Shown here piece after piece: positions 1 through 64,000 of a stretch of DNA of 64,000 nucleotides (the first letter of the stretch is position 1; every line of letters starts with the position of its first letter). The notes beneath the pieces are model-generated. The model had not been told where the DNA came from and did no database searches. It saw only the letters and a program-made list of their open reading frames with translations. Source of the stretch: Amycolatopsis sp. DSM 110486. GTDB taxonomy: Bacteria; Actinomycetota; Actinomycetes; Mycobacteriales; Pseudonocardiaceae. The stretch is from contig NZ_CP080519.1 in assembly GCF_019468465.1 (NCBI RefSeq), positions 62,001-126,000 of the forward strand, given 5' to 3'. A program made the translations under genes and the position numbers.

Positions 1-2053
1 GGAGGTCCAGAGCGGCGTCGGCCGTCAGCAGGATCGCCTCGAGGAGGCCATCGATGTTGATGTTCTCCCGCGCGGAGATGTCCACGAACATCGTGTCGCC
101 GCCGTACTCCTCGGCCACGAGGTTGTACTCGGTGAGCTGCTGGCGGATCTTCTGCGGGTTGGCGCCTTCCTTGTCGATCTTGTTGACCGCGACCACGATC
201 GGGGCCTTGGCGGCCTGCGCGTGGTTGATCGCCTCGACCGTCTGCGGCATGACCCCGTCGTCGGCGGCCACCACGATCACCGCGATGTCCGTCGAGTTCG
301 CACCACGAGCACGCATGGCGGTGAACGCCTCGTGACCCGGGGTGTCGATGAAGGTGATCAGCCGCGGCGTGCCCTCGAGCTCGGTCTCGATCTGGTAGGC
401 GCCGATGTGCTGGGTGATGCCACCGGCTTCACTCTCGCGCACCTTCGTCTTCCGGATCGTGTCCAGCAGGCGGGTCTTACCGTGGTCGACGTGACCCATG
501 ATCGTCACGACCGGCGGCCGGACCTGCAGGTCCTCCTCGCCACCCTCGTCCTCACCGTAGGTGATGTCGAAGGTCTCCAGCAGCTCGCGGTCCTCCTCCT
601 CGGGGGACACGACCTGGACGACGTAGTTCATCTCGCCGCCGAGCAGCTCGAGGATGTCGTCGGACACGGACTGCGTCGCCGTGACCATCTCGCCGAGGTG
701 GAAGAGCACCTGCACCAGCGAAGCCGGGTTGGCGTCGATCTTCTCGGCGAAGTCGGTCAGCGAGGCACCACGCGGCAGCCGGATCGTCTCGCCCTGGCCC
801 TTGGGCAGGCGGACGCCGCCGACGCTGGGCGCCTGCATGTTGTCCATGTACTCCTGGCGCTTCTGTCGCTTCGACTTGCGACCCTTGCGCGAGGGACCAC
901 CGGGACGCCCGAAGGCACCCGCGGTACCGCCACGGCCACCGGGGCCGCCACGACCGCCGCCGCCACCGCGGAAGCCACCGCCACCGCCGGCAGGAGCACC
1001 GGTGCCGCCACCGGGACGGAAGCCGCCGCCACCGCCACCGGGACCGCCACCGGGACCGCCGCGGAAGCCACCGCCACCGCCGCCACCACCGGGACGGAAG
1101 CCGCCGCCACCGCCGCCGCCACCGGGACGACCGCCGCCACCACCGGGACCGCCACGGGCACCGCCACCGGGACCACCACGGGCGCCACCGCCCGGACCGG
1201 CCGGACGCGGGGTGCGGCCCGGCATCATGCCGGGGTTCGGCCGCGGGGGCATGTTGCCCGGGCTCGGCCGATTGCCACCGGCGCCACCGCCGGGACGCGG
1301 CGCGGGCCGGTCACCGCCGCCACCGGCACCGCCGGGACGCGGCGGACGGTTGTCGCCGCCCTGACCCGGACCGGGGCGCTGGGCCGGCGGACGCGGGGCC
1401 GGGGCGCCGGAACCGACGCCGAACGGGTTGTTGCCGACGCGCGGAGTGCGCGGGCCGGGCTTGGGACCGCCGGGCTTGGGGCCCTGCGGCTTCGGCGGCA
1501 CGACCGAGCCGGACGCAGCAGCGTCCTGCTTCGGCGCGTGCTTCGGCGCCGCGGTGCTGCCACCGGACGGCTCGGCCTTGGCCGCGGGGGCCTGCACCTG
1601 GGGCTGCGGTTCCTGCTGCGGCTGGGCCGGAGCAGGCGTGGCCGGGCGCGGGCCGGGACGCGGGCCCGGACCCGGGCGGCTGCCCGGGGTGGCCGGACGC
1701 GGGCCGGACTGCTGCGGAGCGGCGGACGGAGCGGCCTTGGCCGCCGGCGCCTGCTGCTGGGTCTGCTGCGGAGCGGGCGCGGCCGCGGGCCGGGGAGCCT
1801 GCGGAGCGGGAGCGGCAGCGTTCGAGTTGCCCGAGCCGGGGGCGGGCGGCATGGGCCGCGGGCCGGGCGTCGGACCGGACTTCTTCCCGCCCTTGGCGGG
1901 GTACGCGTCACGCAGACGGCGGGCGACGGGCGCCTCGACCGTGGATGACGCGGACTTCACGAACTCGCCCTGCTCCTTGAGCTTGGCGAGAACTTCCTTG
2001 CTGGTGATGCCGAGCTCTTTCGCGAGCTCGTGTACACGGGCCTTGCCTGGCAC
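1..2053 (-). CDS. infB: Translation initiation factor IF-2 (C terminus beyond window)
   Basis: IF-2 is the GTPase that brings initiator tRNA to the 30S subunit. About 684 N-terminal codons are visible; the C-terminal domains lie outside. An IF2_N domain (residues 1-50, [12 protein letters not shown]) is followed by a long Pro/Ala/Gln and then Gly/Arg-rich disordered stretch (about 55-385), a second IF2_N domain (about 415-500) and the G domain, with GHVDHGKT near residue 518, DTPGHEAF and NKID. I chose GTG at 2053 because GAGGAG lies about 6 bases upstream and the protein then begins [10 protein letters not shown], as in relatives; an ATG at 2065 is in frame but lacks a ribosome site. It is the last gene of the rimP-nusA-ylxR-infB block. 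Confidence 0.97.
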
Positions 2054-2135
2054 AGCTCTCCTCATCTAGGGGAGGCCAGGCGGTGAAGAGACCCGCTGAC
2101 CTCGTCCTTATTGTCGCGCGTTCATGGCGTCGGCT

Positions 2136-2552
2136 TCACGGCTGACTCATGACGGGTCGACCTGCTTCCTTGTTCCACTGCGGTTCCGGGTGGGTCCCGG
2201 AGCCGATCTCCGTGGTGGGCGCTGCGAATGCCGCATGCTCGCGCAGCCCCGCGGCGTCGAGCGCGCCCTGGGCCCGAAGTGCCCGTGGGAACGCCCGCTT
2301 CCGCTCGGCCTTGACCAGACAACCCGGTGCCGGGTGCAGCCACGCACCCCGCCCCGGCAGCCGCCGACGTTCGTCGACGACCAGCCGTCCGGCCACCGCG
2401 ACCACTCGCAGCAGCTCACCGATCAGGACCCGCTGCCGGCAACCAACGCACGTGCGTACCGGGAAGTGCCGGTGGCGCTGGAGGTCGGTCGTGTCGCCAC
2501 GCACCCGCGGCGGACCCTGAACCAGTGATGAGTCTAGCGCTTCGACCTTCAC
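2136..2552 (-). CDS. ylxR: YlxR family RNA-binding protein
   Basis: Small nucleic-acid-binding protein of the DUF448/YlxR family, found between nusA and infB in most Gram-positive bacteria; members have been linked to RNase P or to regulation. The signature [11 protein letters not shown] is present near residue 31, followed by GRGAWLHP, typical of the family. The GTG at 2552 overlaps the nusA stop as GTGA, but the first 15 codons have unusual codon use (CTA, TCA, GTT), so a downstream GTG near 2504 could be the true start. The C-terminal 30 residues are poorly conserved. Co-transcription with nusA is inferred from the overlap. Confidence 0.9.
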
Positions 2553-3595
2553 TCAGCCGAACCGGTTGTCGCGGCGGGCCGCGCCTGTCCGGCGTGGTCT
2601 TGATCACCTGCCGGATCGACGGGTGCGGCGTCGCTGCGGATGTCGATGCGCCAGCCCGTGAGCCGGGCCGCGAGCCGCGCGTTCTGGCCCTCCTTGCCGA
2701 TGGCGAGGGAGAGCTGGAAATCGGGCACGACGACGCGAGCCGTCTTCGCCCGCTCGTCCACGACACGTACCGAAACAACCTTCGCCGGGGACAATGCATT
2801 CCCCACGAAGCGGGCCGGATCCTCCGAGTAGTCGATGATGTCGATCTTCTCGCCGGCCAGCTCGCTCATCACGTTGCGCACGCGCGCGCCCATCGGGCCG
2901 ATGCAGGCACCCTTGGCGTTCACCCCGGGCACGGTGGAGCGCACCGCGATCTTGGTGCGGTGCCCCGATTCGCGCGCCACGGCGGCGATCTCGACGGTGC
3001 CGTCGGCGATCTCGGGCACCTCGAGCGCGAAGAGCTTGCGCACCAGGTTCGGGTGCGTGCGCGAGAGCATGATCTGCGGCCCGCGGTTGCTCCGCGAGAC
3101 CCCGACCACGAACGCCTTGATGCGCGTGCCGTGCTCGTAGGACTCCCCCGCGACCTGCTCACCCGAGGGCAGGATCCCCTCGGTGTCGCCGACCTGGACC
3201 ACGACCATGCCGCGGGCGTTGGCGCGCGCGTCGCGCTGCACCACGCCGGCCACGATCTCGCCCTCCTTGGCGGAGAACTCGCCGAAGGTCTTCTCGTGCT
3301 CGGCGTCGCGCAGCCGCTGCAGGATGACCTGGCGGGCGGTCGTCGCGGCGATCCGGCCGAAGCCCTCCGGCGTGTCGTCCCACTCCTCGTCGACCTCGCC
3401 CTCGGGGGTGAGGGTGTGCGCGAGGACGCGGACGAGGCCGGTCTTCTTGTCGATGTCGATACGAGCGTGGGACTGGTGCCCCTCGGTGTGCTTGTAGGCG
3501 GTGAGCAGGGCCGTCTCGATGGCCTCGATCACCGTGTCGAAGGGGATGTCCTTGTCCCGTTCGATCGCCCGCAGCGCGGCGATGTCCACGTTCAC
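2549..3595 (-). CDS. nusA: Transcription termination/antitermination factor NusA
   Basis: NusA binds RNA polymerase and nascent RNA and affects pausing, termination and antitermination. The 348 residues match actinobacterial NusA, which lacks the acidic C-terminal repeats of enterobacteria. Domains: N-terminal RNAP-binding domain (1-125, [17 protein letters not shown]), S1 (about 125-195), and two KH domains ([14 protein letters not shown] and [19 protein letters not shown]). The frame is open much further upstream, but the GTG at 3595 is chosen because it overlaps the rimP stop (GTGA) and has GGAGGAG 6 bases before it. Second gene of the rimP-nusA-ylxR-infB operon. Confidence 0.97.
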
Positions 3596-4140
3596 TTCGG
3601 CTCCTCCTTCGCTTCCGTCTGGCCGGCAGGGGTGCTGCGCTTGCCGGACGCGTCTTCTTCCAACAGTTTGAGCTCGTCGACGGGTGGTTGCTTGAACTCG
3701 ATCTCCACCACGGCCTTCGCCACCGACTTGTAGTGCACGTCTTTCAGCCGGTCCTCGAAGAGCACGGTCACGCTCTCCTCGCCGGCGTGGCCCACCCGCG
3801 CGACGAACTCCGCACCTTCCGCGGGCGTGATGCGGACGAGGCGGAACTTCGCGCGCCGCCAGTGGCGCGGCTGCGCGAGCGGCCGGTCCAGCCCCGGCGA
3901 GGTGACCTCGAGGGTGTAGGCGCTCGCGAGCACGTGCTCGTTCTCGTCGAGCGCCGCCGACACCTTGCGGCTGATCTCGGCGATCTCGTCCAGCCCGACA
4001 CCGTCGTCGGAGTCGACGACGACCTTGACCAGCTGCTTGCGGCCGGCCTGCTGCACCTCGAACGAGTCGAGGTCGAAACCCGCGACGGTGACGGCTTCGG
4101 CCACTATCGGCTGAAGCCGGCTGGCGAGTTCGTTGGGCAC
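3592..4140 (-). CDS. rimP: Ribosome maturation factor RimP
   Basis: RimP helps mature the 30S subunit. The 182-residue product carries the two-domain RimP pattern: an N-terminal alpha/beta domain with [23 protein letters not shown] and [10 protein letters not shown] (about residues 40-95), then a small beta barrel with the VEIEF strand. The GTG at 4140 is preferred over an upstream ATG (4182) because CAGGAG sits 8 bases before it and the upstream codons do not resemble RimP. The Lys/Glu-rich tail overlaps the nusA start. It is the first gene of the operon, so the promoter should lie between 4140 and the divergent lipoprotein gene at 4275. Confidence 0.95.
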
Positions 4141-4274
4141 GTGGAGCACTCCTGTTCGGCCGAGGTGACGCGGGCTGGTCACGACTGTGGTCGGTGGTGG
4201 ACCAGCTTATCCTGCGCACCCAGGAGGACGCGCGAGCGGCGGTGCCGGTGCCGGGCCTGGCAGGATGGGCCGAC

Positions 4275-5192
4275 GTGACCGCAAGACCGACCGACCTTTC
4301 CCGGCGCGGCGTTCTGCGCCTGGGCGCCGTCGCCGCTTTGGCCCTCCCGCTGGCGGCCTGTTCCGGGGGATACGACGAGAGCCCCGACCCGCTCGCCCCG
4401 CTGCTGTCCGCCGCCGACGCGGACGCCGCCGCGGCCAGAGCCCTCGGTGGCGACGTCGCCGGGCAGGTCGCCGACGCGCGCGCCGCCCAGGCTGCCGCCC
4501 TGAAACCCGAGGTGGACCGGCTGAACCGGCCCAAGCCGACGACGGCGCCCCCGGCCGCGCCCGCCGACCTGGGCGCGTTCAAGGAGCGCCTGGCGACGGC
4601 CCGCAAGCAGGCCGAGGACCTCGTGCCCACGCTCCCGGCCTACCGCGCCGGCCTGGTCGCCGGCGTCGCGGCGGGCTGCGCGAGCCTGCAGCGCCTCGCC
4701 TCGACGCTCGGGCCCGGCGAAGACGCCCAGGCCGTGGTCGCGCCCGCCGGCACTGCCGCGTCCGACGCCGTCGACCCCCTGCAGAAGGCGCTGGCCTCGG
4801 AGCACGCCGCGCTGTGGGTGTACGGGCTGGTCACGGCCTTCCTGCCGGGCGAGTTCGGCGACGCCCTGAAGGCCGGGCGCGCCGAGCACACCGCGCGCCG
4901 CGACGTCGTCACCCAGATGATCGAGGCCGCGGGCGGCACGCCGGTGGCCCCGGAAGCGGCGTACGTGCCGCCGAAGCCGGTCAACGACACCGCCTCGGCC
5001 GCCGCCCTGGTGGCGAGCGCCGAGGAGGACTCGGCGGCCGCGTGGCTCGGCGTCGTGACCCACACGGACGACGCGGGGCTGCGGAAGATGGCTTTGCAGG
5101 CGTTGATCGCGGCGGCCCGGCGGGGCACGCCGTGGCGCCAGGAGGCCGACGAGAAGCCGACGGCGCTGGCGATGCCGGGGCAGCCGGCTTGA
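4275..5192 (+). CDS. Ferritin-like (DUF4439) lipoprotein
   Basis: Predicted exported lipoprotein of 305 residues. The N terminus has a twin-arginine motif (SRRGVLRL, residues 9-16), a hydrophobic stretch and a lipobox LAAC with Cys29, so Tat export and lipidation are likely. The C-terminal half (about 160-300) is helical and ferritin-like, with the EHAALWVYG and AEHTARRD segments seen in DUF4439 proteins. A homologue lies beside rimP in mycobacteria, so the neighbourhood is conserved. No reaction is known; metal binding by the helical bundle is inferred from the fold. The start is GTG 4275; the ATG at 4194 would place about 27 unrelated residues before the export signal. Confidence 0.85.
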
Positions 5193-5202
5193 GGTTTCGG
5201 TG

Positions 5203-5246
5203 AAAAAAAGGGCCGTTCCCGGTGTCTCCGGGAACGGCCCTCTTCG
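5203..5246. terminator. Bidirectional intrinsic terminator
   Basis: A perfect 13-bp GC-rich stem (5210-5222 with 5228-5240, 5-base loop) is flanked by seven A residues on the left and a short T-rich stretch on the right. It lies between the convergent ends of the lipoprotein gene (5192) and the membrane-protein gene (5259) and can serve both strands. Confidence 0.9.
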
Positions 5247-5258
5247 CGTCGTTTGGCG

Positions 5259-5966
5259 TCAGTGCAGGTCGGGACCGAGGTCCAGCGCGCTGGTGGCGAT
5301 GCGCTTGAGCAGCACGTCGTCGCGGTGCTTGGCGTAGAAGTCGGCCAGGACGATGGTGACGTCGGTGCCCGTGACCTGGGACTCGTACTCCGACTGGTCG
5401 CCACTCACCTTGGGCGCGCCCGCGGCCTTGTACGTGCCGTCGCGCACCAGGTCACTCACGTTGCCGGTGCCGTCCCGGTCGGTCAGCGCCTTGAGCTGCG
5501 CCGCCTGCGCCGCGGTCGGCATGCTCACCTTGACGACGGAGACGAGCGCCTTCGCGTCGCCGTACTCGACCGTGAAAAGCCCGCGCGCCAGCGAGGAGCA
5601 CGGGTTGGTCTGGAAGAACTTCTTGGTGTCGTCGTAGGCCTTCGCCGCGCAGTCGGTGGACTTGTTCGGGCCTTCCACCAGCTTGTAGTCGAAGGGGTTC
5701 GTCTTCACCGGCGCCTGCGCCACCGGCTCGGGCGTGCTGTCGTGCCGGATGAGGAACCAGACCAGCCCCGCCACGACGGCGATCACGACCAGCCCCGCAC
5801 CGCGCAGCAGCAGCGCCTTGGTGTCCTGCGGCGGGGTTGGATCTTGACCTGGGCCTGGGCCTGGGCCGAGGCCTTGGCCGGGCGGCGACCCCGGCTGCGC
5901 GGGCACCGCAGCGAGCGGCGCCGTGTCCGAGGGACCGGGGGTGAATTGGGGACCGACCACGGGCAC
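5259..5966 (-). CDS. Single-pass membrane protein with Pro/Gly-rich N terminus
   Basis: Unrecognised protein of about 235 residues. It begins with a disordered Pro/Gly/Gln-rich segment (GQGLGPGPGPGQDPTPP), followed by one strong transmembrane helix (GAGLVVIAVVAGLVWFLI, about residues 55-75) and an extracytoplasmic domain of about 155 residues with a Cys pair (TDCAAKAYDD and NPCSSLARG). The layout resembles the many actinobacterial membrane-anchored proteins with a small soluble exterior domain. The start is uncertain: GTG 5966 is used, without a clear ribosome site, and the frame stays open upstream. It shares a terminator with the convergent lipoprotein gene. Confidence 0.7.
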   Translation of the reverse strand: MPVVGPQFTPGPSDTAPLAAVPAQPGSPPGQGLGPGPGPGQDPTPPQDTKALLLRGAGLVVIAVVAGLVWFLIRHDSTPEPVAQAPVKTNPFDYKLVEGPNKSTDCAAKAYDDTKKFFQTNPCSSLARGLFTVEYGDAKALVSVVKVSMPTAAQAAQLKALTDRDGTGNVSDLVRDGTYKAAGAPKVSGDQSEYESQVTGTDVTIVLADFYAKHRDDVLLKRIATSALDLGPDLH

Positions 5967-6117
5967 ATACGGTAGTTCACCGCGCTGAGCGCCTTCAGCC
6001 GAATGCGGTGAGAAGGCGTTCGACGTCGTCAGGGGTGGTTTCGAGCCAGAGCTGGGCCCTTCGCGAAGGCTCGATCGCGGGGGCCGCGGAGGACGAGAGC
6101 TGCCAAGGCGCTTCCTG

Positions 6118-6351
6118 TCAGCTGTCGGCGGCCTGCCCGGCCAGAGCGAGGTCACCTTGTGCGCGCAGCAACACCGCACGGGCGGCTTCGCCCTCAGCGG
6201 CAACCTCCCACATCGCGTCGAGGTAGTCGCGGTACTGGCGGACGTCGTCCGGATCGCGCGTGACGACCTCCGTGTGCAGCACCTCGGCGTTCAGCAGCTC
6301 GTCGTCGAAGACCCAGAATCCGTGAAGGGGAACGAACGGCAGCGGACGCTC
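6118..6351 (-). pseudogene. 3' fragment of an XRE/DUF5753-type regulator
   Basis: About 77 codons resemble the C-terminal end of actinobacterial helix-turn-helix regulators: LPLHGF/VPLHGFWVFDDELL followed by VVTRDPDDVRQYRDYLDAMW and EAARAVLLR. The helix-turn-helix and most of the sensor domain are missing. The fragment runs directly, in another frame, out of the aminotransferase fragment upstream (junction near 6345-6351), so it is best read as the tail of a deleted gene. The family match is from memory of conserved motifs and is moderate. Confidence 0.6.
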
Positions 6352-6660
6352 GTGAAGTCCCCCGACGCCACCAGGACGCGCGCGCCCTCGGGCAGGCCTC
6401 CCGCGACGTTGGCGATCAGCTGAGACACGGACGCGCCGATGGCCACGCGTCCCGTCGGCACGCCGGCCAGCCGCGCGAACGCCTCGCGTGAGCGCGCCAC
6501 GGCCTCGTCGAGCCCACCCGGCAGGTCCGCCCCGACCCGCCAGCGCTGCACGGCCGCCGCCACGGCGTCCGCGACGGGCTCCGGCGGGATCCCGATGCTC
6601 GGCGTGTTCAGGTACCCGGCGGGAACAGCGAACTCGGCTCCGAAGGCGACGCATGCCCTT
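6345..6660 (-). pseudogene. 5' fragment of a class V (PLP) aminotransferase
   Basis: About 100 codons match the N terminus of PLP-dependent class V aminotransferases (cysteine desulfurase/kynureninase-like): FAVPAGYLNTPSIGIPPEPV, then VPTGRVAIGASVSQLIANVAG and GARVLVASGDFTSV. The catalytic lysine and everything after about residue 105 are gone; the reading frame passes into the regulator fragment. No start codon lies in frame at the expected place: an ATG at the correct distance is one base out of frame, so a small frameshift near 6640 is also possible. The residual gene should be non-functional. Confidence 0.65.
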
Positions 6661-6833
6661 GACGCTACTGAACTGGTGGCAGCAATTCGGCCAAGTCGGC
6701 GTACTCGGGGTCGCCACGCCCCAAGCCGCACATACCTCCAGCCCCGCCGAGCCGCGGCCGTGCGGGCAGCCCGCCGCGTCGGCGAAGGAGGGAGGAAGCG
6801 GCGCCGTCCTACAGCGAAGCGCGCATCCCCTCA

Positions 6834-7607
6834 CTACAGGGCCGGCGGCAACAGCCCGGCCACCTCGGCGTAAGACGGCGGAGGCAGTGGCAGCGAAGTC
6901 CCGTCGCGGGCAGCGTCCACGGCCGCCAGGGCGGCGGCCAGCGCGACGCGGTACGGCGTCGAGCCCAGGCTCACCCTCGCCACCCCCAGCTCGGCGAGGC
7001 CGGCCGGCGTGACGCGGCCCGGCAGGAACAGGACGTTGAGCGGCACGTCCACCGCCGCCACCACCTCCGCGACCTCGCCCGGGTCGGCGAGGCCCGGGAC
7101 GAACACCCCGTCGGCGCCCGCGTCGCGGTAGGCGCGGGCCCGTTCGATCGCGGCGGAGACCGGGCCGGAGCCGAGCCAGTGGGTGTCCGTGCGCGCGTTC
7201 AGGAAAACGGGCGAAGCCGAACGGACGGCCGCGATCAAAGCGCTCTGCACCTCCACCGGCGCGAGGGTGCCGTCGGCGCGGCCGTCTTCGAGGTTCACGC
7301 CCACGGCGCCTGCTTCGGCGAGTTCCGCGACCAGGTCGGCGACCTCGGCCGGGTCCGCGCTGAAGCCGTCGGCGATGTCGACGCTCACCAGCACGTCCAG
7401 CGGCGCCAGCACCCGGGTCAGCGCCACCGTCGCCGCGCGGGACGCCGGGGCCCCGTCGGCCAGGCCCGCAGCGGCCGACACGCCGAGGCTCGTCGTGCCG
7501 ACCGCCGGGTGCCCCGCCGCGGCGAGCGCGGCCGCGAAGCCGAACTCCCACACATTGGGCAGCAGCAACGGTTTCCCGGGCACGTGCAGAGCGGCGAACG
7601 AAGTCAT
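6834..7607 (-). CDS. Isocitrate lyase/PEP mutase family protein
   Basis: A TIM-barrel enzyme of 257 residues from the PEP mutase/isocitrate lyase superfamily, which makes or breaks C-C or P-C bonds of alpha-oxo acids using Mg2+. Visible motifs are PNVWEFGFAAALAAAGHPAVGTTS at the N terminus, VSVDIADGF, GVNLEDG (metal-binding loop) and the NARTDTHW strand. The lyase KKCGH-type catalytic loop of true isocitrate lyase is absent, so an oxaloacetate-hydrolase or carboxyphosphonoenolpyruvate-mutase-like role is more likely. The substrate is unknown. It stands alone between the aminotransferase scar and the GPP34 gene; the ATG at 7607 fits the family N terminus. Confidence 0.87.
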   Translation of the reverse strand: MTSFAALHVPGKPLLLPNVWEFGFAAALAAAGHPAVGTTSLGVSAAAGLADGAPASRAATVALTRVLAPLDVLVSVDIADGFSADPAEVADLVAELAEAGAVGVNLEDGRADGTLAPVEVQSALIAAVRSASPVFLNARTDTHWLGSGPVSAAIERARAYRDAGADGVFVPGLADPGEVAEVVAAVDVPLNVLFLPGRVTPAGLAELGVARVSLGSTPYRVALAAALAAVDAARDGTSLPLPPPSYAEVAGLLPPAL

Positions 7608-7656
7608 GCCCGCAACCTACGCGCGCGACGCTTCGGTGGCTGCCGAAGCAATCCGC

Positions 7657-8271
7657 TCAGCTCCCACCCGCCATGGTCGCCGCCCGGCGAGTGCGCAGCA
7701 GTCCGCGCAGCGCCGGCACCGCCGGGCCCACGGCCTCGTCCAGCTCCGCGAGGCGCGCGGCGTGGCGGCGGGACGAGCGGCGGGTGAACCCCACCTGGGC
7801 CGCCGCGGCGAGGGCGGTCAGCGCGGCGGCGCGGGTGTCCACTTCGGACAAGGGCACGCGCAGCGCTCGGTCCACAGTGGCGCGGACCTCATCGGCCCGC
7901 AACCGATCGTCCAGGCGGAAAACCTTCCGGCGCAGCACCGGCGTGACGTGCGACCGCAGGAGTCCCGCGGCGGCCAGCTGCAGCTCCAGGGAGTGGAGGG
8001 TGTCGGCCGAGTCGCGGCGCAGCAGGCGTCGCCAGCGGGTCGGGCCCGCGTCGGCGAGGTCGGTGAGCAGGTCGTCGAGCAGCAGGTCGCCGGTGGGGCC
8101 GTCGCCGGTCGCCGAGACGCGGCCGCCGGTGACCGTCAGGTGGCCGCGCAGCAGGAGGTCGGTGACGGCGGAAGCGCGCACGAGCAGCGCGGCGTGGCTG
8201 CGTCTGCGGACGCGGCCCTGGTCCGGGTCGCACGCGAGCAGGTAGGCCTGGGCGGCCAGCGAGGGGGTCAT
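7657..8271 (-). CDS. GPP34 (GOLPH3-like) family protein
   Basis: A 204-residue protein of the GPP34 family, the bacterial relatives of yeast Vps74/human GOLPH3 that bind phosphoinositides; in actinobacteria their function is not established. Family features include LAAQAYLLACDPDQGRV at the N terminus, alternating helices with GGRVSATGDGPTGDLLLDDLL, then LRRKVFRLDDR and the VRATVDRALR segment. The ATG overlaps the stop of the upstream glycosyltransferase gene (ATGA), so the two are coupled. Eukaryotic homologues retain glycosyltransferases in the Golgi, which makes the pairing with a membrane glycosyltransferase notable, but a direct functional link is inference. Confidence 0.85.
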   Translation of the reverse strand: MTPSLAAQAYLLACDPDQGRVRRRSHAALLVRASAVTDLLLRGHLTVTGGRVSATGDGPTGDLLLDDLLTDLADAGPTRWRRLLRRDSADTLHSLELQLAAAGLLRSHVTPVLRRKVFRLDDRLRADEVRATVDRALRVPLSEVDTRAAALTALAAAAQVGFTRRSSRRHAARLAELDEAVGPAVPALRGLLRTRRAATMAGGS

Positions 8272-9734
8272 TGCCGTTTCACCAACGGCCAGATCTGGTC
8301 CCACGACTGCGTCCTTCCGGTGTAGAGCCAAATAAGTCCTGGTACGACCTCGGTCACCGACGCGAAGTAGGGCTTCAGCAGCGTCGGGTCGAAGCCGGTG
8401 AAAAGCACGTCCCGCGCCTGGTCCGGTGGCCGGTCGAAGTACCAGTATCCGCGGTGTCCACTGTAGACTTCGGTGATCCCGTATCGCGGGCCGTAGTACT
8501 CGACGGCCGCGGCGAACGGGTAGATCTCCGCGTACACCGCCGTCTGCGCCTTCACCCCGGGTGGCAGCGACGAGTACGTCTGCCCCACGACGTCGGCGAC
8601 CTGCTTCTGCGCCGTCTCGCCGCCCGCGAACACCGTGCCGAGCGAAAACGGCCCGAACGACGTCGCCGTGACCGACGCCGGCCACACCGGCAGCGCGGCC
8701 ACGGTGACGGCGGCCGACAGCCCGAACGCGATCCCCACCGGGATCCGCCACCAGCGCACCAGGTCGCGCCGGCTCAGCTCCGTGGCCGCGGCCGCGAACG
8801 GCAACGCGTAGAGGCTCATCAGGTAGTACGAACGGCCGTGGGTCAGCACCACCGCGACGGTTACCAGCAGCAACGCCAAGGCAAGGTAGCGGTACGGCCG
8901 CAGCTCGGGCGAGCGGAACAGGCGCCACACCCCGTAGAGCAGGGCCGGCACGCCGACGCCCATGCCCGCGCCGAGCAGCCCGTCGCGCGCGAAGGCGAAG
9001 TAGCCGGGGAACTCGGCGGCGACGACGTCGGCCATGTGCGCGTACGGCCAGTCGTGCGTGGCCTGCCAGACGAGCGCGGGGATCGTGGCGACCACCGCGA
9101 TCAGCGCGCCCAGCCACAGCTTCGGGCGGCTCAGCAGGCGGCGTGGACCGAGGACGGCCGCGGACACCAGCACGGCGGCCCACAGCGCGGGGATGAGGAA
9201 CTTGACCTCCAGCGACACCGCCGTGACCGCGCCCGCCCACACCAGCAGGCCGTCGCGGCGCGTGCGGGTCCAGCGGACCAGCAGGAAAACGACGACCGTC
9301 CACAGGAACGGATCCAGCGCGTAGGTGGAGACCCAGTGGCTGAGGACGACCAGGTTGGACGTCGCGGACAGCCCGCCCGCCATCAGCTGCGCCGGGCGGC
9401 GGCCACCCAGTTCGCGGGCGATCAGCGCGGTGACCACCACGCCGGCGCCGACCGCGAGCGCCATCGGCAGCCGGAACGCGAGCAGCGAACCGGGGAACAG
9501 GCGGTCGAGCGTGCCCGCGAGCAGCGGGACGAGCGGTGGCTGGTCGAAATACCCCCAGGCCGGATGATCTCGACCAGCCACCAGGAAATAGAGCTCGTCG
9601 AACCCGTGCGCGTAGCGGACGCTCGTGAGCACGAGCAGCGCCGCCGCCAGCGCGGCCACGGTGAGCACCGGCAGCCGGGCGAACGGGGCGATCTCCCCCG
9701 TGCTGGTCTCGCGGCTCGTCATGAGGCTCGTCAT
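8268..9734 (-). CDS. ArnT/PMT-like membrane glycosyltransferase (GT39-type)
   Basis: A polytopic 488-residue glycosyltransferase of the GT-C fold, using polyprenyl-phosphate sugars at the outer membrane face. The early loop has DELYFLVAGRDHPAWGYFDQPP, in which the acidic pair and the FDQPPLVP motif are typical of ArnT/dolichyl-phosphate-mannose transferases; about ten hydrophobic helices follow, and the exterior C-terminal part ends SWDQIWPLVKRQ. Acceptor and donor cannot be read from sequence. ATG 9734 is used, with another in-frame ATG at 9722. It is divergently arranged with the sensor kinase at 9891 and followed by the coupled GPP34 gene. Confidence 0.85.
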   Translation of the reverse strand: MTSLMTSRETSTGEIAPFARLPVLTVAALAAALLVLTSVRYAHGFDELYFLVAGRDHPAWGYFDQPPLVPLLAGTLDRLFPGSLLAFRLPMALAVGAGVVVTALIARELGGRRPAQLMAGGLSATSNLVVLSHWVSTYALDPFLWTVVVFLLVRWTRTRRDGLLVWAGAVTAVSLEVKFLIPALWAAVLVSAAVLGPRRLLSRPKLWLGALIAVVATIPALVWQATHDWPYAHMADVVAAEFPGYFAFARDGLLGAGMGVGVPALLYGVWRLFRSPELRPYRYLALALLLVTVAVVLTHGRSYYLMSLYALPFAAAATELSRRDLVRWWRIPVGIAFGLSAAVTVAALPVWPASVTATSFGPFSLGTVFAGGETAQKQVADVVGQTYSSLPPGVKAQTAVYAEIYPFAAAVEYYGPRYGITEVYSGHRGYWYFDRPPDQARDVLFTGFDPTLLKPYFASVTEVVPGLIWLYTGRTQSWDQIWPLVKRQ

Positions 9735-9890
9735 GATCCGAGTCCACCGCGCCGGCCCGGGTCGGCGTAACGGTGATCGGTAGCCGATGCGGACGACGAA
9801 TGTTGTCCCGCGCGCAACTTTCGTTGCGGATCCTCCCCCGGCCGGTGCGATTCCGCCGCGGCGGTCCGGACCAGCCGTTACCGTGACGGG

Positions 9891-11120
9891 GTGAGCGAAG
9901 TGCGGCGTGGAACCTGGCCCCGCCCGGCCGAAATGGGCTGGCTGCTGACCGCGGCGCTCCTGTTCGCCGGGCTCGACTTCGCGCTGCACTGGGCCGGGCC
10001 GACGAGCGGGGCCTTCGGGCCGTACGCCGGGCTGGCGCTGCGCCTCGCGTGCGACCTTTCGCTGCTCGCGGTGTTCCGCTTCCCCGACGCGGTGGCCGGG
10101 GTGCTCGTGGTGGCGTCGCTGGCGATGCTGGCGTCGGATCTGTTCTGGCCCGGGCTGCTGGTGCCCGCCGACCAGCCGAGCCTGATGACCGTGCCGACCG
10201 TGACGCCGGTGGTGCTGAGCCAGCTCCCGCGCGTGATGGACCGGCGGCAGTTGCTGTGGATCGGCGGTGTGCTGGCGGTGCTGGCGACGCGGCCGTGGGA
10301 CCCCGCGTGGAACACGACGCCGTTCGGGCTGCTGAGCACCGCGTTGCCCGTGGCGGTGGCGCTGTACTTCGAGGCGCGCCGGCAGCTGCTGCGTTCGCTG
10401 CGGGACCGGGCCGAGCGCGCCGAACGCGAGCAGCACCTGCTCGCTGAGCGAGCCCGCGCCGAGGAACGGCGGCGGCTCGCGGGCGAGATGCACGACGTGG
10501 TGACCCACCGGTTGAGCCTGATGGTGCTGCACGCGGGCGCGCTCGGCGTGGTGTCGACGGACCCGGCCGTGCGCTCCGCGGCCGAGGACATCCGCCGCGA
10601 GGGCGCGCACGCGCTCGACGACCTGCGTGATCTGGTGGGCGTGCTGCGCGACGGTTCGAGCATCGAGCCCCCAGCCGCTTCGCCGGCCCCGGTCGCTTCA
10701 CCGGCCCCGGTCGCTTCGCCGGCGGACCTGGTGGCCGAGTCGATGGCCGTCGGCGTGGCCACGGAGCTTTCGATGAGCGGGGACCCGGACCAGGTGTCGC
10801 CGACGGTGGCGCGCACCGCGTACCGCGTGGTGCAGGAGGCGCTGACGAACGTCCGCAAGCACGCGCCGGGTTCGGCGGCCGCCGTGTCGCTGCGGTACCA
10901 CTCGGGTGGTCTCGACGTGTTCGTCACCAACACCCGCGGGTGCCTGCCGCCCGACCCGACGCTCGCCGGCAGCGGCTCGGGCGCAGGGCTGAGCGGGCTG
11001 CGGCAACGCGTCGAGCTCGTCGGCGGGCAGCTCGAGTCCGGCCCCGAGCCCGGCGGCGGATTCCGCGTCGGTGCGATACTTCCCGCCTACGTCCCGACGA
11101 CGGAAGGTGCTCCCCGGTGA
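9891..11120 (+). CDS. NarL-type sensor histidine kinase
   Basis: Membrane sensor kinase of 409 residues. Five or six hydrophobic segments fill residues 15-165, with little exterior sequence, so it may sense the membrane itself. A coiled linker (about 165-195) leads to a HisKA_3 domain with the phospho-acceptor His201 in EMHDVVTHRLSLM, and the C-terminal ATPase has VVQEALTNVRKHAPG (N box) and GAGLSGLRQRV (G box). Between the two, an 18-bp tandem repeat (10681-10716) encodes PAPVAS twice in a Pro/Ala linker. The stop overlaps the GTG start of the response regulator (GTGA), so both are made from one mRNA. The signal and target genes are unknown. Confidence 0.93.
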   Translation: MSEVRRGTWPRPAEMGWLLTAALLFAGLDFALHWAGPTSGAFGPYAGLALRLACDLSLLAVFRFPDAVAGVLVVASLAMLASDLFWPGLLVPADQPSLMTVPTVTPVVLSQLPRVMDRRQLLWIGGVLAVLATRPWDPAWNTTPFGLLSTALPVAVALYFEARRQLLRSLRDRAERAEREQHLLAERARAEERRRLAGEMHDVVTHRLSLMVLHAGALGVVSTDPAVRSAAEDIRREGAHALDDLRDLVGVLRDGSSIEPPAASPAPVASPAPVASPADLVAESMAVGVATELSMSGDPDQVSPTVARTAYRVVQEALTNVRKHAPGSAAAVSLRYHSGGLDVFVTNTRGCLPPDPTLAGSGSGAGLSGLRQRVELVGGQLESGPEPGGGFRVGAILPAYVPTTEGAPR

Positions 11121-11767
11121 TCACGGTGGTTGTGGCCGACGACGAGCCGATGGTCTGCGCGCACCTGCGCACGATCCTGGGCTCGGCCGAGGACCTCACC
11201 GTGGTCGCCTCGGCTTCCGACGGCGCCGAAGCGGTCGAGGCCGTCGTCCGGCATCGCCCCGACGTCGTGCTCATGGACCTGCGCATGCCGGGCGTTGACG
11301 GTCTCACGGCCATCGCCCGCATCGTGCAGTTGCCGAACCCACCCGCGGTTGTCGCCCTGACCACCTTCGACGCCGACACCTACGTCATCCGAGCGCTGCG
11401 CGCGGGCGCCGCGGGCTTCCTCGTGAAATCCACGCCGCCCGAAGACCTCATCGGCCTCGTCCGCGTCGCCGCCGACGGCCACACCGTCCTGTCCCCCTCC
11501 GCGGCCCGCCGCCTCGTCGCGCTGTCAGCCGACGGCCACGCCCGCACCGACTCGGCCCTCTGCCGCGCCGGCGCCCTCACCGACCGCGAACGCGACGTCC
11601 TCACCTGCCTCGGCGAGGGACTGTCCAATGCGGACATCGCCGCCCGCCTCCACCTCGCGGAGGCCACGGTGAAGAGTTATGTGTCGCGGATGCTGGTGAA
11701 GCTGGAGTGCGCGAACCGGACGCAGGCGGGGTTGCTGGCGCATGAGGCCGGGTTGGTGAGCCGCTGA
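11117..11767 (+). CDS. NarL/FixJ-family response regulator
   Basis: Partner of the preceding kinase, 216 residues. The receiver (1-120) has the acidic pair DDE near residue 8, phosphorylatable Asp54 (MDLRMPG), Thr in ALTTFD and Lys in FLVKSTPPEDL. The C-terminal LuxR-type helix-turn-helix (about 150-212) reads LTDRERDVLTCLGEGLSNADIAARLHLAEATVKSYVSRML. The true start is GTG 11117, overlapping the kinase stop; an upstream open frame does not encode receiver sequence. Its stop lies 3 bp from the convergent gene at 11771, and both stops sit in a small hairpin (11761-11777). Confidence 0.95.
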   Translation: MITVVVADDEPMVCAHLRTILGSAEDLTVVASASDGAEAVEAVVRHRPDVVLMDLRMPGVDGLTAIARIVQLPNPPAVVALTTFDADTYVIRALRAGAAGFLVKSTPPEDLIGLVRVAADGHTVLSPSAARRLVALSADGHARTDSALCRAGALTDRERDVLTCLGEGLSNADIAARLHLAEATVKSYVSRMLVKLECANRTQAGLLAHEAGLVSR

Positions 11768-11777
11768 GATTCAGCGG
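11761..11777. terminator. Small hairpin spanning two convergent stop codons
   Basis: Perfect 7-bp arms CCGCTGA and TCAGCGG with a 3-base loop contain the stop codons of the NarL-type regulator (plus) and of the receiver protein (minus). There is no U tract, so activity as a terminator is uncertain. Confidence 0.4.
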
Positions 11778-12571
11778 TCTTCCTGGCGCGCCCTCTGTCT
11801 CCCCAGGACCCGCGCGATCGCGTCGTCGAGCCGGCTCTGCCGGTACGGCTTCAACAGGTAGTCCACTTCGCCGAGTTCGAAGGCATCAACCGCTTTGTCG
11901 GCGTACGCGGTGACGAACACCACGGACGGGACCAGGTTGACGGCCGCGATCATGCGCGACATCTCGATCCCGGACAGCCCGGGCATCGCGATGTCGGCGA
12001 ACACCGCGTCGACCCGCGGCCGGCTGCCGGCTTGCTGCCCGGGGCTGGGCGAGTTGGTCCTAGCCAGCAGCCGCAACGCATCGGCGGCATCGGCCGCACA
12101 CAGAACCTCACCGACACACGGGTTGGCCCGCAGACCGTGCACGAGCTCGTCAAGGCCGTGCGGCTCGTCGTCGACCGCCAGGACGACCAAGCTCCGGGGG
12201 TCGCGTTCCTGAGAGTCGGTGGCGGGGTCGTCCCGACGAGCGTCCTCGGCGTGAGCCTTGTTCCAGAGCTTTTCCACCCGGTCGATCAACGCCACGCCGT
12301 CGCGAAGGCGCCCGATCGAGACGAACGCTTCGACGACGACCATCGTCAGCCTCCACGGAGGCAGTGCCGGTGACTTGAGCACCTGGTGGACGGAGGTGCG
12401 CGAAAGCCTGGGCCACTCACCCGCGAACTCGGCCTGATCGGCCCGGTCACTCAGCCAGGTCGAGATCCGGTAGGTGCTGGGGTGCCCCGCCCGGGAGTGC
12501 AGGCGGTGCAGTTCCTCGTTCAGGTCACGCAGCGGCCCCTCAGGAAGATCCGGCTTGCCCCATCTGCCCAT
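11771..12571 (-). CDS. Response regulator with N-terminal actinobacterial domain and C-terminal receiver
   Basis: A 266-residue protein with the reverse of the usual order. The first 100 residues (LRDLNEELHRLHSRAGHPSTYRIS, then LSRTSVHQVLKSPALPPWRLTMVVVEAF) resemble the helix-turn-helix-like N terminus found on many actinobacterial regulatory proteins, including some in FxSxx-COOH peptide systems. The C-terminal 120 residues form a complete receiver: VDDEPHG, Asp193 in VFADIAMPG, Thr in FVTAYAD, Lys in DYLLKPYR. The receiver most resembles those of LytTR regulators, but no LytTR domain follows. No partner kinase adjoins; cross-talk with the 9891 kinase is possible. ATG 12571 is the first codon consistent with the domain start. 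Confidence 0.8.
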   Translation of the reverse strand: MGRWGKPDLPEGPLRDLNEELHRLHSRAGHPSTYRISTWLSDRADQAEFAGEWPRLSRTSVHQVLKSPALPPWRLTMVVVEAFVSIGRLRDGVALIDRVEKLWNKAHAEDARRDDPATDSQERDPRSLVVLAVDDEPHGLDELVHGLRANPCVGEVLCAADAADALRLLARTNSPSPGQQAGSRPRVDAVFADIAMPGLSGIEMSRMIAAVNLVPSVVFVTAYADKAVDAFELGEVDYLLKPYRQSRLDDAIARVLGRQRARQEDR

Positions 12572-12820
12572 CGAACCCCCGCCGCACCGAGCAGCATCCG
12601 CTGTCCGTGAGTGTAAACGGTTGTCAGGGGCCGGAAGGCAGCTCGACCGCTCACCGGACGGCAGCGACCGTCGAATTGGTCTTTTCGGCTCTCCGCAGAA
12701 CTCCGCTGTCCGGACGCACGCGGACATCAGGAAACAGCCGGAGCAAGCCTGCTCTCGCGTAGACACCACTTGGCTGCCCGCGGACAACCGCGGCGGTCAC
12801 GCGAACTGAAGGAGCTCCGC

Positions 12821-13129
12821 ATGGGGAACTGGGCCTGGCTCGTCCCGTCGATGACGGCGGCGATCGCGGCGATCGCGCGCTGTGTCCTTGCCGGGATCGA
12901 TGCCGCCAGCCGGCATCGTGTGCTCGAGACCGTGCTGGCCGGGACCACCCCGCGCGAACGGGTGCCGCTCATTCGGGAACTGACGCGCCCATACGTGCAC
13001 CTCAAGCCGAAGCCGGAGTGTGTTCCGCGTCGAACGCCTCGCGGGCGGCGGTCACCTGGGTCATGTGGTGGCGGGCCCAGCGGTCGAGCATGTCGAGGGG
13101 CTCGGACAGGTCGCGGCCCAGCGAAGTGA
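12821..13129 (+). CDS. Small hypothetical protein with N-terminal hydrophobic helix
   Basis: Unrecognised 102-residue protein. GAAGGAG lies 6 bases before ATG 12821, which supports translation. The first 28 residues (GNWAWLVPSMTAAIAAIARCVLAGI) form a hydrophobic helix, followed by a charged segment ERVPLIRELTRPYVHLKPKP resembling short actinobacterial membrane-associated proteins. After about residue 66 the sequence turns into Arg/Gly-rich translation of the strand opposite the HxlR gene, overlapping it by 128 bp. The natural C terminus may therefore have been lost by a rearrangement at about 13018. Confidence 0.5.
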   Translation: MGNWAWLVPSMTAAIAAIARCVLAGIDAASRHRVLETVLAGTTPRERVPLIRELTRPYVHLKPKPECVPRRTPRGRRSPGSCGGGPSGRACRGARTGRGPAK

Positions 13130-13373
13130 GTTCGTATTCCACGCGGGGTGGGATGACGGGGTACGCCGTGCGCGTGAGGACGCCGTCGCGGACGAGGCTG
13201 CGGAGGGTTTGCGTCAGGACTTTCTGGGAGATGCCCTCGACGCGTTTGCCGATCTGGGTGAAGCGCAGCGGGCCGTCGCGGAGGGAGCCGACGATGAGGA
13301 CAGTCCACTGGTCGCCGATGCGGTCGAGGAGCTGGCGGGTCGGGCAGTCGCGGTCGTAAGGGTTTCCCAGCAC
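13002..13373 (-). CDS. HxlR family transcriptional regulator
   Basis: Winged-helix regulator of 123 residues, the usual HxlR length. Typical sequence: a conserved N-terminal Cys in DRDCPTRQLLDRIGDQWTVLIVGSL, the recognition region LRFTQIGKRVEGISQKVLTQTLRSLVRDGVLTR, then VEYELTSLGR and DMLDRWAR. GTG 13373 is chosen over the adjacent GTG at 13376 because GGAGG is then about 6 bases away. HxlR proteins often control oxidoreductase or stress genes nearby, commonly divergent ones, but no divergent target adjoins here. The 3' end overlaps the small plus-strand gene on the opposite strand. Confidence 0.92.
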   Translation of the reverse strand: MLGNPYDRDCPTRQLLDRIGDQWTVLIVGSLRDGPLRFTQIGKRVEGISQKVLTQTLRSLVRDGVLTRTAYPVIPPRVEYELTSLGRDLSEPLDMLDRWARHHMTQVTAAREAFDAEHTPASA

Positions 13374-13489
13374 CACAGGCCTCCTCGAAGTCACTCTCCC
13401 ATAGAGAGTAACACTCCTGGACGCCACCACGCCCCAAGGACACCGCCGCACCCCCAGCGCAGCGCTGCCCACACCCGAGCGCCCGAAAC

Positions 13490-13924
13490 CTACTGAGCAA
13501 CCCGAGACTTCTCCGCCACCAAACCCGCCACCACGCGGCCGATGAACCGCCCCAGCACCAGCCGGTAGAACCACCCCGTCCCCGGCACTTTGCCCGTGAA
13601 CGACGAGTGCCAGTGGATCTCCGTGCCGCCGTCGACCGGCGTGAGGTCGACGTAGGCGCGGTAGTCGCGAAGGGGCAGGCCGCTGCGCAGGGCGTAGCCG
13701 AACCGGCGGTTGGGGACCAGTTCGATCACCTCCTCGCACGAGCGCGTGCGGCCGGTGCGGAACACGCGCAGCGCGCCCAGCCCCTCGCGTTCCGACGAAC
13801 CCGCGCGGGCCAGTTCGAACGAGCCCAGCGGCGACCAGCGCGGCCAGCTCTCGCCGTCGCGCAGCAGCGCGTAGACCGTCGCCGGGTCGGCGGACGTGCG
13901 GGCCCGGACCGAGATTCGTTGCAT
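13490..13924 (-). CDS. SRPBCC (START-like) family protein
   Basis: A 144-residue helix-grip (polyketide cyclase/dehydrase-like) protein that probably binds a hydrophobic ligand. Features: SADPATVYALLRDGESWPRWSPLG at the N terminus, a central strand pair RFGYALRSGLPLRDYRAYVDLTP, and GGTEIHWHSSFTGKVPG, all usual in SRPBCC proteins. AGGAGG lies 4-5 bases upstream of ATG 13924. It is divergent from a TetR gene with two palindromic operators in the 50-bp gap, so TetR repression of this gene is a firm inference. The ligand is unknown. Confidence 0.88.
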   Translation of the reverse strand: MQRISVRARTSADPATVYALLRDGESWPRWSPLGSFELARAGSSEREGLGALRVFRTGRTRSCEEVIELVPNRRFGYALRSGLPLRDYRAYVDLTPVDGGTEIHWHSSFTGKVPGTGWFYRLVLGRFIGRVVAGLVAEKSRVAQ

Positions 13925-13942
13925 CAGGCCTCCTCGAAGAGC

Positions 13943-13974
13943 GTGTACCACGTGGTACACGTACCATCTGGTAC
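13943..13974. promoter_or_regulatory. TetR operators between SRPBCC and tetR genes
   Basis: A perfect 18-bp palindrome GTGTACCACGTGGTACAC (13943-13960) is followed directly by a second, near-palindromic element GTACCATCTGGTAC (13961-13974) that abuts the ATG of the TetR gene. Both share the GTACCA half-site. They should bind the TetR dimer and silence both divergent genes. Confidence 0.8.
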
Positions 13975-14532
13975 ATGGCGGAGGCAAGGGCAAAGCTCCT
14001 CGACGCGGCCGTCGAGCACATCGCGCGGAACGGGGCGGACCAGAGCCTCCGCACGCTCGCGACGGCGCTCGGCACGAGCCACCGAATGCTCATCTACCAC
14101 TTCGGCTCGAAGGAAGGCCTGCTCACAGAGGTCGCGCGCGAGGTGGAACGCCGGCAGCGCGCCGTGCTCGCCGACCTCGACCCGAGCCTGCCGCCGGACG
14201 AGCTGGCGCGCGTGTTCTGGCGCCGGCTCACCGACGAAGCGCTGCGCCACAATGAAAAGCTCTTCTTCCAGCTCTACGGTCAAGCCCTCGGCGGCGCGCC
14301 CGGCACGGCGGAGTTCCTCGACGGCGTGATCGACGGCTGGCTCGCGCCCGTCGAAGCGCTGCTCGAACGGCTCGGCGTGCCCGAGCAGCACCGCGCGGCG
14401 CAGGCCCGGCTCGGCCTCGCCGTGGCGCGCGGGCTGCTGCTCGACCTCGTCACCACGGGTGACCGTGAAGCCGTCGACGCGGCGATGGAACGCTTCCTGA
14501 CCCTGCAGGACGCCGGTTTCTTGCAGACCTGA
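13975..14532 (+). CDS. TetR/AcrR family regulator
   Basis: A 185-residue repressor. The N-terminal helix-turn-helix (about 10-55) reads LLDAAVEHIARNGADQSLRTLATALGTSHRMLIYHFGSKEGLL, a typical TetR pattern; the rest is a helical ligand-binding domain. The ATG at 13975 has no ribosome site before it, because palindromic operator DNA runs right up to it, so the mRNA is probably leaderless and repression would directly block transcription start. The divergent SRPBCC gene is the likely target. The ligand is unknown. Confidence 0.92.
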   Translation: MAEARAKLLDAAVEHIARNGADQSLRTLATALGTSHRMLIYHFGSKEGLLTEVAREVERRQRAVLADLDPSLPPDELARVFWRRLTDEALRHNEKLFFQLYGQALGGAPGTAEFLDGVIDGWLAPVEALLERLGVPEQHRAAQARLGLAVARGLLLDLVTTGDREAVDAAMERFLTLQDAGFLQT

Positions 14533-14550
14533 CCCTTGACTTGACGTTTT

Positions 14551-14569
14551 CCTGCATCCACGATGCAGG
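14551..14569. promoter_or_regulatory. Dyad operator upstream of the Lrp-type gene
   Basis: Inverted repeat with 7-bp arms CCTGCAT and ATGCAGG separated by CCACG, one base before the GTG start of the double-Lrp regulator. TTGACTTGAC lies just upstream and could be a -35 region. The position suggests autoregulation. Confidence 0.6.
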
Positions 14570-14570
14570 C

Positions 14571-15581
14571 GTGCCCGACGAAGTCAAAGTCAGCGATCTG
14601 GATCGGCGCATCGTCGCCGCACTGCAGCTCAACGGGCGCGCGTCGTGGGGCGCGATCGCCCGGCACGTGGGCACGAGCGAGTCCACCGTGCTGCGCCGCG
14701 CCGGCCAGCTGACGGAATCCGGCCAGCTGCGCGTGATCGGCGTGGTCGACGTGCTGCGCTGCGGTCTCGGCGTGCCGGTGCTGGCGCGGCTGCGATGCCG
14801 GCCCGGTACGGCGGCCGCCGTCGCCGAGGCGCTGGCCGCGCGGCCCGAGGTCCGCTACGCCACGGTGCTCGCCGGCAGCGCCGACTGCTCCGCCGAGTTC
14901 GTGCTCCCCACCTACCGCGAAATCGCCCGCCTGCAGGGCGATTTCCCCGCCGCCGACAACGTTCGCGACGCCGAGACCTTCGCCGTGATGCGCACGTTCA
15001 CCTCCAACCACGACTGGAACTCCGGCGAGCTCAGCGCGGAAGCGGCGGCCGAGCTGCGCGACGGCGAGGTGCGGCCGTTCGAGGAACAGCACTGGGAACG
15101 CCCGCCGGAGCAGCTCGACGAGCTGGACCTCGCGATCAGCGCCGCCCTCGGCGAAGACGGCCGGCTGTCGTTCAAAGAGGTCTCGCGCCAGGTCGGCACG
15201 AGCGAGTCCACCGTCGCGCGCCGCGTCGACTCCCTCGTACGCCGTGGTTGCCTGCGCTTCCGCACGCTCGCCGAGCCCGCGATGTTCGGCTACGCCCTCG
15301 AGTTCATGCTCTGGCTCTCGGTCGTCCCGGCCGAGCTCGACCGCGCCGGGCAGCAGCTCGCCGCGCACCCGGGCACCAAGTACCTCAGCGCCACGACCGG
15401 CCGCTTCAACCTCGTCGGCCAGATCGTGCTGCGCCACTACGGCGAGCTCTACCGCCACACCACCGACGTCGTCGGCGCCCTCCCGGGCCTGCGGGAAGCC
15501 GACGTGACCCTGCAGGTCTCGACCCTCAAACGCGCCTGGTCGCCCACGCCGGCGGCCGCAGCAACTCGGGAGGAAGCATGA
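14571..15581 (+). CDS. Duplicated Lrp/AsnC family regulator
   Basis: A 336-residue protein made of two Lrp/AsnC units in tandem. Each begins with a helix-turn-helix sharing VGTSESTV: LDRRIVAALQLNGRASWGAIARHVGTSESTVLRR (first) and LDLAISAALGEDGRLSFKEVSRQVGTSESTVARRVDSLVRRG (second, from about residue 184), and each is followed by a RAM-like ligand domain. Two-unit forms occur in actinobacteria and probably act as pseudo-tetramers. GTG 14571 lacks a ribosome site and sits next to a dyad, suggesting a leaderless transcript. The stop overlaps the next gene (ATGA), so it heads the operon and likely controls it in response to an amino-acid-like metabolite. Confidence 0.9.
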   Translation: MPDEVKVSDLDRRIVAALQLNGRASWGAIARHVGTSESTVLRRAGQLTESGQLRVIGVVDVLRCGLGVPVLARLRCRPGTAAAVAEALAARPEVRYATVLAGSADCSAEFVLPTYREIARLQGDFPAADNVRDAETFAVMRTFTSNHDWNSGELSAEAAAELRDGEVRPFEEQHWERPPEQLDELDLAISAALGEDGRLSFKEVSRQVGTSESTVARRVDSLVRRGCLRFRTLAEPAMFGYALEFMLWLSVVPAELDRAGQQLAAHPGTKYLSATTGRFNLVGQIVLRHYGELYRHTTDVVGALPGLREADVTLQVSTLKRAWSPTPAAAATREEA

Positions 15582-16474
15582 CCGAACAACCTTGGCTCTG
15601 GGACGAGAAGACGTGGCGGGGACACGTCGAGCACGTCCGCGCCGGCCGCTCACTGCGCCCGGCGTCGTGGCCCGGCGGTGCGAAAGTGGCCGTGGCGCTG
15701 TCCTTCGACTCCGACCACGAGACGCCCGCCCTGCGCGACGGCGAGGTGCTGCCCGGCAAGCTCGCCCAGGGCGAGTACGGCGCCCGCGTCGGCGTGCCCC
15801 GGCTGCTCAAACTGCTGGACCGCTTCAACGCCCCCGCGTCCTTCTTCGTCCCCGCCGTGTCGGCCCTGCTGCACGACGGCGAAGTCAAGTCCTATGTGGA
15901 CGCCGGTCACGAAGTGGCCCTGCACGGCTGGATCCACGAACGCAACACCGCCCTCACCGAGACCGAGGAGCGCGACCTCGCCTACCGGGCCGCCGACGTG
16001 CTGGAACGCCTCACCGGCACCCGCCCGGTCGGCATCCGCACGCCGTCGTGGGACTTCTCGGCCCACACCCTCACCATCACCCGCGAGCTCGGCCTGAAGT
16101 ACGACTCCTCGCTGATGGCCGACGACGACTGCTACGAGCTGCTCGAGAACGGCGAGCCCACCGGCGTCGTCGAGCTACCCGTGGAGTGGATCCGCGACGA
16201 CGCGCCGTACTTCATGATGGACCGCTTCGCCTCGCTGCGGCCGTACACGCCGCCGCGCGGGGTGCTCTCGATCTGGCGCGACGAGTTCGACGCCGCCTAC
16301 TCCGAGGGCGGGCTGTTCCAGCTCACCATGCACCCGCACATCATCGGGCACCGCTCACGCGTCGCGATCCTCACCGAGCTGCTCGACCACATCAGCGGCC
16401 ACGAAGGCGTGTGGTTCGCCACCCACGCCCAGGTCGTCGACCACGTCCTCGCGGCCGAAGGGACGCAGCCATGA
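15578..16474 (+). CDS. Polysaccharide deacetylase-family amidohydrolase
   Basis: A 298-residue NodB-fold metal-dependent hydrolase. The metal-binding triad is present: Asp44/Asp46 in SFDSDHE and His115-x3-His119 in HGWIHE; later motifs are RTPSWDFS (about 153-160) and TMHPHIIGHRSR. No signal peptide precedes the domain, and the sequence resembles the intracellular branch (PuuE/HP0310-like) that cleaves small C-N amide or ureide substrates rather than polymers. Within this operon a cytosolic deacylase of a small N-acyl or cyclic amide compound is the likeliest role. Coupled by ATGA overlaps to both neighbours. Confidence 0.85.
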   Translation: MTEQPWLWDEKTWRGHVEHVRAGRSLRPASWPGGAKVAVALSFDSDHETPALRDGEVLPGKLAQGEYGARVGVPRLLKLLDRFNAPASFFVPAVSALLHDGEVKSYVDAGHEVALHGWIHERNTALTETEERDLAYRAADVLERLTGTRPVGIRTPSWDFSAHTLTITRELGLKYDSSLMADDDCYELLENGEPTGVVELPVEWIRDDAPYFMMDRFASLRPYTPPRGVLSIWRDEFDAAYSEGGLFQLTMHPHIIGHRSRVAILTELLDHISGHEGVWFATHAQVVDHVLAAEGTQP

Positions 16475-17769
16475 CGACCGTGCCATCGACTTCGGACATC
16501 TCCACGGAAACCCACCGCCTGAACCCACAGCAGCGCAAGGCGATCGTCGCCGGCTCCATCGGCAACACCGTCGAGTGGGTCGACTGGGCGGTGTACGCCA
16601 CCTTCTCCCCCATCTTCGCCGGCCAGTTCTTCGCCGGCGGCAACGAAACCACGGCGCTGCTGTCCACGTTGGCCGTGTTCGCCGTCGGCTTCGTGATGCG
16701 CCCGATCGGCGGCGCGGTGCTCGGCTCGTATGCCGACCGGCGCGGCCGCAAGAAGGGCCTCACGCTCACCATCTCGCTGATGGCGGGCGCGTCGATCGTG
16801 ATCGCGGTCTGCCCCACCTACACCCAGATCGGCGTCGGCGCCCCGATCGTCCTGCTGCTCGCCCGGCTCGTGCAGGGCTTCTCGGCGGGCGGCGAGTTCG
16901 GTTCGTCGTCGGCGTTCCTCATCGAGTCGGCCGCCACCGGACGCCGGGCGTTCGCCGGGTCCTGGCAGCAGGTCTCCGTCGGCGCCGGCTCGCTCATCGC
17001 GGCCCTGCTCGGCACCATCCTCAACTCGACGCTGTCCGACTCCGACCTGCACGGCTGGGGCTGGCGGCTCGCGTTCGGCGTCGCCGGGCTGCTGGGCCTG
17101 GTCGGGCTGTGGCTGCGCCGCTCGGTGCACGAGACGGAAGCGTTCGGCAAGATCACCGCCAAACCACGCCGGAACCCCGTCGTCGCGATGGTCCGCGACC
17201 ACCCGGGCGCGGCGCTGCGCGTCGCCGGCGTGACGATCGCGGGCACGCTCATCTACTACGTGTGGGTCAGCTACATGCCGGCCTACGCCCACCTCGCCAC
17301 CGGAATCCCGCTCAAGACGGCGCTGCTGGCCAACACGCTGGCGATGCTCGTGTTCATCTGCCTGCTGCCCTTCGGCGGGCTGCTCTCCGACCGTATCGGC
17401 CGCAAACCCACGATGACGGCGTTCGCGGCCGGGTTCGTGATCTTCGCGTGGCCCGCGTTCCACTTCCTGGCCAACGGGTTCTGGAGTGTGTTCGTGATCG
17501 AGCTCATCGGGCTCGTGCTGATCGTCGGCTACTCGGCCAACTGCGCGGTGATCATGGCCGAGCAGTTCCCGCCCGAGGTGCGCACCACCGGCATCGGGCT
17601 GCCCTACGCGCTGGCGGTCGCCGTGTTCGGCGGCACCGCGCCGTACATCACGACCTGGCTCAACGCCAACCACCACGGGGATCTCGTGTGGATCTACGTC
17701 GCCGTCGCCGCGCTGATCGGCGTCGCGGTCTACCTCACGATGCCCGAGACGAAGGGAAAGCAGCTCTAG
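16471..17769 (+). CDS. MFS transporter, metabolite:H+ symporter type
   Basis: A 432-residue 12-helix transporter of the metabolite:proton symporter family (ShiA/KgtP/ProP-like). Family features are GNTVEWVDWAVYATFSPIF in helix 1, the loop 2-3 motif GSYADRRGRKKGL, LLLARLVQGFSAGGEFGSSSAFLIE in helix 4, and the second-half loop LLSDRIGRKPTM. These carriers take up organic acids, betaines or aromatic acids. It is the fourth-position partner of the hydrolase and peptidase genes and presumably imports their substrate. Starts within the stop of the upstream gene and is followed by the SDR gene with a one-base overlap. Confidence 0.9.
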   Translation: MTTVPSTSDISTETHRLNPQQRKAIVAGSIGNTVEWVDWAVYATFSPIFAGQFFAGGNETTALLSTLAVFAVGFVMRPIGGAVLGSYADRRGRKKGLTLTISLMAGASIVIAVCPTYTQIGVGAPIVLLLARLVQGFSAGGEFGSSSAFLIESAATGRRAFAGSWQQVSVGAGSLIAALLGTILNSTLSDSDLHGWGWRLAFGVAGLLGLVGLWLRRSVHETEAFGKITAKPRRNPVVAMVRDHPGAALRVAGVTIAGTLIYYVWVSYMPAYAHLATGIPLKTALLANTLAMLVFICLLPFGGLLSDRIGRKPTMTAFAAGFVIFAWPAFHFLANGFWSVFVIELIGLVLIVGYSANCAVIMAEQFPPEVRTTGIGLPYALAVAVFGGTAPYITTWLNANHHGDLVWIYVAVAALIGVAVYLTMPETKGKQL

Positions 17770-18560
17770 TGCGCACCGTGCTCGTCACCGGTGCCGCGGG
17801 CGGGATCGGGGCCGCGATCGCGGCCCGCTTCGCCGCCGCGGGCGACCGGCTGACTTTGTCGGACCTGCGTCCGGCCGAACTGTCCGCAGTGGCCGGAAAG
17901 CTGCGCGCCGACCACGGCGTGACCGTGGCCGAGCTGCCCGGTGACCTCGCCGACGCCGCCTACGCCGAAGGCCTGGTGGACGCGGCCGGCGCGGTCGACG
18001 TGCTGGTCAACGCCGCCGGCATCTACCCCGCCACGCGCCTGCTCGACATGACCGCCCAGCGGTGGGACCGCGTGCAGGACGTGAACGTGCGGGCCGCGGT
18101 GCTCACCACCGTCGCGTTCGGACGCAAACACGTGGCCGCCGGCACCACCGGCACGGTCGTGAACATCTCCTCCGGCGCGGCCACCCGCGCCCGGCCCGGC
18201 GCCTCGCACTACGCGACGTCGAAGGCCGCGCTGGAGATGGCGACCAAGGCGTGTGCGGTGGAGCTCGGTCCGCACGGCATCCGCGTCAACGCCGTAAGCC
18301 CCGGGTTCGTGACGGTCGACAGCGAAGCCAATCCCGTGACCGAGGCCTACGCCGCGGCCGTGTCCGTGAACCCGCTCGGCCGCCGCGGTGCGCCGCGTGA
18401 GATCGCCGACGCCGTGTTCTGGCTCGCCGGCCCGGAGGCCGGGTGGATCACCGGCACGGTGCTGCGGGTCGACGGCGGCTCGACCGCGGGTGCGGCGGGC
18501 CTGCCGCTGCACTGGTCCGGGGAAACCCCAGTCCAAACGGGAGGAAGCACGCATGTCTGA
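17769..18560 (+). CDS. Short-chain dehydrogenase/reductase
   Basis: A 263-residue classical SDR. Rossmann motif TGAAGGIG (residues 7-14), NAAG (81-84), catalytic Ser in NISSG (about 134) and Tyr148-x3-Lys152 in YATSK; Asp32 after the second strand suggests NAD(H) preference. The C-terminal part ends with the usual TGTVLRVDGG before a short extra tail. GTG 17769 overlaps the MFS stop. It probably oxidises a hydroxyl of the imported compound or its breakdown product; the substrate is not evident. Confidence 0.92.
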   Translation: MRTVLVTGAAGGIGAAIAARFAAAGDRLTLSDLRPAELSAVAGKLRADHGVTVAELPGDLADAAYAEGLVDAAGAVDVLVNAAGIYPATRLLDMTAQRWDRVQDVNVRAAVLTTVAFGRKHVAAGTTGTVVNISSGAATRARPGASHYATSKAALEMATKACAVELGPHGIRVNAVSPGFVTVDSEANPVTEAYAAAVSVNPLGRRGAPREIADAVFWLAGPEAGWITGTVLRVDGGSTAGAAGLPLHWSGETPVQTGGSTHV

Positions 18561-19551
18561 GCGCCGCTCTTACACAGTGGTGGGCGGCGGCGCGATCGGC
18601 GGGACGCTGGCGTTCCACCTCGCGAAAGCCGGGCACCCGGTGGTGATCGTCGACGCCGACGCGGCGCACGTGACCGCGATCAACGAGCGCGGGCTGACGC
18701 TGGTGCGCCCCGAAGGTGAGGAGCACGTCGACCTTCCCGCGTTCGTTCCCGACGAGGCGCCGCCGGAGCTGAGCCGCGTGCTGCTCGCGGTGAAGGCCCA
18801 GGCCACGGAGCACGCCATGCAGTGGCTCGAACCGCTGCTGGCGTCCGACGGGTTCGTCGTTTCTCTGCAGAACGGCCTGAACGAGCAGCTCATCGCGTCG
18901 TTCGTCGGCGAGCAGCGCACGGTGGGCGCGTTCGTGAACTTGTTCGCCGACGTCGCCGAGCCCGGCGTGGTGCGCGACGGCGGGGCCGGCGCCCTGGTCA
19001 TCGGCGAGCCCGACGGCCGGATCACCGGCCGTGTCGAGGAAGTCGTGGCCGATCTGCAGGCCTGGGGCCCGGCGAAGGCGACCGCGAACGTCGAGGGCTA
19101 CCTGTGGGCCAAGCTCGGGTTCGGCGCGATGCTGACCACGACCGCGCTGGCCGACGCGCCGATGGCCGACCTCATCGACCGGCACCGGCCGCTGATGCAC
19201 GCGCTCGCGGCCGAGGTGTTCGCCGCGGCCGGTTCGCGGGTCCTGGAGCCGTTCGACCAGTTCGATCCCGCCGCGTACCTGCCGGGCGCGGACGGGCGCG
19301 AAGCGGCGACGGACCGGCTGGTGGCCTGGCTGCGCACGCAGCCGAAGGACCGCAGCGGGATCTGGCGCGACATCGCCGTGCGCCACCGACCGGTGGAGGT
19401 CTTCCACCACTACGCGCCGGTGCTCGACGAAGCCGCCGCGCTGGGGATCGGCCTGCCGCTGCTCAACGCCGTGCTGAAACGCCTCGGCGACGTCGAGTCC
19501 GGCGCCGCGATGTCCGAGGACCACCTTACCGAACTGGAGGCACACCTGTGA
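18553..19551 (+). CDS. Ketopantoate reductase (ApbA/PanE) family protein
   Basis: A 332-residue two-domain NAD(P)-dependent oxidoreductase. The N-terminal Rossmann domain has VVGGGAIGGTLAFHLAKAGH, followed by LLAVKAQATEHAMQWL and SLQNGLNE, both diagnostic of ketopantoate reductases; the C-terminal helical domain contains the expected Lys in WAKLGFGAM. True PanE acts in CoA biosynthesis, but the setting in a catabolic operon and the presence of many PanE paralogues in actinomycetes argue for another 2-oxo or 2-hydroxy acid substrate. GAGGAAG precedes ATG 18553, which lies inside the SDR gene end. Confidence 0.87.
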   Translation: MSERRSYTVVGGGAIGGTLAFHLAKAGHPVVIVDADAAHVTAINERGLTLVRPEGEEHVDLPAFVPDEAPPELSRVLLAVKAQATEHAMQWLEPLLASDGFVVSLQNGLNEQLIASFVGEQRTVGAFVNLFADVAEPGVVRDGGAGALVIGEPDGRITGRVEEVVADLQAWGPAKATANVEGYLWAKLGFGAMLTTTALADAPMADLIDRHRPLMHALAAEVFAAAGSRVLEPFDQFDPAAYLPGADGREAATDRLVAWLRTQPKDRSGIWRDIAVRHRPVEVFHHYAPVLDEAAALGIGLPLLNAVLKRLGDVESGAAMSEDHLTELEAHL

Positions 19552-20699
19552 CCGGGATCCGCGAGCTGCACGAGTGGGTGCGCGCGCACCGCGACGACCT
19601 GCTCGCCGACCTCGCCGAGTACGTCGGCATCGAGACTCCCAGTGACGACAAGGAAAGTCTCACTCGCGGACTGTCCTGGGTGGACGGCTGGCTGCGCTCC
19701 CGGCTCGGTGAGCCGGCGGCCGTGCGCGACGTCGACGGCGGCCGCCACGGCGACATCAAGGTCTACGACTACCCCGGTGCCGGCGAGCAGCCCGTCCTCC
19801 TGCTCTGCCACTACGACACCGTGTGGCCGCTGGGCACGCTCGCCGAGTGGCCCTTCACCGTCGACGGCGACCGCGCGACCGGGCCCGGCGTCTTCGACAT
19901 GAAGTCGGGCCTGGTCCACGCCGTGTGGGCGCTGCGCGCGCTCGACGCCGCCGGTGTGGCGCGCCCGGCGATCCGGCTGGTCCTCAACGGCGACGAGGAG
20001 CTCGGCAGCCCCGCCTCGCGGCCGACGATCGAGGGAGCGGCCGCGGGCACGAAGGCGACGCTGGTGTTCGAGGCCAGCGCCGACGGTGCCGTGAAGACCT
20101 CCCGCAAAGGCGTGGGCCTGTTCCAGGCACGCGCGAAAGGCGTGGAATCCCACGCGGGCCTGGACCCGACGAAAGGCGCGAGCGCGATCGACGAGCTGGC
20201 CCGCGCGATCCTGACGCTGCACGCGCTGACCGACCTCGACGCCGGGACCACCGTGAACGTCGGTGTGATCTCCGGCGGCAGCAGGCAGAACGTGATCGCC
20301 GGGGCGGCGCGCGGCGAGATCGACGTGCGCGTGTCCAGCGCCGCCGAAGCCGCCCGCATCGACGCGGGCGTCGCGGCCATCACGGCCCACGACCCGCGCG
20401 CCACCGTCACCGTGGAGGGCGGCTGGAACCGGCCCGTGATGGAGCGTTCCGACGGCATCGCGCGGCTCTACGAGCTCGCGCGCGACCTCGCGGCCGAGCT
20501 GGGCGTGACCCTGCGCGAATGCTCCGTCGGCGGCGCCAGCGACGGCAACTTCGTGGCCGCCCTGGGCCACCCGGTCCTCGACGGCTTCGGCGCCGTCGGC
20601 GACGGCGCCCACGCGCGTCACGAGCACATCAGCGTCGAGGGCATGCTCGAACGCACCGCGCTGGCGGCCGCGGTCCTGCACCGGCTCGGCACCGAGTAG
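19548..20699 (+). CDS. M20 family metallopeptidase (carboxypeptidase G2-like)
   Basis: A 383-residue di-zinc hydrolase. Metal and catalytic residues are visible: His88 and Asp90 in CHYDTVWPLGT, Asp117 in GVFDMKSG, the Glu pair at about 150-151 in NGDEELGS, and a late His in RHEHIS. The dimerisation-domain His appears in GVESHAGLDP. The sequence resembles carboxypeptidase G2 rather than dipeptidases, so it should release an amino acid such as glutamate from an N-acyl conjugate. There is no signal peptide. It ends the operon; a weak hairpin lies 5 bases beyond its stop. Confidence 0.9.
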   Translation: MTGIRELHEWVRAHRDDLLADLAEYVGIETPSDDKESLTRGLSWVDGWLRSRLGEPAAVRDVDGGRHGDIKVYDYPGAGEQPVLLLCHYDTVWPLGTLAEWPFTVDGDRATGPGVFDMKSGLVHAVWALRALDAAGVARPAIRLVLNGDEELGSPASRPTIEGAAAGTKATLVFEASADGAVKTSRKGVGLFQARAKGVESHAGLDPTKGASAIDELARAILTLHALTDLDAGTTVNVGVISGGSRQNVIAGAARGEIDVRVSSAAEAARIDAGVAAITAHDPRATVTVEGGWNRPVMERSDGIARLYELARDLAAELGVTLRECSVGGASDGNFVAALGHPVLDGFGAVGDGAHARHEHISVEGMLERTALAAAVLHRLGTE

Positions 20700-20704
20700 G
20701 CGGC

Positions 20705-20722
20705 CGGGCTTTACGAAGCCCG
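20705..20722 (+). terminator. Weak hairpin after the M20 gene
   Basis: Seven-bp arms CGGGCTT and AAGCCCG with a 4-base loop, 5 bases after the stop codon of the operon's last gene. There is no U tract, so termination efficiency is doubtful. Confidence 0.4.
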
Positions 20723-20809
20723 AACATTCACCCCACACCCCTCGTACACCCGGACGAGAAGGTACTGCCCGTACCCGGAACTCACCGGTCACGAGAGGGA
20801 GAACAAGCG

Positions 20810-21244
20810 ATGCGAGGAACCACCTGGACCCGGCGGCTGGCGTTGGCGGGCGGCGGTGTCGCGGCCGGGCTGCTGGTCGTGACGCCGCTGGCCGTGGCGG
20901 ACACCACCGCTCCACCGGCCCCGTCGTCGAGCGCGGCGCCGGTGGCCCCGATCACGCTCAGCCCTGAGGAGTCGCAGCAGGTCTGCGGCGAGTGGGTGCC
21001 CAAGCTGCAGAAGCGGGCACAGAACCTGACCGACCGCATCAACGGCGGCGCCGAGGTCGCCGGGTCCGTCGCGAACCTCAAGGCGCGCTCGGCCGACCAG
21101 AAGGCCAAGGGCCACACCGCGGCAGCCGACCGGTTGCAGAAGCGCGCGGACAAGCGCCAGAGCCGGATCAGCCAGCTCGGCGACGCGAAGAGCAAGCTCG
21201 ACGCGTTCGCCTCGGCGCACTGCAAGCCCGCGGGCACGAAGTGA
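20810..21244 (+). CDS. Secreted helical protein of unknown function
   Basis: A 144-residue protein with a signal peptide (MRGTTWTRRLALAGGGVAAG, cleavage near ADT at about residue 30), a short Pro/Ala/Ser linker and an all-alpha, strongly charged domain (KLQKRAQNLTDRINGG, RLQKRADKRQSRISQL) likely to form a coiled coil. Two Cys residues (QQVCGEW and SAHCKPA) bracket the domain and may form a disulfide. GAGAGGGAGAA precedes ATG 20810. The stop overlaps a small lipoprotein gene (GTGA), and a two-component pair follows after a repeat-rich gap. It could belong to the stimulus sensed by that pair, which is speculation. Confidence 0.8.
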   Translation: MRGTTWTRRLALAGGGVAAGLLVVTPLAVADTTAPPAPSSSAAPVAPITLSPEESQQVCGEWVPKLQKRAQNLTDRINGGAEVAGSVANLKARSADQKAKGHTAAADRLQKRADKRQSRISQLGDAKSKLDAFASAHCKPAGTK

Positions 21245-21429
21245 GGGCGGCCCGGCTCGCGGCCGCGGTCGGGGCGGCCGCGCTCCTGGCGCTCGCGTGC
21301 ACCGCGTGCGACGGCGGCGACACTGCGGCGCCGTCGGGCGGGGGCTCACAGGCGACGAGCGAGCTCAACGGCATCCAGTCCACGCTCGACAGCATCGAGT
21401 CGGACATGGCGGGCGACGGCTCACCCTGA
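21241..21429 (+). CDS. Small lipoprotein
   Basis: A 62-residue predicted lipoprotein. The signal sequence (RAARLAAAVGAAALLALAC) carries Cys20 and Cys23, either of which could be lipidated; the mature part is a short Gly/Ser-rich linker and one helix, ELNGIQSTLDSIESDM. The GTG at 21241 overlaps the stop of the secreted helical protein, so the two are co-translated and may act together at the membrane surface. No family is recognised. Confidence 0.75.
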   Translation: MRAARLAAAVGAAALLALACTACDGGDTAAPSGGGSQATSELNGIQSTLDSIESDMAGDGSP

Positions 21430-21960
21430 GTCAGGCAGGCAACGGCTCACCCTGAGCCGGCTGTGGCTGGCAACAGCCCGCCGCGAGCACGCCACCACGG
21501 CAACAGCCGCTATGGCGCGGACATCGTCAGCGACGGCGCGCCCCGGCTGACATCGAGGGCGCGAGTCAACCACCTCGGGCACCAGCCCACCGCAAGTCCG
21601 AAGTGGCGGACGACGGCTCGCCCTACGCCGCCCGTGGCAGGCAACAGCCCGCCACGGCGCGGACATCGTCAGCGCCGGCTCGCCCCCGTCTGACACCCCG
21701 GGCGGAAATGAGCCACGGAGGGCACCAGCCCACCGCAAGTCCGAAGTGGCGGGCGAGGGCTCGCCCTGAGACGGCCACGGCGGCCGACTGCTCATCACAA
21801 GCCGGTCGTCGCGGGCACCGCCCGCCGACCCAGGCCACGCGGGCGGCGGCTCACGGCAAGTCGCACAGCCCGCGATGTCCCCCACATCGCGAGCGACGGC
21901 TCGCACTGAGCCGCGTAGCCTCTCGGTCGACGTTGGCGGAGAGGGAGAACGGGAGCCCGC
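21430..21960. repeat. Gene-free 531-bp gap with a 143-bp tandem duplication
   Basis: No convincing gene. Two imperfect copies of a unit of about 143 bp lie head to tail between about 21510 and 21795: the 19-mer GGCGCGGACATCGTCAGCG occurs at 21514 and 21656, and GGCACCAGCCCACCGCAAGT at 21578 and 21721. A shorter motif of the form CGGCTCRCCCTGAG recurs at about 21417, 21450, 21755 and 21898; the first copy is the 3' end of the lipoprotein gene, so the gap looks like repeated copying of that end. GAGAGGGAG at its right edge is the ribosome site of the response regulator. Confidence 0.7.
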
Positions 21961-22647
21961 ATGGGGTCAGCCGGGCGCGGCCTCGTCCTCGTCGTCGAGG
22001 ACGAGGCCGCGATCGCCGAACTCGCCGCGATGTACCTGCGGCGCGACGGGTTCGGGGTGCACGTGGAGTCCGACGGCGCGGCCGCGCTGGGGGCCGTCCG
22101 CCGGCTCAAGCCGGTGGCCGTGGTGCTCGACATCGGACTGTCCGGAATGGACGGGATCGAAATCTGCAAGGCGTTGCGCGCGGCCGGCGACTGGACGCCG
22201 GTCCTGTTCGTCACCGCGCGAGACGACGAGCTCGACCGCCTGCTCGGCCTCGAGATCGGCGCCGACGACTACCTCACCAAACCCTTCAGCCCGCGCGAGC
22301 TGGCGGCCCGCGTGCGCACGGTGCTGCGCCGTGCGTCCGGGGGCACGCCGGCCGCGGAGACCTTCGAATGCGGTGGCGCGCGCGTCGACGTGACGAGCCG
22401 CCGCGCGTGGGCGGGCGGGCAGGAGATCACGCTGACGTCCACGGAGTTCGACCTGCTCACCCACCTCGTCCGCCACCCCGGCCACGTGCTCTCGCGCGAC
22501 CAGCTGCTGTCCGCCGTGTGGGGCTACTCCGCCGCGGCGGGCACCCGCACGGTCGACGTGCACGTGGCTCAGCTGCGCGCGAAGCTCGGCGAGCACAGTC
22601 CGATCAGGACGGTGCGCGGCATCGGCTACGCGGCGGACGCCGGATGA
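21961..22647 (+). CDS. OmpR/PhoB-family response regulator
   Basis: A 228-residue regulator. Receiver: acidic residues in VVEDEAAI, Asp57 (VVLDIGLSG), Thr in FVTARDD, Lys in YLTKPFSPREL. The C-terminal winged helix (about 130-225) has the OmpR pattern LTSTEFDLLTHLVRHPGHVLSRDQLL and RTVDVHVAQLRAKLGE, ending IRTVRGIGYAA. GAGAGGGAGAA is upstream of ATG 21961. The stop overlaps the ATG of the kinase. The kinase is the clear partner; the upstream secreted protein and lipoprotein are possible targets or inputs. Confidence 0.96.
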   Translation: MGSAGRGLVLVVEDEAAIAELAAMYLRRDGFGVHVESDGAAALGAVRRLKPVAVVLDIGLSGMDGIEICKALRAAGDWTPVLFVTARDDELDRLLGLEIGADDYLTKPFSPRELAARVRTVLRRASGGTPAAETFECGGARVDVTSRRAWAGGQEITLTSTEFDLLTHLVRHPGHVLSRDQLLSAVWGYSAAAGTRTVDVHVAQLRAKLGEHSPIRTVRGIGYAADAG

Positions 22648-24026
22648 GGGGCACGCTCGCGCTGCGCATCACGGTCGTGTGCCTGGCGGTGGCGGGGATC
22701 GCCGTGATCGTCTCGGGCCTGGTGGCGACGCGGCTCGTGCGCACGACCGCCGACACCGTGCTGCAGCAGTCGTTGAAAGCCCAGGCCGACGTGGTCGCCA
22801 CGCAGCTCGACGACACCGGCATCGGCAACCGCCTCGGCGTCGGCAAGGTCGCCGACGTGGTGCGCGGCCAGGGCATCGCCGTGGTCGTGCGGCGCCCGGG
22901 CGGCCAGGACGTGGGCGACGCGACGTCGACCCGAGTGGCCGAACGGGCCGGGCTCGCGTCAGGCGCGAACCAGTCGGACCGCGTGACGGTGGACGGGCAG
23001 CAATACCTCGTGGAGGTCCGTGCCGTCGGCCCGCGCGCGGCGGCGTTCGCGCTGGTCCAGCCCGCGCGCAGCGGTGAGGCGACGCAGCGCGCGCTGGTGC
23101 GCAACATCGCGCTGGCACTGGGCATCGGGCTGCTCGTCGCGGCCGTCGCCGGGTACGCGTCCGGACGGCTGCTCGGCCGGCCCCTGCGGAAGGCGGCGGC
23201 CGCGGCGGTCAGCCTGCGCACCGGCCGGCGTGACGTGCGCGTGCCCGTGGAAGGACCCGTCGAGGTCGCCGAGGTCGCCGGCTCGCTCAACGAATTGGCC
23301 GACGCCCTGGCCCACAGCGAGGCGCGCCAGCGGGAGTTCCTGCTGTCGGTGTCCCACGAGCTGCGCACCCCGCTCACCGCGGTGACCGGCTTCGCCGAGG
23401 CCATCGCCGACGGCGTCGCCGAGGGTCCCGACGCGCGCCGCGCGGGCGAGACCATCCACCGCGAGGCGCAGCGGCTCGAACGGCTGGTGAGCGACCTGCT
23501 CGAACTCGCCCGCCTCGGCGCCGACGAGTTCCGCCTCGACCTCGCGACGCTCGACCTGGCCGCGCTCGTCACCGACCGCGCGCAGGTCTGGCAGCTGCGC
23601 TGCGAACGCGAAAACGTGCCTCTCTACGTCGATTCCCCCGCCGCACCGGTGCTCGTCACCGCCGACGTGCGCCGGCTGCAGCAGGTGGTCGACGGCCTCG
23701 CGGAGAACGCCCTGCGCGTGACCCCGGCCGGCGCCCCGATGGTGTTCTCCCTGGTCGTGGACCAGGGCCACGCGCACCTTGCCGTGCGCGACGGCGGGCC
23801 CGGCCTCGCGCCGGAGGACTACGCCGTGGCCTTCGAGCGCGGCGTGCTCAACAGGCGCTACCGCGACCGCCGCCCCGTCGGCTCCGGCATCGGCCTGGCC
23901 CTGGTCCACGGCCTGGTCGAGCGCATGGGCGGGGCGCTCCGGGCCGGGCCGGCTCCTGAGGGCGGCGCCGCGTTCACGATCACGCTCCCGCTCGCAGCTG
24001 CGCCGCCCGGTCCATCACGTCCATGA
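22644..24026 (+). CDS. HAMP-containing sensor histidine kinase
   Basis: A 460-residue EnvZ-class kinase. Two transmembrane helices (about 7-30 and 152-175) flank an extracytoplasmic domain of 120 residues; a HAMP segment follows, then the HisKA domain with His238 in SVSHELRTPLTAVTGF and a HATPase_c domain with the N-box variant GLAENALRVTPAG, DGGPGL and GSGIGLALVHGLVERMGG. The last 47 bp overlap the 3' end of the convergent SnoaL-like gene. Translationally coupled to the upstream regulator (ATGA). Confidence 0.96.
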   Translation: MRGTLALRITVVCLAVAGIAVIVSGLVATRLVRTTADTVLQQSLKAQADVVATQLDDTGIGNRLGVGKVADVVRGQGIAVVVRRPGGQDVGDATSTRVAERAGLASGANQSDRVTVDGQQYLVEVRAVGPRAAAFALVQPARSGEATQRALVRNIALALGIGLLVAAVAGYASGRLLGRPLRKAAAAAVSLRTGRRDVRVPVEGPVEVAEVAGSLNELADALAHSEARQREFLLSVSHELRTPLTAVTGFAEAIADGVAEGPDARRAGETIHREAQRLERLVSDLLELARLGADEFRLDLATLDLAALVTDRAQVWQLRCERENVPLYVDSPAAPVLVTADVRRLQQVVDGLAENALRVTPAGAPMVFSLVVDQGHAHLAVRDGGPGLAPEDYAVAFERGVLNRRYRDRRPVGSGIGLALVHGLVERMGGALRAGPAPEGGAAFTITLPLAAAPPGPSRP

Positions 24027-24381
24027 GCGCCCAGTGCTCGACGATCCGCCCGTCGCGCACCCGGACCATGTCCATGCTGGTCACGGCGTACGAACGACCG
24101 GTGGAGGCCTGCGTGCCGGTGCTCGTGTAGCGGTTCACGGAGAACTCGCCGTCGCTCACGTTCTGCTCGACGCGCACCGCCAGGTCGCGGAAGTCCGCGA
24201 GGAACTCGCCGCGGCTGATCGCAGCCCACTTCTCCCGCCACGCGGCGATGCCGACGTGATCTCCCCCGGCGCCGCCGCGGTGATCGATGACGTCCGGGTC
24301 CACGTACTTGAGGCCCTCTTCGGTGAACGCCGTCTCGACGATCCGGCGGTGCACCTCGGCCGGGGTGAGTTCGCTGGTCAT
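23980..24381 (-). CDS. SnoaL-like (NTF2-fold) protein
   Basis: A 133-residue protein of the SnoaL/ester-cyclase NTF2 fold. Signature features are VHRRIVETAFTEEGLKYVDPDVIDHRG, an FRDLAVRVEQNVSDGEFSVNRYT strand pair and the terminal MDMVRVRDGRIVEHWALMD. Such proteins act as cyclases, isomerases or hydrolases on small ligands; nothing nearby points to polyketide biosynthesis. It is divergent from a TetR gene, with a strong palindrome between them, so it is probably repressed by that regulator. The 3' end overlaps the sensor kinase gene. Confidence 0.85.
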   Translation of the reverse strand: MTSELTPAEVHRRIVETAFTEEGLKYVDPDVIDHRGGAGGDHVGIAAWREKWAAISRGEFLADFRDLAVRVEQNVSDGEFSVNRYTSTGTQASTGRSYAVTSMDMVRVRDGRIVEHWALMDVMDRAAQLRAGA

Positions 24382-24392
24382 GGCCGCGTACT

Positions 24393-24416
24393 CTAAGTGG
24401 GGAACTCCCCACTTAG
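24393..24416. promoter_or_regulatory. TetR operator palindrome
   Basis: Perfect 10-bp arms CTAAGTGGGG and CCCCACTTAG with a 4-bp centre (AACT) lie between the divergent SnoaL-like and TetR genes, 12 bp from the SnoaL start. This is the expected site for autorepression and control of the SnoaL-like gene. Confidence 0.82.
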
Positions 24417-24437
24417 CAACCCCCGAGGAGGCCGGCC

Positions 24438-25004
24438 GTGACACCACGGGCCGACGCACGCGACAACCGGGCGCAGCTCGTGCGCGCCGCCCGCGAGGTG
24501 TTCGCCGCCGAGGGCAGCGACGCGCCACTGGACCGCGTGGCCAAGCACGCCGGCATCGGCAACGCCACGCTGTACCGCCACTTCCCCCGGCGCCGCGACC
24601 TGCTCGCGGCGGTCTACGCCGAAGAGGTCGAGACACTCCGAGCCGAGGGCGAGGCCCTGCTGGCGCACGAGGACCCCGAAGCCGCGCTGTTCGCGTGGCT
24701 CGGACTCTTCGTCGACCACGTCCGGGACAAACGCGACCTCGCACTGTCCATAACGGACGATCCCGGCAGCGACCGCGAGGTACTTTTTGCCCACTGGCAC
24801 GGGGTGATGACCGACACAGCCACCGCCCTGGCCACCCGCGCCGGCCTCACCGACGAAGTCGAACCCCTCGACCTGCTGGTGCTCGCGACGGGAATCGCCT
24901 TGTCCGGCGCGGAAAAACCCCGCACCGAACGGCTGCTGCGCGTCATCCGCCGGGGCAGCACCGGCGCCGGTCAAGCAGACGCCGGTCAAGCTCGCACGGG
25001 TTAA
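24438..25004 (+). CDS. TetR/AcrR family regulator
   Basis: A 188-residue repressor with the helix-turn-helix at about 12-55 (LVRAAREVFAAEGSDAPLDRVAKHAGIGNATLYRHFPRRRDLL) and a C-terminal domain containing a LGLFVDHVRDKRDLA helix typical of the SACE_7040-like branch. GTG 24438 follows a clear CGAGGAGG ribosome site. It should repress itself and the divergent SnoaL-like gene through the palindrome at 24393. The coding end holds two copies of CGCCGGTCAAGC and runs 9 bp from the next regulator gene. Confidence 0.93.
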   Translation: MTPRADARDNRAQLVRAAREVFAAEGSDAPLDRVAKHAGIGNATLYRHFPRRRDLLAAVYAEEVETLRAEGEALLAHEDPEAALFAWLGLFVDHVRDKRDLALSITDDPGSDREVLFAHWHGVMTDTATALATRAGLTDEVEPLDLLVLATGIALSGAEKPRTERLLRVIRRGSTGAGQADAGQARTG

Positions 25005-25013
25005 GCTCACGTC

Positions 25014-25922
25014 GTGGAAATGCTGCACCTGCGCTACTTCGTGGCCGTCGCCGAAGAGTTGAACTTCTCGGCGGCCGCGCGGCGGCTCCACATGGCCGCG
25101 TCGCCGTTGAGCCAGCGGATCAAGGACCTCGAGCACGAGCTCGGGCAGAAGCTGTTCGACCGCAGCACGCACCACGTCACCCTCACCGTCGCTGGCACCG
25201 CACTGCTGCCGATCGCGCGCGAGGTGCTGGAGCAGGTGAACTCCATCCCGTGGCGGCTGCGCGAGGCGGCGAAACCCCAGCGCAGCACGGTGTTCCTCGG
25301 CATGCCCGCGGGTGTGCACCCGGACCTGCGCGACCGCGTCACGGCGCTGGCCGAGCGGGTGCGCGAGCGGTTCGAGCTCAAGCGCTGGCCCGGCCCCAGC
25401 CCCGACCTCGTCGACGCCGTGCTCGACGGGCGGCTCGCGTTGACGCTGGCGCGCATGCCCGTGACCGACCCGGCGCTCGAAGCAGTGCCGGCGATGTCCG
25501 AGCGGCTCGGCGCCGTGGTGCCGGCCGACCAGTTCACCGGCCGGGACTCGGTGAGCCTGGCCGAGCTGTCCGGGTTCGCCTACATCGCCTCACCCGAGGA
25601 TTCGACACCGGCCTATTTCGAGCAGCTCGACCGGCAATTGATGTCCTTGGGCATCAAGAAGCGGCTCAAACTGGCGAAAACCGGATATTCGGGCGTCTCG
25701 GAAATCATTTCCTCCGGGCTGGCGTTTTCCATTTCCATGCTCGACGAGGCCAGCCCCATGCACCTCTACCGCCTCGAGAACGTCGCCGTGCTGCCGTTCA
25801 CCGATTTCCGTCCTGAGCTGGAGACAAACCTGCTCTGGCGACGTGACCGGGGCGACAGCGGCGACCTGGCCGAGCTCGTCGCCGCCGCGCGCGAGATCTT
25901 CGCCGAACCCCTGACCAACTGA
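25014..25922 (+). CDS. LysR family transcriptional regulator
   Basis: A 302-residue regulator. The winged helix-turn-helix (HLRYFVAVAEELNFSAAARRLHMAASPLSQRIKDLEHELGQKLFDR, residues 4-50) is canonical; the effector domain follows. The GTG at 25014 is the start, though an in-frame ATG lies 6 bases later. GC at third positions falls in the last third (GGATATTCGGGCGTCTCGG and neighbours), unlike the adjacent genes. It is transcribed in the same direction as the acyl-CoA operon beginning at 26048 and an inverted repeat lies in the gap, so control of that operon is likely. Confidence 0.93.
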   Translation: MEMLHLRYFVAVAEELNFSAAARRLHMAASPLSQRIKDLEHELGQKLFDRSTHHVTLTVAGTALLPIAREVLEQVNSIPWRLREAAKPQRSTVFLGMPAGVHPDLRDRVTALAERVRERFELKRWPGPSPDLVDAVLDGRLALTLARMPVTDPALEAVPAMSERLGAVVPADQFTGRDSVSLAELSGFAYIASPEDSTPAYFEQLDRQLMSLGIKKRLKLAKTGYSGVSEIISSGLAFSISMLDEASPMHLYRLENVAVLPFTDFRPELETNLLWRRDRGDSGDLAELVAAAREIFAEPLTN

Positions 25923-25933
25923 AACAGCACAAG

Positions 25934-25962
25934 AATGGTGTGATCACTGCGGTCATACCATT
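25934..25962. promoter_or_regulatory. Inverted repeat in promoter of the acyl-CoA operon
   Basis: Ten-bp arms AATGGTGTGA and TCATACCATT match at nine positions with a 9-bp spacer. The element lies in an AT-richer stretch between the LysR gene and the CoA-transferase gene and is a candidate LysR binding site. Confidence 0.6.
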
Positions 25963-26047
25963 TTTCGCGACATGATCATTCCCTTTCTTCACCTGCGCTA
26001 CTAACTTCGGTGGCAGAGCAAGAACAGCAGGTGCGAAAGGATCGAAG

Positions 26048-27208
26048 ATGGACGAGCAGAACACCGCCACCGGGCCGCTGGACGGGGTGCGCGTGATCGA
26101 CCTCTCGACCGTGGTGATGGGTCCGTACGCGGCACAGATCCTCGGTGACCTGGGCGCCGACGTGATCAAGATCGAGTCCCCAGCCGACACCGTCCGGGTG
26201 GGCCAGTACCGCACCACGCCGGGGATGACCCCGCTCAACCTCAACGTGAACCGCAACAAGCGCAGCGTCGCCCTGAACCTCAAGGACGCCGGCGAGCGCG
26301 AGCAGGCGCTGGCGCTGATCGACACCGCCGACGTGCTGATCACGAACATGCGCCCCGGCGCCCTGGCGCGGCTCGGAATGGACTACGCCGAGGTCGCGAA
26401 GCGCAACCCGGGCCTGATCTACGCCCACGCGCAGGGCTTCCGCAGCGACTCCGACCGCGCGGGCAACGCCGCGTACGACGAGACCGTGCAGGCCGCCTCG
26501 GGCCTGGTCGACATCGCGAACCGCGCGATCGGCAAGCCGGTGTACCTCCCGACCATCCTCGGCGACAAGGTTTCGTCTCTGACGATCGTCTACACGGTGC
26601 TCGCCGCGCTGCACCACCGCGACCGCACCGGCGAGGGCCAGCAGATCGAGATCCCGATGACCGACACGCTCATCGCGTTCAACCTGGTCGAGCACCTCGC
26701 CGGACACGTGTTCGAGCCGGCGCAGGGCCCGACGGGCTTCCCGCTGTCGATGTCGCAGGGCCACCGCGCGGCGCCGACGAAGGACGGCCTCGCCTGCGTG
26801 ATCCCCTACAACCCGCAGAACTTCCGCGACTTCTTCGCCGCCGCCGGGCGCGCCGACCTGGTCGAGGACCCGCGCGTGAACGGCGAGGCGATCGACAACG
26901 CCGACGTCGACGCCCTCGCGGAGCTCATCGACGAGTGCGCGCCCGCGCTCACCACCGCCGAGTGGGCCGAGGTCTGCGCCAAGCACAGCATCCCGTTCGC
27001 GCCGGTCCTCGAACTGGACCGCGCCCACGAAGACTCCTACGTGCGTGAGGGTCACCTGCTCGACACCGTCGAGCACCCGACCGAGGGCACCATCCGCACG
27101 GTCGGCATCCCGGTGCGCTTCTCCGCCACTCCCGGCTCGATCCGTCGCCCGGCGCCGGTCGCCGGCCAGGACACCGCCGCCGTGCTGGCCGAGCTCGCCG
27201 CCCGCTGA
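26048..27208 (+). CDS. Family III CoA-transferase (CaiB/BaiF)
   Basis: A 386-residue family III CoA-transferase, which moves CoA between carboxylic acids through an aspartyl-CoA intermediate. Motifs: VRVIDLSTVVMGPYAAQILGDLGADVIKIE at the N terminus, NRNKRSVALNLKD, the catalytic Asp in AAYDETVQAASG (about residue 148), and GEGQQIEIPMTDTLIAFN. The N-terminal 10 residues are non-conserved. As first enzyme of the operon it should activate the acid substrate using CoA from another thioester such as succinyl-CoA. The specific acid is unknown; glutarate is a candidate given the last gene. Confidence 0.93.
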   Translation: MDEQNTATGPLDGVRVIDLSTVVMGPYAAQILGDLGADVIKIESPADTVRVGQYRTTPGMTPLNLNVNRNKRSVALNLKDAGEREQALALIDTADVLITNMRPGALARLGMDYAEVAKRNPGLIYAHAQGFRSDSDRAGNAAYDETVQAASGLVDIANRAIGKPVYLPTILGDKVSSLTIVYTVLAALHHRDRTGEGQQIEIPMTDTLIAFNLVEHLAGHVFEPAQGPTGFPLSMSQGHRAAPTKDGLACVIPYNPQNFRDFFAAAGRADLVEDPRVNGEAIDNADVDALAELIDECAPALTTAEWAEVCAKHSIPFAPVLELDRAHEDSYVREGHLLDTVEHPTEGTIRTVGIPVRFSATPGSIRRPAPVAGQDTAAVLAELAAR

Positions 27209-27242
27209 ACACCCCCGGTCACACAAGAAAAGAAGTGACGTC

Positions 27243-28007
27243 ATGAGCACCGAAGTGCGCACCGAACGGATCGGCACCACGCTGCTGATCACGATCGACC
27301 GCCCACAGGCACGCAACGCCGTGAACGCGGCCGTCGCGGCCGGGCTGGCGGAAGCGCTGGACACCCTGGAGAGCGACCCGACGCTGCGGGCGGGCGTCCT
27401 CACCGGCGCCGAAGGCACCTTCAGCGCCGGAATGGACATCAAGGCCGCGCTGGCCGGTGAGAGCCCGGAGATCCCGGGCCGCGGGTTCGGCGGACTGACC
27501 GAGGCCGAGCTGACCAAACCGCTGATCGCCGCGGTCGAGGGCTGGGCCATGGGCGGCGGGTTCGAGCTCGTGCTGAGCTGCGACCTGGTCGTCGCCGGCG
27601 AAGACGCGAAGTTCGGGCTGCCCGAAGTGAAGCGCGGCCTGATCGCCGGGGGCGGCGGCGTGATCCGCCTGCCGAAGCGTCTCCCGCACCACCTCGCGAT
27701 GGAGCTGCTGCTGACCGGCGAACCGATCACCGGCACGAAAGCCGGCGAGCTCGGCCTGGCCAACCGCGTGGTCGCCCCGGGTGAAGCCACCGCCGTCGCG
27801 CTGCAACTGGCCGAGCTGGTCGCGCGGAACGCGCCGCTCGCACTGGCCGCGGTGAAGAAGACCGTGCGCGCCGCCGACGGGATCTCCGAGCCCGAGGCGT
27901 TCGCCGCGCAGCGTGAAGAGCTCAAGACCCTGATGACCTCCGCCGACGTCCGCGAGGGCATGACCGCCTTCGCCGAGCGCCGCGCGCCCCAGTGGACCGG
28001 ACGGTGA
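27243..28007 (+). CDS. Enoyl-CoA hydratase/isomerase (crotonase) family protein
   Basis: A 254-residue crotonase. Features: ITIDRPQARNAVNAAV, oxyanion-hole segment GTFSAGMDIKA, and AVEGWAMGGGFELVLSCDLVVAGEDAKFGLPEVKRGL, where the Glu of FGLPEVK corresponds to a catalytic glutamate position; only one of the two classical catalytic glutamates is clear, so hydratase versus isomerase cannot be decided. AAAGAAGTG precedes ATG 27243. In the operon it would hydrate the enoyl-CoA made by the acyl-CoA dehydrogenase. Confidence 0.93.
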   Translation: MSTEVRTERIGTTLLITIDRPQARNAVNAAVAAGLAEALDTLESDPTLRAGVLTGAEGTFSAGMDIKAALAGESPEIPGRGFGGLTEAELTKPLIAAVEGWAMGGGFELVLSCDLVVAGEDAKFGLPEVKRGLIAGGGGVIRLPKRLPHHLAMELLLTGEPITGTKAGELGLANRVVAPGEATAVALQLAELVARNAPLALAAVKKTVRAADGISEPEAFAAQREELKTLMTSADVREGMTAFAERRAPQWTGR

Positions 28008-28753
28008 CGACCATGAAGCAAGAAGACGTCCTGCGGCACGTGACCACGCCACTCGTGAACCCCGCGTTCGCGCCGATGGTGCCGCGGTTCACCAACCGCG
28101 AGTACCTCAACATCGTCTACCGCACCGACCCCGAGGCCCTGCGCGCCGTCGTTCCGGAGCCGCTGCAGATCGAAGAGCCGCTGGTGCGCTTCGAGGTCAT
28201 GAAGATGGGCGACGTGAGCGGCTACGGCCCCTACACCGAGTCGGGCCAGGCCATCCCGGTCACCTTCGACGGTGAGCGCGGCGAGTACCTGCACGCGATG
28301 TACCTCGACAACTTCCCGGCCACCGCGTCGGGCCGCGAGGTCAGCGCCTACCCCAAAACCATCGGGGCGCCGAACCTCTATGTCGACAACGGCGCGCTCG
28401 TCGGCACGCTGGACTACGGCACGCTTCGCGTGGCCACCGCGACCATGGGCTACAAGCACTTCGCGCTGGACATCGAGGCCGCCGAAGCGCAGATCACCGT
28501 GCCGACGTTCATGCTGAAGATCATCCCCGGCTACGACGGCGCGCCCCGCGTGATGGAGCTCGTGCGGACCGAGATCACCGACGTGGTCGTGAAGGAGGCC
28601 TGGACCGGACCCGCACGGCTGCAGCTGTTCGAGCACGTGCTGGCGCCGCTGGCCGACCTGCCGGTGCGCGAGATCGTCTCCGCGAGCCACATTCTCACCG
28701 ACCTGACCCTCGCCCCCGTCACGCCGGTCCACGACTACCTTAAGGGAGCTTGA
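28004..28753 (+). CDS. Acetoacetate decarboxylase family protein
   Basis: A 249-residue acetoacetate decarboxylase homologue (about 245 is usual). The active-site lysine that forms a Schiff base in the clostridial enzyme corresponds to the Lys in SAYPKTIGAPNL, and the surrounding YLDNFPATASGREVSAYP and acidic residues are conserved, so decarboxylase chemistry is plausible. Some relatives instead act as hydratases or aldolases. The GTG at 28004 overlaps the crotonase stop (GTGA); an ATG at 28013 is the alternative. It would convert acetoacetate to acetone and CO2 if it is a true decarboxylase, an unusual step in an acyl-CoA degradation operon. Confidence 0.88.
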   Translation: MTTMKQEDVLRHVTTPLVNPAFAPMVPRFTNREYLNIVYRTDPEALRAVVPEPLQIEEPLVRFEVMKMGDVSGYGPYTESGQAIPVTFDGERGEYLHAMYLDNFPATASGREVSAYPKTIGAPNLYVDNGALVGTLDYGTLRVATATMGYKHFALDIEAAEAQITVPTFMLKIIPGYDGAPRVMELVRTEITDVVVKEAWTGPARLQLFEHVLAPLADLPVREIVSASHILTDLTLAPVTPVHDYLKGA

Positions 28754-28755
28754 CC

Positions 28756-29724
28756 ATGAGCACCACCGAGTTCCACAGCGCCACCGAGTTCAACAGGGCA
28801 GCCGTCATCGGGGCCGGCACCATCGGCCTGTCCTGGACCGCCTTGTTCGCCGGCCACGGCCTCACCGTCAAGGTCACCGACCCGCGCCCCGACCTGGCCG
28901 AAGCCGTCGCCGCGGCGCTGGCCGAGTTCACCCCGCACCTGGCCGCACAGGGCCTCGACGTCACCGGGCTGGCCGACCGCGTGCAGATCGCCGGCAGTGT
29001 CGAAGAAGCCGTGCGCGACGCCGACGTGGTGCAGGAGAACGGCCCGGAGAGCGTCGAGTTCAAAAAGGACCTTTTCACCACGCTCGTGGAAGCCGCGCCG
29101 AAACACGCGCTGCTGCTGAGCTCGTCGTCGGCGATCCCGTCGACCGCCTTCACCGGCGAGCTGGCCGACGCGAGCCGGGTCCTCATCGGACACCCGTTCA
29201 ACCCGCCGCACCTCATCCCGCTCGTCGAGGTCGTGCCCGGCGAGCGCACCGGCGAGGACGCGACCCAGGCGGCCGTCGACTTCTACACGTTCCTCGGCCG
29301 CGTACCGGTGGTGGAGCGCAAGGAAATCCCCGGTTTCGTCGGCAACCGCCTGCAGAACGCGCTGAGCCGCGAGGCGATCTACCTCGTCGAGCAGGGTGTG
29401 GTCACGCCCGAGGACCTCGACAAGGTGATGACCAACTCGCTCGGCATCCGCTGGGCCACGGTCGGGCCGTTCCTCGGCTCGCACCTGGGCGGCGGCCCCG
29501 GCGGTTACCGGCACATGGCCGAGCACATCGGCCCGTCGATGAAGAAGATGTGGGCCGGCCTCGGGCAGCCCTCGCAGACCCCGGAAGAAACCGAACGGCT
29601 CGTCGAAGCCGTCGAAAAGGCTTACGGCTCCTCCACGTACTCGGAACTCGCCGAGGCGCGCGACCGCAAGCAACTCGCCGTTCTGTCCGCATTGGACAGC
29701 GCGGACAGCAAGGAGGAGAACTGA
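28756..29724 (+). CDS. 3-hydroxyacyl-CoA dehydrogenase (lambda-crystallin/carnitine-dehydrogenase type)
   Basis: A 322-residue NAD-dependent dehydrogenase. The Rossmann motif GAGTIGLSWTALFAGHG is followed by VTDPRPDLAEAV, then QENGPESVEFKKDLF, SSSAIPSTAF, IGHPFNPPHLIPLVEVVPG and ERKEIPGFVGNRLQNAL, the full 3HCDH pattern. The short single-domain form with GGYRHMAEHIGP resembles lambda-crystallin and L-carnitine dehydrogenases, which act on free 3-hydroxyacids, as well as acyl-CoA forms. AAGGGAG lies before ATG 28756. It would oxidise the hydroxyacyl product of the crotonase. Confidence 0.92.
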   Translation: MSTTEFHSATEFNRAAVIGAGTIGLSWTALFAGHGLTVKVTDPRPDLAEAVAAALAEFTPHLAAQGLDVTGLADRVQIAGSVEEAVRDADVVQENGPESVEFKKDLFTTLVEAAPKHALLLSSSSAIPSTAFTGELADASRVLIGHPFNPPHLIPLVEVVPGERTGEDATQAAVDFYTFLGRVPVVERKEIPGFVGNRLQNALSREAIYLVEQGVVTPEDLDKVMTNSLGIRWATVGPFLGSHLGGGPGGYRHMAEHIGPSMKKMWAGLGQPSQTPEETERLVEAVEKAYGSSTYSELAEARDRKQLAVLSALDSADSKEEN

Positions 29725-29725
29725 C

Positions 29726-30931
29726 ATGGCCACTCTTGAAGACCAGCTCGTCGCCGACTTCTACGACTACGAAGCCCTGCTGAGCGACGAAGAGCGCAAG
29801 CTGCTCGTCAAGGCCCGCAGTTTCATGCGCGACGAGGTCAAGCCGCTGGTGAACGAGAACTGGGCCGCCGGTACCTTCCCGAAGGAGCTGATCGCGAAGT
29901 TCCGCGAGAGCGGCCTCGCGGGTCTGCCGTACGAGGGCTACGGCGAGCACCGCGCCGCCACCAGCCACCTGCTCACCGGCATGATGGCCATGGAGATGAG
30001 CCGCACCGACGCCTCGGTCGCCACGTTCTTCGGTGTCCACAACGGACTCGCGATGTACTCGATCTACTCCGGCGGCAGCCAGGAACAGCGCGACCGCTGG
30101 CTCCCCGAAATGGCCGCGATGGACAAGATCGGCGCGTTCGCCATGACCGAACCGCTCGGCGGGTCCGATGTGGCCGGTGGTATGCGCACCACGGCGCAGC
30201 GTGTATCTACTGAGGGAGAGGGGAACACCTGGATCCTCAACGGCGCCAAGCGCTGGATCGGCAACGCGACCTTCGCCGACTACGTGGTGGTCTGGGCGCG
30301 CGACGTCGACGACAACAACGTGAAGGGCTTCGTCGTCGAGAAGGGCACGCCGGGCTTCTCGCCGGTCAAGATCGAGAACAAGATCGCGTTCCGCATCGTC
30401 GAGAACGCCGAGATCACCCTCACCGACGTGCGCGTGCCGGAGGCGAACCGCCTGCAGGGCATCGACTCCTTCCGCGACGTCGCCGAGATCCTGCGCGCCA
30501 CCCGCGGCGGCGTCGCGTGGCAGGCGCTGGGCGTGATGATCGGCGCCTACGAGCTCGCTCTGGACTACGCGAAGGAGCGCAAGCAGTTCGGCCGTCCGAT
30601 CGCGCGGTTCCAGCTGGTGCAGGACCTGCTGGTGAAGAGCCTCGGCAACATCACCGCGTCGTGGGGCATGCTCGTGCAGCTGGCCCGCCTGCAGGACGCC
30701 GGGATCTTCAAGGACGAGCACTCCTCTCTCGCCAAGGCGTTCGTCACCTCGCGGATGCGCGAGGTCGTGGCCTGGGGCCGGGAGATCTTCGGCGGCAACG
30801 GCATCGTGCTCGACCACGACATCGCGCGGTTCTTCGCCGACGCGGAAGCCATCTACTCCTTCGAGGGCACCCGCGAGATGAACACGCTCATCGTGGGCAA
30901 GGCGATCACGGGGCAGAGCGCCTTTGTCTGA
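29726..30931 (+). CDS. Acyl-CoA dehydrogenase, glutaryl-CoA dehydrogenase-like
   Basis: A 401-residue FAD enzyme. It has AFAMTEPLGGSDVAGGMRTTA (flavin-binding loop), KQFGRPIARFQLVQ, GGNGI, and the C-terminal YSFEGTREMNTLIVGKAITG; the Glu in FEGT is the usual catalytic base. The N-terminal FMRDEVKPLVNENWAAGTFP and the terminal block resemble glutaryl-CoA dehydrogenases, which oxidise and decarboxylate glutaryl-CoA to crotonyl-CoA; this assignment is moderate. Start ATG 29726 immediately follows the dehydrogenase stop. It is the last gene of the operon, ending at a convergent LCP gene. Confidence 0.92.
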   Translation: MATLEDQLVADFYDYEALLSDEERKLLVKARSFMRDEVKPLVNENWAAGTFPKELIAKFRESGLAGLPYEGYGEHRAATSHLLTGMMAMEMSRTDASVATFFGVHNGLAMYSIYSGGSQEQRDRWLPEMAAMDKIGAFAMTEPLGGSDVAGGMRTTAQRVSTEGEGNTWILNGAKRWIGNATFADYVVVWARDVDDNNVKGFVVEKGTPGFSPVKIENKIAFRIVENAEITLTDVRVPEANRLQGIDSFRDVAEILRATRGGVAWQALGVMIGAYELALDYAKERKQFGRPIARFQLVQDLLVKSLGNITASWGMLVQLARLQDAGIFKDEHSSLAKAFVTSRMREVVAWGREIFGGNGIVLDHDIARFFADAEAIYSFEGTREMNTLIVGKAITGQSAFV

Positions 30932-30951
30932 TGGCGCAGGGTGATCTGCGG

Positions 30952-32190
30952 TCAGTTCACGCAGCCGGTGGCGTTCGTCGCCACCGGCTGTTGTGGCGTT
31001 CCGCCGGCAGGCGTGTCCGAAGGCGGGTTCACGGACTTCGTGACGGCGATCGGCTTCACCCCGCCGCCGTGCGTGCCAGGCGGTGAGCTGGTCTCGCCGG
31101 ATCCGCCGGAGGCCGACACCGACGACGAGCTCAGCTGGTTCTGCACGAACGTCTTGACCTGCTGCGGGCTGACCTTCACCGCGTCACCGTCGGCCGGCGT
31201 GGCCAGCGACAGGCTCTGCACCGGGATCGTGACGAACGCGATGGCGCCGGAGCTGATGCCGTGCAGCTGCTGCGCGAAGCTCAGCACGTCCCAGCCCTTG
31301 TCGAGCACGACCGAACCCTGCAACGCGTCGACGAGGGCCGACAGCTTGTCCGGGCTGGTCAGCGTGCCCCCGCCGAGCACGTTCTTCGCCATGCCGGCCA
31401 GGAACGCCTGCTGGCGAGCGATGCGGTCGAGGTCACCGTTGGGCAGGCCGTGGCGCTGCCGCACGAACGCGAGCGCCTGAGCACCGGACAGCGTCTGCGG
31501 GCCGGCCGGGAAGTTCGCGCCGGAATAGGAGTCGTGCACCGGGTTGTTCAGGCACACCTGCACGCCGCCGACGGCCTGGCTCAGCGCCGCGAACCCGGCG
31601 AGGTTCACCGCCGCATAGTGGTTGATCGTGAGCCCGGTGAGCTCTTCGACGGTGGCGATCGCGGACTTCGCGCCCTCGGCGTCGGCGGCCACCTCGAGCT
31701 GCGGACCGCTGAGGCCCTGGCCCGACAGGTGCGAACGCGCGGACGCCCGCGCCCGGCTGTAGGCCGAGTTGATCTTGTGTTTGCCGTATCCCGGGACGTC
31801 CACATAGGAGTCACGCGGGATGGAGATCGCCGTGGCGGCCGCGCCGCCCGCCGGCACGTGGACCACGATCATCGTGTCGGTGGTGCTGCCGCCGTCGTCG
31901 CCGCTGCCGGCGTGCAACGAGTCGAGCACGTTCTGTGGCAACGGGTTCCCGTTGGCATCGGTGCGCGAGTCGAGTCCGACAAGGAGGATGTTCTGCGCCA
32001 CCTGCAGCGGTTGTCCGGTCGGTGTTTCGGGAACCTGCGCGGCGGGCGGGATGACGTCGGCCGTGACGATCCCGGTGTCGAGCCGGTGCAGCTGCGACCA
32101 CGCGTACCCGGTGGCACCCAGCACCAGCGTCGACACCACCCCCAGCACGAAACGGCCGCCGATCCGGCGGCCCCGGGACGTGAGCAGCAC
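30952..32190 (-). CDS. LytR-CpsA-Psr (LCP) family cell-wall ligase
   Basis: A 412-residue membrane protein that should transfer polyprenyl-linked glycopolymers (such as arabinogalactan) to peptidoglycan. One N-terminal helix (about 12-32) is followed by the exterior LCP domain with DTMIVVHVPAG, the signature SIPRDSYVDVPGYGKHKINSAYS, and RQRHGLPNGDLDRIARQQ, containing the Arg and Asp residues that bind pyrophosphate. A Ser/Gly/Pro-rich tail ends with a lone Cys (ATGCVN). GTG 32190 is used, with AAGGGG upstream. A perfect 12-bp hairpin (30962-30990) lies in the last codons. The dprE2-like gene upstream is in the same pathway of cell-envelope assembly. Confidence 0.92.
   Translation of the reverse strand: MLLTSRGRRIGGRFVLGVVSTLVLGATGYAWSQLHRLDTGIVTADVIPPAAQVPETPTGQPLQVAQNILLVGLDSRTDANGNPLPQNVLDSLHAGSGDDGGSTTDTMIVVHVPAGGAAATAISIPRDSYVDVPGYGKHKINSAYSRARASARSHLSGQGLSGPQLEVAADAEGAKSAIATVEELTGLTINHYAAVNLAGFAALSQAVGGVQVCLNNPVHDSYSGANFPAGPQTLSGAQALAFVRQRHGLPNGDLDRIARQQAFLAGMAKNVLGGGTLTSPDKLSALVDALQGSVVLDKGWDVLSFAQQLHGISSGAIAFVTIPVQSLSLATPADGDAVKVSPQQVKTFVQNQLSSSSVSASGGSGETSSPPGTHGGGVKPIAVTKSVNPPSDTPAGGTPQQPVATNATGCVN
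30962..30990. terminator. Hairpin at convergent gene ends
   Basis: Twelve-bp perfect arms CAGCCGGTGGCG and CGCCACCGGCTG with a 5-base loop, 30 bp after the plus-strand acyl-CoA dehydrogenase stop and inside the 3' end of the minus-strand LCP gene. It could end transcription of the acyl-CoA operon; no long U tract follows. Confidence 0.55.
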
Positions 32191-32385
32191 GACAGAATCC
32201 CCTTGCTTCCCCGAAAGAGCCCGAGCGGGCCTTCTTCGAGGATCACCGCGTTAGCTGGGAATAGCCTGAGAATCCTGTCGCAAAGATGTGATGATGCCCG
32301 TTCGGCCGACCTGCGCTGGGCCGAAAGTGAGCCACGCCACGGGGTTCCGCGACACCGCGTGGCGCGACGGATACGAGGAGTCCGC

Positions 32386-33129
32386 TCAGCGCGGCATGCG
32401 CCGCCACACCGCACGCGGCAACAGGCGCATCACCGCGAAGACCGGACGGAGCACTCCCGGCACCCAGACGACCGCGCGCCGGCGCCGCAGCGCCGCGACG
32501 GTCGCGTCGGCCACCTGGTCGGGCGTGCTGGAGAACGGCGCCGGCGACATGCCCTCGGTCATCCGGCCGATCACGAAGCCGGGCCGCACGAGAAGCAGGT
32601 GCACGCCGGTGCCGTACAGCGCGTCGGCCAGCCCGCAGGCGAAGCCGTCGAGCCCGGCCTTGGCCGAGCCGTAGACGTAGTTGGCGCGCCGCACGCGGAC
32701 GCCCGCGACGGAGGAGAACACCACGAGGCTGCCCGAGCCTTGCGCGCGCAGCAGTTCGGCCGTGTGGGTGAGGACGGCCACCTGGGCGACGTAGTCTGTG
32801 TGCACGATCGCCGTGGCGTGCTCGGCGTCGGCCTCCGCGCGGGCCTGGTCGCCGAGGATGCCGAAGGCGAGCACGACGACGTCCAGCGGACCGTGCTCGG
32901 CGACGACGCGGTCGAGGAACGGGCGGTGCCCGGCCAGGTCGTCGGCGTCGAACCCCGCGGTCTCGACCACCTCGGCGCCGGCCGCTCGCAGCGTCGTGAC
33001 CTGCTCCGTCAGGTCGGCGCGCGGTCGCGCGGCCAGCACGAACCGCTTCGCCCCGCCCGCGGCCAGCCGCTGCGCGACCGCCGTCCCGATCTCGCTGCGT
33101 CCGCCCAGCACCAGCACCGTTCCGCTCAC
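32386..33129 (-). CDS. dprE2: DprE2-like decaprenylphosphoryl-ribose 2-keto reductase
   Basis: A 247-residue SDR close in pattern to mycobacterial DprE2, which reduces the keto intermediate to decaprenyl-phosphoryl arabinose, the arabinan donor. Diagnostic segments are GGRSEIGTAVAQRL, VVLAFGILGD, SSVAGVRVRRANYVYGSAKAGLDGF (Ser140, Tyr153, Lys157) and LLLVRPGFVIGRMT; the C terminus ends RAVWRRMPR like DprE2. GTG 33129 is the start. The partner oxidase DprE1 is not in the window. Arabinogalactan is present in Pseudonocardiaceae, so the function is expected. It is divergent from a TetR gene across a 32-bp dyad. Confidence 0.85.
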   Translation of the reverse strand: MSGTVLVLGGRSEIGTAVAQRLAAGGAKRFVLAARPRADLTEQVTTLRAAGAEVVETAGFDADDLAGHRPFLDRVVAEHGPLDVVVLAFGILGDQARAEADAEHATAIVHTDYVAQVAVLTHTAELLRAQGSGSLVVFSSVAGVRVRRANYVYGSAKAGLDGFACGLADALYGTGVHLLLVRPGFVIGRMTEGMSPAPFSSTPDQVADATVAALRRRRAVVWVPGVLRPVFAVMRLLPRAVWRRMPR

Positions 33130-33176
33130 GCGCGGCAGTCTGCCAGCCCCGCTCAGGGCCTGCTCGAGGTGGCCTG

Positions 33177-33208
33177 TTTCACAAACTGCAACTTTGCAGA
33201 TTGTGAAA
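33177..33208. promoter_or_regulatory. TetR operator dyad between dprE2-like and tetR genes
   Basis: A 15-bp arm (33177-33191) is mirrored by 33194-33208 at 14 of 15 positions around a 2-bp centre; half-sites include TTTCACAA and CTGCAA. It lies 23 bp before the TetR start and 48 bp before the dprE2-like start, in AT-rich promoter DNA. Confidence 0.8.
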
Positions 33209-33230
33209 GTTTCGCGCTACGCTCGTCGGC

Positions 33231-33839
33231 GTGTCCTCCCCCGGCCTGCGCGAGCGCAAGAAGCTCGAAACCCACCGCACGCTCTCGACCGTCGCCGTGC
33301 GGCTCGTCGGCGAACGCGGTCTGGACCATGTGACGGTGGAGGACATCGCGGCGGAGGCGGGGGTTTCCGCGCGTACCTTCTTCAACTACTTCGCGTCCAA
33401 AGAGGACGCCGTGGTGATCGCGCACGCCGACCGGGCCGAGCGCAGCCGGCGCCTCATCGACCGGCTCGCCGAGCTGCCGCCGGAGCTGAGCACGCTCGAG
33501 GCAGTGGTCGCCGCCGCGCGCGAAGACCTCGCGGAGATCGACGAGAACCGCGACGAGTGGCTCACGCGGATCCGGATCATCAAGGAGAACCCGGGCCTGA
33601 CGCTGCGGGCCCTGTCCCTGAGCACCGACGTCGTCGAGCCTGCGATCGCCGCAGTCGCCCGGCGCAGCGGCACGGACCCGGCGAAGGACCTCTTCCCGTC
33701 GCTGCTGTTCTCCGCCGTCGGCGCCGCGATCAACGCCTCGCTCATGCTCTGGCGCGACCTCGGGGGTTCGCGCCCGCTGCTCGACCTCGTCGACGAGGCG
33801 GTGGCCGCGCTGGCCGCCGGGCTCGCCGATCCGCGCTGA
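33231..33839 (+). CDS. TetR/AcrR family regulator
   Basis: A 202-residue regulator with the helix-turn-helix at about 15-60 (LSTVAVRLVGERGLDHVTVEDIAAEAGVSARTFFNYFASKEDAVV). FFNYFASKE is typical of the branch that controls multidrug exporters. The GTG at 33231 starts the gene. A 377-bp C-rich gap separates it from an exporter gene transcribed in the same direction, and the 32-bp dyad upstream is its probable operator. Targets are therefore itself, the divergent dprE2-like gene and perhaps the exporter. Confidence 0.93.
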   Translation: MSSPGLRERKKLETHRTLSTVAVRLVGERGLDHVTVEDIAAEAGVSARTFFNYFASKEDAVVIAHADRAERSRRLIDRLAELPPELSTLEAVVAAAREDLAEIDENRDEWLTRIRIIKENPGLTLRALSLSTDVVEPAIAAVARRSGTDPAKDLFPSLLFSAVGAAINASLMLWRDLGGSRPLLDLVDEAVAALAAGLADPR

Positions 33840-34216
33840 ACCGCCACGACCGCGACCGGAAGCGCCCGCCACACCACTTGCTCTCCGCTCCCGCTGCACC
33901 GCACCGCACCGCACCGCACCGCACCGCACCGCACCGCATGCCACCACACGCCCGCACCACCACTTCGCACGCCACACCCGACACCGCGCACCGCGCCTCA
34001 CGACCCCGCTACACCGCACGCCCAACCGCGCCACACCCGACACCGCCGCCCGCGCTTCACCACCCGCGCGCCCAGCGACCCAGCCGGCCTGAACCCCGAC
34101 CGACCCGACCCGCGCTGAACCGCACTCCGCCGTTTCCACCGAACCCGCGCTCGGACCGAACCGGGCCGAGCCGAAGTCCCACCCCACCCACCCGAGCACT
34201 ATCCGAGGGGATCTCC
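33840..34216 (+). repeat. C-rich, G-poor leader with a (GCACC)8 microsatellite
   Basis: No gene is seen in these 377 bp. Eight perfect copies of GCACC lie at 33896-33935. A 17-bp direct repeat GCCACACCCGACACCGC occurs at 33971 and 34030. The plus strand is very rich in C and poor in T throughout, so any transcript would be unstructured and C-rich, the type of RNA that Rho binds. GAGGGG at the right edge serves the transporter start. Confidence 0.75.
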
Positions 34217-35773
34217 ATGACCGTGTCCGAAACCGAGGCGCCCGCCGCCTCGGGCGCGATGAGCCGGCAGCAGGTGCTGCAGGCGATGTCGGGGCTGATG
34301 ATGGGCATCTTCGTCGCCATCCTCGCCTCCACCGTGGTGGCCAACGCGCTGCCGCGGATCGTGTCCGAGCTGGGCGGCTCGCAGTCTTCCTACACCTGGG
34401 TGGTGACCACCGAGCTGCTCGCGATGACGGCGACGGTTCCGCTGTGGGGCAAGCTTTCCGACCTCTACAACAAGAAGCTGCTGATCCAGCTGTCGCTCGG
34501 GCTGTTCGTGGTGGGCTCGCTGGTGGCCGGCTTCGCGCCGAACATCGAGCTGCTCATCGTGAGCCGCATCGCGCAGGGCATCGGCGGTGGTGGCCTCACG
34601 GCGCTGGCGCAGGTGATCATGGCGGCGATCGTGTCTCCGCGTGAGCTCGGCAAGTTCTCCGGCATCTTCGGCGCCGTCTTCGCCGTGGGCACCGTGGCCG
34701 GGCCGCTGATCGGCGGCGTGCTCGTGGACACCTCGTGGCTCGGCTGGCGCTGGTGCTTCTTCCTCGGCGTGCCGTTCGCGCTCGCCGCGATCCTGCTGCT
34801 GCAGCGCACCCTCAAGCTGCCGACGATCCGGCGCGAGGCGCACGTGGACTGGCTCGGGGCGTTCCTGATCATGCTCGGGGTGTCCACTTTGCTCGTGTGG
34901 TCGTCGCTTGCCGGCTCGTCGTTCGCGTGGGGCTCCTGGCAGACGGGCGTGCTCGTGCCGGTCGGCGTCGTGGTGCTGGCGGTCGCGGTGTTCGTGGAGA
35001 CGAAGGTGCGCGAGCCGATCATCCCGCTGCGCCTGTTCCGCAACCGCACGGTTTCGCTGACCACGATCGCGAGCTTCTTCGTGGGTGTCGCGATGTTCGG
35101 CGGCACGGTGTTCCTGTCGCAGTACTTCCAGCTCTCGCTCGGCAAGTCGCCGACGGTCGCCGGCCTGATGAGCCTGCCGATGATCTTCGGGCTGCTGGTG
35201 TCCTCGACCGTGTCGGGCCAGCTGATCAGCCGCACCGGGCGGTGGAAGGGCCACCTGGTCCTGGGTGCCGTGCTGCTGACCGCCGGCCTCGGGCTGCTCG
35301 GGCTCGTCGACGCCCACACCAGCGTGCTGGAACTGAGCCTGTTCATGCTCGTGCTGGGCGTCGGGGTCGGCATGCTCATGCAGAACCTGGTGCTGGTGAC
35401 GCAGAACGACGTGCCCGCCCACGACCTCGGCGCGGCGACCTCCACGCTGTCGTTCTTCCGCAGCCTCGGCGGCTCGATCGGGGTGAGCGCGCTGGGTGCG
35501 GTGCTGGCCAGCCGGGTCACGACGCTGATCACCGAGGTCCTCGGCCCGATGCCGGGGATGAGCAGCGGCAGCAGCGAGAAGGTGCCGAACCTGGCCGACC
35601 TGCCCGCGCCGATCGCGAACGTGATCCGCGAGGCCTACGGCACCGCGACGAGCGACCTGTTCCTCATCGCCGCGCCGATCGCGCTGCTCGTGGTGGTGGC
35701 GGTGGCGTTCCTCAAGCACCTGCCGCTGAAGACCCAGAGCGGTCTCGAGCGGCTCGCGGAGGAAGCCGCCTGA
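34217..35773 (+). CDS. MFS multidrug exporter (DHA2, 14-helix type)
   Basis: A 518-residue drug:proton antiporter of the EmrB/QacA group. Motifs: MGIFVAILASTVVANALPRIVSELGG in helix 1 (motif D1), TVPLWGKLSDLYNKK (motif A), LLIVSRIAQGIGGGGLTALAQV (motif B), AVGTVAGPLIGGVLVDTSWLGWRW (motif C). Fourteen hydrophobic helices are apparent. GAGGGGATCTCC precedes ATG 34217. It lies after a TetR gene and 15 bp before an ECF sigma gene. Export of a toxic compound is inferred from the family. Confidence 0.92.
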   Translation: MTVSETEAPAASGAMSRQQVLQAMSGLMMGIFVAILASTVVANALPRIVSELGGSQSSYTWVVTTELLAMTATVPLWGKLSDLYNKKLLIQLSLGLFVVGSLVAGFAPNIELLIVSRIAQGIGGGGLTALAQVIMAAIVSPRELGKFSGIFGAVFAVGTVAGPLIGGVLVDTSWLGWRWCFFLGVPFALAAILLLQRTLKLPTIRREAHVDWLGAFLIMLGVSTLLVWSSLAGSSFAWGSWQTGVLVPVGVVVLAVAVFVETKVREPIIPLRLFRNRTVSLTTIASFFVGVAMFGGTVFLSQYFQLSLGKSPTVAGLMSLPMIFGLLVSSTVSGQLISRTGRWKGHLVLGAVLLTAGLGLLGLVDAHTSVLELSLFMLVLGVGVGMLMQNLVLVTQNDVPAHDLGAATSTLSFFRSLGGSIGVSALGAVLASRVTTLITEVLGPMPGMSSGSSEKVPNLADLPAPIANVIREAYGTATSDLFLIAAPIALLVVVAVAFLKHLPLKTQSGLERLAEEAA

Positions 35774-35788
35774 GCTACGGTTCTCCGC

Positions 35789-36784
35789 GTGGACGACGAC
35801 TTCGGCACGCTCCTCGAACGGCACCGCCGGGAGATCCGGGTGCACTGCTACCGGATGAGCGGTTCGTTCGAGGAAGCCGAGGACCTCACGCAGGAGGCGT
35901 ACCTGCGGGCGTGGAAGGGCCGGGGCGGGTTCGAGGGCCGGGCGAGCGTGCGGACGTGGCTGTACCGCATCGCCACCAACGTGTGCCTCGACGCCCTGGC
36001 CCGCCGGCCCCGCCGCGTCCTGCCGGACGAGCTGGGCGCGGCCGCCGACCCGGCCGGCACGCCTGCCGCGCTCGACGTGCCGTGGCTCGGCCCGATCCCC
36101 GACGCACTGCTCGACGCCGCCTTGATCGACACCGCGGCCCCGGACGACACCGGCGCCGCGGTGGTCGAGCGCGAGACGATCGAGCTCGCGTTCCTCGCCG
36201 CCATCCAGCACCTGCCGCCCCGGCAACGCGCGGCGCTGGTCCTGCGCGACGTCCTGGACTGGTCCGCGAAGGACACGGCGGCGGTGCTGGAGACGTCGGT
36301 GGCGTCGGCCAACAGCGCGTTGCAGCGCGCTCGCGAAACCCTGCGTACGCACTTGCCCGCGCGGCGTGCCGACTGGGCTTCCGCCGGCGCGACCACGGCG
36401 GAGGAAGCCGAGTTGCTGCGCCGGTTCATCGCCGCGTACGAAGCGGGCGATCCGAACGCGGTCGCGGAATTGCTGCGCGAGGACGCGCGGGCCGTGATGC
36501 CGCCGTACTCGCTCTGGTTCGACAGCCGCGAGCGGATCATCGCCGCCCTGCGCACGAGCATGGACGCGGAGTCACCGTATTTCACGGGCTGGTTCCGGAT
36601 GGTCGCGGTGCGTGCGAATCGGCAGCCCGCCGTGGCCACCTGGGTACGACGGCCCGGGGAGAGTGGGTTCCGCCGGTTCGGCATCAGCGTGCTCACGGTG
36701 GAGCACGGATTGGTCACGGCGGTGGCGGCGTTCGAAACGGCGTCGTTTGCGCCGTACGGATTACCGGAGACGCTCTCGGAATGA
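35789..36784 (+). CDS. ECF sigma factor with C-terminal SnoaL-like domain
   Basis: A 331-residue extracytoplasmic-function sigma factor of the SigG-like type with an NTF2/SnoaL-fold extension. Region 2 (LLERHRREIRVHCYRMSGSFEEAEDLTQEAYLRAWKG, about 8-75) and region 4 (FLAAIQHLPPRQRAALVLRDVLDWSAKDTAAVLETSVASANSALQRARETL, about 140-195) are clear; residues 205-325 form the SnoaL-like domain, which in related factors modulates activity in place of an anti-sigma factor. No anti-sigma gene is nearby. GTG 35789 lies 15 bp after the exporter stop, so the two are probably co-transcribed. Confidence 0.9.
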   Translation: MDDDFGTLLERHRREIRVHCYRMSGSFEEAEDLTQEAYLRAWKGRGGFEGRASVRTWLYRIATNVCLDALARRPRRVLPDELGAAADPAGTPAALDVPWLGPIPDALLDAALIDTAAPDDTGAAVVERETIELAFLAAIQHLPPRQRAALVLRDVLDWSAKDTAAVLETSVASANSALQRARETLRTHLPARRADWASAGATTAEEAELLRRFIAAYEAGDPNAVAELLREDARAVMPPYSLWFDSRERIIAALRTSMDAESPYFTGWFRMVAVRANRQPAVATWVRRPGESGFRRFGISVLTVEHGLVTAVAAFETASFAPYGLPETLSE

Positions 36785-36796
36785 GCCGCGCCGGGC

Positions 36797-36843
36797 AAAA
36801 AAGAGCCCGGGTGGGTGACCTCGATCAGGTCACCCACCCGGGC
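36797..36843 (-). terminator. Strong intrinsic terminator of whiB
   Basis: A perfect 17-bp stem (36805-36821 with 36827-36843, 5-base loop). Read leftwards on the minus strand, it is followed by TCTTTTTTG, a good U tract (36796-36804). It lies between the ends of the ECF sigma gene and the WhiB gene and should end whiB transcription; the stem may also serve the plus strand. Confidence 0.93.
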
Positions 36844-36914
36844 ACAAGCCGGTCCCCGTGGGGATTTCCGGGAAAGTCTCGCCTTCGCCTCCGGGAATGG
36901 TCACCGGCACGCGG

Positions 36915-37184
36915 TCAGGCGGCTTGATGCCGTTCGGCGGCGGAGCGGGTGCGAACCAGCTTGCGGCGCTCCAGCTCGGTGGTTCCCCCGAAGATGCCGT
37001 TGTCCAGCCCGTTGTCCAGGGCGTAGGAAAGGCACGCTTCGCGAACCGGGCAGCGCGCGCAGACCGCCTTGGCCTCGTCGACCTGACGGGCTCCGGGGCC
37101 GACGTCCGAAATCGGGAAGAACAGTTCCGGATCCTCGTCCTGGCAGGCTGCGCGGGACAGCCAGCCGGTGCTCGTGAGTTCCAT
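36915..37184 (-). CDS. WhiB-family iron-sulfur transcription factor
   Basis: An 89-residue Wbl protein. The four cluster-binding cysteines are Cys14, Cys42, Cys45 and Cys51 (CARCPVREAC), the Wbl turn is GIFGG (63-67) in GIFGGTTELERRKL, and a basic tail follows. These proteins bind [4Fe-4S] and act with the main sigma factor at promoters. AGGAGGTGAAA lies 9 bases before ATG 37184. It is divergent from a SigD/ShbA-type sigma gene; whiB and sigD-type genes are neighbours in mycobacteria and streptomycetes too. The subgroup cannot be fixed by eye. Confidence 0.95.
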   Translation of the reverse strand: MELTSTGWLSRAACQDEDPELFFPISDVGPGARQVDEAKAVCARCPVREACLSYALDNGLDNGIFGGTTELERRKLVRTRSAAERHQAA

Positions 37185-37551
37185 TGTTGCGTTTCACCTC
37201 CTGTCGAACATTGTCTTTTCTCGGTCAACCGACTTCTCCGGGCGCACGGCGCAGCACAACTCCAGGGAGCTGTACAGCTCGGGTGACGCTCGGTGGGCTT
37301 TCGGTCGACCCCGCAAGACCACTGTGCCCCAGGTAAGGACAGCGGCCCGCGGACGACCGAAGTTTCAACTTACCACCGATGGCGGTTGTTCCTAAGAGTT
37401 ACGGGCCCAGCTCACACTGATCTTCTGTTGTGCCAGGAGAGGTACCCGCGCGAACGCGTCGTCACACGTGGTGCCGACATCGAATCGTTACACCTGGCGC
37501 CGCCCTCACCGCACCTGTTCCTACAGCAGAGCGGACAGGGCGGGGGTGGGC
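37185..37551. promoter_or_regulatory. Divergent intergenic region between whiB and the sigma gene
   Basis: A 367-bp gap with lower GC than its surroundings. It holds the whiB ribosome site and, at 37267-37280, a perfect 14-bp palindrome GAGCTGTACAGCTC. The long leader upstream of whiB and the AT-richer patches near 37190-37230 and 37370-37430 are probable promoter regions. No coding sequence is supported here. Confidence 0.6.
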
Positions 37552-38688
37552 GTGGACGAATTCGACGGGTTCTTCCGCGCCGAGTTCCCGCCTCTGGTGG
37601 CCTTCGGCTGCAAGCTGGGCCTGGACCCGGCGGCGGCGCGCGAGGCCGCCGCCGACGCGCTGCTGCAGGAGGCGCAGGTGTGGCCGCCGCCGGACGATCC
37701 GCGCGCGCGGGTGCGCCTGGGCGTGCGGGTGTTCGCCGGGGAGCAGGTCCCGGCGGACGACGGTCTGACCGCGCTCGTCGAGCGGAACGCCCTGGGGGTG
37801 GAGCTGCTCGCGACGCTGCCGGACACGCAGCGCACCGTGCTGGCGTGGTCGCTCGACGGCTTCGCCCCGGCCGCCATCGGGACCGCCCTCGGGATGCCGG
37901 CCAGCACGGTGCGCTCGAACCTGCGCCACGCACGGGAACGACTCAACCGCCGGGTGTCGCCCTTGCCTGGCGTGCCGGATTTGTCTGTCTTGCCGGATGG
38001 GGAGGACGCCCTCGTGACCCTGCTACTGGAAGCCGACGCGACGCTGACCGGAGCCCTTCGCCGGGGCCTCGATGTGGAAGCGACGCTCCGGCACGTGAAA
38101 TCCCGCACCGCGGCGCGCTTCCCCGACCACTGGCACCACCTCGACGGCCCCGTCGCCGCCGCCACGGCCGGCGACCGCCTCGCGGCCGCTCGGCTGTTGG
38201 AGGCCGTCCGCCCCCTGGTCGTCCGCTACTGCCGCGGCCGTCTCGGCGGATCCGACCGCGCCTACGCCTCCGCCGACGACGTGGCCCAGGAGGTGTGCGT
38301 CGCGCTGCTCGCCGCCCTGCCGACGTACCGCGACCAGGGCCGCCCATTCCTGGCCTTCGTGTACGGCATCGCGCAACACAAGGTCGCCGACGCCCACCGC
38401 GCGGTCGCCCGCAACCGCACCGACCCGGTCGCCGACCTCCCCGACCGCACCGACACCGCGGACGGCCCCGAGCAACTCGCCCTGCGCACCGAGCTCACCA
38501 CCCGCCTGGCGCGCCTGCTGGACGTCCTGCCGGACCGCCAGCGGGAGATCGTCCTGCTGCGCGTGGTGGTCGGCCTCACGGCGGAGGAGACGGCGGAAGC
38601 AGTGGGCGCTTCGCCGGGCGCGGTGCGGGTGTCGCAGCACCGCGCGTTGCTGCGGCTGCGGAACCTGCTGAACGGCGGGCAGGGGTGA
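37552..38688 (+). CDS. Tandem sigma-factor protein: ECF-like module fused to SigD/ShbA
   Basis: One open frame of 378 residues with two sigma modules. Module 1 (1-135) has a weak region 2 (DEFDGFFRAEFPPLVAFG) and a clear region 4 (LLATLPDTQRTVLAWSLDGFAPAAIGTALGMPASTVRSNLRHARERL). Module 2 (about 205-378) matches SigD/ShbA: VRPLVVRYCRGRLGG, SADDVAQEVCVALLAALPTYRDQGRPFLAFVYGIAQHKVADAHRA and LPDRQREIVLLRVVVGLTAEETAEAVGASPGAVRVSQHRALLRLRNLL. ShbA drives the principal sigma gene in Streptomyces. The linker (about 37955-38010) has poor codon use, and GGGGAGGA (37999) stands 7 bases before an in-frame GTG at 38014, so a separate SigD could also be translated. GTG 37546 is an alternative start. Confidence 0.85.
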   Translation: MDEFDGFFRAEFPPLVAFGCKLGLDPAAAREAAADALLQEAQVWPPPDDPRARVRLGVRVFAGEQVPADDGLTALVERNALGVELLATLPDTQRTVLAWSLDGFAPAAIGTALGMPASTVRSNLRHARERLNRRVSPLPGVPDLSVLPDGEDALVTLLLEADATLTGALRRGLDVEATLRHVKSRTAARFPDHWHHLDGPVAAATAGDRLAAARLLEAVRPLVVRYCRGRLGGSDRAYASADDVAQEVCVALLAALPTYRDQGRPFLAFVYGIAQHKVADAHRAVARNRTDPVADLPDRTDTADGPEQLALRTELTTRLARLLDVLPDRQREIVLLRVVVGLTAEETAEAVGASPGAVRVSQHRALLRLRNLLNGGQG

Positions 38689-38709
38689 CCTGCCCGCCCC
38701 AGCGGTGAA

Positions 38710-40122
38710 CTACTTGGGGACGACCTGGAACTCCCACGTGCCGAGCCCGTACGGCGGCACGACCACCCAGGTCTCGCCGAAGTCGGGCGCGATCTTCCAG
38801 GCCCCGAGCGCCGAGACCCGGTACTTCCCGGCCGGCAGCGCCGCGAACGTGACCCCGCCGGAAGCGTCGGTCGACGCGAGTCGCAGCTGGGTGGTTCCCG
38901 GACGGGTCAGAGCGATCTGGACGTGCCCGACCTCCTCACCGGTGTCGCGATAACCGTTGTGGTTGCGGTCGAAGTACGCGATCCCCGGCCAGTCGGTGCT
39001 GCGGGCGGGCACCGAGCTCTCGGCCCCGACAGTCGGCGTTTGCCCGCCGGCGAGTGTGTAGAGGTAGCAGGACAGGCTGGTGAGCCCGTAGTACGAGGCT
39101 TCCTCCGGCACCGTTCCGCTGACCGCGATCGTCTTGGTCTCACCGGGTGCGACGCTCGCCCCCGGGCTCCCGAAGGAGAAATCACCCCACTCGGAGTCCG
39201 GGATCGGCACGTCGTTGGAGCCCCCGAACGGGTCGCAGTCGATCAGGAGACCGGCGGCCGCGTACTGCCCGCCGTTGTGCACGGTCACGGTCGCCTTCGC
39301 CTGGTCGCCGATGTGGTAGCTCGGCTTGTCGAAGGCGATCCGCAGGTCCAGCGATTCGGCGAGCGGCCGGGCACCGGCGAGCATCAGTGCGGAACTCGAC
39401 CCGCTGCCGTCAACTCGCACGTCGTGCGCCGGGAGCACCCATCCGCCCGGCACGCCCGCGAAATCCAGCCGGTACACGTGAGCCGGCACGGCGGGTATCC
39501 GGAACGTGCCGTCGGGACCGGTGGTGGCGCTGAAGACCAAGTCGAAGCGATCGGTGTCACGCAGCGACACCTTCACTCCGGCCAGGGCGTCGCCGGCGCC
39601 CGGATGCCCGTCGCCGTCGGCGTCGGCGAACACCTGGCCGCCGACGTCCTCCTTGACGTCCGGGGAGATCACGTCCACCGCGGTCGTCACGGAGTTGTCG
39701 TCCTGGTTCGCGTCGGCGTCGTTGCGCACGCCGATCCGGTAGACCGGAGGACCGTTCCAGTCGAAGAACATCGCGTCGAACGTGAGGTGCCGGCTGTCCC
39801 CGGGCGCGATCGTGGCGCCCTCGGGCAGCGTCGGGTCGAGGTCGCCCCACTGCGACAAGGTGAGGCCGACGTCCGTTCCGCTGACACCACCCATGTCGCC
39901 GCGGGCCCCGACGGCGGGTGCGTCACCCACATTGGTGACCTCGACAGTGACCTTGAACCGGTCCCCCAGCACGAGCGGTCCCGCCGGGAACTCGACGCTC
40001 ACGCGCAAGTCCGAGCCGGTGGCGGCAGAGGCGGGGGTGGTGGCCGCCAGGCCGAGGAAAGCGAGCAGTGCGGTCAGCACGCAGGCAGCGCGAGCCCACC
40101 GGGCTCTGGAGCCCGTTGACAT
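38710..40122 (-). CDS. Secreted two-repeat protein with CARDB-like and SdrD-B-like domains
   Basis: A 470-residue exported protein. A signal peptide (residues 1-34, ending TPASAA) is followed by two copies of the same pair of beta domains: a CARDB-like domain (SDLRVSVEFPAGPLVLGDRFKVTVEVTN; LDLRIAFDKPSYHIGDQAKATVTVHN) and an SdrD-B/Cna-B-like domain containing a calcium loop (DADGDGHPGAGD; DRNHNGYRDTGEE). The second domains end GTFRIPAVPAHVYRLDF and GVTFAALPAGKYRVSA. No LPXTG anchor or C-terminal helix is present, so the product is probably released or loosely bound. AAGGGGAGAA lies before ATG 40122. The role, perhaps adhesion or matrix binding, is inferred from domain type. Confidence 0.82.
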   Translation of the reverse strand: MSTGSRARWARAACVLTALLAFLGLAATTPASAATGSDLRVSVEFPAGPLVLGDRFKVTVEVTNVGDAPAVGARGDMGGVSGTDVGLTLSQWGDLDPTLPEGATIAPGDSRHLTFDAMFFDWNGPPVYRIGVRNDADANQDDNSVTTAVDVISPDVKEDVGGQVFADADGDGHPGAGDALAGVKVSLRDTDRFDLVFSATTGPDGTFRIPAVPAHVYRLDFAGVPGGWVLPAHDVRVDGSGSSSALMLAGARPLAESLDLRIAFDKPSYHIGDQAKATVTVHNGGQYAAAGLLIDCDPFGGSNDVPIPDSEWGDFSFGSPGASVAPGETKTIAVSGTVPEEASYYGLTSLSCYLYTLAGGQTPTVGAESSVPARSTDWPGIAYFDRNHNGYRDTGEEVGHVQIALTRPGTTQLRLASTDASGGVTFAALPAGKYRVSALGAWKIAPDFGETWVVVPPYGLGTWEFQVVPK

Positions 40123-40260
40123 GGAAGTTCTCCCCTTGATCCGGTGCCCCGACGTGTGGTCGGCCCCCGACACCGCTCATCCGCCCGGCGAGCGTGAAAG
40201 ACAGCTTCCGAAATCTAGAACGCGGCGGGATCGATCATCAGGCCCGTTCGGCCGAATCGA

Positions 40261-41109
40261 TCACTCCTGTCCGAGCTTCGCCACCACGAAATCCGCCAGT
40301 GCCGCCGCCGGGCCTTCGGTCGCGTCGCGCAGCAGGAGCATGAACTCCACGTCGCCCGGGTCGGGCAGGCCGAGGTGGGCCGGGAGCTCGAGGAGGCCGT
40401 CCGGGACGAGGCTGCGGGCGTGGACCGTGATGCCGAGCCCGGCGGCCGCCGCGGCGCGCAGGCCGGTGAGGCTGGAGGTGAGGCACGCGGCGCGCCATTC
40501 GAGGCCCGCGCGTTCGAGCGCCTCGACGGCGAGCTGACGCGTGACCGACGGCATGGGGTACTGCACGAGCGGCACGGGCTGACCGGCCTCCAGCACGGTG
40601 GCCGTCGAGCCGATCCACACCAGGGGTTCGCGCCGCAGGACGCGGGCGGGGCCGGGGGCGCCGGGGCGGCGTTTTCCGAGCACCAGGTCGAGGCGGCCCT
40701 CGGCGAGGCGGCGGGCGAGCACATCAGACAGTTCGACGTGGAGCTCCACGTCGACGAGCGGGTGGCTGCGCCGCAGCCGGCGCAGGATCTCGGGCACCTC
40801 TTCGAGCACGAAGTCCTCGGACACTCCGAAGCGGACGCGCCCCCGCACCTGGGTCCCGCGGAAGTGACGCGCGGCACGTTCTTCCGTGTCCACAATGGTC
40901 TGGGCGAAGCCCAGCATCGCCTGCCCGCGCGCGGTGAGGTCGACCGCGTGGGTGTCGCGTTGGAACAGCAGCCCGCCGGCTTCCCTTTCGAGGCGCCGGA
41001 TGTGCTGGCTGACTGTGGGCTGGCCCACACCCAGCCGCCGGGCCGCGGCGGTAAAGCTGCGGGTTTCGGCCACCGCGAGGAAGGAGCGGCACAGGCGGGA
41101 ATCCAGCAT
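40261..41109 (-). CDS. LysR family transcriptional regulator
   Basis: A 282-residue LysR protein: helix-turn-helix LCRSFLAVAETRSFTAAARRLGVGQPTVSQHIRRLEREAGGLLFQR (5-50), then an effector domain with VRGRVRFGVSEDFVLEEVPEILRRLRRSHP. It is divergent from a BASS-family transporter with 98 bp between the starts, the classic arrangement for a LysR regulator and its target. ATG 41109 starts at the conserved HTH. The effector is presumably the transported organic anion. Confidence 0.94.
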   Translation of the reverse strand: MLDSRLCRSFLAVAETRSFTAAARRLGVGQPTVSQHIRRLEREAGGLLFQRDTHAVDLTARGQAMLGFAQTIVDTEERAARHFRGTQVRGRVRFGVSEDFVLEEVPEILRRLRRSHPLVDVELHVELSDVLARRLAEGRLDLVLGKRRPGAPGPARVLRREPLVWIGSTATVLEAGQPVPLVQYPMPSVTRQLAVEALERAGLEWRAACLTSSLTGLRAAAAAGLGITVHARSLVPDGLLELPAHLGLPDPGDVEFMLLLRDATEGPAAALADFVVAKLGQE

Positions 41110-41207
41110 GCGTCACATCTTATCGGCGCCCACAATGACAGTGAGTACGGTGATCGGGGTTCCGAATGACCGTGCCGCACCGGAGAATCGGGTGGGAAAG
41201 GAGTTCC

Positions 41208-42242
41208 ATGACGACCGTGTTCGCCCCGTTGACCCGCCCCGTTTCCGCGCTGCTGGCCAAGCTGCGGATCGACCCGTTCATCGCCGCCATCCTGCTGACG
41301 GTGGGCGTCGCGTCGCTCCTGCCTGCCTCCGGCGGCACCGCCACCGGCTTCGGGATCGCGGCGAACATCGCGGTGGGACTGCTGTTCTTCCTCTACGGCG
41401 CAAGGCTTTCGAGCAAGGAAGCCATCGACGGCCTGAAGCACTGGCGCCTGCACGTCACTGTGCTGTCCGCCACATTCGTGCTGTTCCCCTTGCTGGGCCT
41501 CGCCGCGTCGTTCCTCTCCCCCGGGCTGCTCACGTCGCCGCTCTACACCGGCGTGCTGTTCCTGTGCCTGCTGCCGTCCACGGTGCAGTCGTCGATCGCG
41601 TTCACGTCGATCGCCAAGGGCAACGTCGCGGCCGCCATCTGCAGCGCGTCGGTGTCGAACCTGCTCGGCATCGTGCTGACGCCGCTGCTCGTCGCGCTGC
41701 TGCTCGCGACCGACGGCCCGGGCGTGAGCGGTCAGGCGATCCTGGACATCGTGCTGCAGCTGCTCGTGCCGTTCGTCGCCGGCCAGCTCGCACGCCGCTG
41801 GATCGGCGGCTGGGTCAGCCGCCACTCGGCGCCACTGAAGCTCGTGGACCGCGGCTCGATCCTGCTCGTCGTCTACACCGCCTTCAGCGAGGGCATGACC
41901 GAAGGCATCTGGCACAAGCTCGACATCGGCCCGCTGTTCGTGCTGCTGGGCGTGTGCGTGGTGCTGCTCGCCGCCGTGCTCACCACTACGAGCGTCGGCG
42001 CGCGGCTGCTCGGCTTCGACCGCGCCGACCGCATCACGATCGTGTTCTGCGGCTCCAAGAAGAGCTTGGCCAGCGGCCTGCCGATGGCCACCGTGCTCTT
42101 CGGCCACGGACAGGTGGGCCTGATCGTGCTGCCGCTGATGCTGTTCCACCAGATCCAGCTGATCGTGTGCGCCGCGATGGCCCGCCGCTACGCCCGCGAG
42201 GCCGCGGCCGACGAGCAGGGTGAGCTGGTCCCCGCGAGCTGA
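41208..42242 (+). CDS. Bile acid:sodium symporter (BASS) family transporter
   Basis: A 344-residue membrane protein of the BASS superfamily (YfeH/SLC10A7-like branch) with about ten helices. Conserved pieces: FFLYGARLSSKEAIDGLKHWRLH, LCLLPSTVQSSIAFTSIAKGNVAAAICSASVSNLLGI (the crossover motif) and VFCGSKKSLASGLPMATVLF. AAAGGAG lies 6 bases before ATG 41208; an upstream in-frame start at 41166 is less likely. Members move organic anions with sodium; the substrate here is unknown. Controlled probably by the divergent LysR gene. Confidence 0.93.
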   Translation: MTTVFAPLTRPVSALLAKLRIDPFIAAILLTVGVASLLPASGGTATGFGIAANIAVGLLFFLYGARLSSKEAIDGLKHWRLHVTVLSATFVLFPLLGLAASFLSPGLLTSPLYTGVLFLCLLPSTVQSSIAFTSIAKGNVAAAICSASVSNLLGIVLTPLLVALLLATDGPGVSGQAILDIVLQLLVPFVAGQLARRWIGGWVSRHSAPLKLVDRGSILLVVYTAFSEGMTEGIWHKLDIGPLFVLLGVCVVLLAAVLTTTSVGARLLGFDRADRITIVFCGSKKSLASGLPMATVLFGHGQVGLIVLPLMLFHQIQLIVCAAMARRYAREAAADEQGELVPAS

Positions 42243-42339
42243 CCTTTCAGCCCGGAACGGTTCACCCGGCAGGGTCTTTTCCGGACGATGTGCACGCTTG
42301 GTCCGGCCACACGGGACTATCAGGCAACGCCGCAGCTCG

Positions 42340-42593
42340 GGAGCAAGAGGACGGCAAGACTCGACTAAGGCGTATTCGGGTATTTCGCTGCTGGAATCCG
42401 CGAATGACTTGTCGACGGCCATCGAGTCGGGTGACTGGGCGTCGATCACCCGAAGAAGGCGCAAACCCAGAATGCGGTCAACGACATCGAGAACGTCCTG
42501 AAAACCGACCGGCGCTACGAGGGACTCTCCGACGAGATCAAGAAGAACCTGGCCAACGAGTACTTCTGGGGCAAGAAGCAAGGACGGGTCTGA
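42340..42593 (+). pseudogene. Frameshifted remnant of an unrecognised protein
   Basis: Two reading frames carry sensible sequence that joins near 42450. The first (42361-42450) reads AYSGISLLESANDLSTAIES then GDWASI; the second (to the TGA at 42591) reads KKAQTQNAVNDIENVLK, then YEGLSDEIKKNLANEYFWG. GC is lower than in flanking genes. The helical, Lys/Asn-rich sequence recalls C-terminal parts of large secreted or polymorphic-toxin proteins of actinobacteria, but no family is certain. There is no plausible start codon or 5' end. Confidence 0.45.
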
Positions 42594-42639
42594 GCAACCG
42601 GCCGGACCTCGACCCCCGCGGGTCCGGTCCGGCCACCGC

Positions 42640-42901
42640 TCACAGCCGGCGCGAGATCACCAGCCGCATGGTGTCCGACGTGTCTTCTTCGAGCTTCGCG
42701 TCGCGCATCCACTGCTCGACGGGGAACTCGCGCGAGTAGCCCCAGCCGCCGAGGGCTTGCACGGCGCCCAGGTGTAGAACATCGCGGTCTCCGACGCCTG
42801 GAGTTTCGCTATGGCCCCGTTTTTCGTGGCGGGTTCGCCGGCATCGATGCGGCGGGCGGCGTTGAGGGTGAGCAGCCACGCGGACTCGACGGCGTCGACG
42901 T
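42640..42901 (-). pseudogene. 3' remnant of an acyl-CoA dehydrogenase gene
   Basis: Read on the minus strand, VDAVESAWLLTLNAARRIDA and KNGAIAKLQASETAMFYT in one frame, then after a shift near 42770 VQALGGWGYSREFPVEQWMRDAKL, ending TMRLVISRRL in another. This is the C-terminal 80-90 residues of an acyl-CoA dehydrogenase, in which LGGxGY and the MRDAK block are diagnostic. The first three quarters of the gene are missing, and the frame break confirms loss of function. Its upstream border near 42900 touches a permease remnant on the other strand. Confidence 0.8.
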
Positions 42902-42999
42902 CGGCGGCACGTTCGTGATCGGCGCCGGTTCGCTGGTGCTCGGCCTGGTCGTGTTGCTGGTGTGCCGCCGGGTCTACCTCGCTTTCTTCCGCCGCTGAG
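42901..42999 (+). pseudogene. 3' remnant of a membrane permease gene
   Basis: Thirty-one codons read GGTFVIGAGSLVLGLVVLLV then CRRVYLAFFRR and a TGA stop. A single hydrophobic helix followed by Arg-x2-x-FFRR is typical of the C terminus of amino acid/polyamine permeases of the APC type. No upstream part of the gene remains; the sequence at 42900 switches to the acyl-CoA dehydrogenase remnant. Family assignment is tentative. Confidence 0.5.
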
Positions 43000-43001
43000 G
43001 A

Positions 43002-43240
43002 GCGACGCGGAAGGCTTGGAGGAGGCCGAATCCTCTCGCGAGATCTTCGAGTACTACGCCATCGCAGGCCCGCTTCCGCATCGCAACCCGCACCCAGGCC
43101 GAGCCGATCATCGGCGACCCCGGTCCCAGGGCGTCTCCTTCACCGGCTCCGAACGCGCTGCTCCGCCGTGTCGCGCGGCACCACCCTCCGCACCGGCGGC
43201 GCGCTCCAACCTCGACCTGAGCCTTGTGGCGAAGCCCCCG
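43002..43240 (+). pseudogene. Decayed aldehyde dehydrogenase remnant
   Basis: Short pieces in changing frames resemble an aldehyde dehydrogenase: LEEAESSREIFEYYA, GVSFTGSERA (family motif FTGSxxVG) and NLDLSLVAKPPT (family motif LELGGKxP). The catalytic Cys region and long stretches between the pieces are missing. The succession of motifs in the correct order supports decay by multiple internal deletions rather than chance. Confidence 0.4.
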
Positions 43241-43270
43241 ACGAAGTACCGTCGCCTCATTCGAGTTTAA

Positions 43271-43282
43271 GAAAGATCTTTC
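43271..43282. promoter_or_regulatory. Palindrome upstream of MFS gene
   Basis: Perfect 12-bp palindrome GAAAGATCTTTC in AT-rich DNA 31 bp before the transporter start. It could be the binding site of the IclR regulator at the end of this cluster. Confidence 0.4.
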
Positions 43283-43312
43283 GGTATTTCGAATCGAAGG
43301 GACTCGGGGTCA

Positions 43313-44677
43313 ATGGCGACAACGATGAGGGCCACCACGGCGATGGGCAGACGGCGGGTCGCCGTCGCGTGCATCATCGGGAACTTCCTGGAGTACTTCG
43401 ACTTCGGCGTGTACGGGTTTCTCGCCGTGGCCATCGGGCACGAGTTCTTCCCCGGCGGGTCCAGCGCGGTGGGGCTGCTGAAGTCCCTGGCGGTGTTCGG
43501 GGTGGCGTTCGCGGTGCGGCCGCTGGGTGGCGTCGTGTTCGGGCTCATCGGGGACCGGGCCGGACGGAAGGTGTCGTTGTCGGCGAGTGTGGCGCTGATG
43601 GGCGTCGCGACGACGTTGATCGGGGTGCTGCCGTCGTACGCGACGATCGGGATCGCGGCGCCGGTGCTGCTGGTGTTGCTGCGGTGCCTGCAGGGGCTGG
43701 CCGTGGGCGGCGAGTGGGGTGCGAGCTCGGCCTACCTGATCGAGACGGCGCCGGCCGACCGGCGCGGGATCCCCGGCAGCTTCCCGTCCATGGCGGCGGC
43801 GCTGGGGCTCATCTTCGGCGCCCTGCTGTCGCTCGCCTTCCAGCTCTCCCTCAGCGCCGCGGCCCTCGACAGCTGGGGCTGGCGCGTGCCGTTCTTCGTC
43901 GCGGCGCCGCTGGCCGCCGTCGGCCTCTACGTCCGCCAGCGGCTGGAGGACACACCGATCTTCGAAGAGCTCGCGAAGAGCGACGCGCCGCGGGCCCGGC
44001 TGAAGGACGCGCTGCGCCGCGACCAGGCGAAGGCGATCTTCGTGACCTTCGGGTTCTCCTGGATCTGCGGGGTGGGCCTGTACTTCCTCGGCACCTACGT
44101 CGTGAACTACCTGACCGCGACCGCGCACGTCGGCGGCACCCGCGCGACCGTGCTGACCTCGATCGGGCTCGCCATCTACTGCGCGCTGTGCCCGCTCGCG
44201 GGCCGGCTGTCCGACCGGCTGGGCCGGCGCCGCACGCTGCTGTTCGGCTGCCTCGGCCACGTCGTGTTCGGCATCCCGGTGTTCATGGCGCTCGGGACCG
44301 GGTCGACGCCGGTCGTGATCGTCGCGCTGATCGTGTTCGCGATCTTCCAGGCACCGATCAACGCCAACACCTCGCTGGTGCTCATCGAGATGTTCCCGGC
44401 CTCGACGCGGCTCACCAGCGGGGCGCTCGGCTTCAACCTCGGCGTCGGCGCGCCGTCGGGCTTCGCGCCGCTGGTCGCCGCGGCGCTGGTGGTGTCGACC
44501 GGGCTGAGCTACGCACCGGGCATCCTGCTGGTCGGCGTCGCACTGATCTGCGGGCTGATCCTGCTGTTCTGGCTGCCGGAGACGGCCGGGCGCGACCTCA
44601 CGCTCGACGTCGACGCGACCAAGTCCGGCCCCGCCCCGACGATCGCGGGCAAGGTGACCGAGGTCGTGTCGCCGTGA
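43313..44677 (+). CDS. MFS transporter, metabolite:H+ symporter type
   Basis: A 454-residue carrier of the same metabolite:proton symporter family as the gene at 16471 but only distantly similar. Features: GNFLEYFDFGVYGFLAVAIGHEFFP, GLIGDRAGRKVSL, LLRCLQGLAVGGEWGASSAYLIET, and LAGRLSDRLGRRRTLLFG. It opens a gene set with an alcohol dehydrogenase, CoA-transferase and dehydroquinase-like protein and should import their substrate, perhaps a shikimate/quinate-like or other organic acid. ATG 43313 has a weak ribosome site. One base overlaps the next gene. Confidence 0.92.
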   Translation: MATTMRATTAMGRRRVAVACIIGNFLEYFDFGVYGFLAVAIGHEFFPGGSSAVGLLKSLAVFGVAFAVRPLGGVVFGLIGDRAGRKVSLSASVALMGVATTLIGVLPSYATIGIAAPVLLVLLRCLQGLAVGGEWGASSAYLIETAPADRRGIPGSFPSMAAALGLIFGALLSLAFQLSLSAAALDSWGWRVPFFVAAPLAAVGLYVRQRLEDTPIFEELAKSDAPRARLKDALRRDQAKAIFVTFGFSWICGVGLYFLGTYVVNYLTATAHVGGTRATVLTSIGLAIYCALCPLAGRLSDRLGRRRTLLFGCLGHVVFGIPVFMALGTGSTPVVIVALIVFAIFQAPINANTSLVLIEMFPASTRLTSGALGFNLGVGAPSGFAPLVAAALVVSTGLSYAPGILLVGVALICGLILLFWLPETAGRDLTLDVDATKSGPAPTIAGKVTEVVSP

Positions 44678-45696
44678 TGCGAGCCGCGGTGCTGACGGCG
44701 CCGGACCGCTTCGAGGTGCACGACCGCCCGGTCCCCGAACCCACGGCCGACCAGCTGCTCGTGCGGGTGGCCGCGTGCGGGATCTGCGGCCACGACGTGC
44801 TGGCGCGCAAGGGTTTGCTGGCCGCCAAACCCGGCCAGGTGCTCGGGCACGAGATCGCCGGACGCGTCGAGGCCGTCGGTCCCGCCGGCAACACTTCGTG
44901 GCTGGGCCGCCGGGTCGCGCTCGTGCAGCGGTTCCCGTGCGGCACGTGCGCCGAGTGCGTGGCCGGGCACACCAACACCTGCCGCAGCGGCCCGGGCTTC
45001 TACGGCGAGGACCTGCCCGGCGGTTACGCCGAGTACGTCCTCGCCGGGCCGGTCAACGCGGTCGCCCTTCCCGACACCATCGACGACGCCTCAGGCGCGA
45101 TCCTTTCCTGTGCGCTGGGCACCGGACTGCATGCGCTGCGCCGCACCCGGGCCGCGGCAGGCGACGTCGTGCTCGTGACCGGCGCGAGCGGCGGCGTCGG
45201 TGTCCACACGGTACGGATCGCCGCCGCACTCGGCGCCACCGTGATCGCCCTGACGAGCAGTGACATCAAAAGGCAAGCGCTACTGGACTCGGGCGCCCAA
45301 GCCGTGGTGACCGTCGCGGAAGGCGCACCGGCCGTGCGCGCGGCCGCCGCGGACCTTGGCCGCCCGCGCGGAGTCGACGTCGCGATCGAGACCACCGGCA
45401 CCCCGACCTTCACGCTGTCGCTGAAAGCCTTGGCGCCGCACGGAAGGCTGGCCGTCGTCGGCAACACCGACCCCGGCGCCGTCGAAGTCCACTTGGGACT
45501 CATGATCCTCAAGGAGCTCGAAATCGTCGGCTCGGCCCACGCGAACCGCCGGGAGCTGCTCGACGTCGTCGACCTCGTCTCCAGCGGCAAGGTGACCCCC
45601 GTGCCGCCGCGGGTCTGGCCCCTCGACGACGTCGCCGCCGCCCACGCCGCCGTCGACTCCGGCGCGTTCGTCGGCCGGGCAGTGGTCCGGCCGTGA
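44677..45696 (+). CDS. Zinc-dependent alcohol dehydrogenase (MDR family)
   Basis: A 339-residue medium-chain dehydrogenase. Catalytic zinc ligands appear in CGICGHDV (Cys) and GHEIAGRVEAVG (His-Glu); the structural zinc site is reduced to CGTCAECVAGHTNTC with four cysteines. The nucleotide-binding motif is VTGASGGVGVHTVRIAAALGA. ATG 44677 overlaps the transporter stop by one base, and the stop overlaps the next GTG. Substrate unknown; probably oxidises an alcohol group of the imported compound. Confidence 0.93.
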   Translation: MRAAVLTAPDRFEVHDRPVPEPTADQLLVRVAACGICGHDVLARKGLLAAKPGQVLGHEIAGRVEAVGPAGNTSWLGRRVALVQRFPCGTCAECVAGHTNTCRSGPGFYGEDLPGGYAEYVLAGPVNAVALPDTIDDASGAILSCALGTGLHALRRTRAAAGDVVLVTGASGGVGVHTVRIAAALGATVIALTSSDIKRQALLDSGAQAVVTVAEGAPAVRAAAADLGRPRGVDVAIETTGTPTFTLSLKALAPHGRLAVVGNTDPGAVEVHLGLMILKELEIVGSAHANRRELLDVVDLVSSGKVTPVPPRVWPLDDVAAAHAAVDSGAFVGRAVVRP

Positions 45697-46661
45697 CCGC
45701 CCCGCTGCACGGCATGACCGTGCTCGACCTGAGCCAGCAGCTGCCGGGACCATACGCGACCTTCCTGCTCGCGTCACTCGGCGCCGACGTCCTCAAGGTC
45801 GAGCCGCCCGCCGGCGACCCGGCCCGCCGCTTCGACCCGCCGATGTTCGAGCGCGTCAACGCCGGCAAGCGCAGCGTTTTCCTCGATTTGAAGTCGCCCG
45901 CCGACCGCGAGCGACTGCTGGAGCTGGCAGCCGGGTGCGCGGTGTTCGTCGAGGGCTTCCGCCCCGGCGTCACCGCCCGCCTCGGCTGCGACGAGAAGGC
46001 CGTGCGCGAGGTGCGCCCGGACGTCGTCTATTGCTCGATCAGCGGAATGGGCCAGACCGGACCGCTGGCGGGCCATCCCACGCACGACCTGTCGCTGCAG
46101 GCCATGGCCGGAATCCTCGGCGATGCGGGAGAGTCCGACCGCATCGGCGTGCCGTGGGTCGACCTCGGCACCGCCACCACGGCCGCACTCGCGATCACCG
46201 CGGCGTGGCACGCGGGCGGCGGCACCTTCCTCGACCTGGCGATGCTCGACGTCGCGACGGGCTGGAGCTCGGTCAAACCCCTCGCCGTCACGGAGCCGGA
46301 GGCGACCTACGGCGTCGTCGGGGCCACGGACGGCTTCGTCGCCCTCGCGCTGCTCGAAGACCACATGTGGCTCCGCCTGTGCACGGCGCTGGGCTGGCCC
46401 GCCGACCCGGCCCTGGCCACCTACGCCGAGCGGCGCGGCCACGCGGCGGAGATCCGCGCGCGGCTGGAAACCGCGTTCGCGCAGTGCACCGTCGCGGAAC
46501 TGATCGCGCTGGCCCACGAGCACGACCTGCCGCTCGGCCCCACCGACGCCACGGGCGATCCGGACACCGTCGCCCAGCTGCGCGCCCGGGGCCGCGACGG
46601 CAGCCCGGCAGCGCGCCACACCCCGTTGCCGCTCAACCTGATCACCCCGCAGGAGTCCTGA
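45693..46661 (+). CDS. Family III CoA-transferase (CaiB/BaiF), short form
   Basis: A 322-residue CoA-transferase, shorter than the usual 380-400. Motifs: MTVLDLSQQLPGPYATFLLASLGADVLKVE, NAGKRSVFLDLKSP, FRPGVTARLG, catalytic Asp in HPTHDLSLQAMAG (about residue 131), and WVDLGTATTAALAI. The large-domain part after about residue 200 is abbreviated, as in the alpha-methylacyl-CoA racemase-like branch, so racemase activity is also possible. GTG 45693 overlaps the upstream stop. Confidence 0.92.
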   Translation: MTAPLHGMTVLDLSQQLPGPYATFLLASLGADVLKVEPPAGDPARRFDPPMFERVNAGKRSVFLDLKSPADRERLLELAAGCAVFVEGFRPGVTARLGCDEKAVREVRPDVVYCSISGMGQTGPLAGHPTHDLSLQAMAGILGDAGESDRIGVPWVDLGTATTAALAITAAWHAGGGTFLDLAMLDVATGWSSVKPLAVTEPEATYGVVGATDGFVALALLEDHMWLRLCTALGWPADPALATYAERRGHAAEIRARLETAFAQCTVAELIALAHEHDLPLGPTDATGDPDTVAQLRARGRDGSPAARHTPLPLNLITPQES

Positions 46662-46662
46662 C

Positions 46663-47190
46663 ATGTCCCTCTCGCGCTTCCGCGGACCGGACCCGACACC
46701 GTGGCGCATCGGCGTGATCGACGGCCCGAACATGCCCAACCTCGGCCACCGCTCCGAGACCATCTACGGCCCGATCAAGTCCCTGGCCGACCTCCAAAAG
46801 CTCGTGGCCGAGATGGCCGGTGAGCTCGGCGTGTCCGTCGTCCCGTTCGCCTCCAACCACGAGGGCGAGATCCTCGACTTCATCCACCGCACCGCGCGCG
46901 AGATCGACGGCTACGTCATCAACCCCGCCGACCTCACCACCTACGGCGAAGCCACGCGCCACGCCCTCGACGACACGACCAAACCCGTCGTCGAATGCCA
47001 TTTCGCCAACACCGCCCGGCACTTCGCCGAGGTGACGCCGCCGCAGCTCGTGCAGCAGTCGCGGTTCACCTACACCGCGACCGGCCTGGTCATGGGCCTG
47101 CGCCAGTACAGCTACCTCGGGGCGCTCCTGGCCCTGACCCTGGCGCTGGACGACGCGGATTTCCTCGCCGGCGGGACCCGCCGGCACTGA
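46663..47190 (+). CDS. Divergent type II dehydroquinase-like protein
   Basis: A 175-residue flavodoxin-like protein of the AroQ (3-dehydroquinate dehydratase II) family. Conserved: DGPNMPNLGHR with Arg30, Tyr35 in IYG, SNHEGEILDFIH (65-75), INPAD (about 86-90) and His113 in ECHFAN. The canonical THTS motif after INPGA, which carries an active-site His, reads TTYG here (His replaced by Thr93), and the downstream Arg of REEFR is not evident. It may therefore act on a related ring compound or hydrolyse another bond. It lies in a catabolic cluster, not with aro genes. ATG 46663 follows the CoA-transferase stop directly. Confidence 0.82.
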   Translation: MSLSRFRGPDPTPWRIGVIDGPNMPNLGHRSETIYGPIKSLADLQKLVAEMAGELGVSVVPFASNHEGEILDFIHRTAREIDGYVINPADLTTYGEATRHALDDTTKPVVECHFANTARHFAEVTPPQLVQQSRFTYTATGLVMGLRQYSYLGALLALTLALDDADFLAGGTRRH

Positions 47191-47193
47191 TCA

Positions 47194-47226
47194 CCCCGGC
47201 CGTCTTGCCACCGGCGACGGCCGGGG
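47194..47226 (+). terminator. Hairpin after the dehydroquinase-like gene
   Basis: Eleven-bp perfect arms CCCCGGCCGTC and GACGGCCGGGG with an 11-base loop, 4 bp past the stop codon. A CTTTTTGG run follows 10 bases later. It probably reduces read-through into the IclR gene. Confidence 0.6.
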
Positions 47227-47247
47227 ATCGGCTAGGCTTTTTGGCGG

Positions 47248-48063
47248 ATGACCAGCGACGAAAGGCAGGGGTGCGTGGCAGCCGACACAGGAGCGGAACG
47301 GTTCTCGCGGGTGTTCGACACGCTCGAGCTGCTCGTCGGGCACCCGGAGGGCATGACGCTCACCGAGATCGTGAAACGGCTCGGGATGCCGGCGAGCAGC
47401 GCCCACAACCTGTTGCAGCGGATGGCCGCCACCGACGTCATCGTGGTCTCCGACGACCTGCGCTACTCGCTCGGCTCGCGCGCGGTGCGCCTGGGCATCC
47501 GCATCGTCGACGGCCTGGAGGTGCGTGACGTCGCCCGCCGCCCCCTGCAGGAGCTGACCCGCGCGACCGGCGAGGACGTCTACCTCGCGGTGCGCCTCGG
47601 CACGCGGGTGTCCTACATCGACCGGTTCCCCGGCACGCGCCCGATCGCGGTCGACATCCGGCTGGGCCAGTCGCTGTTCCTGCACGCCACGGCCGTCGGC
47701 AAGCTGTTCGCCGCGTTCCACCCGCCGCTGCACCGGCGGCTGATGGGCGAACCGCGGCCGCGGCTGACCGAGCACACGCTCACCGAAGAGGCCGATCTCG
47801 AGCGCGAGCTGGAGACGATCCGGCGCGCCGGCTACTCCGTGAGCCGCGAGGAAGCCATCCCCGGCGTCGTCGGCTACGGGTTCCCGATCCGCGACGCGTA
47901 CGGCGAGATCACGGCCGCCATCCACATCTCGGTGCCGCTCGCGCAGATCGACGAGACACACGAGAAGCTGTTGCTGGACAAAGCTTTCGAGGCGGCCGCC
48001 TCGATCGAAGCCGACCTGGGCCGCAGCGGTGCGGACCTGTCGCGGCGCGGCCGCCGGGCCTAG
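47248..48063 (+). CDS. IclR family transcriptional regulator
   Basis: A 271-residue regulator. The winged helix-turn-helix (RVFDTLELLVGHPEGMTLTEIVKRLGMPASSAHNLLQRM, about 20-60) and the GAF-like effector domain (YLAVRLGTRVSYIDRFPGTRPI, FLHATAVGKLFAAF, GVVGYGFPIRDAYGEITAAIHIS) are both complete. IclR proteins usually control adjacent catabolic operons for aromatic or shikimate-type acids. It is the last gene of the 43313-48063 set, so it is the likely regulator of that set. ATG 47248. Confidence 0.95.
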   Translation: MTSDERQGCVAADTGAERFSRVFDTLELLVGHPEGMTLTEIVKRLGMPASSAHNLLQRMAATDVIVVSDDLRYSLGSRAVRLGIRIVDGLEVRDVARRPLQELTRATGEDVYLAVRLGTRVSYIDRFPGTRPIAVDIRLGQSLFLHATAVGKLFAAFHPPLHRRLMGEPRPRLTEHTLTEEADLERELETIRRAGYSVSREEAIPGVVGYGFPIRDAYGEITAAIHISVPLAQIDETHEKLLLDKAFEAAASIEADLGRSGADLSRRGRRA

Positions 48064-48070
48064 CACCGCC

Positions 48071-48505
48071 TCAGTCGAGGCAGAACTCGTTGCCCTCGAC
48101 GTCCTGCATCACCAGGCACGACTCGTTCTCCTCGTCGGCGACCAGCAACTGCTGGCGAACCGCGCCGAGCGCGACCAGGCGGGCGCATTCGGCTTCGAGG
48201 ACGGCGACACGCTCCGCACCCACGAGCCCGGTGCCGACCCGCACGTCGAGGTGCACCCGGTTCTTGACGACCTTGCCTTCGGGCACGCGCTGGAAGTACA
48301 TCCGCGGGCCGGCGCCGGTGGGATCACCGCACACGAACCCCGCGTCCTGTTTCTCCGGCGGCAGAGAGCGGGTGAACTCGTCCCAGGTCGCGAACCCGTC
48401 CGGCGGCGGCGGGACGACGTAGCCGAGCACCTCGCACCAGAACCGCGCGACGCGCTCCGGCGACGCGCAGTCGAAGGTGATCTGGACCTGCCTGACTGAC
48501 CCCAT
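48071..48505 (-). CDS. VOC superfamily (glyoxalase-like) protein
   Basis: A 144-residue protein of the vicinal-oxygen-chelate fold as a single two-unit domain. Motifs are VQITFDCASPERVARFWCEVLGY, PRMYFQRVPEGKVVKNRVHLDVRVG, with a His in RVHLDV and Glu in DVEGNEFCLD as metal-ligand candidates. Many actinobacterial homologues are of unknown substrate; antibiotic-resistance or dioxygenase roles cannot be claimed. It converges on the IclR gene 7 bp away. Confidence 0.88.
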   Translation of the reverse strand: MGSVRQVQITFDCASPERVARFWCEVLGYVVPPPPDGFATWDEFTRSLPPEKQDAGFVCGDPTGAGPRMYFQRVPEGKVVKNRVHLDVRVGTGLVGAERVAVLEAECARLVALGAVRQQLLVADEENESCLVMQDVEGNEFCLD

Positions 48506-48722
48506 CGGCCCACCCTAGCCCGGCGTCGTCTTCCCCCGCACGCGAAAACCGGTGGAGCGATGCCGCCGTGCGCCATTACCGTGCTGTCGAACCACGTTGC
48601 CCAGGAAAGGGCGTGCCGTTGTACACGCTGTGAGACCTCCCGAGAGCTGATTCGTCGCGCGTCGCGCCTGTGCGCCGCGCTGACTTTTGCTGCGGACTTC
48701 TCACAGAAACCAGTGTACTTCT

Positions 48723-49307
48723 GTGCTCACCCATTGGGTGGTCGAACCCACCCGTTTTCCCGTCCTGCTCCGTCGCTGCACGGCCTGCGGTCACGACCGT
48801 TTCCGCGCCAGTGGCAAATTCCGCGTCAACGCAAACCACAAGCTCCTCGACGCCTGGCTCCTCGTGCTCTGCTCCTCGTGCGGAGACACGGCGAAACTAT
48901 CGGTCCTGGAGCGGGTCAACGTGCGCTCCGTCCGTCCCGAACTGATGGAACGGTTGCACACCAACGATCTCGGCCTCGCCGCCGAGCTGCTCCAGGACCC
49001 GGTCGTGCTGCACCGCAACCACGTCGCCCTCGACTGGGCCGGCGCCTGGCGCCTCGACACCGGCGGATCGGATCACCTCGACCGTGAGGTGATCGACGTT
49101 TCGGTCCGCTTCGCCGCCCGGATTCCAGTCCGGCCGGTGCGCTTGATCGCCGACGGCTGCGCACTTTCGCGCGCCGAGGTCGAAAGGCTGCTCGCCGAAG
49201 GGAAACTCGTTTCGGCGGCCCGCCTGAGCGGCAAGCTCTCCGGCGACTTCACCTTCACGCTGTGTTGTCTGCCCCGGCTCCGCCGGGGCGGGCGACATCG
49301 CCTTTGA
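48723..49307 (+). CDS. DUF1062 family protein
   Basis: About 194 residues of the DUF1062 family. Two CxxC pairs (CTACG and CSSCG, about residues 18 and 48) probably hold a zinc ribbon, flanking FRASGKFRVNANHKLLDAWLLVLC; the C-terminal half contains RFAARIPVRPVRLIADGCALSRAEVERLLAEG, an S4-like helical motif. GTG 48723 (VLTHWVVEPTRFP) gives the family-like N terminus; the frame extends 36 bp further upstream. Function is unknown; some relatives sit beside translation or regulator genes. A 32-bp inverted repeat follows the stop immediately. Confidence 0.8.
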   Translation: MLTHWVVEPTRFPVLLRRCTACGHDRFRASGKFRVNANHKLLDAWLLVLCSSCGDTAKLSVLERVNVRSVRPELMERLHTNDLGLAAELLQDPVVLHRNHVALDWAGAWRLDTGGSDHLDREVIDVSVRFAARIPVRPVRLIADGCALSRAEVERLLAEGKLVSAARLSGKLSGDFTFTLCCLPRLRRGGRHRL

Positions 49308-49375
49308 GCCGGTGTGGGGATCGAGCGGTCGGATCGGCCTGGCGGCCGATCGCACCGCTCAATCCCCACACCGGC
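49308..49375. terminator. Long inverted repeat (32-bp arms) between convergent genes
   Basis: Arm 49308-49339 pairs with 49344-49375 apart from three mismatches, with a 4-base loop; the outer arm includes GCCGGTGTGGGGAT. It begins at the base after the DUF1062 stop and lies 43 bp before the convergent gene end. It would fold into a very stable hairpin on either strand. There is no U tract. Confidence 0.8.
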
Positions 49376-49417
49376 GCGATCTCGCGGCGGTGTTCAGTAC
49401 AAAACCCCCAGCCGGGT

Positions 49418-50548
49418 TCAGTCCAAAAACGCCCAGCCCGGGCGGCCCGACTTGCAGGTTTCGTAGGCCACGGGGTCGATGGTCTGGTAGATGCCGATCA
49501 CCGTTTCGCCGTCGCAGGTGACGCGGCACAGGTGTTCGTCCAGACCACGCAGGCTGATGCGGGTGCGGGGGTTCGTGAGGTCGTAGGTCTCGCCCTCGGT
49601 CAGCTCCGGGCCGTCGTAGGAGCCCTGGTGGATGCCGCTTTCCGGGGTGCCGCCGTACATGCCGCAGCGCAGGAACGCCGTCTGCAGGCCGAGGTGCTCG
49701 TAGTGCAGCTGCTTGACCTCGCCGGTGCCGAGGCGGTAGTCGACGATGCCCTCGGCGAAGATGTCGGTGTCGGGGTCGAAGCGCAGCCGCCGCGTCGGTT
49801 TGGCCACGCGCGTCGCGCCGGGCCGGCTGTCGCCGAACGGGTAGTACACGCGGTCGCCCCACAGCGTCCAGTCGGAGAACGGCACGAACGCGTTGCCGGA
49901 CACGCCCACGTGGAGCCGTCCGCCGAGCGACATCGCCGGCCCGCCCACCCCGCGGCCCGTGCCCCAGTGCCGGTCGCGGGTGCCCGCGGAGCCGGGGCCG
50001 AGCTCGACGCGGGTGCCGTCGACCTCGACCCAGCCCTCGACCGTGCCGAAGCCCTCGAACCCGGCGGTGACGTCGTTGCGCCGGCCCGGCGGCGTGCCGT
50101 GGGCCGAGTCGGACAGGGGCTCGCGGAACACCTGCCGGGTGGTGTCGCGGAAGGTCAGGTCGTAGCTGATGCCGTGCTCGTTGGGCTCGAGCACGTAGCG
50201 CCATTCCCGCAGGCCGCGGATGATCTCCGGGGCGATCGGGCCGATGCGCAGATCGGCGCGGTCCACGCCGAGCGCGCGGAAGCTGCGCACGGAGGTGTGC
50301 CGGCCGCGGAAGTTGACGATGGCGTAGGCCTCGGCGCGGTCGAGGTTCGGGTAGAAGCTGCCGCCGGTCGCGACCATGACCTCGCCGGTCGGGTCGTGGC
50401 AGATCATCCAGTACCGCTCGTAGGCGCGCGGGTCGCCGGTCGCCATCACGCGGATCGGGTCCGGCGTCTGGTGGATGAGGTAATCGTCCAACGGGGACAG
50501 GGGGAACTGCTCGGCGAAGTGCTCGTCGCCGACGGTCAGGTCGCTCAT
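49418..50548 (-). CDS. Beta-rich protein of unknown function (AttH/DUF7064-like)
   Basis: A 376-residue protein with no clear enzymatic motif. The sequence is rich in predicted strands and Trp/Gly/Asp, for example SFYPNLDRAEAYAIVNFRG, FEGFGTVEGWVEVDG, GTRDRHWGTGRGVG, FVPFSDWTLWGDRVYYPFG and GEVKQLHYEHLGL. This layout resembles the double-lipocalin AttH/hydroxyneurosporene-synthase-like fold found beside acyl-CoA enzymes in actinobacteria. GGAGG lies 5 bases before ATG 50548; an upstream GTG at 50554 is possible. It is the last gene of the minus-strand cluster and may act on its intermediate. Confidence 0.75.
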   Translation of the reverse strand: MSDLTVGDEHFAEQFPLSPLDDYLIHQTPDPIRVMATGDPRAYERYWMICHDPTGEVMVATGGSFYPNLDRAEAYAIVNFRGRHTSVRSFRALGVDRADLRIGPIAPEIIRGLREWRYVLEPNEHGISYDLTFRDTTRQVFREPLSDSAHGTPPGRRNDVTAGFEGFGTVEGWVEVDGTRVELGPGSAGTRDRHWGTGRGVGGPAMSLGGRLHVGVSGNAFVPFSDWTLWGDRVYYPFGDSRPGATRVAKPTRRLRFDPDTDIFAEGIVDYRLGTGEVKQLHYEHLGLQTAFLRCGMYGGTPESGIHQGSYDGPELTEGETYDLTNPRTRISLRGLDEHLCRVTCDGETVIGIYQTIDPVAYETCKSGRPGWAFLD

Positions 50549-50558
50549 CGCCACCTCC

Positions 50559-50957
50559 TCAGCTCGGGTCGGCTTCGATCCGACGGACCAGGTACTCGGT
50601 GATCTCCCGCCGGGCGGCGGTTCCGTCCGCGGTGTCGGGCAGGTTCGTGATCACGCGGGACAGCAGCGCTCGCAGCTCGGCGTTGCGCTGGGCGGCTTGA
50701 GCGACGTCGTAGCCGGCGGGTTCAGCCGCCGCGGGGATCCCGATGTCCTGCGCGTGGCGGGTCAGCAGCTGCGCCATGGTGGCGTTGTCGTTGACGTAGA
50801 AGGGAAGCAGCTCGGACCACGAACGGCCGATCTGCTTCAGCAGCCGCCGCACGTTGGCCAGGTTCTCGCGGGAGTCCCGGCTCAGCTCGGCGTCGCCTGC
50901 GACGTCGTCCAGCAGGCGCTGCGCACCGTGCAGCTGGTCCTCGATGGTCGGGCGCAC
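50559..50957 (-). CDS. Small helical protein, possible kinase partner
   Basis: A 132-residue, all-alpha protein with no family recognised: DQLHGAQRLLDDVAGDAELS, RENLANVRRLLKQIGRSWSELLPFYV, and ARREITEYLVRRIEADPS. AAAGGAG lies 6-7 bases before GTG 50957. It begins 2 bp after the stop of the APH-like kinase gene. In the Pseudomonas levulinate operon, the APH-like kinase LvaA needs the small protein LvaB encoded beside it; this gene has the same size and place, although sequence similarity is not evident. The name is left open. Confidence 0.75.
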   Translation of the reverse strand: MRPTIEDQLHGAQRLLDDVAGDAELSRDSRENLANVRRLLKQIGRSWSELLPFYVNDNATMAQLLTRHAQDIGIPAAAEPAGYDVAQAAQRNAELRALLSRVITNLPDTADGTAARREITEYLVRRIEADPS

Positions 50958-50958
50958 G

Positions 50959-51942
50959 TCAGCTCCTTTCGGCGATCGCGGTCAGCAGGGTCCGCAGCAC
51001 GCGTCGGGTCGGGCGGTACGGTTCGTCGCTGCGCTCGTCGAGGAAGGCCCGGAGCCCGCTGACCTGCATGACCACGGTTTTGAAGGTCGAGAAAACCACC
51101 CACCACTCCAGCGCCGTCTCGTCGACGTCGAGGCCGGTGGTCTCGCGATAGTGGCGGACGAGATCGTCGCGTTCCCACACGCCCTCGATGAGGTGCTCGC
51201 GGCGACGCAGGGGCTGCACGACCCAGCCGAGGTCTTCCAGCGGGTCGCCGAGGTGCGCGAGCTCCCAGTCGAGCAGCGCGGAAATGTGGTTGCCTTGCAG
51301 CAGGATGTTGCCGGGCTTGAAATCCGCGTGCACGAGCACGGTGCGCGGCGACGCGGGAGCGTGCTCGCGCAGCCACGCAACAGCAAGGTCCACTTCGGGC
51401 AGTGCTTCGAGCTGGTCCTGGCGCAACACGGTCTCCCAGCGGTTCAGCTCGGCCAGCGCCGCCTGTTCCCCCGGATCTTCGAGCACGGCGCCGAGGCCGG
51501 TCGAGCGCCAGTCGACGGAGTGGACTTGGGCCAGCAGTTCGCAGAACCGCCGGGCCAGGTCGGCGCGTTCGGCCGGCGGGCGGTCGCCGTTGACCACGCG
51601 GTAGTCGCAGTCGCCGGGTTCGCGGCGCATGATCAGCGACGGTTTGCCGAGCCACCGGCCGTCCGAGTCGAGCCAGCGGGCCTGCGGCGCCGGGAGCCCG
51701 CTCGGTTCCAGGGCGCGCAGGACGGCGAACTCCGTGCCGCGGTCGGTGTCGACCAGGCCGCCTTCGGGGTCGCGGCGCAGGATCAGCGGCTCGCGTTCGT
51801 CCGTGGCGGGATCGACGAGGTCGAACACCCAGTTCTCCCGCGAGCGGCCGACGCCGACGCGGGTCAGGTCGACGATCTTCGGGACCGAGCCGAGCTGCGC
51901 CGAGAGGAACTCGTGCAGCTGCTCGTCGAGCGTGCTGGTCAT
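50959..51942 (-). CDS. APH-like phosphotransferase (LvaA/ACAD10-type kinase)
   Basis: A 327-residue kinase of the aminoglycoside phosphotransferase fold. GVGRSRENWVFDL forms the glycine loop, the Brenner motif is HADFKPGN (205-212, catalytic Asp207), and DWELAHLGDP (225-234) binds metal. The branch with ILRRDPEGGL and DWELAHLGDP contains the ACAD10/11 kinase domains and LvaA, which phosphorylate the 4-hydroxyl of hydroxyacyl-CoAs rather than antibiotics. It overlaps the upstream CoA-transferase (ATGA). In this cluster it probably activates a hydroxyacyl-CoA for elimination. Confidence 0.88.
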   Translation of the reverse strand: MTSTLDEQLHEFLSAQLGSVPKIVDLTRVGVGRSRENWVFDLVDPATDEREPLILRRDPEGGLVDTDRGTEFAVLRALEPSGLPAPQARWLDSDGRWLGKPSLIMRREPGDCDYRVVNGDRPPAERADLARRFCELLAQVHSVDWRSTGLGAVLEDPGEQAALAELNRWETVLRQDQLEALPEVDLAVAWLREHAPASPRTVLVHADFKPGNILLQGNHISALLDWELAHLGDPLEDLGWVVQPLRRREHLIEGVWERDDLVRHYRETTGLDVDETALEWWVVFSTFKTVVMQVSGLRAFLDERSDEPYRPTRRVLRTLLTAIAERS

Positions 51943-53153
51943 GGCGTCTCCCGCAGTGAGGAACGGTGGCCGGGGGCCGCGATGGCGATGAGGGCGTCGG
52001 CACGCTCGGTGAGGCTTTTGCCGCGCAGGTCGGCGATCCCGTGTTCGGTGACGACGACGTCCACATGGGACCGTGGTGTGGTGACGGCACCGGCGTGCAA
52101 GCCGCGCACGATGCGGGACCGGGTGCCCTCGCCCGTCGTGGCGGGGAGCATCACGACCGAACAGCCGTCCCGCGACTGCTGGGCCGCGCGCAGGTAGTCG
52201 GGCTGGCCGCCGATCCCGCCGACGTAGCCGGAGCCGAGCTCCTCCGCGTTGACCTGACCGGTGAGATCCACCTGCAGCGCGGAGTTCATCGCCACGAAGT
52301 GGTCGACGTCGGCGAACGCGCCCGGCCGCGACAGGTCCGAGACGGGCCGCACGAGCACCCCGGATTCGACCACCCAGTCGTAGAGCTCCGGGGAGCCGGC
52401 GGCCTCGCAGATCGTCACGGCGCCCGGCTCGTCGCTCAGCGCGCCGGAGCGGGCGAGGTCGAGCAGCCAGGAGCCGGCGAGCGTCGAGTGCACGCGCAGG
52501 TCGCGTCGGGACTCCAACGCCCGGCCGATCGCCGACGGCAGCGTGCCGACGCCGAGCTGGATCGTCGCACCGTCGGGCACCAGGCCGGCGACGTGCCGCG
52601 CGATCGTTTCGTGCACCGGCCCGGTCGTGCCGGCCGTGATCGTCGGCATCGGCCGGGAGCTGAGCACGGTCGCCGTCAGCTGCGAGGAGTGCACGCGGGG
52701 CGCGCTCGTGTGCGGCAGGCGGTCGTTGACCTCGGCGACGACGGCGCGGGCACGGCCGAGCAGGTCGTAGGTGTAGTCGACGGACAGACCGAGGCTGTGG
52801 TGACCGGTCTCGTCGGCGCTCGACACCTGCAGCGCCACCACGATCTGCTCGGGGTTGCGGCTCGCGAGCGCGCGCGGGACGTCGCGGAAGTGACACGGGA
52901 TCACGGAGACGGTGCCGTTCGCGGCGAGCCGGCCGAGCGGGCCCAGCGCGCCGAACGACACCAGCGGCAGCTCACGGGCGGCCGGGCCGGTGAGCGCGGT
53001 GCTGTGGCTGAGCCCGACGAACACCTCGACGTCGGGCGGGGCCGCCCGCACCAGCTGTTCGAGCAGGGGCGTCGGCTCGCCGGTGCCCTGCGCGACCACG
53101 ACGAGGTCGCCGGGTTTCAGGACGCCGGTGAGCCAGCCCTCGTCCGCGGTCAC
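51939..53153 (-). CDS. Acetyl-CoA hydrolase/4-hydroxybutyrate CoA-transferase family protein
   Basis: A 404-residue family I CoA-transferase. It carries the N-terminal domain (LVVVAQGTGEPTPLLEQLVRAAPPDVEVFVG) and the C-terminal domain with TIQLGVGTLPSAIGRALE, HFVAMNSALQVDLTGQVNAEELG, VGGIGGQPDYLRAAQQS and DVVVTEHGIADLRGKSL, all standard for 4-hydroxybutyrate CoA-transferases. The Glu in VNAEE or GVGT region acts in catalysis by family precedent. GTG 53153 overlaps the cyclase stop. It would load a short hydroxyacid onto CoA. Confidence 0.93.
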   Translation of the reverse strand: MTADEGWLTGVLKPGDLVVVAQGTGEPTPLLEQLVRAAPPDVEVFVGLSHSTALTGPAARELPLVSFGALGPLGRLAANGTVSVIPCHFRDVPRALASRNPEQIVVALQVSSADETGHHSLGLSVDYTYDLLGRARAVVAEVNDRLPHTSAPRVHSSQLTATVLSSRPMPTITAGTTGPVHETIARHVAGLVPDGATIQLGVGTLPSAIGRALESRRDLRVHSTLAGSWLLDLARSGALSDEPGAVTICEAAGSPELYDWVVESGVLVRPVSDLSRPGAFADVDHFVAMNSALQVDLTGQVNAEELGSGYVGGIGGQPDYLRAAQQSRDGCSVVMLPATTGEGTRSRIVRGLHAGAVTTPRSHVDVVVTEHGIADLRGKSLTERADALIAIAAPGHRSSLRETP

Positions 53154-54025
53154 AGGACGACCACCGGCGTGACCGGAGTGGCCGTCGAGCCGACGAGCGG
53201 GATCGGGGCGAAGACGAACAGGAACGTCGACCGCGATTCGGCCGCCAGCGCGTCACCGAGCCCGGCCAGCTCGAGGTTCTCCAGCAGCGGCACGCCGTGC
53301 TGGTGCAGGAGCAGCAGGTGCGCGGGGAACCCGCTGGTCGCCGACTGCTGCTCCACGGCGTAGTTGTCGGCGCCGACGAGCGCGACGTCGCGGTCGGCCA
53401 GCCAGCGCGCGGCTTCCTCCGTGATCCCGGGCTCGTCCGCGAAGTAGTCACCGCCGCGGCCTTGCGTTTCCAGCCAGCCGGTGCGGATCAGCACGGCGTC
53501 GCCGATTTCGGGCGTGACACCGGTTTCCGCGATGCCGCGGCGCAGCTCGTCGACCCCGACGGGGGCGCTCGGCTCCAGCGGGCCGCCGGTCGCGGCCACC
53601 AGGTCCACGAGCACCCCGCGCGTCACGACCGGGAGCAGCTTTTCGGCACCGCAGCGCTGGGCGCCGCGCGTGGTGCGCGTCGAGGCCTGCGAGTGTCCAT
53701 TGTAGATCTCCTCGCCCGTCCACGCGTGGGACAGCGAGTCGACGTGGGTGCCGCTGTGCGTCGGGAACTGCACGGTGTCCTCGGCGAACCGGAAGCCGCC
53801 CGGCGAACGCGCACCCAGGGCGTAGTCGCCGGCGTCGCGGTTCATGAACCGCATCGGCCCCGGCCGGTGGCGCGGCGACGCGGTGGCCGGGCCGAGCGGC
53901 TGGGCGAGGCTGAGCGTCCGGCCCGACCGCACGAGCCCGGCCGCGCGGCGCGTGACGTCGGGGGTGACGAGGTTGAGGGCGCCGGCCTCGTCGCCGGTGC
54001 CCCAGCGGCCCCAGTTGCCCGTCAT
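53150..54025 (-). CDS. Cyclase-family metal-dependent hydrolase (kynurenine formamidase-like)
   Basis: A 291-residue enzyme of the KynB/cyclase family. The metal-binding motif is complete: His90, SGTHVD (91-96), and His100 in HSGTHVDSLSH; LVDLVAATGG and AVLIRTGWLET follow. Such enzymes hydrolyse N-formyl or other amide and lactone bonds. The N-terminal segment WGRWGTGDEAGALNLVTP is typical of actinobacterial long forms. ATG 54025 overlaps the acyl-CoA synthetase stop. It may open a cyclic precursor of the hydroxyacid handled by the next genes. Confidence 0.9.
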   Translation of the reverse strand: MTGNWGRWGTGDEAGALNLVTPDVTRRAAGLVRSGRTLSLAQPLGPATASPRHRPGPMRFMNRDAGDYALGARSPGGFRFAEDTVQFPTHSGTHVDSLSHAWTGEEIYNGHSQASTRTTRGAQRCGAEKLLPVVTRGVLVDLVAATGGPLEPSAPVGVDELRRGIAETGVTPEIGDAVLIRTGWLETQGRGGDYFADEPGITEEAARWLADRDVALVGADNYAVEQQSATSGFPAHLLLLHQHGVPLLENLELAGLGDALAAESRSTFLFVFAPIPLVGSTATPVTPVVVL

Positions 54026-55617
54026 GGCGTGCCTGCTTTCAGCTTGTCCTGCACGAGTTTCTCCGCCTCGTCGCGCAACGTCCGGCGGACGAGCTTGCCG
54101 GTGCCGGTCTTCGGCAGCTGTTCGACGATCGCCACCGCCCACGGCACCTTGTACCCCGCGATGCGCTCCTTGCAGTGGGCGATCACGTCCTGCGCGGTGA
54201 GCTTTCCGCCGCGCGCCACGACGAACGCCACCACGACCTCGTCGCGGCTCGGGTGCGGCGCGCCGAGCACCACAGCCTCGGCCACCTCCGGATGGCCCGA
54301 CAGGAAGCTCTCGACCTCGGCCGGGGAGACGTTGATGCCGGAGGTCTTGATCATGTCGGTGATCCGGCCGACGAACGAGACGGTGCCGTCGGCGTTGACC
54401 ATTCCACGGTCGCCGGTGCGGAACCAGCCGTCGCCGGTGAAGGCGTCCGCGTTGGCTTCGTCGTCGTTGAGGTAGCCCGGCGTCAGGCGGCCGCGCACCT
54501 GCAGCTCCCCCGGCTCGCCCGCGGGCAGCAGCGCGCCGGTTTCCTGGTCGGCCACCCGGATCTCGACGCCGGTCAGCGGCTCGCCCTGCGTGCTCAGGCG
54601 CGTTCCGAGCGGCATGCGATGGTCGGTCACGCAGCAGTTGCCGTAGGTCTCGGTCGAGCCGTAGACGTTGCACATCTCGCTGATGCCCAGCTGCGTGATC
54701 GCGCGCTCGACTTCTTCGGGGCGGCCGATGGTCAGCCCGGTGCGCAACGAGTCCACCGCCCGCACGCGCTCCGCCGGTCCGTTGACGAGCGCGTCGACCA
54801 TGGCGGGCAACAGGTACGCGGCCGTCACGCGCTCCGCCGCCATCAGCTCGGCCGCGATTCGGGGTTCGAACTGCTCCTGCAGCACGAAGCACGCCTGGTG
54901 CGTCATCGTGGTCATGAGCGCGTTGGCGCAGCCGAAACTCCAGAACAGCGGGGAGCCGAACCACACGCGGTCGTCGGCGGACAGGCCCATGCGCTCGCCG
55001 ATGTGGAAGCCGTTGAGGATCAGGTCGCGATGGCACAGCGGGACGGCCTTGGGGTTCTTCGTGGAGCCCGAGGTGTAGAGCACGAAGGCGGGTTCGCCGG
55101 GATCGGCTTTCGCCGGGGTGGCCGGCGGCTTCGGCAGATCGGCCCACGCCAGCGCCCCGTCCGGCACGGCGTCGCCGAGCACGACGACGTGCCTCAGCTC
55201 CGGGAACACCTCCCCCGGTTTCCCCAGGTCCGGCACCAGCTTCCGCAGCTCGCCGACGAGGTCGTTGCCCCGTACCCGGTCCACCATCACCAGCACCGAC
55301 GCTTTCGAGCTGGTCAGCAGGTACTCGATGTCGTAGGCCTTGACCCACGTGTTGAACGCGTCGACCCGCGCCCCGGCCGCCATCGCCCCGAACGCCACCG
55401 GCACCCACGCGGCATCGTTCGGCGCCAGCAGCGCGACGACGTCCCCTTCACCGACGCCGATCCCCTGCAACGCCCTGCGCGCGTCGTCCATCCGCTCGTT
55501 CAGCTGCGCGTACGTCAGCCGCACGCCGCCGACCACGAAGGCCTCCCGTTCCGGATCGGCCGCGGCACCCGCGCGCAGCAGGTCGGGCAGGGTCTCGGCA
55601 GCAGGCGTCGTGGTCAT
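54022..55617 (-). CDS. AMP-dependent acyl-CoA synthetase/ligase
   Basis: A 531-residue class I adenylate-forming enzyme. Core motifs: A3 FVLYTSGSTKNPKAVP (about 178), A5 YGSTETYGN, A7 GWFRTGDRG, A8 VGRITDMIKTSGINVSPAEVE, A10 LPKTGTGKLVRR with the catalytic lysine. It forms an acyl-adenylate and then a CoA thioester; the acid is unknown. ATG 55617 opens the operon 54022-49418 on the minus strand. An imperfect palindrome CGAAT-CGAA-ATTCG (55646-55659) lies just upstream. Confidence 0.95.
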   Translation of the reverse strand: MTTTPAAETLPDLLRAGAAADPEREAFVVGGVRLTYAQLNERMDDARRALQGIGVGEGDVVALLAPNDAAWVPVAFGAMAAGARVDAFNTWVKAYDIEYLLTSSKASVLVMVDRVRGNDLVGELRKLVPDLGKPGEVFPELRHVVVLGDAVPDGALAWADLPKPPATPAKADPGEPAFVLYTSGSTKNPKAVPLCHRDLILNGFHIGERMGLSADDRVWFGSPLFWSFGCANALMTTMTHQACFVLQEQFEPRIAAELMAAERVTAAYLLPAMVDALVNGPAERVRAVDSLRTGLTIGRPEEVERAITQLGISEMCNVYGSTETYGNCCVTDHRMPLGTRLSTQGEPLTGVEIRVADQETGALLPAGEPGELQVRGRLTPGYLNDDEANADAFTGDGWFRTGDRGMVNADGTVSFVGRITDMIKTSGINVSPAEVESFLSGHPEVAEAVVLGAPHPSRDEVVVAFVVARGGKLTAQDVIAHCKERIAGYKVPWAVAIVEQLPKTGTGKLVRRTLRDEAEKLVQDKLKAGTP

Positions 55618-55645
55618 CGCGACATCATCGTCACTTTCGTAATCT

Positions 55646-55659
55646 CGAATCGAAATTCG
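55646..55659. promoter_or_regulatory. Small dyad upstream of the acyl-CoA synthetase operon
   Basis: Five-bp arms CGAAT and ATTCG with a 4-bp spacer, in the only AT-rich patch of the 198-bp gap, 29 bp before the synthetase start. It is a possible operator or promoter element; no regulator gene adjoins. Confidence 0.35.
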
Positions 55660-55815
55660 TATATCCGTAAGCTACCGGCCGCGCGCCGAGGGAGTCAAGA
55701 CGATCGGCAGCTGCGGCGAGAGCCGGCCGCGGGCACGACAACGCCGGCCCCGGAACCACCGCTGGTACCAACGGGTTCCGCAGGGCCACGACGAAGTCCG
55801 GCGACAGCCGGTATC

Positions 55816-56994
55816 TCACGCCCGGGGCGGGCCTGCGATTCCGCGGGCGATGACGTCGTCGGCGTCCACACCGGACTCCGCGAGCAGGGCGCGCGTGTGC
55901 TGGCCCAGCGCGGGGACGTCGCCCATGCGGGCTTCGACGTCGGCGAAGGTCGCGGGCGGCAGCAGGGCGTCGATCTCGGCGAACTCGGTGCCGACCTTGC
56001 GCCAGCGGTCACGGGCGCGCAGCTGGGGGTGGTCGACGACCTGGCCGACTTCCTTGAGCTGAGCGGCGGGAACGCCGGCCGCGGCGAGGCGCTCGTCGAG
56101 CTCGGCGTTGGTCCAGCGGACGGTGTGGCCGGCGACCGCGGCGTCGCAGGCGGCGCGGTGGGCGACGCGGTCGACGTTGGTGGTGAACCGCGGGTCGTCG
56201 GCGAGTTCGGGGGCCTCGAGCACGGCGGTGACCAGGGTGCGCCAGCCGCTGTCGTTCTGGACGCCGATCAGCATCTGGCCATCGCGGGCCGGGAAGGCGT
56301 CGTACGGGGCGATCGAGCTGTGGCTCAGCCCCATGCGGGCGGGCTGGGTGCCGGCGTACATCTGCGTGTAGAGCGCGTAGCCCATCCACTCGACGGTGGC
56401 CTCCAGCATCGAGACCTCGATGGTGGCGCCCTCGCCGGTGCGCCAGCGGCGCAGCAGCGCGGCCAGCACGGCCTGCGAGCAGTACATGCCCGACGCGATG
56501 TCGGCGGTCGGGATGCCGGTCTTCGCCGGCGTCTCGGGCGTGCCAGTGATGGCGATGAGCCCGGCCTCGGCCTGGATGAGCATGTCGTAGGCCTTGCGCT
56601 GCTCCATCGGCCCGCCGGCGCCGAAGCCGGACACGTTCACCACGACCAGTTCCGGGTGCTCGGCGCGCAGATCACCGAACCCGAGGCGGTCGGCGGCACC
56701 GGGGGCGAGGTTCTGCACGAACACGTCCGCGCCGGCGACGAGCCGGCGCGCGATGTCGCGGCCCTCCGGCACTTTCAGGTCGAGCGCGATCGACTCCTTG
56801 CCCCGGTTGAGCCACACGAAATGCGCCCCGGTGCCGTGGACGACGTGGTCGTAGCCGCGCGCGAAGTCGCCACCGTCGATGCGCTCGATCTTGATCACGC
56901 GGGCACCGAGGTCGGCGAGGTTGCGGGTGGCCAGAGGAGCGGCGACGGCCTGCTCGACCGCGACGACGGTGACCCCTTCGAGCGGGCGCGTCAC
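55816..56994 (-). CDS. Family III CoA-transferase (CaiB/BaiF)
   Basis: A 392-residue CoA-transferase with VTVVAVEQAVAAPLATRNLADLGARVIKIE, NRGKESIALDLKVPEGRDI, LAPGAADRLGFG, catalytic Asp in KAYDMLIQAEAG (about residue 137), and GEGATIEVSMLEATVEWM. The GTG start overlaps the acyl-CoA dehydrogenase stop (GTGA), so the two form a two-gene operon. It is the third family III enzyme in the window and likely activates a specific acid for the dehydrogenase. A 198-bp gap separates it from the synthetase operon. Confidence 0.94.
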   Translation of the reverse strand: MTRPLEGVTVVAVEQAVAAPLATRNLADLGARVIKIERIDGGDFARGYDHVVHGTGAHFVWLNRGKESIALDLKVPEGRDIARRLVAGADVFVQNLAPGAADRLGFGDLRAEHPELVVVNVSGFGAGGPMEQRKAYDMLIQAEAGLIAITGTPETPAKTGIPTADIASGMYCSQAVLAALLRRWRTGEGATIEVSMLEATVEWMGYALYTQMYAGTQPARMGLSHSSIAPYDAFPARDGQMLIGVQNDSGWRTLVTAVLEAPELADDPRFTTNVDRVAHRAACDAAVAGHTVRWTNAELDERLAAAGVPAAQLKEVGQVVDHPQLRARDRWRKVGTEFAEIDALLPPATFADVEARMGDVPALGQHTRALLAESGVDADDVIARGIAGPPRA

Positions 56995-58169
56995 GACTGC
57001 TTCCGCTTCTCGGCGCGCACGAGCCCGCCGCCGACGATGAGCCGCTGGATTTCGCTGGTCCCTTCGTAGAGCCGCATGAGCCGCACGTCGCGGTAGATAC
57101 GCTCGACCGGGACCTCGCGCAGGTAGCCGCTGCCGCCGTGGATCTGCACCGCCAGGTCGGCGGTCTTGCCGGCCATCTCGGTGCAGAACAGCTTCGCCGC
57201 CGACGGCGCGATCCGGCGGTCCTCCCCCGTCACGTACAGCCGCGCGGCCTCGCGGGCCAGCGCCCGGCCGGCGAGCACGCCCGTCTGCTGGTCGGCGATC
57301 ATCGCCTGCACCAGCTGGAAGTCCCCGATCACCGTGCCGCCCTGGGTCGCGGTCGCGGCGTAGGAGACCGACTCGTCGAGCGCCCGTTGCGCGGCACCGA
57401 CGGCCAGCCCGGCCATGTGGACGCGGCCGCGGGCCAGCGACGTCATCGCGGCCCTGTACCCGACCTCACCGTCTCCGCCGACCAGGGCCTCGGGGCCGAC
57501 GCGGACCCCGGTGAAGGTGACTTCCGCGGTGCGCGAGCCCTCCTGCCCCATCTTGGCGTCCTTCGGGCCGACCGTGATTCCCGGCGCGTCGGCCGGCACG
57601 AGGAACACCGCGATGCCCGTGCCGGAATCCGACGCCGGCCGCGTGCGGGCGAACACGACGAACAGGCCGGCCTCGGTGGCGTTGGTGATGAACTGCTTGC
57701 CGCCGTCGATGACCCAGCCGTCGCCGTCCGGTTTGGCGGTGGTGCGCAGGCCTGCCGGGTTCGACCCGGCGCCGGGTTCGGTGAGCGCGAACGAGGCGAC
57801 GATCTCGCCCGAGGCGATGCCCGGCAACCACCGCGCGCGCTGCTCCTCGGTGCCGAACCCGACCAGGACCTGGCCCGCGATGCCGTTGTTCGTGCCGAAC
57901 ATCGAGCGCAGGGACAGCGACGTGTACCCCAGCGCCATGGCGACCTCGACGTCCTGCACGAGATCGAGGCCGAGACCGCCCCACTCCTGCGGGATCGCGT
58001 AGCCGAACAACCCCATCTCGGCGGCTTGGGCCCGAAGATCGGCGGGAATGGCGTCCGTGGTCATGATCTCGACCTCGCGAGGCATCACGCGGGTGCGCAC
58101 GAAGTCGTTGATCTGACCGAGGACGGCCGCGAACACGTCGTCGGGGACGTCGGGGTTGCCCAGGTACAT
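56991..58169 (-). CDS. Acyl-CoA dehydrogenase
   Basis: A 392-residue FAD-dependent enzyme. Conserved: YAIPQEWGGLGLDL, SFALTEPGAGSNPAGLRTTA (flavin loop), KQFITNATEAGLFVV, GQEGSRTAEVTFTGVRV, QIHGGSGYLREVPVERIYRDVRLMRLYEGTSEIQRLIV with the catalytic Glu of YEGTSE. ATG 58169 lacks a ribosome site; GATACT lies about 10 bases upstream, so a leaderless transcript is possible. Coupled with the CoA-transferase downstream. Chain-length preference cannot be read from sequence. Confidence 0.95.
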   Translation of the reverse strand: MYLGNPDVPDDVFAAVLGQINDFVRTRVMPREVEIMTTDAIPADLRAQAAEMGLFGYAIPQEWGGLGLDLVQDVEVAMALGYTSLSLRSMFGTNNGIAGQVLVGFGTEEQRARWLPGIASGEIVASFALTEPGAGSNPAGLRTTAKPDGDGWVIDGGKQFITNATEAGLFVVFARTRPASDSGTGIAVFLVPADAPGITVGPKDAKMGQEGSRTAEVTFTGVRVGPEALVGGDGEVGYRAAMTSLARGRVHMAGLAVGAAQRALDESVSYAATATQGGTVIGDFQLVQAMIADQQTGVLAGRALAREAARLYVTGEDRRIAPSAAKLFCTEMAGKTADLAVQIHGGSGYLREVPVERIYRDVRLMRLYEGTSEIQRLIVGGGLVRAEKRKQS

Positions 58170-58297
58170 GGCGATCAGTATCCGCCGAGCGGCCGCACCT
58201 CGCCCAGCCCCGCTCAGCCGCACGATTCCGTTTCGCCGCTGGTCCAGATGCCGAGAACGGCGTCCCGATCACTGAGAAGCTGAGCTAGGCTCACGAT

Positions 58298-59095
58298 GTG
58301 ACGTCCTACACCCATGGTCACCAGGAATCCGTGCTCCGCTCACATCGCTGGCGGACCGCCGAAAACTCGTGCGCGTACCTCCTGCCCCGGCTCGCGCCCG
58401 GGCAGGCGCTGCTCGACATCGGCAGCGGGCCCGGGACGATCACCGCCGACCTCGCCGCGCTGGTGGCTCCGGGCCGGGTCACCGGCGTCGAGATCACCGA
58501 CGCGGCCCGCCGGCTCGGCGAAGCAGAGGCCGCCCGGCGCGGCTTGGGCAACGTCGAGTTCGTTGTCGGCGACGTCCACGCGCTCGACTTCCCCGACGAC
58601 ACCTTCGACGTCGTCCACGCCCACCAAGTGCTGCAGCACGTCGCCGACCCGGTGCTGGCCCTGCGCGAAATGCGACGCGTGTGCCGCCCCGGCGGTCTCG
58701 TCGCCGCGCGCGACGCCGACTACCAGGCCTTCACCTGGCACCCCGCGGACCCGGCGCTCGACCGCTGGCTCGAGCTCTACCGCCAGGCCTTCCGCGCCAA
58801 CGGCAGCGAGCCCGACGCCGGCCGGCGGCTGCTCACCTGGGCCCACGCCGCGGGCTTCACCGACGTCGTCCCGTCGTCCGCCACGTGGTGCTTCGCCACA
58901 CCCGAAGACCGCGCCTACTGGGGCAGCATGTGGGCCGAGCGCGTCCTGAACTCCGACACCACCACCCAGATCCTCCGCGACGGCCTCGCGCAGCCGGCCG
59001 AGCTCGAGGAGATCTCCACCGCGTGGCGCCGCTGGGTCGACGACCCCGACGGCTGGTTTTCCGTCCTGCACGGCGAAATCGTGGCCGTCGCGTAA
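58298..59095 (+). CDS. Class I SAM-dependent methyltransferase
   Basis: A 265-residue methyltransferase of the UbiE/MenG-like type. Motif I is LLDIGSGPGTIT (about 39-50), motif II GVEITDAARRLGEAEA, and FVVGDVHALDFPDDTFDVVHAHQVLQHVADP and MRRVCRPGGLVAARDADY complete the SAM fold. GTG 58298 is only a few bases from TAGGCT, which could be the -10 of a leaderless mRNA. It is divergent from the acyl-CoA dehydrogenase. The substrate is unknown. Confidence 0.92.
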   Translation: MTSYTHGHQESVLRSHRWRTAENSCAYLLPRLAPGQALLDIGSGPGTITADLAALVAPGRVTGVEITDAARRLGEAEAARRGLGNVEFVVGDVHALDFPDDTFDVVHAHQVLQHVADPVLALREMRRVCRPGGLVAARDADYQAFTWHPADPALDRWLELYRQAFRANGSEPDAGRRLLTWAHAAGFTDVVPSSATWCFATPEDRAYWGSMWAERVLNSDTTTQILRDGLAQPAELEEISTAWRRWVDDPDGWFSVLHGEIVAVA

Positions 59096-59110
59096 AGCCA
59101 GCGCGAGAAA

Positions 59111-59440
59111 TCAGATTTCGTCGACCTGATACGCGACCACACTCGCGGGCACGAGCAGCGCACCGTTGCATTCCGCGGTCGCCGGGCCGAATCCGTACGG
59201 GACGAAATCACCCGCCGCGAACCAGAACGCGTTTCCGCTCGCACAGTGGGCGATCACGCGGTAGCCGTGACCTTCGCCGGGCAGGCACGAAACACTGATG
59301 CCCTGTCCGAAAAAGATGCTGTAGCGCTCCCCGAAACAGCCCGCCGCGGCGAACTGGTCACCACTCGCCGCGGCGGGAACAGCGGACAGACCCAGCAAAG
59401 AAAACAACACCGCGGCAAGAACAAGCAGATTCCGACGCAC
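59111..59440 (-). CDS. Small secreted cysteine-containing protein
   Basis: A 109-residue exported protein. The signal peptide (MRRNLLVLAAVLFSLLGLSA, cleavage near AAASG at about residue 26) is followed by a short domain with four cysteines (AAGCFGERY, VSCLPGEGH, AHCASGNAF, AECNGALL), which should form two disulfides. Similar short secreted proteins are common in Pseudonocardiaceae and have no known function. GGGAGG lies 5 bases before GTG 59440. It stands alone between the methyltransferase and MerR genes. Confidence 0.8.
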   Translation of the reverse strand: MRRNLLVLAAVLFSLLGLSAVPAAASGDQFAAAGCFGERYSIFFGQGISVSCLPGEGHGYRVIAHCASGNAFWFAAGDFVPYGFGPATAECNGALLVPASVVAYQVDEI

Positions 59441-59652
59441 AATTCCTCCCAGGCACGAGGATCTCGACCTTTTCCAGCGTAGAAGCGCGGGAGAATTACC
59501 GGCAATTCATCGGGCGAGTGAGTGAAAGCCAGCGGAACGTCACAGCGCTGCTCCATTGGAGCCGGCCCGGGCACCCACCGGACACGTCCGCGCGACGGCC
59601 CGGCACACCCCGCAGAACTCGGGACCGTTTCACTGCCGGCGCCCGGGGAGGC

Positions 59653-60045
59653 TCAGGACATGGCCTTGCTCCCGGCGTTCGCTGCCTTGACGTTGACGAC
59701 CGCGTCGAGGTAATCGGCGATCGCGTCCCGGTTGCGGGTCAGGAACTCGATGCGTTCGGTCAGCCGGTCTTGCTCGCGGTGCAGGGTGGTGATCATCTCG
59801 AGGGTCACGTCGGGCACGTAGATGGTCTGCGGCTTGTCCAGGCACGGCAGGAGCTGCTCGATGATGCGGGTCGGCAGCCCCGCGTCGAGCAGTCCCTTGA
59901 TCTGCCGGACGACGTCCACGTGCGACTCGGTGTACTCCCGGTACCCGTTGCCGCCGCGGCTCGGCGCGAGCAGGCCCTGTTCCTCGTAGTAGCGCAGCAG
60001 CCGGGTGGAGACGCCCGTGCGCTCCGCGAGCTCACCGATTCTCAT
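59653..60045 (-). CDS. MerR family transcriptional regulator
   Basis: A 130-residue MerR protein. The N-terminal winged helix (MRIGELAERTGVSTRLLRYYEEQGLLAPSRGGNGYREY) is canonical, followed by a helical dimerisation coil (RIIEQLLPCLDKPQTIYVPDVTLEMITTLHREQDRLTERIEFLT). Only one Cys lies in the ligand part, so metal sensing of the MerR/CueR kind is unlikely. It is divergent from an LLM oxidoreductase, with a classical MerR promoter dyad between the starts. The inducer may be a small electrophile or drug. Confidence 0.93.
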   Translation of the reverse strand: MRIGELAERTGVSTRLLRYYEEQGLLAPSRGGNGYREYTESHVDVVRQIKGLLDAGLPTRIIEQLLPCLDKPQTIYVPDVTLEMITTLHREQDRLTERIEFLTRNRDAIADYLDAVVNVKAANAGSKAMS

Positions 60046-60060
60046 GTGTCCGAGACTACG

Positions 60061-60090
60061 TTGACCTTCACACCAATGTGAATGTTCAGA
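60061..60090 (+). promoter_or_regulatory. MerR-type promoter with operator dyad
   Basis: TTGACC (60061-60066, -35) and TTCAGA (60085-60090, -10) are 18 bp apart, and the spacer holds the dyad TTCACACCAATGTGAA (60067-60082). Over-long spacers with a central dyad are the hallmark of promoters remodelled by MerR proteins. Confidence 0.78.
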
Positions 60091-60133
60091 CTCGGTCCGG
60101 TCAGGACAATCACGACTCGCTCGGAGAACTGTC

Positions 60134-61066
60134 ATGAAGCTCGGACTCCGCCTGCCCCAACGACTGGGTGTGGACCTGCGGCACGACGTGGTCGAAGCGG
60201 CCCGCACGGCGGAAGCGGCCGGTTACGCCGGCTTGTGGACCTACGAACGGCTGCTCTTCCCGGAGAAGCCCCTCGAACCGTACGGGGTGCCGAACGCGCC
60301 GTGGCCCGCCGCGCAGCGGCAGGCCGCCGATCCCCTGGCCGTGCTCACCGCCGCCGCGGTGGTGACCAGCACCGTGCGCCTCGGCACGTCCGTCCTGGTC
60401 GCCCCGCTCCACCTGCCCATCCAGCTGGCGAAGGAGCTGGCCACGGTCGACCAGCTCAGCGGCGGCCGTGTGATCGCGGGCCTGAGCACCGGCTGGTCGA
60501 CCGACGAGCTCCAGGCCGCCGGCACCACGCGCGCCGACCGCGGCCGCATCCTCGACGAGACCCTCGACGTGTTCGACGCCGCGTGGGGCCCGGACCCGGT
60601 GACCTTCCGCGGCACCCGCACGGTCATCGACAACGCGGCGGTCCTGCCCAAGCCCGTGTCGAAGATCCCCGTCATGCTGGGCGGCGGTGGCGACTCCCGC
60701 GCCCTGCGGCGCATCGCCGAGCGCGCCGACGGCTGGCTGCCGCTGCTCACCACCCCCGGCCCGGCCGGCACCGCCGAACTGCGCACCGGCTGGGACCGCA
60801 TCCGGGAGCTGGCCACCGACTACGGCCGCGACGCGAGCCGGATGGAGATGGTCGTAGTCGGCAACGTCACCTTCACCGACCGCCCGGCCGGCCCCGATCG
60901 CACCGCGTTCGTCGGCACCCTCGACCAGATCCTGGAAGACGTCCACACGGCCGCCGAGGCGGGCGCGGACGAGCTCATCGTGGACCTGAACCTGCAAGAC
61001 TGGTTCACCAGCACCCGGCAGATGCTCGAGACCGCCGTGGAAATCCGCGACCGGGCCGACGTCTGA
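60134..61066 (+). CDS. LLM class F420-dependent oxidoreductase
   Basis: A 310-residue luciferase-like monooxygenase-fold enzyme. The N-terminal LGLRLPQRLGVDLRHDVVEAARTAEAAGYAGLWTYERLLF and the core TSTVRLGTSVLVAPLHLPIQLAKELATVDQLSGGRVIAGLSTGW are typical of F420-dependent LLM reductases. FMN use cannot be excluded by sequence. It is preceded by the MerR promoter, so it is probably induced by the regulator's ligand and acts on it. ATG 60134. Confidence 0.9.
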   Translation: MKLGLRLPQRLGVDLRHDVVEAARTAEAAGYAGLWTYERLLFPEKPLEPYGVPNAPWPAAQRQAADPLAVLTAAAVVTSTVRLGTSVLVAPLHLPIQLAKELATVDQLSGGRVIAGLSTGWSTDELQAAGTTRADRGRILDETLDVFDAAWGPDPVTFRGTRTVIDNAAVLPKPVSKIPVMLGGGGDSRALRRIAERADGWLPLLTTPGPAGTAELRTGWDRIRELATDYGRDASRMEMVVVGNVTFTDRPAGPDRTAFVGTLDQILEDVHTAAEAGADELIVDLNLQDWFTSTRQMLETAVEIRDRADV

Positions 61067-61128
61067 CCGGCGACGCCACCGGCGACGCAACCGGTTCCGG
61101 GGCCACCGCCTGACCAGCGCCGGAGCGC

Positions 61129-61986
61129 TCAGCTCCCGTTGTACAGCCGCGCGAGCGTCGCCATGTCCTCCTGTCCGAGACCGGCCGACTGGGCCCGGTG
61201 CACGACGTCGACGGCGGTCCGCACCGTCGGGCTCTGCCGCGCCGGGTCGGGAACCGCGTCGAGGAACAGTTCGAGGTCCTTGCGCACCAGGTCCACCGCG
61301 AAGGCCACCGGAGGGTTGGTCTCGGACAGGAAGGCGTCGCGCTTGTAGCGCACGAACGGGGCGGCGATGGCGGACTCGCCGATCGTGTCGTAGGCCGTGC
61401 GCAGGTCGATGCCCGCGCGCGTCGCGGTGCCGAGGACCTCGCCGAGGGTGGCGTTGAAGGTGTGCAGCAGGGCATTGACGCACAGCTTCAGCGTCGAGGC
61501 CGTGCCGACCGGTCCGATGTGGATGGTCCGCCCGCCCAGGAACCGCAGCACCGGGTCCGCCGCGGACAGGTCCTCGGCCGCACCGCCGAACATGATCGTC
61601 AACGACCCGGAGCGGGCCGCGCCGACCGACCCGGACACCGGGGCCTCGGCGAACCGGATCCCGTGCCCGGCCAGGGTTTCCGCCACTTCGCGCGCGACCG
61701 TCGGCCCGGAGGTGCCCATGTCGAGCACCAGCGTGGTCCCGGCGAGCGCGTCGACGACCCCGGTCAGCACGGCCCGCAAGGCCGGCCCGTCGGCGAGCAT
61801 GGCGATCACCACGTCGGCCCCGGTCACGGCGTCGGCCGCCGAGGCCGCGACCCGGTCCGGCGGAATTCCGGCTCGGCGCGCCCGTTCGGGATCGCGGTTC
61901 CAGCCGACGACGTCGACGCCGCTGTCGACCAGCCGCAGGAGCAGCTGCGAGCCCATCGCGCCCAGGCCCAGCACCGCGACCTTCAC
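61129..61986 (-). CDS. NAD(P)-binding beta-hydroxyacid dehydrogenase family protein
   Basis: A 285-residue enzyme of the 3-hydroxyisobutyrate/6-phosphogluconate dehydrogenase family. The Rossmann motif is VLGLGAMGSQLLLRLVDSG; substrate motif APVSGSVGAARSGSLTIMFGG (the Gly-rich loop) and the catalytic Lys in GTASTLKLCVNALLH are conserved. NRDPERAR after strand 2 suggests NADP(H). GTG 61986 overlaps the upstream dehydrogenase stop. It ends the minus-strand operon and probably acts on a 3-hydroxyacid made by the preceding enzymes. Confidence 0.92.
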   Translation of the reverse strand: MKVAVLGLGAMGSQLLLRLVDSGVDVVGWNRDPERARRAGIPPDRVAASAADAVTGADVVIAMLADGPALRAVLTGVVDALAGTTLVLDMGTSGPTVAREVAETLAGHGIRFAEAPVSGSVGAARSGSLTIMFGGAAEDLSAADPVLRFLGGRTIHIGPVGTASTLKLCVNALLHTFNATLGEVLGTATRAGIDLRTAYDTIGESAIAAPFVRYKRDAFLSETNPPVAFAVDLVRKDLELFLDAVPDPARQSPTVRTAVDVVHRAQSAGLGQEDMATLARLYNGS

Positions 61987-63047
61987 GAGCGCCTCCCCGG
62001 GTCGATGAGGACCTTGCCGTCCACTCCCCCGGCAGCCAGCCGCGCGAGGCCGCGGTCGGTGAGCTCGTCGAGCCCGATCACCGAGTCGAGCAGCTCGGCA
62101 CCGAGCACACCGGCGGAAAGGATCTCCAACGCCGGCACCAGATCCGCCCCGCACACGTGCGCCACCGTCGACTCGACGGTGATCTCGCGCAGCACCAGGC
62201 CGAACAGGTCCACCGCGGGCGCCTGCTTGGGCAGGCCGACGGCGAGGATCCGTCCGCCGTCGGTGACCATCCGCAGCGCGTTCTCGAACTGCCCCGGCGC
62301 ACCGCTGGCCTCGATGACCACGTCGGCGCCACGCCCACCGGTCAGCTCCCGCACCGCCTCGACGACGTCGCCCGCCGCGTCCACGGTCCGGGTGGCGCCG
62401 AGCCGGGCGGCCCGGTCCAGCTTGTCGCCGGCGAAGTCGACCACGGTGACGTCGGCGTCGTCCAGGTGCCGCAGCCCGGCCAGGACGAAGGAGCCGATGG
62501 CACCGGCGCCGATGACCACCACGGTGTCACCAGGCCGGACGCCCGCCCGCCGCGCGGCGTGCAGGCCGACGGCCAGCGGCTGCGCCAGCCCGGCGTGGTC
62601 GAGGGGAACCCCCGCCGGGATCGGGCGGAGCATGCCGGCGGGTGCGGCGACGTATTCCGCGAGCCCGCCGGGGGCGTTGAGCCCGAGCGTGTAGTACCGG
62701 CGGCACAGGTTGGTGCGGCCCTCACCGCAGCGATCGCACTGTCCACAGGAGACACCGGCGCCGGCGGCGACCAGATCGCCCGCGGCGAACCCCTCGCCGG
62801 CGTCCACGACCTCGCCGACGAACTCGTGGCCGATGATCATCGGGCCAAGGTGCCCGCTGCCGGGGTGGCGCCGGGTGAGCGGCACCATCTTCGGGCCGGC
62901 CGCCCACTCCGTGGCGTCAGAGCCGCAGATCCCGCTGCGCCGCACGGCGACGAGCACCTCGCCGTCGCGAAGCCGGGGCACCGGCACCTCTTCGATCCGG
63001 ACGTCCTGGCGGCCGTGGTAGACGGCCGCCCTCATGGTCGGGGTCAC
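61983..63047 (-). CDS. Zinc-dependent alcohol/polyol dehydrogenase
   Basis: A 354-residue medium-chain dehydrogenase. Catalytic zinc ligands: Cys in SGICGSDATEW, His-Glu in IIGHEFVGEVVDAG; structural zinc cysteines in CGQCDRCGEGRTNLC; nucleotide motif VVIGAGAIGSFVLAGLRHL. The pattern fits threonine/sorbitol-type dehydrogenases. GTG 63047 overlaps the upstream stop (GTGA); the ATG at 63035 (MRAAVYHG) is the alternative start and matches many relatives. It is coupled to dehydrogenases on both sides. Confidence 0.93.
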   Translation of the reverse strand: MTPTMRAAVYHGRQDVRIEEVPVPRLRDGEVLVAVRRSGICGSDATEWAAGPKMVPLTRRHPGSGHLGPMIIGHEFVGEVVDAGEGFAAGDLVAAGAGVSCGQCDRCGEGRTNLCRRYYTLGLNAPGGLAEYVAAPAGMLRPIPAGVPLDHAGLAQPLAVGLHAARRAGVRPGDTVVVIGAGAIGSFVLAGLRHLDDADVTVVDFAGDKLDRAARLGATRTVDAAGDVVEAVRELTGGRGADVVIEASGAPGQFENALRMVTDGGRILAVGLPKQAPAVDLFGLVLREITVESTVAHVCGADLVPALEILSAGVLGAELLDSVIGLDELTDRGLARLAAGGVDGKVLIDPGRRS

Positions 63048-64000
63048 CGCGCGGCCTCGAACTCGAGGTGCACCTTGATGTTCTTCGCCGTGTCGCGCGA
63101 GGCGGTGATCGCCTCCGCGGCCCGCTCCACGGGGAACCGGCCGGTCACCAGGTCGGACAGGTCGAGTCCGGCGCGGGCGAGGAACCGCAGCGTCTCCGGC
63201 CACACCCCCGGTGAACCGATGATGCCGCGGATGCTCAGCTCCTTCGACTGGATGAGACCCAGCGCGGCAGGCGCGCTGCCGCCCACGTCGATGCCGACGT
63301 ACACGACCCGCGCGCCGTGCGCGGCGACCTCCAGCACGTCGGCCATCACCGACGGCCGCCCCGTCGCCTCGATCACCACGGTGCCACCGACGCCGCCGGT
63401 CGCCTCGGCCACCTGCTCCGCGATCGGCCCGGCCGTCGGGTCGAGCACCACCTCGGCGCCGAGCTTGCGCGCCGCTTCCGCGCGCCCGGCCGCCGGCTCG
63501 ACGGTGATGGTGCGCGCGCCCAGCGCCGCGGCACCGGCGGTGACACCGAGACCGATCGGACCGGCGCCGAACACCACCACCGTGTCGCTGGCGTTGACGT
63601 TGCCCGCCTTCATCAGCGCGTGGTATCCGCAGCTGAACGGCTCGACGAGCGCGCCGTCGGTGAACGACAGCGAATCGGGCAGCCGGTGCAGCCACGCGGG
63701 TTTGGCGACGAAGAACTCCGCCGCCGCACCGCTGACCGAGAAGCCGAAGTGGTCGTCGCCGATCACGCACTCGCCCACCACGCGGTCGCCGGGCGCGAAC
63801 TCCGTGACGTCGGCACCGGTCTCGACGATCTGGCCCGCCCACTCGTGCCCCGGGATGATCGGATAGGAGAACGGGATGATGTAACGGCCTTCGAGCAGGT
63901 CGATGTCGGAGTGGCAGATGCCGACCGAGCGGGCCGCGACGAGCACCTCGTCGGCGGCGATCCGCGGCACCTCCAGCTCGTCGACGGACACCGTGTCCGC
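63044..64000 (-). CDS. Zinc-dependent alcohol dehydrogenase (N terminus beyond window)
   Basis: A second medium-chain dehydrogenase, 318 codons visible; the start lies past the window end. The catalytic zinc site is GICHSD and IIPGHEWAGQIVETG; nucleotide binding is VVVFGAGPIGLGVTAGAAALGA. The structural zinc lobe lacks the four-cysteine cluster (only GECVIGDDHFGF remains), which distinguishes it from its neighbour. Two consecutive paralogous dehydrogenases and a hydroxyacid dehydrogenase in one operon suggest stepwise oxidation of a polyol or sugar acid. Confidence 0.93.
   Translation of the reverse strand, partial: ADTVSVDELEVPRIAADEVLVAARSVGICHSDIDLLEGRYIIPFSYPIIPGHEWAGQIVETGADVTEFAPGDRVVGECVIGDDHFGFSVSGAAAEFFVAKPAWLHRLPDSLSFTDGALVEPFSCGYHALMKAGNVNASDTVVVFGAGPIGLGVTAGAAALGARTITVEPAAGRAEAARKLGAEVVLDPTAGPIAEQVAEATGGVGGTVVIEATGRPSVMADVLEVAAHGARVVYVGIDVGGSAPAALGLIQSKELSIRGIIGSPGVWPETLRFLARAGLDLSDLVTGRFPVERAAEAITASRDTAKNIKVHLEFEAAR

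Follow-up and report, generated by a model that had tools for sequence, protein, structure and literature searches.

A degenerate ECF-like module and a helical tag fused to a ShbA-family sigma factor in Amycolatopsis

The window analyzed here, a 64,000-nt stretch from Amycolatopsis sp. DSM 110486, contains on its + strand an open reading frame of 378 codons plus stop (37552..38688), starting with GTG, in which a degenerate module resembling ECF sigma factors (m1) is followed by a helical tag and by a complete sigma factor of the ShbA family (m2). The original prediction, made from the sequence alone, was that one uninterrupted frame runs through both modules, and we confirmed that there is no stop codon inside 37552-38688; one-frame relatives of the gene are also known. 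At 378 aa and with a second sigma-like module, the product is not a single-module protein of ~190-220 aa like ShbA/SigD, and the names given to the public proteins among the relatives seen are simply ShbA or sigma-70 factor. In the titles and abstract openings of the literature searched, no sigma factor was found that combines two sigma-like modules in a single polypeptide. The accessible parts of PMC8103513 and PMC7406223 contain no two-sigma fusion, and none of the sigma terms looked for occurs in the accessible part of PMC7159879.

The C-terminal module m2 (residues 195-378; 38134..38685, + strand) matches the NCBIfam ShbA model (NF007230) over residues 195-373 with 274.4 bits, against a cut-off of 209, and holds both sigma regions 2 and 4 according to Pfam, as expected if the second half is a complete SigD/ShbA factor. 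Since the same genome has a canonical shbA at another location (C1:4580576), with rsdA after it, the fused gene is a ShbA paralogue; m2 is 72% identical to the canonical copy, and the gene 5′ of that copy is, in our reading of its product, bldM-like. While m2 resembles ShbA/SigD factors over its whole length and in its region 2 and 4 folds, the fused gene differs from them in its N-terminal m1 and tag, in having no adjoining rsdA and in being a paralogue of the canonical copy. RsdA had no match in the 64-kb window or in the 24 fetched loci (0/25). It had also been proposed that the fused ShbA could alter how the principal sigma gene is controlled. The accessible part of PMC9205884 reports in vitro transcription of hrdB and of shbA itself by the Streptomyces ShbA, and m2 belongs to the same family; however, with the canonical shbA-rsdA locus present elsewhere and m2 only 72% identical to its product, we consider this proposal highly improbable. 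The same genome also harbors a second m1-m2 pair, which is split (G000:C1:7152585-7153717; positions 4586-5718 of fetched locus L114) and joined at an ATGA junction. DAAQE is retained in its m1, its m2 has diverged strongly, and no whiB match was found within the fetched 10.5 kb. Three ShbA-like matches occur in a row on one strand in Lentzea albidocapillata (L068, 6001-8836), the third preceded, in our reading, by another ECF-like frame.

The original prediction described the first half of the frame as a degenerate ECF-like module with a good region 4, and profile searches agree. In m1 (residues 1-137), the region-4-like part (residues 84-136; 37801..37959, + strand) matches Pfam Sigma70_r4_2 (PF08281) with 34.0 bits against a cut-off of 25.7. 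The region-2-like part (residues 1-60; 37552..37731, + strand) is recognized from a profile alignment with ECF region 2 and from AlphaFold helices; Pfam finds no region 2 (PF04542) in the m1 half, and PF04542 is absent from the precomputed annotation of proteins P0124-P0195. A profile of the m1 family aligns with solved ECF sigmas over their whole length, including both regions (in the case of SigE, residues 83-245 of the chain are covered by profile positions 6-162), and AlphaFold places helices in both the region-2-like and the region-4-like parts, which leads us to regard m1 as an ECF-like module that is complete, although degenerate. Visual inspection shows region 2.2 to carry EAAAD in the m1 of the window and DAAAE or DVAAE in the split and orientalis-type relatives; typical ECF sigmas have D..QE there, and the m1 cousin in the same genome retains DAAQE. 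The glutamine of this motif would matter for core binding. The models of m1 are closed, like sigmas held by anti-sigma helices, although structure predictors often close ECF sigmas. In a different family of the order, the gene that precedes sigD (L025) was considered as a counterpart of m1 and rejected, as it encodes a repeat-type helical protein, TPR-like in our reading, rather than a sigma factor.

Upstream of the fused gene and divergent from it lies a WhiB-family gene (36915..37184, - strand; 89 aa; PF02467, 87.2 bits), whose product is 54% identical to its nearest paralogue in the same genome. A divergently adjacent whiB was found in 35/35 orthologous loci, some species having been fetched twice, and in 18/20 loci fetched later, the exceptions being L164 and L174; the fused gene may have a link to WhiB. 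Alignment of the 35 intergenic regions revealed a conserved block, ATCGTTACA...GCACCTG (37484..37519, no strand assigned), in which ATCGTTACA is invariant and GCACCTG nearly so. From its conservation, this block is probably a promoter or a regulator site. The SigD promoter elements given for Corynebacterium in the accessible part of PMC6338062 are GTAAC(A/G) and GAT. Around the conserved block we found, by eye, GTAACG on the minus strand and no GAT at a plausible spacing. Among the matches listed, the genes on the whiB side are common to the window-, orientalis- and mediterranei-type loci described below, and a downstream gene is common to the window and mediterranei types, not to the four orientalis-type loci compared. 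Beyond whiB lies an ECF sigma with a SnoaL-like C-terminal domain (35789-36784, + strand), placing three sigma modules within 3 kb. Among the matches listed, this sigma is present in most of the window-type (not A. jejuensis) and mediterranei-type loci compared, and has no match in the four orientalis-type loci compared.

A comparison of the locus among relatives had been proposed along with the prediction, and we performed it in 80 Amycolatopsis genomes, using a match threshold of E <= 1e-79 and sorting types by match extent and identity. Matches were obtained in 63 genomes, 30 of them with an intact single frame, falling into two clades, and 28 with a match pattern indicating a pair of neighboring genes. 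The 15 window-type genomes comprise 12 with intact frames (all 12 read), two in which m1 is frameshifted (G204 and G336) and one cut by a contig end (G330); among the 19 of the orientalis type, 18 are intact (12 read) and one is frameshifted (G356). In the three frameshifted loci (L157, L158 and L162, from G204, G336 and G356, respectively) m2 is open, which may reflect either real decay or sequencing error. All 28 mediterranei-type genomes have the split pattern, 10 read base by base and the other 18 placed by match extent. The remaining genome, G295, is split, represents a separate lineage and lacks an adjoining whiB. In a first set of 24 Amycolatopsis genomes, 15 gave one full-length frame and 4 gave two separate matches; the other 5 had only ShbA-type proteins among the matches listed, and one of them, G011, holds a split pair (L182). 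Fused genes are found in, for example, A. rubida, A. dendrobii, A. echigonensis, A. jejuensis and A. nivea, and split ones in A. eburnea, A. pretoriensis, A. rifamycinica, A. vancoresmycina and others. A sequencing or assembly error, or a stop codon newly lost in the window strain, is refuted by these 30 intact one-frame matches, which include one 93% identical to the window gene (G328), as well as by a 91% identical relative from another source (P0005). A further family of fused proteins, more distant (identity 45-49%) and ~391-401 aa long, has metagenomes among its sources and was also found in 2/62 genomes of another genus of the same taxonomic family; the region 4 of its m1 looks eroded by eye.

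The split loci provide a view of how the frame may have been assembled. In all 15 split loci examined for the junction, the m1 stop reads GTGA, offering a possible 4-nt overlap start for m2, and in all 15 an ATG in the m2 frame lies five bases 3′ of the m1 stop; the five public split-type m2 proteins that we checked (P0037-P0040 and P0045) all start at that ATG. A strict 4-nt GTGA coupling of the split genes was rejected for this reason. Most TGA stops bring with them a start codon in 4-nt overlap, so it is the adjacency and the open frame that are informative, rather than the overlap itself. The junction reads ATGA in G295 and in the second pair of the window genome. In two of the 10 split loci read (G357 and G360), both genes share a frame that is interrupted by one TGA only, an m2 ATG lying six bases beyond it; these are forms one stop away from fusion. 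Together, the sequences of the split and one-stop pairs support the derivation of the fused frame from two neighboring sigma-like genes. This upholds the part of the original prediction in which two adjacent genes merged by loss of a stop codon; the part that implied an isolated or recent event is not supported, as the fusion is clade-wide in Amycolatopsis.

In a tree of joined m1 and m2 sequences, which included the long branches L114 and L164, the window, orientalis and mediterranei types each formed one group, and the orientalis type joined two split pairs (96/98). Constraining the two fused clades to be together was rejected (AU p = 0.0139), arguing against a single fusion within Amycolatopsis, with fusion followed by fission as the way in which a single event could still have occurred. 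The window and mediterranei types were closest to each other in the separate trees of m2 (95/84) and m1 (100/100), although the split mediterranei sequences were not resolved as one group by m1 only. Since a tree uniting both fused clades was rejected, fusion would have taken place at least twice, unless the genes also split again. The m2 of the distant fused proteins clusters with the canonical ShbA of the other genus in which they were found (100/97), which points to a third origin. Thus, judging from these trees, the two genes have probably been fused more than once.

Both halves of the gene are constrained. dN/dS values for the rubida group, orientalis, mediterranei and wide window-type sets were 0.15, 0.18, 0.25 and 0.35 in the region-2-like part of m1, 0.19, 0.26, 0.29 and 0.25 in its region-4-like part, and 0.16, 0.12, 0.10 and 0.22 in m2. 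Purifying selection therefore acts on m1 whether it is fused or split, and its dN/dS range of 0.15-0.35, together with conservation across the genus, places the architecture beyond chance. The linker with the tag is less constrained, with values of 0.30, 0.40 and 0.55 in the fused sets and 0.26 for the N-terminal part of m2 in the split set; the linker proper is variable.

It had been noted that an SD-like site lies 7 nt before an in-frame GTG, from which the fusion might also be initiated internally. The Shine-Dalgarno-like GGGGAGGA (37999..38006, + strand) is indeed positioned 7 nt 5′ of a GTG in frame (38014..38016, + strand; residue 155). An in-frame ATG or GTG with an SD-like site at the old m2 start is kept in 17/18 window-clade loci, several species being represented twice and L159 being the exception; L002 and L157 fell outside the search pattern and so were not counted. 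Other in-frame ATG or GTG codons of window-clade genes have an SD-like site in 43/327 cases, and the orientalis clade has such an internal start in 0/13 loci. These data are consistent with possible internal initiation in the window clade. A public protein of A. jejuensis (P0046, 228 aa) starts exactly at this site, with the frame open upstream (L034), and that of A. rubida (P0009, 382 aa) does not start there, so that differing annotated starts in sister species hide the fusion in A. jejuensis. Short public proteins exist as well for A. circi and A. jiangsuensis, where m1 is cut by a contig end or frameshifted, and for A. ultiminotia. One could argue that m1 is a leftover leader, that the working product is free m2 made from the internal start and that the fusion is neutral. 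Conservation of the internal start in 17/18 loci, the A. jejuensis protein that begins there despite an open upstream frame, and the two genomes with a frameshifted m1 and an open m2 (G204 and G336) would all fit. Nevertheless, purifying selection acts on m1 in fused as well as split clades, and the other fused clade keeps its frame without such a start (0/13), making this explanation very unlikely.

Just 3′ of the previously noted linker (about 37955-38010) begins a conserved helical element (residues ~150-186), predicted as a hairpin with helices at 150-172 and 175-186 and a mean pLDDT of 92-97 over residues 151-180. Inside it lies the tag motif TLTGALRRGLDVEATLRHVKS (38041..38103, + strand), identified by position-matrix score and secondary structure. 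The window tag, which was outside the training set, scored 20.7 versus -5.8 +/- 4.0 for shuffles; the mediterranei, orientalis and distant fused forms scored 7.8, 9.0 and 17.2, respectively. The matrix found no tag in the canonical ShbA region of the same genome, and Pfam had no match over the tag in the proteins scanned. The possibility that the tag is a piece of RsdA was discarded, the profile comparison giving a probability of 6%.

The m1 profile was then run on 297 genomes of the family, scoring up to 11 candidates per genome, and 40 further m1-like genes were fetched, these being all listed rows outside known loci down to E 8.6e-29. With L114 and L164 added (n = 42), and with leave-one-out scoring by locus rather than by clade, the frame 3′ of the m1-like gene carried the tag in 31/42 cases at p <= 0.01 and in 33/42 at p <= 0.05; the background-looking rows L203, L205, L212 and L214 were kept in this count. 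Among 20 controls, weaker matches of the same profile that we picked from lower rows without keeping unbroken order, 17 had a usable frame and were scored, and one carried the tag (L226), which may itself belong to the system. An exact 4-nt overlap start is possible for the following frame in 26/42. As fifteen of the 40 proteins (L185, L187-L197, L199, L201 and L202) share a C-terminal WS..TRW stretch, resembling ADL...G.RWS..TRWP, they represent one kind of payload and are not independent cases; when they are removed, the tag is present in 16/27 (p <= 0.01). Several of the WS..TRW proteins have long D/R/A/L-rich repeats, and Pfam found no payload domain in four of them (L185, L189, L191 and L199).

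Elsewhere the tagged frames are diverse. Pfam identified TIR (L177, 2e-14), vWA (L198, 8e-12), EAD2 (L211, 1e-18), cold-shock (L186, 2e-7) and GTPase-like ATP/GTP-binding (L213, 6e-14) payloads, along with a receiver match in L179 that is weak and below cut-off. The payload is a ShbA-type sigma in L176, L178, L181 (tag score only p = 0.033), L182, L114 and L164, and a remote one in L180. L214 was considered as a fused m1-ShbA frame and discarded, its weak ShbA score (E 2.4e-15) marking it as an ordinary sigma. None of five relatives of one tagged protein has a Pfam domain, and a family look-up of ten proteins returned no family for 9. Two short tagged proteins (L183 and L200) finish with PPVIG and one more residue, which may be a C-terminal signal. 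By its matrix score, then, the tag recurs on varied payloads behind m1-like genes. This recurrence bears on a different view of the fusion, in which m1 would use its region 4 to contact DNA as an additional reader of the -35 or an upstream element, the fusion protein choosing promoters that have two elements; m1 would then be a specificity module rather than an inhibitor. That m1 retains a Pfam-grade region 4 under purifying selection (dN/dS 0.19-0.29), with a region 2 that has no Pfam match, is in keeping with such a role. However, dual recognition leaves unexplained why m1-like genes precede tagged TIR, vWA or EAD2 payloads, and in the distant fused family this region 4 has, by eye, an eroded look; we consider such a role unlikely.

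We instead favor, at roughly even probability for the explanation as a whole, a three-part alternative sigma factor, in which m1 and the tag form an on-board regulator of the ShbA-type sigma. The C-terminal ShbA-type unit would carry out transcription, and m1, with its impaired region 2 and good region-4 helix-turn-helix, would form the regulatory unit together with the helical tag. Most likely m1 would bind the tag, because in relatives a separate m1 gene directly precedes the tagged sigma gene, overlapping or abutting it, and because m1 precedes tagged proteins so regularly and has been fused to them in separate lineages. It may close on the hairpin as sigmas close on anti-sigma helices of the NepR/CnrY/RsiW type, and this closure could hold or release the attached sigma. 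Gene fusion would have joined m1 and the tagged sigma in one chain, and the kept internal start could also supply free m2 in the window clade.

Several known systems invite comparison. ECF sigmas with regulatory extensions likewise have an extension instead of an adjacent anti-sigma gene, a likeness that for the window gene concerns architecture and conservation only, but here the extension is itself sigma-like, is N-terminal and in relatives still has its own gene next to that of the sigma. SigO-RsoA of Bacillus also consists of two sigma-like proteins from neighboring genes; in that system regions 2 and 4 are split between the subunits, while both window modules have both and m2 is complete. 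PhyR with NepR offers a degenerate sigma-like module and, as predicted for m1, a closed fold over a helical partner. Unlike the window protein, PhyR has a receiver domain (none was matched by Pfam in the fusion protein P0001 at E <= 1), and the window module is tied to a working sigma. By analogy with the sigma-like domain of PhyR, m1 might trap an anti-sigma of the ShbA-type unit and free the latter, as a partner switch in one chain. The lack of a receiver domain and of an anti-sigma gene nearby (RsdA being the only one sought), and a region 4 in m1 that is not ShbA-like, so that a shared anti-sigma is not obvious, make this mimicry quite unlikely; along with dual DNA recognition, it is the main rival to the reading of m1 as a regulator that holds the tag. 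Actinobacterial EAD conflict systems similarly place a short N-terminal element on varied payloads (TIR and vWA; EAD2 in one), but the tag lacks a Pfam match in the proteins scanned and its constant partner is a sigma-like protein rather than an NTPase. P0001 has no effector-associated domain in Pfam and no PADLOC match, EAD2 being found only in the distant payload L211. The accessible part of PMC8195603 describes TRADD-N and caspase conflict systems to which ECF-like helix-turn-helix domains and ECF sigma genes are linked; these are near in spirit to the fused gene and different in architecture.

More tentatively, m1-like proteins may derive from sigmas and act as keepers of a short, portable tag (approximately ..AL...LD[VIL][DE]AGL..I) that, in Pseudonocardiaceae, is placed on interchangeable payloads by the next gene, often with a 4-nt overlap; the window gene would then combine keeper, tag and sigma payload in one polypeptide, a sigma leashed by another sigma. 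Fusion of one gene pair in separate lineages argues strongly, on comparative grounds, for a joint action of its two products, and the natural occurrence of split, one-stop-away and fused versions of the system makes direct tests possible. The shared tag on differing partner proteins hints at a mode of sigma-factor control not described so far and, if m1 does keep the tag, an undescribed sigma-derived control module would be in use on many payloads.
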